Of a stretch of DNA of 64,000 nt, positions 1 through 64,000 are shown piece by piece. How positions within the stretch are numbered: position 1 is the first letter of the stretch; each line of letters begins with the position of its first letter. The notes below the pieces were generated by a model. The model worked only from the letters and a program-made list of their open reading frames with translations. It searched no databases and was not told the DNA's origin. The translations under genes and the position numbers were made by a program. The stretch comes from Christiangramia gaetbulicola (lineage in GTDB: Bacteria > Bacteroidota > Bacteroidia > Flavobacteriales > Flavobacteriaceae), in contig NZ_QBKQ01000002.1 in NCBI RefSeq assembly GCF_003054225.1, positions 744,001-808,000 on the forward strand, read 5' to 3'.

Positions 1-2
1 TA

Positions 3-575
3 TTTATATTGCTGATCATTTCCTCTTTCGCCCAGGCCCAAAATGAGATCTTACCGGCCGAAATCCAGATAAAAACCGCCGTTCTCGCCGCTCCCGAATC
101 TAAACAAAGCGGAGCAAAGGTTTATGGTTATAACCAGCAGGGTGAACTGGTAGTTCTAAGAAAAGGTTCTAATAACCTTATTTGCATTGCCGACGATCCT
201 GAGTTCGAAGGCATTCAGGTTGCCTGTTATTCCGAAAAGCTGGAGCCGTTCATGTCCAGGGGACGTGAACTTTCGAGCCAGGGAAAATCTGAAATGGAAA
301 AAAGAAGAATTCGTAAAGAGGAAGCCGACTCCGGGAAACTTAAAATGCCAGATAGTCCCAGCACTCTTTATGTTTTTTCCGGTTCCGATGAAAATTATGA
401 TAAAACGACCGGAGATTTGAAAGATGGAAAGTTCAGGTATGTTGTATATATACCTTATGCCACCACAGAATCCACCGGACTTCCAGATAAGCCGGAAGCT
501 CCCGGAATGCCCTGGTTAATGGATCCTGGAACCCATCGTGCCCATATCATGATTAGCCCTGTAGCAAAGGAATAG
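3..575 (+). CDS. Secreted hypothetical protein, 5' end outside the window
   Basis: The reading frame is open from the first bases of the window (Phe-Ile-Leu-Leu-Ile-Ile-Ser-Ser-Phe-Ala-Gln-Ala-Gln), which is the hydrophobic core and cleavage region of a signal peptide, so the true start lies to the left and the TTG at 9 is not convincing. The mature part is about 178 residues, polar, with a basic segment near residues 95-105 (MEKRRIRKEE) and a C-terminal region containing MDPGTHRAHIMISP. I recognise no family. It is probably periplasmic or surface exposed. Its stop converges on the DUF302 gene with a 3-bp gap. Confidence 0.7.
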   Translation, partial: FILLIISSFAQAQNEILPAEIQIKTAVLAAPESKQSGAKVYGYNQQGELVVLRKGSNNLICIADDPEFEGIQVACYSEKLEPFMSRGRELSSQGKSEMEKRRIRKEEADSGKLKMPDSPSTLYVFSGSDENYDKTTGDLKDGKFRYVVYIPYATTESTGLPDKPEAPGMPWLMDPGTHRAHIMISPVAKE

Positions 576-578
576 GTT

Positions 579-965
579 TTAAATGTTCTGCACCACTTTT
601 TGCAATTTGCCGGCAATGTCCTGAGCAACATCATTTAGCTTGCTATTTTCCACAGCTTGCATAGAGGCCAGTGGATTTACCGCTGCTACTTCTACCTCAT
701 TCTCATTAATTTGCTGAAGGATGACATTGCAGGGTAACATGGTTCCTATCTTATCCTCGCTTCCAATTGCCTTATAGGCATAAGGAGCATTGCAGGCTCC
801 CAGAATATGATATCTCCTGAAGTCGACATCCAGTTTCTTCTTGAAAGTTTCATTCACGTTGATCTCGGTCAGCACTCCAAAGCCTTCTTTTTCAAGTTCT
901 TTTTTCGTCCTGTCCATGATGTCATCAAAATCTCCTTTTATCTTCCTGTTATAATAATAGTCCAT
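579..965 (-). CDS. DUF302 domain protein
   Basis: This 128-residue protein has the DUF302 fold pattern: an N-terminal MDYYYNRKI strand, a helix (FDDIMDRTKKELEKEGFGVL), then FKKKLDVDFRRYHILGACNAPYAYKAI with the conserved GACNP-like turn, and LPCNVILQQ followed by VNPLASM. The family is a small single-domain protein often found near redox, sulfur or metal-stress genes; its biochemical role is not established. It has no signal peptide and is likely cytoplasmic. The family identity is firm; a function is not claimed. Confidence 0.88.
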   Translation of the reverse strand: MDYYYNRKIKGDFDDIMDRTKKELEKEGFGVLTEINVNETFKKKLDVDFRRYHILGACNAPYAYKAIGSEDKIGTMLPCNVILQQINENEVEVAAVNPLASMQAVENSKLNDVAQDIAGKLQKVVQNI

Positions 966-1138
966 GATCTTTGATTTAAATTATTGGTCCTAAAACACCG
1001 GTAAGTCCGGTATCATAAACCTCTCTAATTTATTGATATATAATTTTTTGAATACTGATCTTCGTCATGTTTTTTCCCTTTTTAATTAAGTAAATTCAAG
1101 GGTCAAAATAAAGGAGTAATAATCTAAAAATTAAAGTT

Positions 1139-1579
1139 ATGTCACTGGTTAAATCAAAAAAGCAAAGATTCCCTTTAATTAATGGTGGACTTGCTAAATC
1201 ATTTGGATTAGATGATTTTTTCTATGATGACTTCTTTACAAAAAGAGATCTTCCTGCTATGAATGTAAAAGAACATGAAGACGATTTTGAGATCGAATTT
1301 GCAGTTCCCGGATATTCAAAAGAAGATTTTGAAGTAAGTATCGAAGATGATGTTCTCTATGTTTCAGCAGATAAAAGTTTGGAAAATGTAGAGGATGAAG
1401 ACGACTATACTCGAAGAGAATTTAGTTACTCTAGTTTCCAAAAAACTCTTCAATTACCAAAAAGTGTAGATCCTTCCAAAGATGTGAAGGCTAAATACAA
1501 AAACGGGGTATTAAAACTAACCTTAATGAAAGATGCCGAAAATAAGAAATCACGAAGAAAAGAGATCGAGATTTCCTAA
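1139..1579 (+). CDS. Small heat shock protein, Hsp20/alpha-crystallin family
   Basis: The 146-residue product is an ATP-independent holdase chaperone. The alpha-crystallin domain spans about residues 36-135: it opens with PAMNVKEHEDDFEIEFAVPG, has the YSKEDFEVSIEDDVLYVSA strands, the FSYSSFQKTLQLPKSVD segment, and ends with the hallmark A-x-x-x-N-G-V-L-x-L/V motif (KAKYKNGVLKLTL). Length is typical of bacterial Hsp20. The ATG at 1139 directly precedes the conserved N-terminal arm. It is monocistronic: a clear terminator follows 24 bp after the stop, and the upstream DUF302 gene is divergent. Confidence 0.96.
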   Translation: MSLVKSKKQRFPLINGGLAKSFGLDDFFYDDFFTKRDLPAMNVKEHEDDFEIEFAVPGYSKEDFEVSIEDDVLYVSADKSLENVEDEDDYTRREFSYSSFQKTLQLPKSVDPSKDVKAKYKNGVLKLTLMKDAENKKSRRKEIEIS

Positions 1580-1602
1580 AAAGACGGCCTAACCAAGAAG
1601 AG

Positions 1603-1629
1603 AAAAGCTGAACCTAAAGTTCAGCTTTT
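1603..1629 (+). terminator. Intrinsic terminator after hsp20, possibly bidirectional
   Basis: An 11-bp perfect inverted repeat AAAAGCTGAAC / GTTCAGCTTTT (1603-1613 and 1619-1629) encloses a 5-nt loop. T-runs exist on the + side and A-runs on the left, so it could also serve the converging minus-strand gene ending at 1643. Confidence 0.85.
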
Positions 1630-1642
1630 CTTATGAATGCTA

Positions 1643-1849
1643 TTAGGAATTCAATCTACAGGTACGAATACCAAATAATCTGTAAAGCGGACAAAACCTT
1701 ACAAAACCAGTGATCACAAATATCGCTGCCAGGGCAAGTAGAATATATGCCAGGGTGCCTTCGATCATTTCCTGTGAATAAAGAATTAAAACTCCTAATG
1801 CTATTAATATCCTTATCACCTGGTCTGTATGTCCCATATTTTTTTTCAT
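1643..1849 (-). CDS. DUF2892 (YgaP-type) inner membrane protein
   Basis: The 68-residue product carries the MKKNMGHTDQVIRILIA start typical of DUF2892 proteins, two hydrophobic helices (about residues 12-27 and 33-50) and the conserved end FCPLYRLFGIRTC with two cysteines. The family is the membrane part of YgaP-like rhodaneses and is often beside MBL-fold persulfide dioxygenases. Here it is downstream of the MBL/rhodanese gene on the same strand with an 18-bp gap, so the two are probably one sulfur-handling transcript. Confidence 0.9.
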   Translation of the reverse strand: MKKNMGHTDQVIRILIALGVLILYSQEMIEGTLAYILLALAAIFVITGFVRFCPLYRLFGIRTCRLNS

Positions 1850-1867
1850 AATACTTAATTTAAATTA

Positions 1868-3280
1868 CTACAATAATGATTTAGGTAAGGTATATTCAGA
1901 CCTGGGAACCTTGGTTGCCAGAATATCTTTAAAGCCACCTCTTAGATCTGCAAACGACTCCCATCCTCTTTGTTTTAATATAGATGCGGCGATCATACTT
2001 CTATAACCTCCTGCACAATGCAGTACAAAGAACTCATCTTTAGGTATCTCTTCCAGGTGCTGGTTGATCTCGTTCAGCGGTATATTGATTGCTCCCCTGA
2101 TATGTTCAGAACTATACTCGCTTCTTTTACGAACATCTATGACCTTAAGCGTTTCATTCAGATACATTTTCTCGAATTCACTGGCAGAGATCCTTTCAAC
2201 ATGATCAAATTCCTGTTTAGCTTTTAACCAGGCGTCAAAACCTCCTTCGAGATATCCAATTACATTGTCGTAGCCAACCCTGGAAAGTCTGGTGATAGAT
2301 TCCTCCTCTTTCCCGCCATAGGTCACCAGGAGAATTGGATTATCCACGCTGGGGATCATCTCTCCAACCCATGGAGCAAAACTTCCGTCCAGGCCAATAT
2401 TTATACTATTTGGAATAAAGGCCCTTGCAAAATCTTCGGCATTTCTGGTATCAAGGATCAATGCTCGAGAAGCTTCTGCTTCAGCAATGAACGTAGATGG
2501 AGTCAGACCCTTTTTTGCCCGGCGCATTACCTTATCAAAACTGTCATACCCCTTGATATTCAATAATACGTTCTGCGGAAAATACCCCGGTGGTTTGGCT
2601 AGTCCCTCCAGCAAGGCATCAATGAATTCTTCCTTAGACATTTCCTGAAGGGCATAATTCACCTTTTTTTGATGTCCCAGGGTATCTGTGGTCTCATTGC
2701 TCATTTTCTTACCACAGGCAGAACCCGCACCATGGTTGGGATAAATAATAAGATCATCGCTCAAAGGCATGATCTTATTTCTAAGTGAATCATATAAATG
2801 TCCCGCCAGTTTGCGTTCGGTAAGATCTGCAACTACATGCTGTGCAAGATCTGGTCTTCCCACATCCCCAATAAAAAGTGTATCCCCGGTGATAAGGCCA
2901 TGTTCTTTACCATTTTCGTCTATTAAAAGGTAGGTGGTGCTTTCCATAGTATGGCCTGGGGTATGTATCACTTTCACCTTGTAATCCCCTACCTCAAAGA
3001 TTTGCCCATCTTTAGCAATAGTTGCCTCATAATCTGGTTTGGCCAGAGGTCCAAAAACTATTTCGGCACCTGCTTTCTTTTTGAGGTCAAGATGACCACT
3101 TACAAAATCGGCATGAAAATGCGTCTCGAATACATATTTGATCCTGGCGTCATCTTTTTTAGCCCTGTCCAGATATGGCTGAACCTCTCTTAAAGGATCA
3201 AATATCGCAGCTTCATTATTATTCTCTATGTAATACGCGGCGTGGGCCAAACATCCGGTATATATCTGTTCTACTTTCAT
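1868..3280 (-). CDS. MBL-fold/rhodanese fusion, persulfide-dioxygenase-like
   Basis: The 470-residue protein has an N-terminal metallo-beta-lactamase domain (about 1-250) with the metal motif THFHADFVSGH, the second histidine in HTPGHT, TGDTLFIGDVGRPDL and the late YPNHGAGS histidine, as in ETHE1/BaCwp-type glutathione persulfide dioxygenases. Two rhodanese domains follow (about 265-360 and 370-465). Only the second has an active-site cysteine loop (HCAGGYRS); the first has YGGKEE in that position and is probably structural. Expected role: cytoplasmic oxidation or transfer of sulfane sulfur. It is followed by the DUF2892 gene. The start MKVEQIYTGCLAH is the family start. Confidence 0.93.
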   Translation of the reverse strand: MKVEQIYTGCLAHAAYYIENNNEAAIFDPLREVQPYLDRAKKDDARIKYVFETHFHADFVSGHLDLKKKAGAEIVFGPLAKPDYEATIAKDGQIFEVGDYKVKVIHTPGHTMESTTYLLIDENGKEHGLITGDTLFIGDVGRPDLAQHVVADLTERKLAGHLYDSLRNKIMPLSDDLIIYPNHGAGSACGKKMSNETTDTLGHQKKVNYALQEMSKEEFIDALLEGLAKPPGYFPQNVLLNIKGYDSFDKVMRRAKKGLTPSTFIAEAEASRALILDTRNAEDFARAFIPNSINIGLDGSFAPWVGEMIPSVDNPILLVTYGGKEEESITRLSRVGYDNVIGYLEGGFDAWLKAKQEFDHVERISASEFEKMYLNETLKVIDVRKRSEYSSEHIRGAINIPLNEINQHLEEIPKDEFFVLHCAGGYRSMIAASILKQRGWESFADLRGGFKDILATKVPRSEYTLPKSLL

Positions 3281-3419
3281 AATTATACTCGTTTAGGGCC
3301 GAAGAGAAATGAAAGAACATCTCTCTTCGAACCGGTTTTATTTACATCATAAATTTACTGCGTAGGCCTGAAGGAAAATCTGATCAATATCATTAAAACC
3401 GGTATTTACGAGCCTGTTT

Positions 3420-4106
3420 TCAATCCTCTTGCAGGATAAAATCCACGGCATTCTGCAAGTGCAGATCTGTGGTTGAAAACAGAGGAAATCCGTAGTCTTT
3501 TTGTTTAAAGATCAAAGGTAATTCGGTGCATCCAAGAATGATCCCTTCTGCACCCTTTTCCCTTAAATATTCCATTTGCCTGCTGAAGAAATACCTGGAC
3601 TCATCGCTGAATTTCCCCTGGGTGAGTTCCTTGGAGATATAATGATGGCATTCGTCTATATATTTATCTTCCGGAATAATGGTTTCGATCTGAAACTTAC
3701 TTTTTAGCCGGTCCTGCATAAAACTACCGGTCATGGTTGGCCGGTTTCCTAGCAATCCAAGCTTTTTCACATTCCTTTTATAAGCCTCCTGTCCTACCGC
3801 ATCGGCAATGTGAAGAATAGGAATATCTATTTGTGGCTGAACATGCTCGTAGACCATATGTGGCGTATTGGCACAGATCACGATGGCTTCGGCGCCAACA
3901 CTTTTCAGTTTTTTAGCTATATCCAGGTAAGCAGCATTTATTTCAGGAATATTTTGCTCACGCATTAGCTTTATATTCAAACTATAAATGATCATGGGAG
4001 GATTCTCCCAGCCTCCGATCTTTTCAGCCACCAGTTCGTTGATCCCGCGGTAATAGACTAAAGTAGAATGCCAGGAGGTACCGCCAATTAGACCCAGTTT
4101 TTTCAT
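3420..4106 (-). CDS. Aspartate/glutamate racemase family protein
   Basis: I place the start at the ATG at 4106 (MKKLGLIGGTSWHST), the canonical N-terminus, giving 228 residues; an in-frame non-ATG extension to 4199 has no family support. The two catalytic cysteine motifs are present: VICANTPH (about residue 85) and GIILGCTELPLIF near the C-terminus. The family is cofactor-independent and racemises aspartate or glutamate, though many YgeA-like members have other or unknown substrates. Cytoplasmic. It stands alone between the rhodanese gene and a terminator-flanked GMC operon. Confidence 0.9.
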   Translation of the reverse strand: MKKLGLIGGTSWHSTLVYYRGINELVAEKIGGWENPPMIIYSLNIKLMREQNIPEINAAYLDIAKKLKSVGAEAIVICANTPHMVYEHVQPQIDIPILHIADAVGQEAYKRNVKKLGLLGNRPTMTGSFMQDRLKSKFQIETIIPEDKYIDECHHYISKELTQGKFSDESRYFFSRQMEYLREKGAEGIILGCTELPLIFKQKDYGFPLFSTTDLHLQNAVDFILQED

Positions 4107-4214
4107 AATTTCAATTTTAAAATACAATGAACTTAAAATTAACTCCCTAGAACCTATTTTGTAATGACCATTATCATCATTACAAGGCAAATTACTCAAC
4201 CATAGAAATTAAAA

Positions 4215-4238
4215 AAAGCGATGCTTTCACATCGCTTT
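4215..4238 (-). terminator. Terminator of the GMC oxidoreductase operon
   Basis: A 9-bp inverted repeat AAAGCGATG / CATCGCTTT with a 6-nt loop lies just after the minus-strand stop at 4261. On the minus strand it is followed by a run of seven T residues. Confidence 0.85.
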
Positions 4239-4260
4239 ACCATTTTAAAAGATCAGGTCT

Positions 4261-4962
4261 TTAAACTTCATAATTTGACCAGTCCATAATATCGTTCCTT
4301 TCTTCTGGCTTCACAGCTTCTTTCAGCATTTTTTCATCATAAGCCAGGCCATGTTTATCCAGTACTTCCTGCGGAACCCCGTCCCATACATTGGGCCTGT
4401 TACCAACATAGCCCAGGTAATCTATACCTTCTTTACTTGTAAAATAACCTGTGGTCACCAGGTTCCTGATCCTGCTGAAGAATTGTGCACCCTGGGTAAA
4501 TTCAGGTTTTACATGATCTGGATAGGCTATATCTTCAAAAATTTCAATTTTCTGGACGTCTGTGATCTCCAGGAAATCTTTATCAAAACGTTTATAACTT
4601 TCATTCTTCAGCCAGCGCAAACCTCCACGCATTGGTATCTTATGAGCAGGAATATCCTTGGTTATAAATTCAATGAATTCGGGCACTCCAACTTCTGAAG
4701 CCGGTTTGTGGGTATCATCACCCGGCATTATAATGTCTGAGATCACCGCAATGGTTTTCATCTCCTCTTCGGTGTAAAATTCCTGTTCCTGTAATTCCTC
4801 AATAATAGCCTGTTCTTCAGGAGTTCTGCCATAATCGTATTCAGGCTCCTTTATATCTGTTAATTGGCTAACATCGGGATCTTCATCTAACCTGCAGCTT
4901 AAAAGCAGCCCGGTACCTGCTCCACCAATCAATAATGTTCTAAGCGATTCTCTTCTATCCAT
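4261..4962 (-). CDS. Gluconate 2-dehydrogenase subunit 3-like lipoprotein
   Basis: The 233-residue product starts MDRRESLRTLLIGGAGTGLL followed by LSC, a lipoprotein or Tat-like signal. The core (about residues 55-190) contains FYTEEEMKTIAVISDIIMPGD and EFIEFITKD, followed by RGGLRWLK and FFSRIRNLVTTGYFTSKEG, characteristic of the small subunit of membrane-bound GMC dehydrogenases. It likely pairs with the flavoprotein encoded 11 bp upstream in the operon and helps its export or electron transfer. The sugar substrate cannot be read from sequence. Confidence 0.9.
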   Translation of the reverse strand: MDRRESLRTLLIGGAGTGLLLSCRLDEDPDVSQLTDIKEPEYDYGRTPEEQAIIEELQEQEFYTEEEMKTIAVISDIIMPGDDTHKPASEVGVPEFIEFITKDIPAHKIPMRGGLRWLKNESYKRFDKDFLEITDVQKIEIFEDIAYPDHVKPEFTQGAQFFSRIRNLVTTGYFTSKEGIDYLGYVGNRPNVWDGVPQEVLDKHGLAYDEKMLKEAVKPEERNDIMDWSNYEV

Positions 4963-4973
4963 GATTATTACTT

Positions 4974-6719
4974 TTAAACATTTCCTTTTTTCAATTCATC
5001 TGCCAGATAATCTGACGCTCTCCAGGCCAGGGCTAGAATGGTCCAGGTTGGGTTCTTATCGGCCTGGGAAACAAAAGCTCCTCCATCCATCACAAAAAGA
5101 TTAGGAACATCGTGAGCCTGATTGTATTTATTCAGTACTGAAGTATTAGGATCATCACCCATTCTGGTTGTACCTACTTCATGTATGATCTGCCCTGGAT
5201 TGGTGAGACCATAATTAGATTCTTTTCCAGGTTTCTCTCCCAGGGCTATACCACCCATAGAATCGATGATCTCTTCAAAAGTATCCTGCATATGGGCTGC
5301 CTGTTTAATTTCTTCATCGGTCCATTTATAATCGAATTTAAGAACCGGGATTCCGTATTTATCAACTGTTTTATCGTCGATGGTACAGCGGTTATCCTTT
5401 TGTGGAATACTCTCTCCCCTTCCAGACATCCCTAGGGTTGAACCATAATAACGCTTCACATCTTCCATAAAACTCAGGCCATAACCTCCGGCTTTTTTGG
5501 TCTCACCATTAGCGCCGGGAACCAGGCTATTAAGGGCTTCCATATTAAATCCAAAGCCATAAGACGGCATTCCCATTCCTCCCCAGTATTCAATATGATA
5601 TCCGCGGGTAAAACCAAGGTTCTTATTATCATTCAACCACCATGGGGTATAAAGGTGCATTCCGCCAACACCATCTTCATTATAGCGTTTCCGGTCCATT
5701 AACTCCGGCAGGAATCCCATTCTTGAAGCTCCGGTGGAATCATGTAAATATCTACCCACAACATCACTGGAATTCGCCAGTCCGTTTGGATGAGCGCTGG
5801 ATTTAGAATTCAATAAGATACGGGCAGAACTACAGGCACTCGCTGCTAGGATCACGACTTTTGCTTTAACCTTGTAATCCTTTAAATTTAGTTTATCAAT
5901 ATAATGTACGCCGGTTGCCTTACCATTTTCATCTGTAGTAACTTCTCTCACCATTGCGTTTACATACAGGTCTACATTGCCGGTGTCCTTGGCCGGATTC
6001 ACCAGGACAGAAGATGATGAGAAATCCCCATACACGGTACAGGATCTCGAACACTGGCTGCAATAGAAACAGGCCTGTCTTTTCTTATTGACTCTTTTGG
6101 TTAATATGGATAAACGCGAAGGTATCATTGGGATACCTGCCTTATCTGCTCCTTTTTTAATATATAATTCGTGTAAACGAGGTTTTGGAGGAGGAAGAAA
6201 GAAACCGTCTGGTTCATTCGGGATATTCTCCTTGGTTCCAAAAACACCCACCAGTTTATCTACTTTATCGTAATAAGGTTTTACGTCTTCATACCCGATA
6301 GGCCAGTTGTCACCCTTTCCGTCAAAATCCTTACGCTTAAAATCCAGCGGCCCAAATCTTAAGGATATTCGCCCCCAATGGTTGGTACGTCCTCCTACCA
6401 TTCTGGATCTGAACCAATCGAACTCGGTTCCTCTTTCCTTGGTGTAGGGTTCTCCTTCAAGTTGCCAGCCCCCATAGGCCATATCAAAATCTCCAAAAGA
6501 TCTCTGAAAAGTGGATGCACCACGTCTGGGAGATTCCCAGGGCCATCTTAATTGCGTACGCTGCTCGGGGTTGGCAGGATCAAAATCTGGACCTGCTTCC
6601 AGCAACGCGATCTTGTAACCTTTTTCTGAAAGTATCTTGGCAGCCATTCCACCACCTGCGCCAGAACCAACAATGCAAACATCATATTTTTTGGCTTGTT
6701 CAATAATCTGAAAGGACAT
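4974..6719 (-). CDS. GMC-family FAD oxidoreductase (large subunit)
   Basis: This is a glucose-methanol-choline flavoprotein dehydrogenase. I choose the ATG at 6719 (MSFQIIEQAKKYDVCIVGSG, 581 residues) over the TTG at 6740. The FAD-binding GSGAGGG is at about residue 19, followed by LLEAGPDFDP. GGRTNHWG marks the flavin region, a cysteine cluster C-x2-C-x2-C-x3-C (CFYCSQCSRSC) lies near residue 235, and the C-terminal HEVGTTRMGDDPNTSVLN plus NPTWTILALAWRASDYL hold the active-site His/Asn region. The cysteine cluster is typical of the subgroup that works with a subunit-3 protein. It is cotranscribed with that gene. Confidence 0.94.
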   Translation of the reverse strand: MSFQIIEQAKKYDVCIVGSGAGGGMAAKILSEKGYKIALLEAGPDFDPANPEQRTQLRWPWESPRRGASTFQRSFGDFDMAYGGWQLEGEPYTKERGTEFDWFRSRMVGGRTNHWGRISLRFGPLDFKRKDFDGKGDNWPIGYEDVKPYYDKVDKLVGVFGTKENIPNEPDGFFLPPPKPRLHELYIKKGADKAGIPMIPSRLSILTKRVNKKRQACFYCSQCSRSCTVYGDFSSSSVLVNPAKDTGNVDLYVNAMVREVTTDENGKATGVHYIDKLNLKDYKVKAKVVILAASACSSARILLNSKSSAHPNGLANSSDVVGRYLHDSTGASRMGFLPELMDRKRYNEDGVGGMHLYTPWWLNDNKNLGFTRGYHIEYWGGMGMPSYGFGFNMEALNSLVPGANGETKKAGGYGLSFMEDVKRYYGSTLGMSGRGESIPQKDNRCTIDDKTVDKYGIPVLKFDYKWTDEEIKQAAHMQDTFEEIIDSMGGIALGEKPGKESNYGLTNPGQIIHEVGTTRMGDDPNTSVLNKYNQAHDVPNLFVMDGGAFVSQADKNPTWTILALAWRASDYLADELKKGNV

Positions 6720-6937
6720 AGAAAATGTTTTATGAATCAATATTTGTCTTAAAAACGAATTTCCTTTTAAGAAGGAAAAATACCGATTGATCTTATTCTA
6801 ATCCCTCACCTAGCCTTAAAATTTTAAATAACATCAATCAACAACCACCCAAATTAACATTTTATTTAAATTCTATTATAAAAAAAGAGTAAAAGTTTTG
6901 ATTCTTTTTAAAAAAAAATGATTTGATGAAAATAAAA

Positions 6938-6967
6938 AACCTCTGAAAATATAAAATCTCAGAGGTT
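6938..6967 (-). terminator. Intrinsic terminator, minus strand
   Basis: AACCTCTGA / TCAGAGGTT (6938-6946 and 6959-6967) forms a 9-bp stem; on the minus strand a T6 run follows. It lies directly after the tRNA-like 3' fragment, as a tRNA terminator would, although no intact tRNA remains. Confidence 0.75.
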
Positions 6968-6985
6968 CTGTATAATAATCAAAAA

Positions 6986-6998
6986 GTCGGGATGACAG
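6986..6998 (-). pseudogene. Possible tRNA-Pro 3'-end fragment
   Basis: The minus strand reads CTGTCATCCCGAC, the 3' T-stem half and acceptor strand I know from flavobacterial tRNA-Pro genes, followed by a T-run and a terminator. The T loop and the rest of the tRNA are absent. It may be the scar of an integrative element that used the tRNA 3' end. Thirteen bases are weak evidence. Confidence 0.35.
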
Positions 6999-7226
6999 AA
7001 CTATACTAGTCTTTGGAAAAGCCCATCATCACTATGTTTTTTCGATGTATCTAAAATTAGGTAACCGAATAGGTAACTTTCACTTATTTTGAAATTCAAT
7101 TTTAAGATACGAAATTATAAATTTATATAAAACTGCGAAATTAATCCTTCGGATAAAGAAAAGTCAAACCTGCGCTTATCCCGGAACATACTCGAATAAA
7201 AATGTATATTGCTGTGGATATAACAT

Positions 7227-7236
7227 GTTATGTGGC
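7227..7236 (+). repeat. Left-most cassette core site (R'-type half site)
   Basis: GTTATGTGGC is the exact reverse complement of GCCACATAAC at 7955-7964, which ends the first cassette. This is the relation expected if both came from the single attC of one circular cassette. Unlike the other sites it is not preceded by the ACC of the conserved right arm but by TAACAT, so it may be an attI-like or degenerate entry point. Confidence 0.7.
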
Positions 7237-7298
7237 ATTAAAAGAATACGTAGAACTAATAGAAAATAACCGATTCGTCCTTCAGATAATTTTCAACT

Positions 7299-7469
7299 AT
7301 GGTTAATATTTTAATTGGTTCCCTTTGCATAATAGCCGGAATCATCCTAATCATAATTTATATTAAATTGGTAAGAGAAAATAAAAGAGGATCAACAATA
7401 AAATTATTGGGTGCTGGAATTGGAGCTTTGTTGATCGGAATTTATTTAATTAAAGAAGAGATAAATTAA
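7299..7469 (+). CDS. Small membrane protein in cassette A
   Basis: A 56-residue ORF starting at ATG 7299 with two predicted membrane helices: residues 3-22 (VNILIGSLCIIAGIILIIIY) and about 36-50, separated by a basic loop (KLVRENKRGS). It ends 15 bp before the nuclease-like ORF, so the two may be translated together. I recognise no family. Membrane microproteins beside nuclease-like proteins are sometimes toxin or defence partners, but nothing in the sequence shows that here. Confidence 0.55.
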   Translation: MVNILIGSLCIIAGIILIIIYIKLVRENKRGSTIKLLGAGIGALLIGIYLIKEEIN

Positions 7470-7483
7470 AGAACTAAATAAAT

Positions 7484-7963
7484 TTGATCGATCTTATTAA
7501 AAGATTATTAATTGAATTTTTTGAAGAAATTCAAATTGAAAAGTGGCCTGCTAAAGAAAGAGAGTTGGTCAGTAGATTTGCTTTTTCGAAACTAGTAAAA
7601 AACACAAATAAAGAATCTGAATTTTATGATCCAGCACAAATAGGATTGGAAGTAAGAGTAGAACAAATTAAAGGTGAAAATAGAAAGGAATTCGTCTGCA
7701 AAGATTTGATAATTTGGAAAGAACCAAATTCAAATGCCTGGACAGAATTCAACGTTCCTAAAGTAATTATGGAATGGAAACATAATAATTCTCAACCTTC
7801 AAAATATGATATCGATTGGCTAAAAGAATACACAAAGCTAAACGGTGAATGTTTTGGAATAGCAATAAATATTGACACTAACAAAAAACTTAAATTAACA
7901 GCAACCTTAATTCACAAAGGAGAAATTAAAGAAGAAAATTGGCTGCTGCTTAACGCCACATAA
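7484..7963 (+). CDS. PD-(D/E)XK nuclease-like protein, cassette A
   Basis: A 159-residue protein. The only start near the conserved part is TTG at 7484 (an in-frame stop is at 7475-7477). It has a nuclease-like pattern: an N-terminal helix with an acidic residue (ERELVSRFAFSKLVK), LIIWKEPNS preceded by Asp in CKDLI, then the strand VIMEWKHNN giving a D...E-x-K signature, and a later helix/strand pair CFGIAINID. This suggests a PD-(D/E)XK fold and possibly DNA cleavage, as in small restriction-like proteins. The stop codon TAA lies inside the R'' core of the following attC-like site, as is common for integron cassettes. Family call is tentative. Confidence 0.6.
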   Translation: MIDLIKRLLIEFFEEIQIEKWPAKERELVSRFAFSKLVKNTNKESEFYDPAQIGLEVRVEQIKGENRKEFVCKDLIIWKEPNSNAWTEFNVPKVIMEWKHNNSQPSKYDIDWLKEYTKLNGECFGIAINIDTNKKLKLTATLIHKGEIKEENWLLLNAT

Positions 7964-8092
7964 CAACGGCTCATCGCCAATAACGGGTATCATCGAAAAG
8001 GTGTAATTTTAGAAACCAGGAAATAAAACAAATAAGCCGACAACTCCGCGTCCCAATTCCCGCAACTGGCGATAGCCGAGACCGTTAGCGGC
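7955..8092 (+). repeat. attC-like site A (138 bp)
   Basis: R'' GCCACATAAC (7955-7964), spacer AA, L'' CGGCTCATCGCCA (7967-7979), a variable centre, L' TGGCGATAGCCG (8067-8078), spacer AGACC, R' GTTAGCGGC (8084-8092). L'' and L' are perfectly complementary except for one extra C (7972) in L'', as with the extrahelical base of integron attC sites. The predicted cassette junction is within the GTT of R'. The inner CGGG (7984-7987) and CCCG (8059-8062) can extend the stem. Confidence 0.82.
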
Positions 8093-8165
8093 AAGCTTTT
8101 TACAAAGTTTTCACTTAAACAACTTGACTAAATAATGATTAAATTTAAAAGATATTAAAAATCTT

Positions 8166-9077
8166 ATGATAAAAAGATCATTTTTAACTTTAGCGATTAC
8201 CTTATCTATATTTTCATGTAAATCAGATAAAAAAGAACCTGAAAAAAGTGTAGAAAAAGAATCGGTAGAAAAGTGGCAGGCAAAAGCACCCGCAACTCAA
8301 CCGTTCGGCTCTGAAGCTTTTGACAAATCAAACAATACGACCTTAAGATGGTTAGGTATGGCTGGTTTTTTAATAAATAGCCACGGTTCAACAATTATGA
8401 TAGATCCATTACTCGGTGGGTTTGATATGCCAATCCTAATAGATTTTCCAATTAAATCTGACAGTGTTCCTAAATTAGATGGCGTTCTTATTACTCATAG
8501 CGATAACGATCACTATAGTGTTCCAACAAATCTAGAATTGAAAAATGTTACCGAGAAATTTCATTCAACAATTTATGTTGATTCTTTAATGAGTAATAGG
8601 GACGGACTACCATCTGTTGGCCACGAAATAGGAGAAACTTTTGAAATTGGTAATTTTAAAATTAAAGTAACTCCAGTTGACCATTCTTGGCAAAATGCTT
8701 ATCCCGATGCAAGTGACAGGGTTTTCAAGGATGAAGATTCTTGTGGGTTTTGGATAGAAACTCCGGATGGTACAATTTGGGCCACTGGTGATTCCAGGTT
8801 AATGCCAGAGCATTTAAATATGCCTACTCCCGATGCAATATTATTTGATTTTTCAGATAGTGAATGGCATTTTACTTTAGAAGGCGCAGTGAAATTAGCT
8901 AATGCTTATCCACAGTCTAAATTATTGTTGCATCATTGGGGATCAGTTGATGCGCCAGATTTTCCTCCCTTTAATGCTAATCCAAAAGATTTATACGACC
9001 TAGTTGACAATCCGGAGAGGATTGTAGTTTTGGCGCCGGGAGAACCATTTATTCTTAATCAAATCGATCATAAATGA
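8166..9077 (+). CDS. MBL-fold metallo-hydrolase lipoprotein, cassette B
   Basis: The 303-residue protein begins with a lipoprotein signal (MIKRSFLTLAITLSIFSCKS, Cys at residue 18) and has a UlaG-like metallo-beta-lactamase fold: LRWLGMAGFLI then IMIDPLL, metal motif THSDNDHY (HxxxDH), VDHSW, ATGDSR and LLHHWG. It is probably a periplasmic hydrolase of a phosphodiester or lactone-like substrate; the substrate is unknown and nothing supports true beta-lactamase activity. It overlaps the next gene by 4 bp (ATGA), so the two form an operon within one cassette. Low GC and position between two attC-like sites mark it as acquired. Confidence 0.86.
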   Translation: MIKRSFLTLAITLSIFSCKSDKKEPEKSVEKESVEKWQAKAPATQPFGSEAFDKSNNTTLRWLGMAGFLINSHGSTIMIDPLLGGFDMPILIDFPIKSDSVPKLDGVLITHSDNDHYSVPTNLELKNVTEKFHSTIYVDSLMSNRDGLPSVGHEIGETFEIGNFKIKVTPVDHSWQNAYPDASDRVFKDEDSCGFWIETPDGTIWATGDSRLMPEHLNMPTPDAILFDFSDSEWHFTLEGAVKLANAYPQSKLLLHHWGSVDAPDFPPFNANPKDLYDLVDNPERIVVLAPGEPFILNQIDHK

Positions 9078-9502
9078 AATTTATAAAAGTAAGTTTTATC
9101 ATTCTATCATTAATATTCCTAACTAACTCTTGTGGAGTTAGAAATAACACAAAAAATGAAGTTAGCCCAAACATGCTTATAAGAATCTCTGAAATAAAAA
9201 TATATCCGCAATATATCGAGGAGTATAAGGCTATACTAAAAAAAGAAGCAGAAGCATCTGTAAGAATAGAGCCTGGTGTAATATCGATATTTCCAATGAT
9301 TCAAAAAGGAGATTCTACCGAGATAAGAATTTTAGAAATTTATGCCAATAATCAAGCTTATAAATCACATTTAGAAACACCCCATTTCAAGGAATATAAA
9401 ACAACTACATTGAAAATGGTAGAATCTTTAAAACTTATAGATATGGAGGCGATTGACTCTCAAACAATGCCAAAAATTTTTAATAAAATTAATAACCAGT
9501 AA
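9074..9502 (+). CDS. ABM-domain lipoprotein, cassette B
   Basis: A 142-residue protein with a lipobox (FLTNSCG, Cys near residue 20) followed by an antibiotic-biosynthesis-monooxygenase-like ferredoxin-fold domain (about residues 33-115): LIRISEIKIYPQYIEEYKAI, EPGVISIFP, RILEIYANNQAYKSHLETPH and FKEYKTTTL. ABM domains are small dimeric alpha/beta folds acting as monooxygenases or binding proteins. Translational coupling to the MBL lipoprotein suggests they act in the same periplasmic process. Confidence 0.85.
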   Translation: MKFIKVSFIILSLIFLTNSCGVRNNTKNEVSPNMLIRISEIKIYPQYIEEYKAILKKEAEASVRIEPGVISIFPMIQKGDSTEIRILEIYANNQAYKSHLETPHFKEYKTTTLKMVESLKLIDMEAIDSQTMPKIFNKINNQ

Positions 9503-9525
9503 AATCAAGTTTATTACTTCAGCCA

Positions 9526-9663
9526 GCCGCTAACATCGGTTCATCGCAAATAACGGGTATTACAGGAAAAAGTGTAATTTTAGAGACCAAGAAAGAAAAC
9601 AACTAAGCCGACAAGTCCGCGTCCCTACTCCCGCAACTTGCGATAACCGTAACCGTTATGTGC
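9526..9663 (+). repeat. attC-like site B (138 bp)
   Basis: R'' GCCGCTAAC (9526-9534) is the exact reverse complement of the R' opening this cassette (8084-8092). L'' CGGTTCATCGCAA (9537-9549) pairs with L' TTGCGATAACCG (9638-9649), with the same single extra C. R' GTTATGTGC is at 9655-9663. The CGCAA/TTGCG pair replaces CGCCA/TGGCG of the other sites on both strands, which is compensatory change. Confidence 0.82.
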
Positions 9664-9680
9664 AAGCGGATTTCAACATT

Positions 9681-10385
9681 ATGAAGTACTACTTAGGATC
9701 ATATTATTTATTAAAAATAAAACCTGCTGATTTTGGAACAATTAAAGGTTCTAAAATCTTTACATGCTGTAACTGCATAAATAAATCTTATTTAGATTCA
9801 TGGTCAATATCGTGGTCGGAAGATGGAAAAAATATCAATAAAAATATTAGAAAGGAATTTAAACTTTCAGAACAATTGATAAATAAAATTCACAATTGGA
9901 CAGATAAAAAATTAGAGGAAAATAAAATTGGTTGGATCAATAATTTTTCTGATCTAAAAACAGTTTTAGATTATAAAAAATCATTTTTTAGTGAAGAAAA
10001 AGATTTACAAATATTGAGTATTAATTTTCCAGAAACAGAAAAAAATCAAGCTTTAAATATTTTATCACCAACTAATCAAAAATCTGGCGAAATTGGAATT
10101 TATCAAAATCTAAAAAAAGAAATTAAAGAGAATACCTTAGAAGAACTACTTGGATTTGACCTTATTGGGATAGAACCAGGTGGAGATTTTCACTCATTTC
10201 ATTGTCATGATTTAAAAGATGATTTAATTTCAAAATTTGAAATCAAGATTAACAAGAATGGATTGATTCAGGAAAATAAAAACTGGAAAGAAATGGTAGA
10301 TTATATGAATAATTCTGACAATGGATTCGAACCAGTTCCTTGGTTTTTCGTTAAAGTAAATCGAGTAAAAACCGCCAGCACATAA
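9681..10385 (+). CDS. Hypothetical protein, cassette C
   Basis: I choose the ATG at 9681 (MKYYLGSYYLLKIKPADFGT, 234 residues), 26 bp inside the cassette. There is no signal peptide or membrane segment. It contains a CCNC cluster (FTCCNCINKS) near residue 30, a lysine-rich middle, and a C-terminal segment LLGFDLIGIEPGGDFHSFHC, followed by a stretch with WFFVKVNRV, that looks like a globular domain of the kind seen in immunity-type proteins; I do not recognise the family. The stop TAA falls in the R'' core of the next site. Confidence 0.7.
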   Translation: MKYYLGSYYLLKIKPADFGTIKGSKIFTCCNCINKSYLDSWSISWSEDGKNINKNIRKEFKLSEQLINKIHNWTDKKLEENKIGWINNFSDLKTVLDYKKSFFSEEKDLQILSINFPETEKNQALNILSPTNQKSGEIGIYQNLKKEIKENTLEELLGFDLIGIEPGGDFHSFHCHDLKDDLISKFEIKINKNGLIQENKNWKEMVDYMNNSDNGFEPVPWFFVKVNRVKTAST

Positions 10386-10515
10386 CAACGGTTCATCGCC
10401 AATAAGCGGCACCGTTAGTAAGAAAATAATTAACTTGACCAACAAACCAATACTAAGCCGACAAATCCAAGTCCCCTACTCCGCCAACTGGCGATAACCG
10501 AGACCGTTGTGAGGC
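10378..10515 (+). repeat. attC-like site C (138 bp)
   Basis: R'' GCACATAAC (10378-10386) matches the reverse complement of R' at 9655-9663. L'' CGGTTCATCGCCA (10389-10401) pairs with L' TGGCGATAACCG (10489-10500) with one extra C. R' GTTGTGAGGC is at 10506-10515. The centre is of a second subtype (inner GCGG/CCGC instead of CGGG/CCCG) shared with sites D and F. Confidence 0.82.
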
Positions 10516-10528
10516 ATTTTACAATTAG

Positions 10529-11107
10529 ATGGTAGTAAATAAAATTTTAAAAAAATATAAATTACTTAGATCATTTGAAGTCGATTTAAATGTTGAAAAA
10601 GAAGCATTTATTAAAGAGTTAAAAAACTTCACCGAAAACGGATATTACACCCCCTTCTTAATAATGCTTGACGTTTTCAAATCTGAAAACAAAATGTACA
10701 TCGGAAATATAAAATCGAACAGTTTTAAAATCCGAGAGAGATTTAAAATTGACAATTCATGGCAGAACAATTTTGCAACGGTAAAAGCAGAGTTTTACGA
10801 AGAAAACGATAAACTGAAAATTAAAACTATAATCCAGGGAATGGAATTCTTTCCTTTCATTCTAAGAGCTTTAATTTTTGTTATTTACTTAGTTATAATG
10901 TTTCTTCTGGTAATTGAATTATTAATTCCACCAATAGATTTTGAGATTGAAATAGCATTCCTTTTACCTCCACTCATGCTGACAATTTTTGTCGGGTTTT
11001 TGACTTATTTACCGTACAGAATTGCAAAAAATAATATCGTAAATAAGAAAGATGATCTTGATTTAATATTTCAAGGTATAGAAAAACGCCTCACAACAAA
11101 GAACTAA
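10529..11107 (+). CDS. Hypothetical two-helix membrane protein, cassette D
   Basis: A 192-residue protein, start ATG at 10529, 14 bp after the R' core. The first 105 residues are soluble (acidic/basic, beta-rich), followed by two hydrophobic helices at about 109-133 (FILRALIFVIYLVIMFLLVI) and 143-165, and a short basic tail. Its natural C-terminus was altered by the IS110 insertion: the frame enters the IS (ACA ACA AAG AAC TAA), whereas the uninterrupted attC-like site would give a few different last residues. Family unknown. Confidence 0.7.
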   Translation: MVVNKILKKYKLLRSFEVDLNVEKEAFIKELKNFTENGYYTPFLIMLDVFKSENKMYIGNIKSNSFKIRERFKIDNSWQNNFATVKAEFYEENDKLKIKTIIQGMEFFPFILRALIFVIYLVIMFLLVIELLIPPIDFEIEIAFLLPPLMLTIFVGFLTYLPYRIAKNNIVNKKDDLDLIFQGIEKRLTTKN

Positions 11108-11125
11108 GGTAAAATCCAAGTACTT

Positions 11126-12130
11126 CTAAGCTAATTTCGACATATGATTTTCCTGGTAATATGTTCCTGATTTGGCTATGGCAAAAGCCTGTTTTAGTAG
11201 CTTGTTACACACGGCAATCAATGCCAGTTTCTTACTCTTTCCTTGTTCCACAATGCGTTCATAAAGTTCTCTGCAGGCCTTGTTATGTTTACAAGCGGTA
11301 AAGCTACAGAGGAATAGTAGGTTTCGCAGTTTCCGGTTCCCTACTTTGCTGATTCGGCTACGCCCTCTTACACTGGTTCCGGATTGTCTGATCGTCGGTG
11401 TAATCCCTGTAAAACAGCAAAGCTGCCTGGCATTCTCAAAACTGGTAAACCCGTCTGTAAGTACAATTAATAGCATCGCCGTTTTCTTTCCCATTCCCGG
11501 AATGCTGGTTAATTGCTCCAGTTGTTCTTTCTGGGTCTTTCTGACTAAGGATTCCAATTTGGATTCGATCTGATCTAATTCCTTCTCTAATTGCTTTAGC
11601 GTTCGGACTAGTGATCGACTTACAGTCTTTGAAGGTGTTCCGAGAGCTTGCTCCCCATGGATCTTATTCTTAACAGCAGTGCGTTGTTTCAGGTATAGAT
11701 CCTGAAGACTCAGTAGCTGTAAAGATTCAGCCTGAATAGCATTCCTGGCTGTATACAATGGAACTTGTGTTGCCTGGGCATACTCACAGATCGCTTTAGC
11801 ATCACTCTTATCAGTCTTGATCTTGGAGAGTTTCATCTGAATAAAACGCTTGACCGAAAGTGGATTCACAACCGACACCGTTATACCTTTCTCATACAAA
11901 TACTGGGCTAAACGGTAGTGATAGTAACCGGTGGCCTCCATGACCACCAGGCTGTCTTTCTGAATAAACTTCAGTAAGCCTTTAAAGCCCTTTACATCAT
12001 TAGAGAACTGATCATGCTTGTTATTCTGATCAATTACATCAAAGAACGATTTACTAATGTCTACTCCGTAAAAATGTTTAATTTTATCCATATAAGAATG
12101 ATTGGAAAGAACAGCTACTTTGGTTTTCAT
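11126..12130 (-). CDS. IS110-family DEDD transposase/recombinase
   Basis: The 334-residue protein has the N-terminal RuvC-like DEDD domain: FYGVDISKSFFDV (first Asp), VVMEATGYYHYRLA (Glu), and KIKTDKSDAKAICEYA (the D-x-x-D pair). A coiled region (about 165-205) follows. The C-terminal Transposase_20 domain contains LTSIPGMGKKTAMLLI and the serine segment GITPTIRQSGTSVRGR, where the conserved serine nucleophile of the family lies. No frameshift or stop is visible. The start may be ATG 12130 or the internal Met at 12091 (MDKIKHFYGVDIS). Confidence 0.93.
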   Translation of the reverse strand: MKTKVAVLSNHSYMDKIKHFYGVDISKSFFDVIDQNNKHDQFSNDVKGFKGLLKFIQKDSLVVMEATGYYHYRLAQYLYEKGITVSVVNPLSVKRFIQMKLSKIKTDKSDAKAICEYAQATQVPLYTARNAIQAESLQLLSLQDLYLKQRTAVKNKIHGEQALGTPSKTVSRSLVRTLKQLEKELDQIESKLESLVRKTQKEQLEQLTSIPGMGKKTAMLLIVLTDGFTSFENARQLCCFTGITPTIRQSGTSVRGRSRISKVGNRKLRNLLFLCSFTACKHNKACRELYERIVEQGKSKKLALIAVCNKLLKQAFAIAKSGTYYQENHMSKLA

Positions 12131-12132
12131 CG

Positions 12133-12254
12133 ACTTTAAAACGAGATCCAGGTCTCACAGAACTAAACGAAATTAAAGTAGAAAAGAGAGGGTATTATCA
12201 TTGTTGACGGAATCTCTAGTTCCCACGGTTCATGTAATCTTATTCCTCTCTTTT
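12133..12254 (-). ncRNA. Candidate IS110 bridge RNA with target- and donor-binding loops
   Basis: Read on the minus strand, a 10-bp stem (AAAAGAGAGG at 12245-12254 with CCTCTCTTTT at 12182-12191) encloses an internal loop and an inner hairpin GGAA..TTCC. The 5' loop strand contains ATGAACCGT (12225-12233), identical to the LE-side flank (12301-12309), and the 3' strand contains CAACAA (12201-12206), matching the other flank (11094-11099). A second stem (ACTTTAA/TTAAAGT, 12133-12139 and 12173-12179) with inner GAGA..TCTC contains TTAGTTCT (12159-12166), identical to the element's own right end (11100-11107). Target loop first, donor loop second, is the order known for IS621. Structure drawn by eye. 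Confidence 0.65.
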
Positions 12255-12446
12255 GTTCTTTCTGGTTATACATTCAAAATTTAGAGAAATTAAACTTAAG
12301 ACGGTTCATCGCCAATAAGCGGCAGCATAAGTAAGAAAATAATTAACTTGACCAACAAACCAATACTAAGCCGACAAATCCGCGTCCCCTACTCCGCCAA
12401 CTGGCGATAACCGAGACCGTTGGCAGCAAGCATTTGAAAATTCCCG

Positions 12447-13007
12447 ATGATAGAAATCTTCAAAATAGAAAAAATACCATCTGACTTTTTAGAAGCTCTT
12501 AGGTTATCAATGAATTATGGATTTATCTCAAAAAAAGAAATCTGGGATTGGGCTTTAAAAACTATTCAATTTTTCGACAATTATGATCCCCTACTTTTAG
12601 ACCTGGTAAAAGGAAAAGAACCGGATGGAAGACAAATTGATTATGTTTTGAAAACAAGAACTGAAAACGAAGAAACCGAAAATTCATTCAGGTTATTAAT
12701 TAGTTCATTAAATGATAAAATTTCTAACAAAGAATTATCTTTAGAAGAAGTGGCAAATAAAATATATAACTTAACTCTTGAACTAGAAATAAAAGAGTCT
12801 GAAAGAACTTTTCTCTATCACTTCGAGAATGACCTATATTTGGCAAATTCTCAAATTAAAGGAGATTTAAATTCGATTAAAGAAAAATTAAAAAATACAA
12901 TTCAAATTTATCAGGAACTATCATTCGAAAATTATAAAAATTGGAGTTTGATTAATAGTGAAATAGATTCTTCAATAGCACGTTTTGAAAGTCAACCTAA
13001 AAAATAA
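12447..13007 (+). CDS. Hypothetical helical protein, cassette E
   Basis: A 186-residue acidic, largely helical protein starting at ATG 12447, 28 bp into the cassette. No signal or membrane segment is visible. Residues 60-100 are charge-rich (KTRTENEETENSF, SNKELSLEEVANKIYN) and 110-180 look coiled. I recognise no family. It overlaps the next ORF if that one uses its upstream TTG start, suggesting a two-gene cassette whose products may act together. Confidence 0.65.
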   Translation: MIEIFKIEKIPSDFLEALRLSMNYGFISKKEIWDWALKTIQFFDNYDPLLLDLVKGKEPDGRQIDYVLKTRTENEETENSFRLLISSLNDKISNKELSLEEVANKIYNLTLELEIKESERTFLYHFENDLYLANSQIKGDLNSIKEKLKNTIQIYQELSFENYKNWSLINSEIDSSIARFESQPKK

Positions 13008-13023
13008 AACTAAAAACCTATTA

Positions 13024-13407
13024 ATGATTTTAGGTATTCTAATCAATTTAGGAATTGGGCTAATATTGATTGTTCAATCTTTCAAAGGACATTCAAGCTT
13101 TGGGTTTCTATTTGGTGCACTTATGCCTGTTCTTTCTATATTATTTTATTCAAATTATTTAAAATTAAAAAGTGATAATAATGAGAAGGACTTCAAAAAA
13201 GTAGTTTTCCGTCCTAGCTTATTAATAGGATTTTTAATTTTTATAACTTCCATCGTAACTTCATTTTTGGTTTTAGATTTTGAATATTTAGAAAACACTT
13301 TAATTGAATTTATTCAGTTTTTCGGAGCCATATCAGCACTATTCCTTATTCCAAATCTGATTTATCAAATTATTATATTTCAACTATACAAGAAGAGTCT
13401 GAACTAA
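13024..13407 (+). CDS. Hypothetical four-helix membrane protein, cassette E
   Basis: From the ATG at 13024 this is 127 residues (140 from the in-frame TTG at 12985, overlapping the previous gene). It has four hydrophobic segments: about residues 2-17 (ILGILINLGIGLILIV), 24-42, 62-84 and 98-117 of the shorter form, with short polar loops. Family unknown. It ends 6 bp before the R'' core of the next attC-like site. Confidence 0.65.
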   Translation: MILGILINLGIGLILIVQSFKGHSSFGFLFGALMPVLSILFYSNYLKLKSDNNEKDFKKVVFRPSLLIGFLIFITSIVTSFLVLDFEYLENTLIEFIQFFGAISALFLIPNLIYQIIIFQLYKKSLN

Positions 13408-13413
13408 ATGCCA

Positions 13414-13549
13414 GCTGCCAACAACGGCTCATCGCCAATAACGGGTATCACCGAAAAAGTGTAATTTTAGAAACCAGGAAATAAAACAAATAAGCCGACA
13501 ACTCCGCGTCCCAACTCCCGCAACTGGCGATAGACGAGACCGTTACCTG
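13414..13549 (+). repeat. attC-like site E (136 bp)
   Basis: R'' GCTGCCAAC (13414-13422) is the exact reverse complement of R' at 12419-12427. L'' CGGCTCATCGCCA (13425-13437) pairs with L' TGGCGATAGACG (13525-13536), with one mismatch (A13534) and the extra C. R' GTTACCTG is at 13542-13549. The centre is of the same subtype as site A. Confidence 0.8.
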
Positions 13550-13569
13550 GAAGCTACAAAGAAATAGGT

Positions 13570-14763
13570 ATGAAGATGAATATTAAATTAACGACAATAA
13601 TAATTTTTCTACTTTCTTGCTATTTTATCCATGGTCAAAATATTCACAATTCAAATTCTAACAACTTCGATTCAATATCGAGGGATTTAAAAAGAATTTA
13701 TGAACGTAATGAATTAGCGGGTTTCGCTGTTTCGATATTTGGTAAAGACAGCATCTTTTTTCAAAGTGGGTTTGGATATGCTGATAAATCCAAAAAAATA
13801 CCATATACGGTTAGTTCAAATCAACTTATTGCATCTATTTCAAAAACTTTTATTGGTGTTTCTCTCATGATTGCAATAGAGCAAAACAAAATGAAACTGG
13901 ATGATGATGTGAATGAATATTTGAATTTCAAAGTAATAAATCCAAATTTCCCGGATACGAAAATAACATTAAGACACCTAGCTAATCATACTTCAGGTAT
14001 TACTGATCCTAAATCATATAATAAAACTTATTTATTCAGTAAAAAATTAAAGAAAAAAAATTGGCCCCAGCAATGGCATGATTATTTAAAAATATATAAT
14101 AGAAATAAAGATATACCTCTAGAGAAATTTTTGGAAAATTGTTTATCTGAAAAAGGGATTTGGTTCGAAGATGACACCTATTCTGAAAAGGCTTCAGGTA
14201 CAGATTATGAATATAGTAATTTAGGATCCTCTCTACTAGCTTTAGCAATTTCAAATGCAGTAAAAGAGTCATATAAAGAATTTGTCAAAAAGAATATTTT
14301 TCAACCTCTTAGAATGGATGCCACAAGTTGGGATAATAATTTTGTTGCCGAAGATTTAAGAGTTACATATTACATCGAAAATGGAAATCCTATTCCAGAT
14401 TATAGAATTTTAACTTATCCAGATGGAGGAATTTATAGTAGCGTTGGGGACTTGACCAAATATTGCCAGGAAATGATTAAATGTTCGATTGGTCAAGGCA
14501 AAATATTAACAAAAGAATCCTTTTTAACAATGACAAAGCCTCAATCTATATCTAATGATTTTCCAGATGCTATTTGTTGGGATTTGTCATTTGCTCCTTT
14601 GATTGGTCATGCCGGGAATGAATTTGGTAGCTCCACTTTAATGTATTTCAATCCAAAATCTGGAATTGGACAAATACTTTTTTCAAATAATTCGATTGGA
14701 TCCCTAAAACAAGAGAAAGCATTCTTTGATATTTTCAATCTTCTTTTCAAATATGATTTTTAA
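13570..14763 (+). CDS. Serine hydrolase, beta-lactamase class C-like, cassette F
   Basis: The 397-residue secreted protein (signal about 1-22, ending FIHGQ) belongs to the serine beta-lactamase-like family. Motifs seen: S-x-x-K in IASISKTFIG (about residue 90), LRHLANHTSGI, the Y-x-N motif in YEYSNLGSSLLA, and H-x-G in IGHAGNEFG. Such proteins are mostly esterases, D-amino-acid peptidases or penicillin-binding-like hydrolases; resistance should not be assumed. It is the single gene of its cassette, starting 28 bp after the R' core, with low GC. Confidence 0.88.
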   Translation: MKMNIKLTTIIIFLLSCYFIHGQNIHNSNSNNFDSISRDLKRIYERNELAGFAVSIFGKDSIFFQSGFGYADKSKKIPYTVSSNQLIASISKTFIGVSLMIAIEQNKMKLDDDVNEYLNFKVINPNFPDTKITLRHLANHTSGITDPKSYNKTYLFSKKLKKKNWPQQWHDYLKIYNRNKDIPLEKFLENCLSEKGIWFEDDTYSEKASGTDYEYSNLGSSLLALAISNAVKESYKEFVKKNIFQPLRMDATSWDNNFVAEDLRVTYYIENGNPIPDYRILTYPDGGIYSSVGDLTKYCQEMIKCSIGQGKILTKESFLTMTKPQSISNDFPDAICWDLSFAPLIGHAGNEFGSSTLMYFNPKSGIGQILFSNNSIGSLKQEKAFFDIFNLLFKYDF

Positions 14764-14777
14764 AATTAAAATGCCTG

Positions 14778-14913
14778 CAGGTAACAACGGTTCATCGCCA
14801 ATAGACGGCAGCGTTAGAAAGATAATAATTCACTTGATTAACAAACCAATACTAAGCCGACAAATCCGCGTCCCCTACTCCGCCAACTGGCGATAACCGA
14901 GACCGTTGTGCAC
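14778..14913 (+). repeat. attC-like site F (136 bp), last recognisable site
   Basis: R'' CAGGTAAC (14778-14785) is the reverse complement of R' at 13542-13549. L'' CGGTTCATCGCCA (14788-14800) pairs with L' TGGCGATAACCG (14888-14899) with the extra C. R' GTTGTGCAC (14905-14913) should recur as GTGCACAAC at the end of cassette G, but no such partner is seen before 16 kb, so the last cassette has lost its own site. Confidence 0.8.
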
Positions 14914-14925
14914 AATATATTTTAG

Positions 14926-15075
14926 ATGGAGATAAGCCAAATAATCAATTTTTCAATTTCAATACTCGCAATAAAAATCGCAGCATTATCATATTATCAA
15001 ACCTATAAAATTGATCGAAGAAGTTTAAGAATAGAAAAACTTGAAGAAATTCTAGAAGTAATTCATATTCTATAA
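14926..15075 (+). CDS. Small membrane-anchored protein, truncated last cassette
   Basis: A 49-residue ORF starting at ATG 14926, 13 bp after the R' core. Residues 5-24 are hydrophobic (IINFSISILAIKIAALSYY), followed by a basic/helical tail (KIDRRSLRIEKLEEILEV). It may be complete or the head of a longer gene lost when the array end decayed. Family unknown. Confidence 0.45.
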   Translation: MEISQIINFSISILAIKIAALSYYQTYKIDRRSLRIEKLEEILEVIHIL

Positions 15076-15109
15076 GGCAATTACCATTATTTTATAAGAA
15101 ACAGAAATA

Positions 15110-15817
15110 CCCTATGAAATAATTCAACAAGAAAATTTCGTTCCTCTCGAGATGATGGAATTGTCCCTCAATACCTTGTTTTTAAAACAGAGGATGAGTG
15201 TTCCGAAATTTATAATAGAAACATCGGTATTAGAAATGAAGAACAAGCTCAAAAATTTAGTGAATTAAATTTTGATTTTGAGAAAAATACATTAGTAATA
15301 ATAACCTCTGGATATGACAAAAATTGCTGTAAACCAATTATAAAAATAAGTATATCGAAATAAAGGAAGAATTTATGTGACTTTCGATATTGGAGAATTG
15401 GATAATTCTTTAGAAGTTTTGAGTCAATCTTATATTCTCCACAATAAATTTACTCATATTAAAACTTTAGATTTTTACAGGACGATCGAGGAAGAATATA
15501 AACTTCATAAAATTGATCGGAAACTTGAAAAACTTAAAAATAACGAGGAATTCATTTCTAATAATTCCAGGAGTAATAATCTAAAAGAACTTATTTTTAA
15601 GGCAATCGATATTTCAGATTCATTAGATGATGTGATCCATGAATTGGAAAATCAAGTAATCAAAACCAGTATTGGTAGAGGAATATCATTTACAGATAAA
15701 AAAGGTGCTTCTTTTAAGGGTTCAGCAATAGATCGAAAACTGTCATTATCAGGTATTAAGAACTTGTTATCATACAAAGAACAAGAAAAGAGATTTAACA
15801 GAGGTCTTTCACGCTAA
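15110..15817 (+). pseudogene. Decayed region with relaxase-like C-terminal remnant
   Basis: Several frames must be joined. About 15160-15363 encodes a coherent stretch (DDGIVPQYLVFKTEDECSEI ... CCKPIIKISISK) ended by TAA. A shift of frame then leads into 15377-15817, open for 146 residues. The end of that ORF, with GRGISFTDKKGASFKGSAID followed by RKLSLSGIKNLL and FNRGLSR, resembles the C-terminus of Bacteroidota relaxase/mobilisation nucleases. No nuclease core (HUH motif) is present. The segment therefore looks like fused debris of a mobile element at the end of the cassette array. Confidence 0.5.
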
Positions 15818-15883
15818 TTCAATAATATAAATTATTGTAAAGCATTAGTTAATAGTCTAAGGTGTTTGTAAAAATCTAAAAAA

Positions 15884-15910
15884 AGGCCTGGACTTTATTA
15901 ATCCAGGCCT
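15884..15910 (-). terminator. Terminator of the DUF1338-ALDH transcript
   Basis: A perfect 9-bp stem AGGCCTGGA / TCCAGGCCT (15884-15892 and 15902-15910) with a 9-nt loop, followed on the minus strand by seven T residues, 33 bp past the stop of the aldehyde dehydrogenase gene. Confidence 0.9.
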
Positions 15911-15942
15911 ATTAAATTTATTAAAAGAATACTTTATCAATT

Positions 15943-17484
15943 CTATAAGTTAAATTTAATACCCTGAGCTAAAGGTAAATCAGTACCATAATTTACAGTG
16001 CAGGTTTGCCTCCTCATGTAGGATTTCCAGGCATCAGAACCACTTTCTCTCCCTCCACCTGTTTCTTTTTCACCACCAAATGCTCCTCCGATTTCGGCTC
16101 CAGATGTTCCAATATTAATATTGGCAATCCCACAATCTGAACCCTCAAAAGAAAGAAATTCTTCAACTTCTCGTAGATTCAAACTAAACAGTGCAGAAGA
16201 CAACCCTTGAGGAACATTATTATTTAATTTAATAGCCTCTTCTATTGATTTATACTTAACAATATATACTATTGGGGCAAAGGTTTCTGTTTTCATAATC
16301 TCCAGATTTAGATCTGCTTCTATAATCGTAGGAGCTACGTAACATTGTGAACAGTTATCTCCAACTAAAACCATTTTTCCACCCGAAATTATCTTTGCCC
16401 CTTGTTTTTTAGCTAATTCAATAGTTAAATAGTAATTATTCACCGCATCTTCATCTATTAATGGCCCCATATGATTCTCTTCATTCAATGGATCGCCAAT
16501 TTTTATTTGTTCAAATGCATTTTTTAATTGTCTTAGAAATTTATTGTAAATATTTTCGTGCACTATTAATCGTCGTGTAGAAGTACAACGTTGACCTGCT
16601 GTACCTATAGCCCCAAAAACCAATGCTGGCAATGCTTTTTCAATATCTGCATGTTCGGAAAGTATTATTGCGTTATTCCCTCCAAGTTCGAGAATAGATT
16701 TACCTAATCTTTTTCCTACTCGCTGAGCAACATCTCTTCCCATAGCAGTACTACCTGTCGCTGAAATCAAGGAAATACGACTATCCTCAGCCATTTTCTT
16801 TCCTATTTCTAAATCTCCCATTATTAAAGAAGAAATACCCTCCGGTAAATTATTACTTTTTAAAACCCTGGAAAAAATCTCCTGACAAACAATCGAGGAA
16901 AACGGTGTTTTTTCTGAAGGTTTCCATATACAAACATTTCCGCAAACTAATGCAATAGCTGTATTCCAGGCCCAAACCGCTACAGGAAAATTAAAAGCCG
17001 AAATAACACCTACAATTCCTAAGGGATGCCATTGTTCAAATAACCGGTGAGCAGGTCTTTCAGATTGTATTTGAAGACCATATAATTGTCGTGACAAACC
17101 CGTTGCGAATTCGCAGATATCGATCATTTCCTGAACCTCGCCATACCCTTCCTGCAGAGATTTACCCATTTCATAACTAATCAAAGTTCCTAAGGCCTCC
17201 TTTTCTTTTCTTAACTCCTCACCTAATTGTCTTACAATATTTCCGCGTCCTGGCGCTGGTATTTTTCTCCATACTAGGAATGCATGCTCAGCTGTATTTA
17301 TCACATTTTCATATCCTTCACTGGAAAGAAAACTTATTTCACCTATCTGCCTGTTATCTACTGGAGAAATTATTCTTCTACCTTTAGTTTCTTCACAATA
17401 CCTATTTTCCAATCCTGTACTGTAACTATAAAAAGGACTTTCAATTTTTAGTTTATTTAATATTTCTATGGGTGATTTTCTCAT
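15943..17484 (-). CDS. Aldehyde dehydrogenase, ALDH7/aminoadipate-semialdehyde type
   Basis: The 513-residue protein is an NAD(P)-dependent aldehyde dehydrogenase of the ALDH7 (antiquitin/AASADH) type. Seen: ISAFNFPVAVWAWNTAIALV, the nucleotide-binding WKPSEKTPFSS and ATGSTAMGR, the general base in LELGGNNAII, the catalytic cysteine in GTAGQRCTSTRR, and the ALDH7-like end SGAEIGGAFGGEKETGGGRE. Expected reaction: 2-aminoadipate-6-semialdehyde (as piperideine-6-carboxylate) to 2-aminoadipate. It overlaps the DUF1338 gene by one base. With the hydroxylysine phospho-lyase-like gene at 27552 this supplies the next step. Subfamily call is good; the exact substrate is inferred from context. Confidence 0.88.
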   Translation of the reverse strand: MRKSPIEILNKLKIESPFYSYSTGLENRYCEETKGRRIISPVDNRQIGEISFLSSEGYENVINTAEHAFLVWRKIPAPGRGNIVRQLGEELRKEKEALGTLISYEMGKSLQEGYGEVQEMIDICEFATGLSRQLYGLQIQSERPAHRLFEQWHPLGIVGVISAFNFPVAVWAWNTAIALVCGNVCIWKPSEKTPFSSIVCQEIFSRVLKSNNLPEGISSLIMGDLEIGKKMAEDSRISLISATGSTAMGRDVAQRVGKRLGKSILELGGNNAIILSEHADIEKALPALVFGAIGTAGQRCTSTRRLIVHENIYNKFLRQLKNAFEQIKIGDPLNEENHMGPLIDEDAVNNYYLTIELAKKQGAKIISGGKMVLVGDNCSQCYVAPTIIEADLNLEIMKTETFAPIVYIVKYKSIEEAIKLNNNVPQGLSSALFSLNLREVEEFLSFEGSDCGIANINIGTSGAEIGGAFGGEKETGGGRESGSDAWKSYMRRQTCTVNYGTDLPLAQGIKFNL

Positions 17485-18389
17485 TATTTCAACTGTTGTG
17501 ATTCATAGGTAGATTCAAAAATTTTATCTGCATTTCCGGTTTCAAAACCATCACGACGGTGATCCTTCTTTATTTTGGATAGGGGTAAATCGGAAAATTC
17601 CGGCAATACCAGTCGTTGAGCAAATTCAACATAACTGCCTGGTATTTCGATAACTTCTGAACCTAGAAAATTAGCTCTCACTTTACCGGCTACCGAACTG
17701 CTTTGCTTTAAAAGTCCATCTCGACTTTCCTTTATTTCTCCTCCTGAATTATTTAATTTTATTTCTATGGATTTTAAAAAGTCATTAAATTTTTCAAGTC
17801 GGTTATAGTCTTCAGGTAAATCATGGATACTTATAGTAAAATGATTTAAATAATAGCGATTATAAATTACCCAGGCAGCATATTCACTTTCTTCAAGTAG
17901 GCTTTGATAATCATCCAAAGTTGGTAATTCCCATAATGCGGAAGTAAAAAAGTCAGAAACCTCGCTTACATTTTTAAAATCTATGTAATCCACTGGGTCT
18001 GAATTTATATTTTTAGTGTATTTCTGGATAATTTTCTGGGCATTCTGACTTAAATCTGAAACCCTTAACTCACTGATAAAGATCCGTGGATATTTATTTT
18101 CTGGATGCGAATACCAAAAAGCGTTTAATTTTTTCTCGGGAAAAAAATAATAGTCTCGTTTTTCATAGCCATAATGAAGGAAAATTTTTTCAAGTGAAGT
18201 TATTCCTAGGTACGGTAACCCCAGTGTACGAAAGGCTATATGGTCATTAATTATATCTTCTTCCTTGGAAATCATTCCTTTTTCAAGCATTCCATTTATT
18301 ATTCTATATACGTCTGGAACCCTTTCTTTATATGGAATTATTAAAGAGTTTAATAATTCATTCAAATCATTTTCTGTACTGAATTTCAT
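17484..18389 (-). CDS. DUF1338 protein, 2-oxoadipate dioxygenase/decarboxylase (HglS)-like
   Basis: The 301-residue protein matches the DUF1338 family, whose characterised member HglS is an Fe(II) enzyme converting 2-oxoadipate to D-2-hydroxyglutarate in lysine catabolism. The signature NDHIAFRTLG (about residue 50) supplies a metal histidine and the substrate arginine; a further histidine lies in YLNHFTISIHDL; YFFPEKKLNAFWYSHP and PRIFISELRV are family blocks. The C-terminal segment PGSYVEFAQRLVLPEF likely carries the last metal ligand. It is coupled to the aminoadipate-semialdehyde dehydrogenase gene and lies downstream of susCD, separated by a strong terminator. Confidence 0.85.
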   Translation of the reverse strand: MKFSTENDLNELLNSLIIPYKERVPDVYRIINGMLEKGMISKEEDIINDHIAFRTLGLPYLGITSLEKIFLHYGYEKRDYYFFPEKKLNAFWYSHPENKYPRIFISELRVSDLSQNAQKIIQKYTKNINSDPVDYIDFKNVSEVSDFFTSALWELPTLDDYQSLLEESEYAAWVIYNRYYLNHFTISIHDLPEDYNRLEKFNDFLKSIEIKLNNSGGEIKESRDGLLKQSSSVAGKVRANFLGSEVIEIPGSYVEFAQRLVLPEFSDLPLSKIKKDHRRDGFETGNADKIFESTYESQQLK

Positions 18390-18410
18390 AATTCTCTAAT
18401 TATTTTAAAA

Positions 18411-18442
18411 AGTGAATTCGACCTAGATAGGTCGAATTCACT
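18411..18442 (-). terminator. Perfect 14-bp hairpin between susD and the DUF1338 gene
   Basis: AGTGAATTCGACCT / AGGTCGAATTCACT (18411-18424 and 18429-18442) with loop AGAT; on the minus strand it is followed by TTTTTAAAATAATT. It is a strong intrinsic terminator after susCD. The dehydrogenase pair downstream would then depend on read-through or on a promoter of its own. Confidence 0.88.
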
Positions 18443-18464
18443 AATGGCTAACTCAAATTTCTTT

Positions 18465-20012
18465 TTAATTAATTTCAGTATTGGTCTGTATCTCTGATAA
18501 TGGTACAGGCAGATATGAATGTTGCTGCGCGTCAAAATCAACTCTACCGGCAGCATTCATTGCCGCATCAAGCATTCCCCATCTTCTTAGGTCAAAAAAT
18601 CTAGTACTTTCGAGTGTTAGTTCCATCACTCTTTCATGTACAATTTGTTCAAATACAGCCTCTTTGGAATTTAAAGTAACGGCAGGAACATTTCCATGCG
18701 CTTCTCTCACTTGATTGATTAATTCCGCAGCCTTTTCAGTATTTCCGGTTTCATTCAAAGCTTCTGCATGCATCAATAGCACATCAGCATATCTAAGTAG
18801 AGTTACATTAAGGCCTATATATCCATTTCCTTCTACAGGTTCCGGCAGCCATTTTCTGAAAAATGCCACATCATCTTTCGCATCGGGATCACCGTAGGTA
18901 GATTCAATTAAATCATTCCAGGTACTCCCTTCCATCCTTCTGGCAGATTCGTCATTGAAATATGGATCATCAAAGTAAAGGGTTGCATATAATCTATTGT
19001 CATAAAGACCGTTCTCTGCAATCATTCCCTCTTCTTTCATTTCGGCTACTAAGCGATCATCAGCTAAAATACCGCCCCATCCCCCTATGGCCCAATCGGC
19101 TACAAACGAATGTAAACGTGTCGCATTCCAGGAAGTCGCATCACCACTTTTAAACTGCAATTCAAATATAGATTCCTTATTATTCTCGTTTTCACCATTA
19201 AACAAGCTCTTGAAGTCATCAACTAAAGCATACTGCCCGCTTTCACTAACTTTAAAAAAGGCTTCAGCTGCATTCTGATAGTCATCCCCGGTACTAGAAG
19301 AAGCATCTCCTGCTTTGTACATATATGCTTTTCCTAAATACCCCAGGGCAGCACCTTTATTTGCACGACCATAGTTCTGAGGCTGTATTTCAAAACTCAA
19401 CTTATCTGCCGCTGTTTTAAAATCCTGCAAAACAAAATCCCATACTTCAGTTCTCGTTGCCAAAGCTTTATCTAAAGTACTTGAAGTTACGATATCGTCC
19501 CTTATGATAATTTGTTCAAATAAAGTGAGTAACTTGAAATGATAATATCCCCTAAGGAAATAGGCTTCCCCTAAAATTTGTTCCCTTTCACTATCAGAGA
19601 TTTGATCTTCGGTCATTTCAGAAACATTTTTTATAACCTGATTCGAAAAATTAATTCCTTTATAATTAGTACTCCAAAGCACATCCAGGAAAATATGTCC
19701 ATTAGTATAATTGAAATTATAAATCGACATCCAGTGCGAATAATTCGTGGCATCAGGGCCAGGTAAAACATAATCTGATCGAAAATATTCCACCACAGAA
19801 CGACCTTCTTGCCAGCCATCCCAGAAATTACTTCTGGCTTCTAATTCTGAATAAGCTGCCGTTAAACCAGATCTTGCATCTTCGGCATTACGCCAAAAAT
19901 TTTCCGAAGTAAGCTGATCCGGGGGTTGCTTATCTAGATATTCATCATCAGAACATCCTATAGTCAGTAAAATACTTAATAGAAAAACGGATTTTATTAT
20001 ATATTTTTTCAT
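18465..20012 (-). CDS. SusD/RagB-family outer-membrane nutrient-binding lipoprotein
   Basis: The 515-residue protein begins with a lipoprotein signal (SILLTIGCSDDEYLDKQPPD, Cys at about 20). It has the SusD pattern: LTSENFWRNAEDARSGLTAA, the TPR-like helical scaffold (ILGEAYFLRGYYHFKLLTLF; ALGYLGKAYMYKAG), LLRYADVLLMHAEALNETGN, then INQVREAHG and the end region VMELTLESTRFFDLRRWG. Surface-exposed SusD lids capture oligosaccharide or glycopeptide ligands for the SusC channel encoded immediately upstream (11-bp gap). The ligand cannot be read from sequence; context suggests collagen glycopeptides. Confidence 0.96.
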   Translation of the reverse strand: MKKYIIKSVFLLSILLTIGCSDDEYLDKQPPDQLTSENFWRNAEDARSGLTAAYSELEARSNFWDGWQEGRSVVEYFRSDYVLPGPDATNYSHWMSIYNFNYTNGHIFLDVLWSTNYKGINFSNQVIKNVSEMTEDQISDSEREQILGEAYFLRGYYHFKLLTLFEQIIIRDDIVTSSTLDKALATRTEVWDFVLQDFKTAADKLSFEIQPQNYGRANKGAALGYLGKAYMYKAGDASSSTGDDYQNAAEAFFKVSESGQYALVDDFKSLFNGENENNKESIFELQFKSGDATSWNATRLHSFVADWAIGGWGGILADDRLVAEMKEEGMIAENGLYDNRLYATLYFDDPYFNDESARRMEGSTWNDLIESTYGDPDAKDDVAFFRKWLPEPVEGNGYIGLNVTLLRYADVLLMHAEALNETGNTEKAAELINQVREAHGNVPAVTLNSKEAVFEQIVHERVMELTLESTRFFDLRRWGMLDAAMNAAGRVDFDAQQHSYLPVPLSEIQTNTEIN

Positions 20013-20023
20013 TTTAATACTTT

Positions 20024-23000
20024 TTAGAAACTAAGTTGAACTCCAGTTATTAGTGATTTATATTTTGGGTAAAGGTTTACATCGATCCCTCTGGAAAGTA
20101 CACTTCCACCAACTTCTGGATCAAGGCCTGAATAATTCGTTACCGTAAAGAGGTTCTGACCTGTTATAAATATTCTTGCACGATCTACAAATGTCTTTTT
20201 GATCACATCTGGAGAAAAAGTATATCCTAGTTGTAAAGTTCTCAACCTTAGGTAATCTCCATCCTCTAGAAATCTAGTGGAAGCACGGTTATTGCGATTT
20301 GGATCATTTAAAACTGCTCGAGGCACCTCTGTATTAGTATTAGCCGGTGTCCATGCATCAAGGGCAGCTGTTCGATAATTTCTTCCGGTATCCAAACTTA
20401 AAAGCCTGAAATCATTTCCATTATAAATTTTATTTCCTCCTACACCCTGGAAGAATATGGTAAGATCAAAATTCTTGTATTCTCCAGTCAGGTTTAAACT
20501 ATATTCATACTTTGGTATTGCGGTTCCTGCATATACTTCATCATCTTCATTTATCACCCCATCACCATTTTGATCTTTAAACCTTATATCGCCGGGCTCT
20601 GCGTTGGGTTGAATAAGATTTCCATTCACACTATGAGACTGTACTTCTTGCTCATTCTGGAAAATTCCATCTGCAACAGGGAGAAAAAAGGCTCCCGGTT
20701 CATAACCAATCTTTGTCTGATTTACAAAATGGTCAGATCCAAATAATAAACCGATACCATACAATACCTGGTCTTCATTACTTAATTTAGTGACTTCACT
20801 ATTAATAGTCGTAAAAGTTCCTCCGACAGAATATTTAAAATCATTATCCCTGTTGCGATAATTAGCTTCAAATTCGAATCCTTTATTTTCGAATGCGCCA
20901 ACATTTACAATAGGATTGTTAATTCCTGCGGAAGGGGACACTTCTCTTGTTATTAATAAATCTTCGGTTTTACTATTATAATAGTTTATTGAACCTTGGA
21001 GTTTATTATCAAATAATCCAAAATCCAATCCGAAGTTAGCGGAAGTATTAGTTTCCCACTGTAAATCATCATTTTGGAGGTCGCGCGCTATACTACCTAA
21101 ATATGAGTTCTGCGGATTACCATAAACGTAGCCCCCATCATTTTGACTTTTACCTTGTGATATCAATGCAACATAATCATAATAACCTAAGGCACTATCA
21201 TTTCCCGCCTGTCCCCAACTATATCGTAATTTTAGAAAATTGAGCACTTCCTGATTTTCCATGAAGTTTTCTTCGGTAATTTTCCACCCTAAAGCAAAAG
21301 AGGGAAAAACACCATACTGGTTATTTTTTCCAAATTTGGAACTCCCATCACGTCTTAAACTAGCCTGAACGAGGTATTTCTCATCAAAAGCATAATTTAT
21401 TCTTCCAAACTGGGAAACTAAAGCATATTCAGCGTTCGTTCCACTAGCTGAATAGGTGCCATCGCTAAACGCATCCAGCGTATTGAAATCGGGATCTAAT
21501 ATAGTAGCTGGCACCTTATTCCCGTCATCATCGATCTTATAACCCTCAGCCTGAGCATAGGTACTTTTAAATGGTTCCCTAATTCTTTGGTATCCTGCCA
21601 ATAGTCCCACTCTATGTTTACTTAAATCAAAGTTATACCTTAGTGTATATTCTTCATTTAATCTTCTGAATTCTGAATGGTATTCAGATAAAAAAGAAAA
21701 TTCACGTTCAGCAATATCTTGTACATCTCTTACTCGAAATGGCTGGTGAAAATTGTATGTGTAATTTTGGCGGTCAGCAAGGCTAAAACCTGCTCCAATA
21801 TGGAAATTCTCAAATGCTTCAAAATCAAAATTTACATTACCAAGAAAATATTTCTGTTTAGTATAGGATTCTAGAAAATGATCTTCTCCTACTGGATTTC
21901 TATGATCTGGAAGATCCCCTGACCTATATCCAAATCCTGATTCACGGTCTTCATCTAATACCGGAATTAAAGGCGAAATAAAATAGGTCTCCCTGATAGA
22001 AAATTTATGTTCTTCTCTATAGGTTTCACTATAATTTAAATTCGTGGAAACATTTAATTTCCCTTTTTCTAAATTAATCTGAGAATTGACACCTTTTTTA
22101 GTGAATCCGGAACCAATTAATAAGCCCGTTTCCTCAGCGTAATTACCTCCAACACTATAATTTATATTTTTACTACCGCCACTAATTCTAATATTATGAT
22201 TAGAAAGATATCCTGTCCTGTGGGTTTCATTAATCCAGTCTGTATCATATGTGGATGGATTTACCACATATTGTGGAAGTTCTGCGCCTGCATTCTCATA
22301 CATTTGACGGTGAACGGCAATATATTCTTGAGCATTTAATAGCTCCATTTCTTCCCTAGGTGTATTTATACTTAAAGAAGATTCAATCTCAATTCTAGGT
22401 TTTCCTTCCTCTCCTTTTTTGGTCGTAATGATTACAACCCCATTTGCTGCTCTGGTTCCATAAATTGCCCCAGAGGCTGCATCTTTAAGAATTTCGATAC
22501 TTTCAATATTGTTGGTATTGATAAAATAAGGATCGGCCTGAACTCCGTCCACAATATAAAGAGGCTCATTGTTTCCGAAAGTTCCAATTCCACGAATCGA
22601 AATCTCAGGTGCAGATCCCGGACTTCCGGTTGAATTTGTAACTGTAACTCCCGAAACTCGACCTTGTAAAGCATCAAGTGGATTTGTAGTTATAACTTTA
22701 TTAAGTTCTTCACTTTTAACTGAGCTAATCGCTCCAGTTACATCACTCCTTTTTTGAGTACCATAACCTACGACAACTACTTCATTTAGACTTTCAAGGT
22801 CATCTTCTAAAGTAACGTCAATTATTTGCTGATTCCCTACTTCAATAGTTTTCGTTTTAAATCCTATATATTGAAAGCTTAATTCTTCACCTTGGGAAAC
22901 CTCAATGGAATATTTTCCATCAAAATCGGTTTGAGTTCCTCTATTTGTTCCCTTCACAGAAATATTTACTGATAGTAAAGGCATTCCTTTGGAATCTGTA

Positions 23001-23428
23001 ACTGTTCCTGTTATTGTTGATTGTTCCGAAATCGTTTGCGTACCCGTATCATAAAAAACTTCTTTTTCTTTTAATAGAATTACATGTTCTTCAGTGAACT
23101 CATAGGTATAATCTACTAAGGATAGACAGCGATTTAATAAATCTTCTGCTGAAATAATACCAGCATTCAATCTAAGACTAGGCGCTTCATTGAAAAGGTT
23201 ACTTGGGTAAATAAAAGTGTAATCTGTCTGCTCTTTAATTAGTTGAAAAGCATCTTCGACACTAATATTGGCAGACTTATCAATTTTTATTTTAGCATTC
23301 TGGGAAAACAGCTTATCAGAGTTAAATCCAAAGCTGCTAATGCAAAAGAATAAGATAAAGACTCTCATAATAAAGATTAATATTCCCTTCGGCAAAGGCA
23401 ATAGTTTACCATTCAATTTAGTTTTCAT
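20024..23428 (-). CDS. SusC/RagA-family TonB-dependent transducer with STN domain
   Basis: The 1134-residue outer-membrane protein has a signal/anchor (about 15-40), an STN signalling domain (about 45-125: AKIKIDKSANISVEDAFQLI ... YTYEFTEEHVILLKE), a carboxypeptidase-regulatory-like beta domain (about 139-215: ITGTVTDSKGMPLLSVNISV), a plug with VVVVGYGTQKRSDVTGAISS and IEILKDAASGAIYGTRAANG, and a 22-strand barrel ending LYPKYKSLITGVQLSF. The STN domain marks it as a sensor that signals to the FecR/ECF pair encoded just upstream. It imports the ligand handed over by SusD. Length is normal for the class. Confidence 0.96.
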   Translation of the reverse strand: MKTKLNGKLLPLPKGILIFIMRVFILFFCISSFGFNSDKLFSQNAKIKIDKSANISVEDAFQLIKEQTDYTFIYPSNLFNEAPSLRLNAGIISAEDLLNRCLSLVDYTYEFTEEHVILLKEKEVFYDTGTQTISEQSTITGTVTDSKGMPLLSVNISVKGTNRGTQTDFDGKYSIEVSQGEELSFQYIGFKTKTIEVGNQQIIDVTLEDDLESLNEVVVVGYGTQKRSDVTGAISSVKSEELNKVITTNPLDALQGRVSGVTVTNSTGSPGSAPEISIRGIGTFGNNEPLYIVDGVQADPYFINTNNIESIEILKDAASGAIYGTRAANGVVIITTKKGEEGKPRIEIESSLSINTPREEMELLNAQEYIAVHRQMYENAGAELPQYVVNPSTYDTDWINETHRTGYLSNHNIRISGGSKNINYSVGGNYAEETGLLIGSGFTKKGVNSQINLEKGKLNVSTNLNYSETYREEHKFSIRETYFISPLIPVLDEDRESGFGYRSGDLPDHRNPVGEDHFLESYTKQKYFLGNVNFDFEAFENFHIGAGFSLADRQNYTYNFHQPFRVRDVQDIAEREFSFLSEYHSEFRRLNEEYTLRYNFDLSKHRVGLLAGYQRIREPFKSTYAQAEGYKIDDDGNKVPATILDPDFNTLDAFSDGTYSASGTNAEYALVSQFGRINYAFDEKYLVQASLRRDGSSKFGKNNQYGVFPSFALGWKITEENFMENQEVLNFLKLRYSWGQAGNDSALGYYDYVALISQGKSQNDGGYVYGNPQNSYLGSIARDLQNDDLQWETNTSANFGLDFGLFDNKLQGSINYYNSKTEDLLITREVSPSAGINNPIVNVGAFENKGFEFEANYRNRDNDFKYSVGGTFTTINSEVTKLSNEDQVLYGIGLLFGSDHFVNQTKIGYEPGAFFLPVADGIFQNEQEVQSHSVNGNLIQPNAEPGDIRFKDQNGDGVINEDDEVYAGTAIPKYEYSLNLTGEYKNFDLTIFFQGVGGNKIYNGNDFRLLSLDTGRNYRTAALDAWTPANTNTEVPRAVLNDPNRNNRASTRFLEDGDYLRLRTLQLGYTFSPDVIKKTFVDRARIFITGQNLFTVTNYSGLDPEVGGSVLSRGIDVNLYPKYKSLITGVQLSF

Positions 23429-23503
23429 AAATTTGTAGTTAGTTAATTACTTAATTAATTGGAATGAGGGTTTAGATTGTCCAGATATAAACCCCATTCC
23501 TTT

Positions 23504-24628
23504 TCATTCTTGGTATTGCATTACTTTGATTTTATTTCCATTTAATTCAAATCGTGCTCGTTTAGTATTTTCAATAATGCGAAGGATACTTTCAAGATTT
23601 TGATCTTTCTTGAACCTGCCATTAAATTTCATTTCTTCTAATTCCTTCTCCTGGAAATCTGCTTCTATATCATACCATCTTGATAAAACCTCGAAAATGC
23701 CTTTTAAAGATTCATCCTTAAATAAAAACATTCCGTCCTTCCAGGCTATATAATCGTATACGTCTACTTCTTTTATTTCTTTTAAGGCATTGCCTTCAAT
23801 AATCGATTGCTGACCAGGAATTAAGGCAATAGCATTTTTACCATATAATAGGTTTACTTTACCTTCAACCAGCGTAGTCACAATTTTTTGCTCGCTATAA
23901 TTCTCTATATTGAACGAGGTTCCAATTACCTCAATATTCTGATTCGAATTTTTAACAATGAACTTCTTACCATTATTTTCTAGAGCTGATGTAACCTGAA
24001 AATAGGCTTCTCCATAGACCAAAACCACTTCTCGCTTTTTACTTTGCTCAAAACTGGTAGGAAATTCAAGTTTAGATTTTGCATTTAAAGTTACTCTAGT
24101 ACCGTCACTCAATTCAACAGTGAATTGCTTACCTGCAGGAACGATGATAGTATTAGTACCAGACCTTCCTTGAGTTTTATCGATTTTAAGTTTATCCTTA
24201 TTCGCTTGGTAATACCCTCCTGCAACAAAAGAATCTTTTTTTCCAAAGCTTATGGTGTTACCATTCTGATCTTTAAAAATTATTTCGTCAGATTTGTTTT
24301 CTGTTTCCTGAATATTCACCACCTGATTTTCCTGATCAAAAGGACTATTCAGGAAAAAATAAAGTGGAAAACTTATTAAACTAATAACCAAAATCGCTGC
24401 AACGGTATATTTCCAAGAAGAAGTATCGCTTTTTACAATTTTAGATTCAAACTTTTTCCATGCGAAAGAAGTATTAACCTGAATCGTTGTATTTTTTTGA
24501 TTATAATTTTTTAGTTTAAAATAATACTGGCGATGCTCCTCTGAAGAAGAATACCAATCCTGAAATTGTTTTTCTTCCTCTGGAGTTAATCCCCTTTTAA
24601 TTCTTTTTATTAATAAACTATACTCCAT
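23504..24628 (-). CDS. FecR-family anti-sigma factor
   Basis: The 374-residue protein has a cytosolic N-terminal anti-sigma segment (about 1-70), one membrane helix (about 74-92, VAAILVISLISFPLYFFL), the periplasmic FecR domain (about 155-260: IIVPAGKQFTVELSDGTRVT; SKLEFPTSF; REVVLVYGEAYFQVT; GTSFNIENY) and a C-terminal DUF4974 domain (FLFKDESLKGIFEVLSRWYD) that usually contacts the STN domain of the transducer. It should hold the ECF sigma factor inactive until SusC is loaded. Confidence 0.95.
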   Translation of the reverse strand: MEYSLLIKRIKRGLTPEEEKQFQDWYSSSEEHRQYYFKLKNYNQKNTTIQVNTSFAWKKFESKIVKSDTSSWKYTVAAILVISLISFPLYFFLNSPFDQENQVVNIQETENKSDEIIFKDQNGNTISFGKKDSFVAGGYYQANKDKLKIDKTQGRSGTNTIIVPAGKQFTVELSDGTRVTLNAKSKLEFPTSFEQSKKREVVLVYGEAYFQVTSALENNGKKFIVKNSNQNIEVIGTSFNIENYSEQKIVTTLVEGKVNLLYGKNAIALIPGQQSIIEGNALKEIKEVDVYDYIAWKDGMFLFKDESLKGIFEVLSRWYDIEADFQEKELEEMKFNGRFKKDQNLESILRIIENTKRARFELNGNKIKVMQYQE

Positions 24629-24712
24629 TATAAATTAGGTATGATGCCCCCTTTATATTAGAGACAAATTATTTTATGATTTGGGTGACAATTTTTGGAT
24701 TTTTTTTCTAAA

Positions 24713-25273
24713 TCAGTTAAAAAAACAGAATATAGAAACGACTATGAGAGCTGATTCAATTTTAAATTTAGCACGTTTTAACTGGGTTTTTACGGTATTT
24801 ACGGAGATCCCCATTTCTTCCGAAATTTCGTTATAACTTAAGCCATACATTACTTTTAGCTTAAAGATTTCCTGCATTTTCGTTGGTAAATTTTCCAGGA
24901 TCCCTTCAGCCTTCTTAACTAGTTCCAACATTTCTTTCTCATTAAAAACCTCTACTTGAAGTTCTTCTGTTAGGGATATTGAGATATCTATAAAATAATC
25001 TGAATCGGAGACCTTAATTTTTTTTAGATGATTTAAACTACGGTTCCTTACCATAGTAAATAAATACGCCTGAAAGGACTTTTCAATATTCAGGTTAGAG
25101 ATATTTTCCCATAAGTAAATAAAGGATTCCTGAACCAAGTCTTCACTGGCCACCTGATCGAGTGTGAATTTATAAGAGTAAGATACTAAACGAGCATAGA
25201 AAGCCTCAAAAACTTTTTGAAAAGCTTTCCTATCCTTTTTCTTTAATCTCTCCAGAATAAGATTTAATTCCAC
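24713..25273 (-). CDS. ECF RNA polymerase sigma-70 factor (PUL-associated)
   Basis: The 186-residue protein has region 2 (about 20-90: RKAFQKVFEAFYARLVSYSY, DLVQESFIYLWEN, FQAYLFTMVRNRSLNHLKK) and region 4 (about 125-175: LPTKMQEIFKLKVMYGLSYN then ISEEMGISVNTVKTQLKRA). It starts with GTG at 25273. A hydrophobic C-terminal tail (LIVVSIFCFF) is common in Bacteroidota PUL sigma factors. It heads the minus-strand series sigma, FecR, SusC, SusD and lies back to back with the GH63-kinase-GH2 operon, so it may drive both directions. Confidence 0.95.
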   Translation of the reverse strand: MELNLILERLKKKDRKAFQKVFEAFYARLVSYSYKFTLDQVASEDLVQESFIYLWENISNLNIEKSFQAYLFTMVRNRSLNHLKKIKVSDSDYFIDISISLTEELQVEVFNEKEMLELVKKAEGILENLPTKMQEIFKLKVMYGLSYNEISEEMGISVNTVKTQLKRAKFKIESALIVVSIFCFFN

Positions 25274-25409
25274 TCGTTAGTAAGGTTTAAACAAAACAAG
25301 ATATTTTAACCGAGCTACACAATATTTTGAATTGAAGTTTTAACATTTTGTTAATCTTATTTCATTTAAACACTGATTTATCAAATCTTGAAAAATTTTA
25401 AGCTATTTA

Positions 25410-25438
25410 TTTGGCATTTACTAATTTTTTGTAATTTG
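25410..25438 (+). promoter_or_regulatory. Candidate Bacteroidota promoter of the GH63-kinase-GH2 operon
   Basis: TTTGG at 25410-25414 and TAATTTG at 25432-25438, 17-18 bp apart, resemble the TTTG ... TAnnTTTG promoter of Bacteroidota. It would give a leader of about 100 nt before the ATG at 25546. The ECF sigma factor may use a different sequence. Confidence 0.4.
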
Positions 25439-25545
25439 CATGCGTCCACACATTCTCATTTTTCAAAACAAGATTTTATTTCCATTTAATTCATTTCTAT
25501 TTAAGTAACCTTTTCTGAGTTTTTCAGATTAAAGCTTTTATAAAA

Positions 25546-27551
25546 ATGAATAGATATCTATTGCTATGCTTTTACCTCTTTATTAGCACTTTTTTTATGG
25601 TTGCTCAAAAAAACCATAATCGTTCGGCTAAAAAAGAAATTTATAACTTATTAGACTACAGAGGAACCCCAGATTCTCCAGAAGATAAATCTTTTCTCAT
25701 CTTCTCAGATAAAGGTTCGTGGTTTGGATTTTCTACACCTAGTGCTATTAATCAAGATGGCTTTTCAGGTCCTTTTATCATGTCACAAAATAATGGTACT
25801 TGGTTAAGTCCTTCATTAGTTAATATTCGTATAAAAAGTTTAATGGAAGCCAACCAGAAAACTTTAATTAGAAACTCATACGAAGGAAGACTTTCTGGAT
25901 TAAATTTTAAGAAAGAAACTAAAAACTGGCAGATATCACATTCGATGTTTTTTGCTTCAGCAAAAACTGCTGTATTTAAATTTCAAATTAAAAATTTTGA
26001 TGATAAACTAATTTCTATCCAGCCCGTTATAGAAGGGAAGATATTTGAAGCCGGTTTTAGTCTAGAACAAGAAAAAAAGCTAATTAAAGTAAAAAGTAAA
26101 ACCAATAATTTTTACGGATTGCTTAACCTACCCACAGAAGTTAAGCTGTCTTCTATTGTTATTTCTGACACATCTTACTCTGCCGATCTAAATCCAATTG
26201 AAGTTGCCTCGGGAGCAACCCACGAATTCATTTATTCTTTCACATTTGCGACTGAATTTGATAAAAATGAACTTGACTTAATAAATACTATCCAAGGCAA
26301 TTTTTACCAGGAACACAAAAAAATCCAACAAGAAAAGCTTGCCTTAATAGGATCCATCCAAAACCTAATGCAAGATCAATGGAAGGATTCTACTTATTAC
26401 CAATTAGCACAAAAATCCTTGCTTACCCTTCAAAACAATTGGCGAGCAGCCTCTGGCGGATTAAAATATGATGGATTTTTTCCTAGTTATCATTATAAAT
26501 GGTTTTATGGCTTTTGGGCTTGGGATAGCTGGAAGCATGCAGTGGCGGTAGCCTATTACGATCCAGATCTAGCCAAATCTCAAGTGCTGGCAATGTATGA
26601 TTACCAAACCGAAAACGGTTTTATACCAGATTGTGTATACCGTGATAATGTAATTGAAGAAAACAATTACCGTAACACTAAACCTCCACTTTCTGCCTGG
26701 GCCGCTTGGACCATTTTCAAACAGGATGGCGATAGAGATTTCATTAAAAAAATTTACCCAAAAATTAAAAAACAACATGAATGGTGGTACCTGTATCGTG
26801 ATCATGATAAAGATGGAATTTGCGAATATGGATCTACAGATGGAACTTTAATCGCAGCAAAATGGGAGAGTGGTATGGACAATGCAGTGCGATTTGACGA
26901 TACCAAACTATTGCCAAACTCCAAAAATGCCTTCTCTATGGATCAGGAAAGTGTGGACCTAAACTCTTTCTTGTATGCGGAAAAGCTTTATTTAAAGAAA
27001 CTGGCGAAAATCCTGAAAATTAAAAAGGATGAAGACCTTTTTGAAAAACAGGCGGATATCTTAAGAGAACAAATTAACCACCAATTCTATAACGAGGAGG
27101 ATGGCTGGTACTATGATACGTCCTTGGATGGTAATTCATTTATTAAAATAAAGGGTAGCGAAGGATGGATTCCACTTTGGGCAGGCATTGCTTCTAAATC
27201 TAAAGCCAATAATCTTTTGAAAATAATGATGGATAGCACACAATTCAATACATCCGTTCCTTTACAAACCTTGGATGCCAGTTCAGAAAAATTCAAGCCG
27301 GATGGAGGATATTGGCGCGGGCCAACCTGGATAGATCAATCGTATTTCGGAATAAAAGGATTAAAAAAATATGGCTATGAGAGTGAAGCGAATGAATTGA
27401 CCAGAAAATTAATACACAATGCTGAAGGGGTAACCCAAAAAGGAAAGGCTATTCGCGAAAACTATAATCCAATATCCGGCAAAGGCCTTGAGGCATACAA
27501 TTTTAGCTGGTCTGCGGCACATTATTTACTTCTACTTTTAAATAAACAATT

Positions 27552-27555
<4 letters not shown>
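25546..27555 (+). CDS. GH63-like glycoside hydrolase (predicted alpha-glucosidase), secreted
   Basis: The 669-residue protein has a signal peptide (about 1-21, FFMVAQ) for the periplasm. It has an N-terminal beta-sandwich and an (alpha/alpha)6 barrel of the GH63/MGH1-like type, as in E. coli YgjK. Seen: FPSYHYKWFYGFWAWDSWKH (the Asp is the likely general acid), DYQTENGFIPDCVYRDN, AKWESGMDNAVRFDD, YWRGPTWIDQSYFGI, and RENYNPISGKGLEAYNFSWS where the Glu is the likely base. GH63 enzymes invert alpha-glucosidic bonds. In this context the likely bond is Glc-alpha-1,2-Gal of collagen hydroxylysine. The stop overlaps the next start (ATGA). Confidence 0.88.
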
Positions 27556-33678
<6,123 letters not shown>

Positions 33679-33796
33679 TAAAAATACTCATTACGCATAT
33701 TTGATGGGCTACAATTTTATTGATGTTTAGAATTATATTATTCTTTTTAAACTTTAATAGGAATTAGCCTTGCGATATTTAAAACAAAAATTAATT

Positions 33797-34015
33797 ATGG
33801 GCCGACCATCGACAAAACCGAAAGATTTAAGGGACGGATATTACATTGAGGTTCGAAATAAAAATAAAAAAAATGGCGTCAAGATTAGAAGAGACACCAA
33901 AGAGCAACTCCAGCTGGCCATTGAAGAATATAAAAAAATAAAAGATGTGTTAATTCTAGGGAGATTCAAGAATGGAAAAATGATTGAAATCCCAGATCTC
34001 AAGCATCCAAAATAG
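33797..34015 (+). CDS. Small basic hypothetical protein
   Basis: From the ATG at 33797 this is 72 residues: MGRPSTKPKDLRDGYYIEVR, a basic central helix (KIRRDTKEQLQLAIEEYKK) and a final KNGKMIEIPDL. The GRPSTKPKDLRDGYYIEVR start is reminiscent of small phage-integrase-like or AT-hook-like DNA-binding pieces, but I cannot assign a family. A degraded homologue of its last 30 residues follows the GH2 remnant at 41.7 kb, so gene and GH2 seem to have been a linked unit. Confidence 0.6.
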   Translation: MGRPSTKPKDLRDGYYIEVRNKNKKNGVKIRRDTKEQLQLAIEEYKKIKDVLILGRFKNGKMIEIPDLKHPK

Positions 34016-34459
34016 AACTTTATAATACTTCTATACCGTTTTTATTTTTCAAAGCAGCTAAGAATTTAACTCCTTTCTATTGATTTTAATAGATAGGATG
34101 ATAAATTAAAAAGCCCGGAAACATAGTGTTTACGGGCTTTTATAAGAATTTAATAAACGCTTATAGGAGAAATAGGATCTATTCTTCTATTACTTTTACA
34201 TACATTAAGGATATATAATTATCCATATAAATTATAAGAAGTAGCTGAGAAAAAAAATTAAAGAAACAAAGGCGAATGCTCTTTAGCTTTAGATATAATT
34301 GACTAATTAAATGCATTATTACCACCATAAATAATTCACAGACGATTGGATTACAACGTTTTTTTGTAAGAAAAACTATCTAGGTTACTATTAAATTCCT
34401 TTGAAGGAAAAACTCAGGTTAAGAGCCTAAAAACAACCCGCTGATAACCAATTTATCTA
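34016..34459. other. Gene-free stretch between the PUL and the hydroxyproline operon
   Basis: AT-rich, without a credible ORF. It contains the hairpin terminator at 34108-34142. Two convergent transcription units (GH63 operon from the left, hydroxyproline operon from the right) end here. I see nothing else. Confidence 0.7.
34108..34142. terminator. Bidirectional terminator between convergent operons
   Basis: AAAAGCCCG-G-AAACA / TGTTT-A-CGGGCTTTT forms a 14-bp stem with one internal mismatch and a 3-nt loop; A and T runs flank both sides, so it can end both the + strand PUL operon and the - strand hydroxyproline operon. Confidence 0.85.
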
Positions 34460-35335
34460 TTATAAAATAGTTCTCTCATTTTGAAACTGTGTACGAAATT
34501 GCGAAGGGGTGCTGTTTTTAACTTTTTTAAACTGCCGGTTAAAATTAGATAAATTCTGAAATCCTACATCGTAACCAATTTGTTCAATGTTCAAATCTTC
34601 CTTTATCAGTAAAACACAGGCATTTTCGATTCGTACCTCATTTAGAAACTGAACATACGTTTTCCCGGTCCTTTCCTTAAAATATCGGCTAAACTGGGAT
34701 TTACTCAGATTTGCCTTTTCGGCTACATTTTCAACCAAAATATTCGTTGCATAGTTTGAAAAGGTATAATTGATCACTTTATTGAGACGATCATATCCTT
34801 TTTCATTCAAGGTTGGTGATAGGCCAGTAGCATTTAAGAATTCGTAATTTTCATCATTAAACTGACTCAATATTTTCAACAATTGAATCACTCTTCCCTC
34901 ATTTGTTGCTGAGCGCATATCGAGCATCATTTGTTCCAGATTAAATTCAGAATTTCGACGTAGCTTTATTACTCTTTTTGCATTTAGCAATAGGTTTCGT
35001 ATTTCCCTCAATTCAGGGACTTCAAAAAAAGATTCTCCAAAGCTATTATAACTAAAGAAAATTGAAAGACCTTTTATTCCAGGGGAATCGGATTCATAAT
35101 ATTTTGCTGAACTCTTTATTAAATGTGGTACATCCTGACCTATAAAATATAAATCTCCTTCTTCAAACTTGACAACATTCGTTCCTCCATAAAATAAACC
35201 GGTTCCCTTTTCAATAAGTGTAATCTGATATTCCGGGTGGTAATGCAGTTTACCATAAAAATACTTTCCGGCTTCTTCCTGGACACGGATCGCTTTATTC
35301 TCAGTTTTTGGTATTTTGAAATAAATAGGCTTCAT
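34460..35335 (-). CDS. AraC-family transcriptional regulator of the hydroxyproline operon
   Basis: The 291-residue regulator has an N-terminal cupin (HYHPEYQITLIEKGTGLFYG; FEEGDLYFIGQDVPHL) and a C-terminal double HTH (about 190-285: NILVENVAEKANLSKSQFSR then YFKERTGKTY, and IEQIGYDVGFQNLSNFNRQF then KKVKNSTPSQFR). It is the last gene of a six-gene minus-strand operon for hydroxyproline use and probably activates it on binding hydroxyproline or an intermediate. Direct repeats 57-85 bp upstream of the first operon gene are its candidate operator. Confidence 0.92.
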   Translation of the reverse strand: MKPIYFKIPKTENKAIRVQEEAGKYFYGKLHYHPEYQITLIEKGTGLFYGGTNVVKFEEGDLYFIGQDVPHLIKSSAKYYESDSPGIKGLSIFFSYNSFGESFFEVPELREIRNLLLNAKRVIKLRRNSEFNLEQMMLDMRSATNEGRVIQLLKILSQFNDENYEFLNATGLSPTLNEKGYDRLNKVINYTFSNYATNILVENVAEKANLSKSQFSRYFKERTGKTYVQFLNEVRIENACVLLIKEDLNIEQIGYDVGFQNLSNFNRQFKKVKNSTPSQFRTQFQNERTIL

Positions 35336-35344
35336 ACCCGAATA

Positions 35345-36559
35345 TCAATCATTATAACCAAAAGGATCTTCTATACTTTTGGCTGGCTCGGTGAACCAAA
35401 CCGGGCCATTTTCATCAATATAAACATGGTCTTCAAGACGAACGCCAAATTCATTTTCAACACAAATCATTGGCTCTATACTAAAACACATACTTTCTTT
35501 GAGCTTAATAGAATTATCTTTTACAATATACGGATGCTCATGGATCTCTATACCAATCCCATGCCCAACTCTATGCGGAAGTCCCGGCAATTGGTATTGC
35601 GGCCCTAAATTGTTTTTCTCTAAAAATTTCCTGGTTTGATCATCTATTATTCCACAGGCACTATTTTCCTGTATCGCTGAAAAAGCTGCAAATTGTGCAT
35701 CTTTCTCTACCTGCCAGATCTGTCGCTGTTTGTCATTCGGTTTCCCAAAAAAATAGGTGCGTGTAATATCTGAAATATAGCCGTTAAATTCACAACCGGT
35801 ATCCACTAGAACAATATCGTCCATTTCCAGATCCTTGGGATTCTTTACTCCGTGTGGAAAACTGGTATCTTTTCCAAAAAGAACAATGCAAAAGTAAGAG
35901 CCATTTTTAGCTCCCATTTTTTTATGTGCTTTATCTATAAAATCCACTACTTCTGCCGTAGAAATGCCAATTCTCAAAATACGGGCGGCAGCTTTTTGCA
36001 CCTCCATGGTTATATTCATGGCATATTGGATATTCTTGATTTCAGCTTTAGATTTATACATTCGGCATTCCATGAATAGTTGTTCTGCCGAAAACTGTCT
36101 GGCATTCTGAATATGCCGGGTAAAACCATCACTTATCCTGAAAGCAGTTGTGTCGTCTATTCCCAACCTAAATTCATTTTTTATAGCAATCTTTTCGGAA
36201 ATTACCTCGAACACATTTTCATGTTCTTCCCAGGCTAAAATTTCACCTTGTACTCCCATAAAATCTTTAATAGTTCCGATCTCAAAATCTGGAACTATAT
36301 ATATCAGGGTTTCATCTGGAAGAAGCAGGGCGCCAACCAGACGTTCAGAAGGAGACCACCTGGTTCCTGTAAAATAATAAAGATTTGGCCCGGCATTAAT
36401 ATAAATCATGTCTACTGATTCTTTTTGCATCAGTTTGCAAAGTTTCTGTAGCCGTTCGTTGAAGCCATCCAGCGCAACAGGATTTGGCGCGCCAGGTATA
36501 GGTTTTAACTTATTAAGTTCCTTTTCTATTGTACTTCCGCCAATTCCGTTTTTCAACAT
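35345..36559 (-). CDS. M24-family Xaa-Pro dipeptidase-like metallopeptidase
   Basis: The 404-residue protein has a creatinase N-terminal domain (FNERLQKLCKLMQKESVDMI; YFTGTRWSPSERLVGALLLP) and a pita-bread catalytic domain with all five metal ligands visible: VLVDTGCEF (Asp), GYISDITRTYF (Asp), LPHRVGHGIGIEIHEHP (His), CFSIEPMICV (Glu) and GVRLEDHVYI (Glu). No signal peptide: cytoplasmic. Likely substrate: imported X-Pro or X-Hyp dipeptides, which would release hydroxyproline for the enzymes encoded upstream in the same operon (9-bp gap). This links the operon to collagen peptides rather than free hydroxyproline only. Confidence 0.93.
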   Translation of the reverse strand: MLKNGIGGSTIEKELNKLKPIPGAPNPVALDGFNERLQKLCKLMQKESVDMIYINAGPNLYYFTGTRWSPSERLVGALLLPDETLIYIVPDFEIGTIKDFMGVQGEILAWEEHENVFEVISEKIAIKNEFRLGIDDTTAFRISDGFTRHIQNARQFSAEQLFMECRMYKSKAEIKNIQYAMNITMEVQKAAARILRIGISTAEVVDFIDKAHKKMGAKNGSYFCIVLFGKDTSFPHGVKNPKDLEMDDIVLVDTGCEFNGYISDITRTYFFGKPNDKQRQIWQVEKDAQFAAFSAIQENSACGIIDDQTRKFLEKNNLGPQYQLPGLPHRVGHGIGIEIHEHPYIVKDNSIKLKESMCFSIEPMICVENEFGVRLEDHVYIDENGPVWFTEPAKSIEDPFGYND

Positions 36560-36568
36560 ATTGATATT

Positions 36569-37816
36569 TTAAATTTTTCGATCTGGGCTAAAAGGATTGA
36601 TATCCATTGATAATTTTTTCTCTGAAATGATTTCCGAAACCAATTTGCCTGTGGCTGGCCCCAAACTCCAGCCCATCATGGCGTGTCCGGTAGCAAAAAT
36701 CAGGTTTTTAACAGCCTTGCTCCTACCAATATAGGGTAAACCATCTGGAGAACATGGTCTCAATCCAGATTTAGCATTGCTTATATCCTCTTCATCAATT
36801 TTTAAACCTTTATAATATCCTTCCGCAGCATTTGCGATAGTTTCTACACGATTTTTTGAAATTCTTTCATTAAGTCCCGAAAGTTCCATAGTGCCGGCAA
36901 ATCTTGTGAAACCGTTCATAGGGGTTACTGCTACCCTAGCCTCTATCAAAATAGTGGGAATACTGATTCCAGTGGATTTCTCTACATTAAAACTATATCC
37001 TTTTCCGGCTTCTAGTGAAAGTGGAATCTTTAACTTTTTTGCAAGTTTCGAAGTCCAGGTTCCCGCGGCAATAATTACCTCATCGGCCGGAATTTCTCTA
37101 AGACTAGTTTTTACAGTATTAATTCTACCACTATTTATTTTGAAATCCTCCACTTCCTCATTCAATATAAAATTCACCCCTTGCTTTTTTAGAAAAGCTT
37201 TCATATCCCTCATAAAATCATTAGGAGTCATATGCGCATCTGAGTCATAAAAATAAGCTCCGTTTACATTAAAATCTACATTCGGCTCCAACAATTTAAG
37301 TTCTTCTTTATTTAGGTGCTTCACCTTTAATCCCCGCTTTAAGGCTATTTCAGCTACTTCCCCTTCCTCATCGCCTGTTTCAGCCAGTTTATAACACATT
37401 AAAAGCCCCTTTTGATTAAATTCGAAATCAAAATCTGAAGATTCTTTCATTGCCTGATATAAATCCCTGCTCATAAGATTAATTTTCAAAATTGCAGGAA
37501 TGGATTGATCTACTCTTTTCTGAGTCGCAGACCTTTTAAAAGACCAGGCCCATTTTATAAAATCCATATCTGATCTGGGTTTTACATAAAAAGGACTGTT
37601 TTTATTCAGCATCCATTTTAAACCTTTGGTGATTATCCCAGGAGAACTAAGCGGAATAAAATGGCTAGGGGTTATATAGCCGGCATTTATGAAACTGGCC
37701 CCCGAAGAAAAGTCATTGCGATCTATAATCGTCACCTCGTGGCCCTCCTTATACAGATAATAAGCGATATTTAGGCCGATTATACCTCCTCCAATAATTA
37801 GGCATTGTTTATTCAT
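36569..37816 (-). CDS. DAO-family FAD oxidoreductase, D-hydroxyproline dehydrogenase-like
   Basis: The 415-residue protein has the N-terminal FAD fold (IIGGGIIGLNIAYYLYKEGH, VTIIDRNDFSSGASFINAGY), a D-amino-acid oxidase/DadA-like substrate domain, and the end TGHAMMGWSLGPATGKLVSE. It resembles D-amino-acid dehydrogenase (DadA). In the operon it should oxidise cis-4-hydroxy-D-proline to pyrroline-4-hydroxy-2-carboxylate, passing electrons to the respiratory chain. Neighbours: epimerase upstream and prolidase downstream. Substrate is assigned by context. Confidence 0.92.
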   Translation of the reverse strand: MNKQCLIIGGGIIGLNIAYYLYKEGHEVTIIDRNDFSSGASFINAGYITPSHFIPLSSPGIITKGLKWMLNKNSPFYVKPRSDMDFIKWAWSFKRSATQKRVDQSIPAILKINLMSRDLYQAMKESSDFDFEFNQKGLLMCYKLAETGDEEGEVAEIALKRGLKVKHLNKEELKLLEPNVDFNVNGAYFYDSDAHMTPNDFMRDMKAFLKKQGVNFILNEEVEDFKINSGRINTVKTSLREIPADEVIIAAGTWTSKLAKKLKIPLSLEAGKGYSFNVEKSTGISIPTILIEARVAVTPMNGFTRFAGTMELSGLNERISKNRVETIANAAEGYYKGLKIDEEDISNAKSGLRPCSPDGLPYIGRSKAVKNLIFATGHAMMGWSLGPATGKLVSEIISEKKLSMDINPFSPDRKI

Positions 37817-37832
37817 GATTAATACTTATTTC

Positions 37833-38840
37833 TTAGATTACCTGAAATCCGAAAGCATATGGATCTTTTTCGTCAATCGTAATAGTATTACGTCCGAAGA
37901 CCTTTGCCCAACCCTTTATGCTCGGGATAATTGCGGGATGATTCCCTATGCTTGTTTCCTTCTCGATCTTTCCTGTAAATTTTGAACCTATAAAACTTTC
38001 ATGAATAAAGTCTTCTCCGGCTTTTAATTTACCACGCATATATAATTGCGCCATTCTTGCTGAAGTTCCGGTTCCGCAGGGAGAGCGATCTATAGCTTTA
38101 TCCCCGTAAAATACCGCGTTTCTACCATGGGATTTAGAGTCTATAACATTTCCCGTCCATAACAGGTGACTTACATTTCGTATGGTGTCATTCTCAGGAT
38201 GAATAAAATGATCTGGATATTTCTCGTTGATTTTCTGTCTCAGATATTGACTGTAACGCACTATTTCAGAAGCGGAATAGTTCTGAAGTCCGTGATAGTT
38301 CTTTTGGGGATCTACTATTGCATAGTAATTCCCTCCATAGGCGACGTCAAACTTTAATTCGCCCAATCCGGGGCAATTAATCGTTAGATCTTTAAAAGCT
38401 AAATAACTTTTTACATTCGTTAATTTTACCCAATCTACTTTATTCCCTGTTTGCTGATAATCAATCTCTACCAGACCGGCGGGTGCTTCCATCCTGATTT
38501 TACCAGGAACCTTTGGGCTAATGAGCCCTTCTTCTATGGCAATAGTAATGGTTCCAATGGTGCCATGCCCACACATGGGAAGACAGCCGCTAGTCTCGAT
38601 AAAAAGAATGGCAAAATCGTTATCAGAATCATGAGGCGGATAAATCATACTACCACTCATCATATCATGACCGCGTGGTTCGAACATCAAACCTTTTCGA
38701 ATCCAGTCATATTCCTTTATAAAATGCTGGCGTTTCTCACTCATATTTGATCCTTCTAAAAGAGGAATACCTGATTTTATAAGACGTACAGGATTTCCAC
38801 AGGTGTGGGCATCTATACATTCAAAACTTTGATAGATCAT
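37833..38840 (-). CDS. 4-hydroxyproline 2-epimerase (proline racemase family)
   Basis: The 335-residue cofactor-free epimerase has both catalytic-site motifs: LPMCGHGTIGTITIAIEEG (first Cys) and DRSPCGTGTSARMAQLYMRG (second Cys), plus IDAHTCGNPVRLI near the start and SFIGSKFTGKI. The Cys/Cys pair with HTCGNP indicates a hydroxyproline epimerase rather than the dehydratase (Thr in place of a Cys). Reaction: trans-4-hydroxy-L-proline to cis-4-hydroxy-D-proline. Cytoplasmic, first chemical step of the operon pathway. Confidence 0.94.
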   Translation of the reverse strand: MIYQSFECIDAHTCGNPVRLIKSGIPLLEGSNMSEKRQHFIKEYDWIRKGLMFEPRGHDMMSGSMIYPPHDSDNDFAILFIETSGCLPMCGHGTIGTITIAIEEGLISPKVPGKIRMEAPAGLVEIDYQQTGNKVDWVKLTNVKSYLAFKDLTINCPGLGELKFDVAYGGNYYAIVDPQKNYHGLQNYSASEIVRYSQYLRQKINEKYPDHFIHPENDTIRNVSHLLWTGNVIDSKSHGRNAVFYGDKAIDRSPCGTGTSARMAQLYMRGKLKAGEDFIHESFIGSKFTGKIEKETSIGNHPAIIPSIKGWAKVFGRNTITIDEKDPYAFGFQVI

Positions 38841-38860
38841 CTAAATACTTATTTAATGAA

Positions 38861-40366
38861 CTAAGGAAGTAATGCTTCTGGAAAGTCCTGAAAACTTATT
38901 GGTCTCAGCCATCTATTGATCGCTGAAATTCCTACGGAAGTAAACCTGCTATCGGTAGAGGCAGGATAAGGCCCACCATGTGTCATTGCCGGTGAAACTT
39001 CAACTCCAGTGGGCATACTATTGAAAATTATCCTACCTGCTTTATGCTGAATTAACTGTACCGTCTTTTTAAGATCACTAAATTCTTCTTCCTCAGCGAT
39101 CAGACTGGCTGTAAGTTGCCCCTGTAAACTTTCTACCGCTTTATTTAATTCTTCCAGATTATCACATGTAACCAACATGGTGAACGGGCCAAATACCTCT
39201 TCCTGCAGTCTATTGTTTTCAAAGAAATTTTTAGCATTTATTTTTACGATAATTCCTGCTACCATATTTCCATCCTTATCTCCAGCTTCGCTTAATACAG
39301 TAATATTAGAATTAGATATAAAATCATTCTTTACCTTGATAAAAGCCTGTTTAATTCCTTGGTTTAACATACATTGCTCATCGATCTGGGAATTGGCCGA
39401 CACCAGTTCTTTCTCAAAATCGGCTAGCTTATCATTTTCCACAGTAAAAATTATCCCCGGACTCGTACAAAATTGACCTGCTCCAAGATTAAAAGAGCCG
39501 GCAAGTTGCTGTGCAATCTCCTTACCTCTTTTCTCCATCGCTGCTGCACTAACTATTACAGGGTTTACACTACCCATTTCAGCAAATACCGGGATTGGCT
39601 CTTCCCTTTTTGCAGCAAGATCATACAAGGCACGTCCCGCTTTCAAACTTCCGGTAAAACCAACCCCTTTAATTTTGGGATGCTTTACCAAAAATGTCCC
39701 TACTTCTATGTTATTGCTATTTAAATGTGAAAAAACACCATCTGGCATTCCAGTTTGCTTCGCAGCTTGGATAATTGCTGAAGCTACCAGTTCTCCAGTA
39801 GCCGGGTGCGAAGGATGCCCCTTCACCACTACCGGACAACCCGCTGCTAATGCACTGGCTGTATCACCTCCAGCTGTGGAAAAAGCCAGTGGGAAATTGC
39901 TGGCACCAAAAACCGCTATTGGGCCAATTGGAATGCTAGTAAGAAGCAAGGCTGGTTTTGGCATTGGAATTCTTTTAGGATCTGCCTTATCTTCAAAACT
40001 GTTTTTCCAATTCTCATTTTTAATATAAGAAGCAAATGCGTTTAATTGTCCTATAGTCCTGCCCATTTCTCCTTTTGCCCTTGCTTCGGGTAAACCAGTT
40101 TCCCGGCAATAAGTTATAATCAATTCATCACCTAATTCTAAAATCTCGTGACCAATTGCTTCCAAAAATCCGGCTCTTTCTTCTACAGTTTTAGCTGAAT
40201 ATTCTAAGAAAGAAATTTGGGCTTTTTTAACCGCCTGATTTACCTCTTGATGTGTAGCAATATGAAATTTTTCATTTTTTTCTTCAGTTGCCGGATTAAT
40301 TGATTCAAATACGGAAGTGTTTTCCGCAGAGAGCTCATAGCCCACATAATTTTTTCCTGTTAACAT
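38861..40366 (-). CDS. 2-oxoglutarate-semialdehyde dehydrogenase (ALDH family)
   Basis: The 501-residue enzyme belongs to the ALDH subfamily of alpha-ketoglutaric semialdehyde dehydrogenases (KGSADH). Seen: FGASNFPLAFSTAGGDTASA, VVKGHPSHPATGELVA, the NAD loop GFTGSLKAGRALYDLA, general base in FAEMGSVNPVIV, catalytic Cys in NLGAGQFCTSPGII, and the KGSADH-type end VSPAMTHGGPYPASTDSRFT followed by INRWLRPISFQDFP. Reaction: 2-oxoglutarate semialdehyde to 2-oxoglutarate, the last step of hydroxyproline degradation. Gap of 15 bp to the deaminase gene upstream. Confidence 0.94.
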   Translation of the reverse strand: MLTGKNYVGYELSAENTSVFESINPATEEKNEKFHIATHQEVNQAVKKAQISFLEYSAKTVEERAGFLEAIGHEILELGDELIITYCRETGLPEARAKGEMGRTIGQLNAFASYIKNENWKNSFEDKADPKRIPMPKPALLLTSIPIGPIAVFGASNFPLAFSTAGGDTASALAAGCPVVVKGHPSHPATGELVASAIIQAAKQTGMPDGVFSHLNSNNIEVGTFLVKHPKIKGVGFTGSLKAGRALYDLAAKREEPIPVFAEMGSVNPVIVSAAAMEKRGKEIAQQLAGSFNLGAGQFCTSPGIIFTVENDKLADFEKELVSANSQIDEQCMLNQGIKQAFIKVKNDFISNSNITVLSEAGDKDGNMVAGIIVKINAKNFFENNRLQEEVFGPFTMLVTCDNLEELNKAVESLQGQLTASLIAEEEEFSDLKKTVQLIQHKAGRIIFNSMPTGVEVSPAMTHGGPYPASTDSRFTSVGISAINRWLRPISFQDFPEALLP

Positions 40367-40381
40367 ATCTTATAATTTCTA

Positions 40382-48732: not shown

Positions 48733-49926
48733 TTAACTTTCCGAGAGCGGTAATTTTAACGTGAACGTTGTGCCCATTCCAGCACCTTCACTTATTGCAG
48801 TAATGCTTCCTTTATGTGCATCTACAAGATCTTTTACAATAGATAAACCTACACCTGTTGAAGGCTCACCACCAGTAGGTTGAGCGCTTAGAGAAATGAA
48901 TTTTCTGAAAAGGTTTTTTTTATCATCCTTTGTTAGGCCAGGTCCCTCATCTTTTACCTCGACTACCCCCAAATTATTTTCAATTTTTATAGAAACATAA
49001 ATAATCTTGCCAAAGGGAGAATATTTGATTGCATTGTTAATTAAATTATCTAAAATCTCTGTAAGGCGTTCGTGATCTGCAAATAGATTACAATCATTTT
49101 CGATATTTAATATTAAGTTTTGCTTTTTATTTCTTGCAAGAACCATATTCGAATCTACAACCCCTTTCACCACTTTGGATAGTTTTATAGGTTTTAATCT
49201 TAATTGTATTTTTTGATCGTTTTCAACCGCTGAAGCCAATAATTCAGTAATTATCCTATTCATTCTCTTTCCCGCATCCTTGATTTGTAATCCAATATCT
49301 TCTATGGCGTTTGGATTGTTTTTTTGTTTTATAATCATATCGGCAAGAAGAGGCATGATAGCTAGAGGATTTCTTAAATCATGGGCAGTTATGTACATTA
49401 ATTGATGTTGATACTTAATTGCTTTTCTTGCGTCCATTCTTAAATCCATTTGATCCATTACCAGATCTGCAAGACTTTGTAATAATTCTATCTTTGATTT
49501 ACCCAGCTTTCTTGGTTTTTTATCTATAACGCATAAAGTTCCTAAATTATAACCGTCTTTAGTTTTAATAGGAACCGCAGCATAAAATCTTAAACCAAAA
49601 TCACCTGCAACTAAAGGATTAGCAAGTGACCTTAAGTCTTTTTTGGCATCCTCTACTAAATAGAGTTCATCAGACAATATTGCCGATGCACACAATCCTG
49701 GATCTCGACTAATTTCAATCGCATCAATCCCATACCTGCTTTTAAACCAGATTCTATCTGTATCAACTAAAGTGACAATTGCAATGGGCATATCAAGCAA
49801 TTGGGCTGCCATCTTGGTGATGTTATCAAATTTCCCATCTGGTGGAGAGTCTAAGATTTCAAGCTTCTTTAAGGCATTTATTCTTTTAGTTTCGTAACTA
49901 GAATTAAGCCTAGATGGAATCGACAT
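48733..49926 (-). CDS. GAF-domain sensor histidine kinase
   Basis: The 397-residue soluble kinase has a GAF domain (about 25-160: FDNITKMAAQLLDMPIAIVT, WFKSRYGIDAIEISRDPGLC, FYAAVPIKTKDGYNLGTLCV), then HisKA with phospho-His in YITAHDLRNPLAIMPL, the N box EILDNLINNAIKYSP, and G boxes VKDEGPGL and GGEPSTGVGLSIVKDLV. No response regulator gene is adjacent: an orphan kinase. The ligand of the GAF domain is unknown; DxxGLC is the common Bacteroidota variant. Confidence 0.92.
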   Translation of the reverse strand: MSIPSRLNSSYETKRINALKKLEILDSPPDGKFDNITKMAAQLLDMPIAIVTLVDTDRIWFKSRYGIDAIEISRDPGLCASAILSDELYLVEDAKKDLRSLANPLVAGDFGLRFYAAVPIKTKDGYNLGTLCVIDKKPRKLGKSKIELLQSLADLVMDQMDLRMDARKAIKYQHQLMYITAHDLRNPLAIMPLLADMIIKQKNNPNAIEDIGLQIKDAGKRMNRIITELLASAVENDQKIQLRLKPIKLSKVVKGVVDSNMVLARNKKQNLILNIENDCNLFADHERLTEILDNLINNAIKYSPFGKIIYVSIKIENNLGVVEVKDEGPGLTKDDKKNLFRKFISLSAQPTGGEPSTGVGLSIVKDLVDAHKGSITAISEGAGMGTTFTLKLPLSES

Positions 49927-50137
49927 ATTACTATAATTTAATTAAAGATAAACAATTATTAATATTATCTTTAATCTTCTTAATGGCTTGTCAATCATGT
50001 TTCTGTTGCTAAAAACACAAATTAACTTTCGCATCAGATTAAGCCCGATGAATTGCACTGAAGTTTGGTTTTTACAAAAAATAATTAAGTAATTTATTAA
50101 AGTCTATCCTTTCAAAAGTTTTTACTATTTTTTATTT

Positions 50138-50233
50138 ATGCGAGGTGACAAGAGAAAAATTGAGAATCAAGTGAGTTATATCATTATTACAGTAGTTATT
50201 TTGATAATTCTATACTTAACTTTTGTTTACTAG
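50138..50233 (+). CDS. Possible 31-aa membrane microprotein
   Basis: ATG at 50138, stop at 50231-50233. A charged N-terminus (MRGDKRKIENQ) precedes one hydrophobic helix (VSYIIITVVILIILYLTFVY). The size and form fit a membrane microprotein; coding is not proven and no homologue is known to me. Confidence 0.35.
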   Translation: MRGDKRKIENQVSYIIITVVILIILYLTFVY

Positions 50234-50356
50234 AAACTTCACTATTAGAGTTGCGATTCAAAACACATATTTATTTTAGTTTTTTTCAAATTTTCCTTTA
50301 GTCATTTTATACAGGTGTAACCTCTGTAAGTTTTTTCTGTCTTTCGAGAAAACAAT

Positions 50357-51184
50357 ATGAGGTATCTCTATTTAATTCTAATTTTAATTATTCCTTTTCA
50401 AGTAAACTCTCAGAATAAAGCAGTAGAGGTCCTTTGCTTAGGTACTTTTCATTTTAACTTTCCAAATAGGGATTTTGTAACTACCAGCGATATGGATCAG
50501 ATAGATGTGCTGGAACCAAGCTTTCAGACTGAGATCGAAAATATCGTTAAAAAAATCGAAACTTTTGAACCTACGATTCTGGTGATTGAACAGCGACCAG
50601 AAAAACAGGGACAGGTCGATTCCCTTTTCCAGGAATACTTGAATGATAACCACAAACTTGAAAGAGTGGAATGGCAACAAATTGGTTTTAGACTAGCCCG
50701 TAAATTAAATATAACACAGATTTATTGCGTAGATGAGTGGGGAGAATTCAATGAGCAAGTAAAAGAAGTAATTAAGGGAAAAGATAGCTTAGAATGCATG
50801 AAATTCAGTAAATACTATGAAGAAAATCCTGACCTTCATAAAAGATATTCACATTATCCAAATTATCGAAAAAATGGAATATTAAAGGAACTTATCGAAC
50901 TTAATAAACCTGAAAACATTCGTAAAAGTTTGGGGAACTACCTTATCGGTCCATTTAAATATGAAAGCAATAAAGGAGACTTTTTTGGGGTTAATTTCGA
51001 AACAGGCAGATGGTTTAATAGGAATTTAAAGATCTTCCGGAATATCCAAAGAATAAACTTAAACCCAGAAGATAAAATTCTGGTTATTTATGGCTCAGGT
51101 CATTTAAATATATTGAATATACTTTTTAAGAATTCCCCCGAATTTAAATTAAAGGAGATAAATAAATACCTAAAAAGTCCTTAA
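50357..51184 (+). CDS. DUF5694 domain protein, TraB/TIKI-like fold
   Basis: The 275-residue protein has a signal peptide (about 1-18, FQVNSQ) and the DUF5694 pattern: VEVLCLGTFHFNFPNRDFV, the Glu-Gln pair in ILVIEQRPEK, IYCVDEWGEF, and VIYGSGHLNIL near the C-terminus. The GxxH, E and GxGH motifs resemble the active site of the TIKI/TraB/EreA-like superfamily of metal-dependent hydrolases. Probably periplasmic. Substrate unknown. It is followed by a strong terminator. Confidence 0.86.
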   Translation: MRYLYLILILIIPFQVNSQNKAVEVLCLGTFHFNFPNRDFVTTSDMDQIDVLEPSFQTEIENIVKKIETFEPTILVIEQRPEKQGQVDSLFQEYLNDNHKLERVEWQQIGFRLARKLNITQIYCVDEWGEFNEQVKEVIKGKDSLECMKFSKYYEENPDLHKRYSHYPNYRKNGILKELIELNKPENIRKSLGNYLIGPFKYESNKGDFFGVNFETGRWFNRNLKIFRNIQRINLNPEDKILVIYGSGHLNILNILFKNSPEFKLKEINKYLKSP

Positions 51185-51219
51185 AAGTCTTCCAAGGCTA
51201 GCTATGTTAAATTTATAAA

Positions 51220-51262
51220 TAGGATACTAAGTTTCGCTACTAAACTCAGTATCCTATTTTTT
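51220..51262 (+). terminator. Intrinsic terminator after the DUF5694 gene
   Basis: TAGGATACT / AGTATCCTA (51220-51228, 51248-51256) with an inner AGTTT/AAACT pairing and a T6 run at 51257-51262. Confidence 0.9.
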
Positions 51263-51481
51263 GACAATTTGAAGATTACATACCTAAAAATACAATACCT
51301 GAATTAGCATATAAAGAATATCAGGCACCATCCGGTCTATACCAGTTATAAATTTTATAGTATGTTTCTATTAAATATGAAACTATAAATCTAAAATAGA
51401 TGGAGTAAGGTTGTAATTATATTAGGGTTTTCCCTTATTTAATGTCCTAACTTCAAAAGTTCAACGGTTAATTATTGAAAG

Positions 51482-51709
51482 TTAATTCAACCTTGCAGCA
51501 ATAGAAGATTCTAAATCCAGAATAGGATCTTCTTTTATATAGGTGAATCTGAAATCTTCAGTAACTACATTGAGCCTAATAGACTCTCCACAAGAATGGC
51601 AGTATATCTTCTTCTTTTTCATCAGTTTGCCTAATTGAATCTTAAAATTATGGTTGCAACCTGTACAGCTTACTTGAATTTCGACAAAATTTAGATTTAC
51701 CATGAGCAA
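51482..51709 (-). CDS. Small zinc-ribbon protein
   Basis: A 75-residue protein with two C-x2-C knuckles: VSCTGCNHNF and IYCHSCGESIRL, 22 residues apart, typical of a single zinc ribbon. No membrane segment. The start may be the ATG at 51709 or the second Met (51703). It could bind nucleic acid or a protein; nothing more can be said. Confidence 0.65.
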   Translation of the reverse strand: MLMVNLNFVEIQVSCTGCNHNFKIQLGKLMKKKKIYCHSCGESIRLNVVTEDFRFTYIKEDPILDLESSIAARLN

Positions 51710-51861
51710 TAATAATTGGAAGTGAATTAAAATAGCAAGAAAACTAAAGATATAAATCTCATTTTAGTAATATCCTTAAAATTATGTGAATTAAGATTTA
51801 GAAATCATCTACCTATAAGTTCTAAATTCTATTTTCCAGGCTAGTTTTTTTTAGAAAACTT

Positions 51862-52248
51862 CTAACCTAATAAAATATACTTCTGTTTTAATTTTTCTAA
51901 TTTTTCTATACTAAGTGGTTTCGAAATAACCTCAGATACAAAACGATTATTTTTTACATATTTCAACTCTTTTTCATTGTGAGAAAAAGTTAAAATGAAA
52001 ATGGTTGGTTTTATTTCCAGGTTTTCAACCTCAAGTTGCTTTAAAAATGAAATTGCGTCCATTTCGGGCATATTAAGATCTAGAAAGATAATTGGATTAT
52101 AATTTATCTCTTTTAGAATTTTTAATAATTCCTTTGCTGTATTGAACTTTAAAATTTCAGAATCCGGAAATTCAGATTTTAAAATTCTTGTTTGTATGGC
52201 ATTAATGATCTCTTCGTCGTCAACTAAGAAAAATTTTTCCATTCTCAT
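51862..52248 (-). CDS. Single-domain response regulator (receiver only)
   Basis: The 128-residue receiver has acidic FFLVDDEEIIN, the phospho-acceptor Asp in IIFLDLNMPEMDAISFL, the switch Thr in IFILTFSHNE and the Lys in VISKPLSIEKL. No output domain. It lies 10 bp downstream of a second receiver and the PAS kinase, forming a kinase-receiver-receiver operon. Confidence 0.93.
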   Translation of the reverse strand: MRMEKFFLVDDEEIINAIQTRILKSEFPDSEILKFNTAKELLKILKEINYNPIIFLDLNMPEMDAISFLKQLEVENLEIKPTIFILTFSHNEKELKYVKNNRFVSEVISKPLSIEKLEKLKQKYILLG

Positions 52249-52258
52249 GATTCAATTA

Positions 52259-52654
52259 TTACGATACAGATTTAAGTAATGGAATTAATGTGTCTAAAGT
52301 TATTGGCTTTACTATAAAGTCACTGATTTTATTGTACTCTCTAGCCCGGCGCCTATCTTCCTCATGTATACTGCTGCTTAGTATATATATGGTAATTTTG
52401 GATTGAACAGGGAGCTTTAAAAATTCATCCAAAAATTGCCATCCATCCCAAACGGGCATATTGATATCTAGTAAAATCAATTCTGGCAGCTTTTCTCCAG
52501 AATATAGAAGAGCTTTTAACTTTTCAAAGGCCTCTTGACCATTTGATAAGATTAAAAGATTTTCAATCATTCCAGACATGTCGAGGTATTTCTTTGAAAG
52601 AAAAGCATGAATGGGATCATCTTCTATTAAGCAGGCTAAATCAATTTTTTTCAT
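52259..52654 (-). CDS. Single-domain response regulator (receiver only)
   Basis: The 131-residue receiver has CLIEDDPIHAFL, the phospho-acceptor in LILLDINMPVWDGWQFL, IYILSSSIHEED and FIVKPITLDTL. It overlaps the 3' end of the PAS kinase gene by 14 bp, so the two are translationally coupled and probably partners. This is the Rcp1-like receiver type common in Bacteroidota, acting by protein contact. Confidence 0.93.
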   Translation of the reverse strand: MKKIDLACLIEDDPIHAFLSKKYLDMSGMIENLLILSNGQEAFEKLKALLYSGEKLPELILLDINMPVWDGWQFLDEFLKLPVQSKITIYILSSSIHEEDRRRAREYNKISDFIVKPITLDTLIPLLKSVS

Positions 52655-54668
52655 TTGGGAGATAAATTTTGAATGTTGTTCCTTTATTGGTTTGACTTTC
52701 TACTTCAATGCGTCCATCCATAGCTTCAATTTGATTCTTTGTTAGAAATAAACCCACTCCTCTGGAATCAGGGTGTCTATGAAAGGTCTTATATAGTTTA
52801 AAGATTTTTTGCTTATGCTGGTTAAGGTCGATCCCAATCCCATTATCTCTAAACATTATACAACTCATACCATTTATTACTTCAGCTTTTATATTAATAT
52901 GACTATTCCTTTCGACACTAGAGTATTTTATAGCATTAGTGATAAGGTTGAGCGTTATACTATCCATGTATGATTTCAGACCATACACGGTAACATCATC
53001 AGCAACTTCATTTTGAATAATAACTTTATTTTCAGTAGCCAAAGGTTCCACGCTTTCTACAATTCTATCTATTAGTTTAGATAATTTTATTTTTTGAAAA
53101 TGTTTCCTGCTGGTTAAATTGACCTCTACAATATCATTTAAATCGTGAATGGTACTTTCCAGATTTGTAGAGGCATTTTTTAAATGATTAAAACTCTCGA
53201 AAGACATCAGATCTGGAGAGTCTTGAGCAAGAAATTCTATTAGCATAGAGATGCCGGAACTATGAGACCTTAAATTGTGTGAAACAATATGCGCAAAATT
53301 CTTCAACCTGTCATTTTGGTCTTCTGTAACTTCTAATAGTTGTTTTATATGGTTTAAACGCTTTTTCTCTCGTGCCTCATTCTTTTTTCTTTTACTAATA
53401 TCTTCAATAAAACTCCAAATTTTTAAATTACCATCTTCATCTTTTACTAAGACTCCTCTTAGTAGGACAGGATATCTAGAACCGTCTTTTTTAATATATT
53501 CTTTTTCGTATGGACCATAGTATCCTTCAGTTTTTAAAAGGTCTAATTGTTTCTCCTCTTGTTTTTCGTAAGATTTCGGAGTAACATCCCAATAGCTTAG
53601 ATTTAGAAATTCATTTTTCGTATATCCTGTGGGCTCGATTAGTTTATTATTTACATCCAGAAAAATTCCTGTTTTATAATCATTTAAGGCAATACCCAAT
53701 GGGGAAAGTTCGTATAGGGAGTCAAGTAATCTTTTCCAATATAAAATTTCAATATTTTTCTTCTTTTTATCACTAATGTCTTGGATTAAACCATACATTA
53801 TATCCAGTTGACCATCCTCATTTAAAGAATAAAATTTGCCTTTTGTTTCGATCCAAATCCAAAACCCCTTTTTATGACGTATTCTAAATTCCAGATGGAA
53901 GATGTAATTTGAATGTTTGAAATTGTGTAATAATTTTTCCCGAACGGATTCGATATCTTTTTGATGTACCAGGTTTTCCCAAAAGGATATTTTTCGTCCA
54001 TCAAATTCCTCTTTTTCATACCCAGTGAGATTCCACCATTCCGAATTAAATTTTACCGAATTAGAATTTAGAGTCCATTCATATGTGGCTGTGGCGGTGC
54101 CACTAGTAATATGGTTAAATTGCTTTTGTTTGTACTCAAGTTCTTTATTGGTCTTAATAAGTTCAAGAGATTTACGTTTTAGTTCCAACAAATTCATTAC
54201 CTGTTTGCCGAGCATCCGCAATTTATCTTTTTGCTCACTGTTCAAGGTTCTTGGATTTTCATCCACAGCGCAAATAGTTCCTATAGCATATCCATTAGAA
54301 TTAACAAGTGGTAAACCTGCATAGAATACCACCGGATTATCTCCGGTTACGAAAGGGTTATCGTTAAACCGTGGATCTGTCCTTGCATCTGGGATAACGG
54401 TTATTTTGTCTGGAGAATTAATTGTGTGAGCACAGAAGGTAAATTCTCTTGGAAAAGATCTTACCTCTAGTTCAATGCCGTGTGCAGCCTTGACCCACTG
54501 TTCTTTTTTTGAAATTAAAGTAATTAAAGCGCTCTGAGTATTGCAGATCTCAGCCGCCATTTCGCTAAGAAAATTTAAATCAGAGATATTTAAATTATTG
54601 TCAGGATCATATTTATGAACCTCTTTGACCCTTTCGAGGTCATTAGTAGGCATAGTAGGATTAAGCAT
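52641..54668 (-). CDS. GAF-PAS-PAS sensor histidine kinase
   Basis: The 675-residue soluble kinase has a GAF domain (about 20-165: FLSEMAAEICNTQSALITLI, FPREFTFCAHTINSPD, FYAGLPLVNSNGYAIGTICA), PAS 1 (about 185-305, WNLTGYEKEEFDGRKISFWE), PAS 2 (about 312-430, LGIALNDYKTGIFLDVNNKL then GYTKNEFLNLSYWDV), a HisKA-like helix with FAHIVSHNLRSHSSGIS, and HATPase (LNLITNAIKYSS; FRDNGIGIDL; RGVGLFLTKNQIEAM). The GAF/PAS style suggests light, redox or small-ligand sensing. It shares an operon with two receivers. Confidence 0.93.
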   Translation of the reverse strand: MLNPTMPTNDLERVKEVHKYDPDNNLNISDLNFLSEMAAEICNTQSALITLISKKEQWVKAAHGIELEVRSFPREFTFCAHTINSPDKITVIPDARTDPRFNDNPFVTGDNPVVFYAGLPLVNSNGYAIGTICAVDENPRTLNSEQKDKLRMLGKQVMNLLELKRKSLELIKTNKELEYKQKQFNHITSGTATATYEWTLNSNSVKFNSEWWNLTGYEKEEFDGRKISFWENLVHQKDIESVREKLLHNFKHSNYIFHLEFRIRHKKGFWIWIETKGKFYSLNEDGQLDIMYGLIQDISDKKKKNIEILYWKRLLDSLYELSPLGIALNDYKTGIFLDVNNKLIEPTGYTKNEFLNLSYWDVTPKSYEKQEEKQLDLLKTEGYYGPYEKEYIKKDGSRYPVLLRGVLVKDEDGNLKIWSFIEDISKRKKNEAREKKRLNHIKQLLEVTEDQNDRLKNFAHIVSHNLRSHSSGISMLIEFLAQDSPDLMSFESFNHLKNASTNLESTIHDLNDIVEVNLTSRKHFQKIKLSKLIDRIVESVEPLATENKVIIQNEVADDVTVYGLKSYMDSITLNLITNAIKYSSVERNSHINIKAEVINGMSCIMFRDNGIGIDLNQHKQKIFKLYKTFHRHPDSRGVGLFLTKNQIEAMDGRIEVESQTNKGTTFKIYLPNEKN

Positions 54669-54920
54669 TTTAAATTTCGAATTTGGGGAAGGTTAAAATA
54701 AGATAAATATTATAAAAAAGACTTTAAAGTGGAGTTAATAATTCTTCATTTAATACATGGTAATAAACGTAGTTAATTAAATATGAAATTTAATTGCACA
54801 TTAAGAAACCTATCATTTCACCTTTTAGATTATTACTACTATAAAGTAAAGCTCGGGTTGCTGCTAATGAAATCTATTAGAAAAGAAAATTATAATTGGT
54901 TAAAATGGTACTTCATTGAG

Positions 54921-55272
54921 CCATTCCCGGAATATTCAATTTTCCCTTCGTAGGTATTATAACCGCAGGCTTTCCCTCGCCAGCAGATGACCAAATAGAT
55001 AAATCTATAGATCTTAATTCAGAGATCATTAAAGACCGGGAAGCTATTTTTTTTGTAGAGTTGAAGGAGATTCCATGATCGGAGCCGGGATAGAACATGG
55101 TGATCTATTGGTTATCAAAAAAGGTTTGGAACCGCGTAACGGTAAAATAACAGTTTGTTTTATTGATGGGAAGTTTAGCGTAAAGCGGATTAAAATCGAG
55201 AAGGATGTAATCTGGTTAGTTGCTGAGAACCAGAAATATAATTTCTTCGGTAATAGAAGAAGAACTAAATAA
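54921..55272 (+). pseudogene. umuD: Broken umuD (S24 peptidase) gene
   Basis: Two frames make one UmuD-like protein. The first (FPFVGIITAGFPSPADDQID, IDLNSEIIKDREAIFFV) contains the UmuD cleavage region AGFPSPADD. After GTAGAG the frame shifts (one base missing, expected VRVEGDSM) into VEGDSMIGAGIEHGDLLVIK with the catalytic Ser, and KKGLEPRNGKITVCFIDGKF with the catalytic Lys. The N-terminus also lacks an ATG (TGA just upstream). No umuC is nearby. It is likely debris of a mobile element. Confidence 0.8.
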
Positions 55273-55306
55273 AAAAATTTAGTTTAATTTCTTATTTTTC
55301 AAGTGC

Positions 55307-55963
55307 TTAATCTCTCTTATCTGGCGCATTTTGATTAAAGGCTATCAAATTAAACAACTCTCTCATCCTGCTTCTTACCCGTTCTCCATATTTCTCTTCT
55401 AACTCATCGGCGTTCAGGTTTGTTGTGCCATGAGTTTTTAAAGGTGTATGTAAAAATAATTCATATCTGGATAGCAGAATTTCTCCGATTACATTACAAT
55501 CTTTTCCATAGTATCTTCCAATAGGTTCAACTCCTATATCATCAAAACAGAAAACGCCACTTTCCCCATAATCTTCAATCGTTTTATATCCTAGGTGGTT
55601 AAAGGCAAATACGATGTTCCTGCAGGGCATTACTACATATTTTCGCTGGTGGGGCACCAGGTTTGGTAATAGCTTCATAAGGCTGGTCTTTCCACAACCT
55701 ACAGGCCCTGAGAGCAGCAAACCTTTATTAGGATCAATCTCATATTTTTTACAGTTAATAGGATCTTTGATAAAATAAGAGCAAAGTTTAAGAAGTATTT
55801 CTTTATCGCTTTTATAAATCTTAAATCTATTTCCAAAAAGTAGTTTACCTTTCGCATCCAGGTAAACCAAAATCTTTGGAAAATCATATTTTACAGATTG
55901 CCCGTCGAATTTGCCCAGCGAATATTCCACGCCGCCTTCCATTATCTTAGAGGGGTTCTCCAT
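55307..55963 (-). CDS. DnaC/IstB-like ATPase of an integrative element
   Basis: The 218-residue AAA+ ATPase has Walker A LLSGPVGCGKTSLMKLL and Walker B GVFCFDDIGVEP, plus a sensor region (HGTTNLNADELEEKYGERVR then SRMRELFNLIAFN with the arginine finger). It resembles the DnaC-like helicase loaders carried by Bacteroidota conjugative and integrative elements. Its start overlaps the upstream replication-type gene by 17 bp, so they are one operon with the HTH gene. Confidence 0.85.
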   Translation of the reverse strand: MENPSKIMEGGVEYSLGKFDGQSVKYDFPKILVYLDAKGKLLFGNRFKIYKSDKEILLKLCSYFIKDPINCKKYEIDPNKGLLLSGPVGCGKTSLMKLLPNLVPHQRKYVVMPCRNIVFAFNHLGYKTIEDYGESGVFCFDDIGVEPIGRYYGKDCNVIGEILLSRYELFLHTPLKTHGTTNLNADELEEKYGERVRSRMRELFNLIAFNQNAPDKRD

Positions 55964-56663
55964 AGTTCTTATTTTTAGATGTTTTTAGATTTTCATCTTT
56001 TAGCGAATTTGGCTTTTGTTTTTCTTTTTGCAAATTGCCAATAGATTTGCTACTCTCTATCCAACTTACTGCTAAAGCTTTCCAGTCATACACTGGTTGC
56101 TTATCACCTGTATGCCACTGATGAGACTCATAATATTCGAAGAATGCTTTTGCATAAATAGCATCAGATCCCATTTCTTTAAAAAAAATTATAACAGCCT
56201 TCCTGTTTGGTGGTTTATAATGTTTATTCTGTTTATTAATGTTTATATTAGATACCAGCGCTTGTCCATTTTTGGAACGGTATGAGTCCACTACTTGTTC
56301 ATCTATGGGACGGTAGTGTTCCGCAACTTGATCTAAAATGGGATTGTAGTGTCCCGCTATCATATCATCAGTAGGTAATAATACGATCATCTTAACTTTA
56401 CTGCCTTTAAAAGGATTGTTCGACGGAAAGTAGCTGAGATAATTCCAGGAGTGTAAATCCGTGATGCATCTGTGGTAAGTTGTTGGTGAACCGATCTTTG
56501 CTATTTGCATTAATTCTTTGCGATTCACAAAAAATTCATTGGTGAATCTGCAGACATTCCATGCCTGGAATAGAGCCATATACAAGCTAATATGCGAAGG
56601 ATTGAGGCGTTGATCATGGTAGAACTTTTCAAATGCCGAGGTAAGTAATTTGATATAATTCAT
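55947..56663 (-). CDS. Winged-helix replication-associated protein of a mobile element
   Basis: A 238-residue protein with an N-terminal winged-helix-like region (HISLYMALFQAWNVCRFTNE, NRKELMQIAKIGSPTTYHRC, LHSWNYLSYFPSNNPFKGSK), a variable hydrophilic linker (about 105-150) and a C-terminal DnaD-like helical segment (FFKEMGSDAIYAKAFFEYYE, WKALAVSWIESSKS). Proteins of this type lie beside DnaC-like ATPases in Bacteroidota elements and are likely replication initiators or primosome adaptors. Exact role not shown. Confidence 0.75.
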   Translation of the reverse strand: MNYIKLLTSAFEKFYHDQRLNPSHISLYMALFQAWNVCRFTNEFFVNRKELMQIAKIGSPTTYHRCITDLHSWNYLSYFPSNNPFKGSKVKMIVLLPTDDMIAGHYNPILDQVAEHYRPIDEQVVDSYRSKNGQALVSNININKQNKHYKPPNRKAVIIFFKEMGSDAIYAKAFFEYYESHQWHTGDKQPVYDWKALAVSWIESSKSIGNLQKEKQKPNSLKDENLKTSKNKNYGEPL

Positions 56664-56666
56664 AGC

Positions 56667-56960
56667 CTAAAAATTAAAATTGTGGTGCACCCGGTTCTCT
56701 TCCATAATTTGTTGAATTTCCTGGGCGTCATAATAAATGATCCCGCCTATTTTGGTGTAGGGAAGGGTACCATTTATTCGAAGATTTTGTAACGTCCCAG
56801 GGCTGATTTGTAGTAGGTCCATGACTTCAGACGATTTCAAGTATCGTTTAAGAGTTAATTGGGTGTTTTGCTGAGAAAGAATACTTTTAAATTCTTCGAG
56901 CAATTCAATTTTAAATTCTCTTAGGTCATCTGTGGTGATAATACTGCTTGCCATAATCAA
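56667..56960 (-). CDS. Helix-turn-helix (excisionase-like) protein
   Basis: The 97-residue protein has an N-terminal helix (FKIELLEEFKSILSQ) and a MerR/excisionase-like HTH_17 domain (LKRYLKSSEVMDLLQISPGT; LQNLRINGTLPYTKIGGIIY). Such proteins regulate or excise Bacteroidota integrative elements. It starts the three-gene minus-strand operon; the gap to the replication-type gene is 3 bp. Confidence 0.88.
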   Translation of the reverse strand: MIMASSIITTDDLREFKIELLEEFKSILSQQNTQLTLKRYLKSSEVMDLLQISPGTLQNLRINGTLPYTKIGGIIYYDAQEIQQIMEENRVHHNFNF

Positions 56961-57250
56961 AGGGTTTTAAAGAAAGAGGCTACCAAATGGTTAAAACTTT
57001 TTAATTGATAGCCTCTAACATAGATTGACTTTCGTTGTACAAAATTGTTGGGTTTTGCCAAATAAAAATCACAAGATGACCGGACTCCGGTTAAAATTTA
57101 ACAATAAATAAATAGCGCTAAATCAGAGGTTTTAAAATGAAATTTGGCTGGAATTCTCGCACTAATGTGCCAATTATTTATGATTTTAAGTCGAAAATAA
57201 GAAACCCGGAGATGGACCGTATATGGTTGTTTTTTAACAAAAATGAAGTG

Positions 57251-58069
57251 TTAGATCTCCCTCATTCGGGAAGATAGATTGAAGGACAATTCATCTAAAA
57301 ATTGTGTTTGGCTCTTTTTCCTGGATTTTAATTCTGTGAAAGTTCTGTACATATCTGCATTATCGAAGTCATAAACATTTTGAAAAAAGCTTGCAATGTC
57401 TTTGAGGTCCACTCTGCCCCCATTAAAGGCTTTTTGCTCATGTAGCGCATATATGAGTTCAATTAATGCTGCTTTACTTTCTGTCCATTCCAGCTTTTTC
57501 GCGATATTGATGTTATTTCTATTGGAATCATTTATGCTTTCTAACTCTTTCTTCAAAAACCTTAAATACAGGCCGTTTGCGTTTAATTCACTTAATACTA
57601 AATCATGAGAAGTACTGAAATTAGGATCTCTGTAATAGTGATGGGTTTTACAGGACAAGGAAAAATTATATTTCCTGGTGAAGTAGAACTCATCAAAATG
57701 ATTGTGATTTAATTCCATGTATCGTGAGAATTCTGATTCGTGCTGAAAAAAATTATTGATTCTATTTATTTCTAATTCAATGAAATTTTCTTGGAATTTC
57801 TTTCCGCCTTTTGGCAAATTATTCAGGAATGAGTACAGATTGGAATAGTAAACCAGGTTAGACAATGGCAGTTGCTTTTGTACCTTGAAGAAAAGAATTT
57901 CTGCCAGAGTATCAGGAAAGTCAATCAAGTAAATTTCTTTTCTATATTTTTCTAAAATATTTCGGCAATACTTAATTATTTCGATGTAGGCATTATTCTT
58001 ATTGAGGAAGGTTTCTTCAATTTCCTGAATTTCATCTATCATCTGATTCTCCGTAACCAAAAAATCCAT
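57251..58069 (-). CDS. rteC: RteC domain protein
   Basis: The 272-residue protein matches RteC, the regulator of excision operon expression in Bacteroides conjugative transposons. Seen: YCRNILEKYRKEIYLIDFPD, FQENFIELEINRINNFFQHE, FSRYMELNHNHFDEFYFTRK and KLEWTESKAALIELIYALHE. It is 290 bp upstream of the HTH gene on the same strand, consistent with a regulatory module of an integrative element whose integrase and transfer genes are not in the window. Not a tetracycline determinant by itself. Confidence 0.9.
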   Translation of the reverse strand: MDFLVTENQMIDEIQEIEETFLNKNNAYIEIIKYCRNILEKYRKEIYLIDFPDTLAEILFFKVQKQLPLSNLVYYSNLYSFLNNLPKGGKKFQENFIELEINRINNFFQHESEFSRYMELNHNHFDEFYFTRKYNFSLSCKTHHYYRDPNFSTSHDLVLSELNANGLYLRFLKKELESINDSNRNNINIAKKLEWTESKAALIELIYALHEQKAFNGGRVDLKDIASFFQNVYDFDNADMYRTFTELKSRKKSQTQFLDELSFNLSSRMREI

Positions 58070-58198
58070 AATATTGATATTTAAGAAATACTACCTTAAA
58101 TATCCTGTGATTCAGTCACATTTCATAATTTTAGAAATCTGCTTTTATAAACCGATGGCCGGTATATATAAACGATTGGGGATACTTTTTCGATTAAA

Positions 58199-64000: not shown

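Follow-up and report, generated by a model that had tools for sequence, protein, structure and literature searches.

The six hairpin-forming repeats in a 64,000-nucleotide stretch of the Christiangramia gaetbulicola genome (the window) are very probably the attC-like recombination sites with which an integron-like system of Flavobacteriaceae captures cassettes; the recombinase of this system is related to, yet distinct from, the integron integrase IntI. Judged from sequence, the repeats belong to a large gene-collecting system run by marine Flavobacteriaceae, and the evidence comprises the sites and their covariation, the cassette boundaries, an attI site, the linkage and co-occurrence of a recombinase, and cassette movement that breaks at GTT. 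No report of this system was found in the literature.

All six repeats of the original prediction were located as attC-like sites of approximately 125 bp each at window positions 7962-14907, within an array composed of the following features.

7166..7226, + strand: left half of an ectopic attI-like site, running up to the crossover; it duplicates the recombinase gene's 3' end plus TATATTGCTGTGGATATAAC but lacks the recombinase
7227..7964, + strand: cassette 1, the first cassette, with GTT at 7227; ORF 7484-7963
7962..8086, + strand: attC-like site A
8084..9534, + strand: cassette 2, encoding a metallo-beta-lactamase-fold protein (8166-9077, PF12706) and an ABM-domain protein (9074-9502, PF03992)
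9532..9657, + strand: attC-like site B
9655..10386, + strand: cassette 3; ORF 9660-10385; own-end pairing GTTATGTGC/GCACATAAC
10384..10508, + strand: attC-like site C
10506..11097, + strand: cassette 4, read from sequence; ORF 10529-11107
11100..12301, - strand: IS110-family element with its transposase at 11126-12130 (PF01548/PF02371), interrupting the 5' arm of site D
12297..12421, + strand: attC-like site D, split by the insertion, with the R'' side at 11088-11099 and the 5' end displaced by the IS110 element
12419..13422, + strand: cassette 5; ORFs 12447-13007 and 12985-13407; own-end pairing GTTGGCAGC/GCTGCCAAC
13420..13544, + strand: attC-like site E
13542..14785, + strand: cassette 6; ORF 13570-14763, a serine beta-lactamase-fold hydrolase (PF00144); own-end pairing found
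14783..14907, + strand: attC-like site F, the final site of the array

Cassette 1 begins with GTTATGTGGC at 7227 and ends with GCCACATAAC, the two ends being mutually complementary; the ends of cassette 2 likewise pair (GTTAGCGGC/GCCGCTAAC), as does the end of cassette 4, GCCTCACAAC (11088-11097), with its start, GTTGTGAGGC. The array is an ectopic outlier with six sites and its own attI copy but without a recombinase, so that its enzyme would have to be the one encoded approximately 100 kb away. The attI-like segment matches the attI located after the recombinase gene in G013 and G000, the similarity ending upstream. The left flank of the array matches G013 and the right flank G006, both relatives being without sites there; the two flanks were joined in no genome examined, and an attI-like copy sought in the flank loci of G013 and G006 was not found. 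A search of the window for tRNA and tmRNA returned none.

The repeats had been read as single-stranded hairpins with one extrahelical base, and much of this reading stands. The listed co-changes between L'' and L' are real, the one extra C of L'' lies at the same place in six of six window sites, and the inner stem reads CGGG/CCCG in sites A, B and E against GCGG/CCGC in sites C and D. Uncompensated changes had been named as the sign that would speak against the stems, and two of them in the window went unmentioned: L' of site E reads AGACG against CGGCT, which breaks one pair, and the first inner-stem pair of site F is broken (A.C). The observation of folded stems itself is confirmed. The earlier wording that covariation proves the fold was too strong, since the six sites fall into essentially two sequence types and so offer few independent events; a covariation test on copies from across the genus gave a score of 0.146 against 0.048 when shuffled, with 0 of 500 shuffles as high. 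Across 148 distinct genus sites, pairing is present in 96.9% of 2812 cells and in 28-46% when slid by 1-3 columns, a result that leans towards the structure because the alignment was fitted to it.

The constant place of the extra base holds for the window sites and is not universal across the genus, where a single bulge is clearly favoured in 160 of 223 sites, at the same position in 152 of these 160, and the base that bulges out is C in 126 sites and A in 32; in G054, most sites have a mismatch at the corresponding place. Folding of both strands, also proposed at the outset, predicted the bottom strand, with an extrahelical G, to be more stable in 37 of 38 sites, an advantage partly due to the scoring of G.T wobbles. 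Besides the covariation, the movement of cassettes, the attI-like site and recombinase at the head of the main array and the bottom-strand stability support the interpretation as folded, attC-like cassette recombination sites; canonical integron membership and the constancy of the extra C are not retained.

The two ends of a single cassette pair with each other to form an outer stem of 17 bp, in which position 11 is an A.C mismatch. This stem with its fixed mismatch was missed by the original prediction and is a steadier mark than the unpaired C. Own-end pairing covers 10.7 of 14 positions in the 38 cassettes of the source genome (5.0 when permuted) and 10.86 in 152 cassettes of other Christiangramia genomes, against 4.91 in 500 shuffles with a maximum of 5.32. 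In these 152 cassettes, position 11 is A in 151 and the opposite base is C in 150; GTT and AAC are kept in the R boxes and position 4 is R in 150, whereas the canonical attC boxes RYYYAAC and GTTRRRY are not kept, position 5 being T or C in 101. The A.C mark also occurs in other genera and families, including 10 of 10 cassettes with A11 in another family whose site bodies are unrelated. At 23 loci outside the genus, the exact A.C at position 11 is found in 55 of 72 own-end pairs, for which shuffles are the valid control (8 pairs against 72), since an inverted repeat is symmetric and a reverse-strand count is no control. Within an array, pairing of R'' with the R' of a neighbour does not exceed chance, so excision would need a shorter stem than integration.

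Own-end pairing was also considered as a peculiarity of this system and rejected, as canonical integrons pair too; it is the mismatch at position 11 that differs. The two canonical control arrays, G305 and G199 (several further canonical loci had too few sites), possess own-end pairing and lack a fixed A.C at 11. Self-pairing over 9-11 nt has been described for canonical attC, as has an unpaired G in bottom-strand L'' (PMC2727003).

Sequence comparison of shared cassettes shows each travelling as a unit together with the site that follows it, the probable crossover being at GTT. One cassette present in three copies in G020, and another common to G006 and G022, retain their own downstream site (0.94-1.00 identity) between neighbours that differ on both sides, and identity breaks at GTT; of 27 shared pairs, 0 are colinear. 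In the source genome, a main array of approximately 35 sites begins directly after the recombinase gene and a conserved attI-like site. The distance from the end of this gene to the cassette insertion point is 31-40 nt in the Christiangramia loci compared, with the conserved attI TATATTnGnnnGGATATAACnnGTT, and an attI-like insertion point beside the recombinase gene is conserved in these loci and in two further genera. Sites occur in every one of the 22 other Christiangramia genomes that encode the recombinase, from 2 to at least 59 scored, and one array spans approximately 175 kb. Among 59 relatives, sites were found in these 22 (G001-G022) and in one other genus (G030), in a test blind to diverged sites elsewhere because the site model was built in Christiangramia; G023 (67% complete) has neither recombinase nor sites.

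The recombinase is a single-copy tyrosine recombinase of 387 aa, with catalytic R223, K248, H312, R315, H338 and Y347 invariant in 21 orthologs; linkage and co-occurrence are what make it the candidate enzyme of the arrays. Its SAM-like and catalytic domains have XerA-type best profile and structure matches (NF040815, the top profile match; PDB 4a8e and 5hxy). An extra N-terminal domain of approximately 92 aa gave nothing above the cut-off in Pfam; Foldseek matched it to XPB with probability up to 0.99 and to SMARCAL1 HARP with 0.80, at E values of only 0.04-0.3, and the top nine rows of VIA-align were XPB/UvsW at Z 6.5-7.4, under 8.

The nearest alternative is that these are ordinary attC sites of a canonical integron, or of a cluster of attC sites lacking an integrase (CALIN), served by an ordinary IntI now or formerly resident. 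The site layout is that of attC, the canonical Bacteroidota integron G199 has a similar layout (AAC-AA-stem-C-stem...-GTT) along with own-end pairing, and the self-pairing and unpaired G noted above were already described for attC. The alternative is nonetheless unlikely. Against the integron-integrase profile TIGR02249, the recombinase scores 201.6 bits, below the cut-off of 265, and no match exceeds the cut-off in the source genome or 59 relatives, whereas 84 of 296 genomes of the phylum have one. The array-heading recombinase lacks the approximately 42-aa IntI insertion: the stretch at about 211-244 of 2a3v has no counterpart, the 21 orthologs align without it, and the spacing from GLRxxE to HxLRH is 95-97 aa against 138 in IntI. 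In the tree, whose outgroups are few and long-branched, IntI is monophyletic (100/100) and the recombinase forms a separate clade (96/90), which places it apart from Bacteroidota IntI. The absence of canonical IntI from the source genome and 59 relatives, together with a recombinase without the insertion, argues that the sites are not those of a canonical integron, as do the unkept GTTRRRY box and the A.C mismatch.

It is highly improbable that the repeats spread between genes in another way, as MITE-like elements or as DNA or RNA stems such as terminators, with no cassette recombination. The stems are numerous, intergenic and able to fold as RNA, but the window has no Rfam match, each unit consists of a gene and the site after it, sharply bounded at GTT, the outer stem joins two ends of one cassette rather than the flanks of one repeat, and arrays begin at a conserved attI-like site beside the recombinase. 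Least credible are Xer-type dif modules moved by the XerC/XerD likewise encoded in the genome, for even with the linked recombinase scoring best on a XerA model, the sites are 125-bp hairpins rather than dif sites of approximately 28 bp, and almost every relative, array-less ones included, has Xer-like genes, while the linked recombinase tracks the arrays.

The attC-like cassette-capture system favoured here resembles sedentary chromosomal integrons (IntI, attI and attC; the Vibrio superintegron type) in its recombinase, attI and long same-orientation arrays; in mostly single-gene cassettes, some with defence-like cargo, and sites near-identical within a genome; in the L''/L' stem with an extrahelical base, unequal spacers and a long variable tip; and in the GTT crossover box and own-end self-pairing. 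It differs from them in the absent IntI insertion, N-terminal extra domain and separate clade of its recombinase, in an array downstream of the recombinase gene on the same strand, in the overlap of the 3' end of that gene with attI in Christiangramia, in R boxes of GTT plus variable arms with A.C at 11 and a stem to about 17, and in a site body that varies by lineage. The window array is similar to a CALIN, with six sites and a recombinase far off, yet has an attI copy and sites that are not canonical attC. XerA-type recombinases are the best matches for the two domains named above and differ in the N-terminal domain and the linkage to cassette arrays.

In the proposed mechanism, the tyrosine recombinase is encoded just before the attI-like site, at which cassettes (a gene with one attC-like site) would be inserted and shuffled. 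A cassette would be excised as a circle, in which its own ends could pair over approximately 17 nt (GTTR, a variable arm, the A.C mismatch at 11 and about 6 bp), lengthening the L''/L' stem that carries the extrahelical base. Cleavage by the recombinase would then fall at the GTT box of the folded bottom strand, a presumed strand specificity, and the cut strand would be joined to attI or another site; the A.C mismatch and the N-terminal domain may both have roles in this process. A bolder and tentative version, which we consider possible though somewhat doubtful, is a second, parallel type of integron, in which cassettes are captured through folded DNA and the recombinase has at no time possessed the IntI insertion; it may read the fixed A.C mismatch (T.G on the bottom strand) through an N-terminal domain akin to those with which XPB, UvsW and HARP bind branched DNA.

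Integron function is considered to require the IntI insertion (PMC8138268); if the system works as proposed, cassette capture with folded single-stranded sites would be possible without it. Surveys depend on IntI, and the one complete integron that IntegronFinder 2.0 gave for Bacteroidetes proper is in Salinibacter; the present system, as its recombinase is unlike the known integrase, is probably missed by standard integron surveys. The recombinase is encoded in 66 of 199 sampled Flavobacteriaceae genera, so, on the same condition, about a third of these genera may possess an uncounted gene-capture platform. The system offers a natural comparison for the questions of how hairpin shape is recognised by a recombinase and whether IntI ancestors already had this ability.

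IS1111-attC elements are IS110-family insertions at fixed points of attC sites. The IS110-family copies here are alike, with eight of eight examined inserted at the identical point of an attC-like site, and differ in that two IS types target different arms of the Christiangramia site.

The six attC-like sites of the window array, sites A to F, had been predicted to fold as stems whose L'' and L' arms change together, with one extra C in L'' and a compensated exchange in the inner stem. In the window sites, these features were recovered as described, except for one broken arm pair in site E and one broken inner-stem pair in site F. The covariation check called for by the original prediction was extended to the best 150 covariance-model matches across the genus, of which 148 are distinct, and bore out the stems: 96.9% of the pairing cells pair, a value for which slid controls (only 28-46%) give the scale, and the covariation score stands at three times the shuffled value, with 0 of 500 shuffles as high, although the alignment was itself fitted to the proposed structure and the result is thereby biased toward it. 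The elements considered here, in the window and in the source genome (G000), are as follows.

Window 7166-7226: ectopic attI-like copy, about 60 bp, without a recombinase gene, directly before the first cassette
Window 7962-14907: six attC-like sites, about 125 bp each
G000 C2:648,702-649,865: tyrosine recombinase gene, 387 aa
G000 C2:651,209-687,730: further attC-like sites (main array), separated from those of the window by about 100 kb

Further evidence that the attC-like sites constitute a distinct, recognisable DNA target is provided by the fixed insertion points of IS110 elements. Relatives of the window element (11100-12301) lie within arrays of G013, G011, G010 and G008, and all eight copies of this type (window; L047, L048, L056, L058) occupy the same point in the 5' arm, while a second type lies in the 3' arm in six of six copies (four in G008, two in G005; L056, L052).

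The site model has 54 matches in the source genome, and the main-array sites begin about 1.3 kb past the recombinase gene. Among 23 other genomes of the genus, the recombinase is single-copy in each of G001-G022 and was not found in G023 (assembly 67% complete); site matches occur in all 22 of the former, from 2 in the fragmented G009 to at least 59. With the same scoring, G030, from another genus, has matches too, and the remaining relatives have none. In G019, the sites listed extend from the recombinase (C1:2,189,413) to 2,364,263, about 175 kb, and many draft assemblies are broken shortly beyond the recombinase, as expected of repetitive arrays. In the source genome, isolated partial arms lie far from the arrays at C1:240376-240443, without a recognisable 5' arm, and at C1:702946-702976. 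Distal main-array sites (L030 13914-14061, 14378-14525, 15592-15730) carry additional small hairpins of the CCCGAAG..CTTCGGG type and look degenerate.

The start and end of each cassette are mutual inverted repeats. In 38 cassettes of the source genome, own ends match at 10.7 of 14 positions versus 5.0 when permuted (maximum of 2000, 6.2), and the ends of array neighbours show no excess (5.06 of 14); in 152 cassettes from 14 other genomes, the values are 10.86 and 4.91. Pairing extends to about position 17 and is broken at position 11 by an A.C mismatch (A in 151 and the opposing C in 150 of the 152), which reads as a T.G wobble on the bottom strand. G054, from another family, has an unrelated site body yet the same arms, with A at position 11 in 10 of 10. 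Across 23 loci from other genera, 72 own-end pairs were detected, 55 of them with precisely A.C at this position; shuffled sequence yields 8 pairs of any kind. At least one such pair was also found downstream of the recombinase in 15 of 20 further Flavobacteriaceae genera, part of which rest on single pairs that could have arisen by chance. Extended self-pairing of 9-11 nt is on record for canonical attC (PMC2727003); in the canonical integrons of G305 and G199, own ends likewise pair, over 11-12 nt, but without a fixed mismatch at position 11.

Across 21 orthologs of the recombinase, the catalytic residues R223, K248, H312, R315, H338 and Y347 do not vary. The profile scores are 217.6 for XerA and 201.6 for integron integrase, below the cut-off of 265, and the recombinase lacks the IntI insertion; in one classification, this insertion is not fully conserved within its integron-like subgroup (PMC8138268). 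A tree that includes 18 IntI from Bacteroidota places these as a monophyletic group (100/100) and the recombinases in a separate clade (96/90); an apparent sister relation of the two is uncertain because the outgroup comprises only four long-branched Xer rows. About 92 residues at the N-terminus make up a domain of their own; structure comparison of this domain ranks XPB, UvsW and HARP highest, a possible likeness that, given middling scores, serves only as a lead. At E<=1e-70, orthologs are present in 66 of 199 genera of Flavobacteriaceae, almost always as a single copy; a survey of 296 genomes sampled from the phylum found canonical IntI in 84, with none among the listed genomes of the window's own family.

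The proposed analogy with attC is right in kind, while the recombinase and the site signature differ from those of the integron; judged from sequence, this appears to be an integron-like system that is new as a variant. Searches of the journal literature, mostly open access, turned up no account of arrays of this integron-like type in Christiangramia/Gramella, and none of a recombinase lacking the IntI insertion that serves cassette arrays; an earlier description may exist.

Immediately 3' of the recombinase, TATATTnGnnnGGATATAACnnGTT is common to the Christiangramia loci and abuts the cassette start 31-40 nt past the coding match, and in this genus the 3' end of the coding sequence is part of the conserved attI-like block; in G031 and G028, which belong to other genera, this shared sequence lies 76-79 nt past the match. 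The window copy is nearer to the attI of G013 than to that of its own genome. The left flank of the window array matches G013 and the right flank matches G006 (99.1% over 4.5 kb), each lacking the sites there, so the array represents an insertion or junction. The identity of window 15438-20000 with G006:C5 (L132), a different Christiangramia species, suggests recent horizontal transfer.

Three cassettes of G020 are about 99% identical, and one cassette is common to G006 and G022, in each case with an identical or near-identical downstream site and with different preceding and following cassettes. Identity drops at GTT, the putative crossover box, and integron cassettes are bounded likewise; from these comparisons, we infer that cassettes move as units. 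Defence-like cargo in the main array (L028-L030) includes an AbiLi/AbiLii (RloB-like) pair, an AbiJ/Abi_C protein, a PDC-M03A/B pair and a Schlafen AlbA_2 protein.
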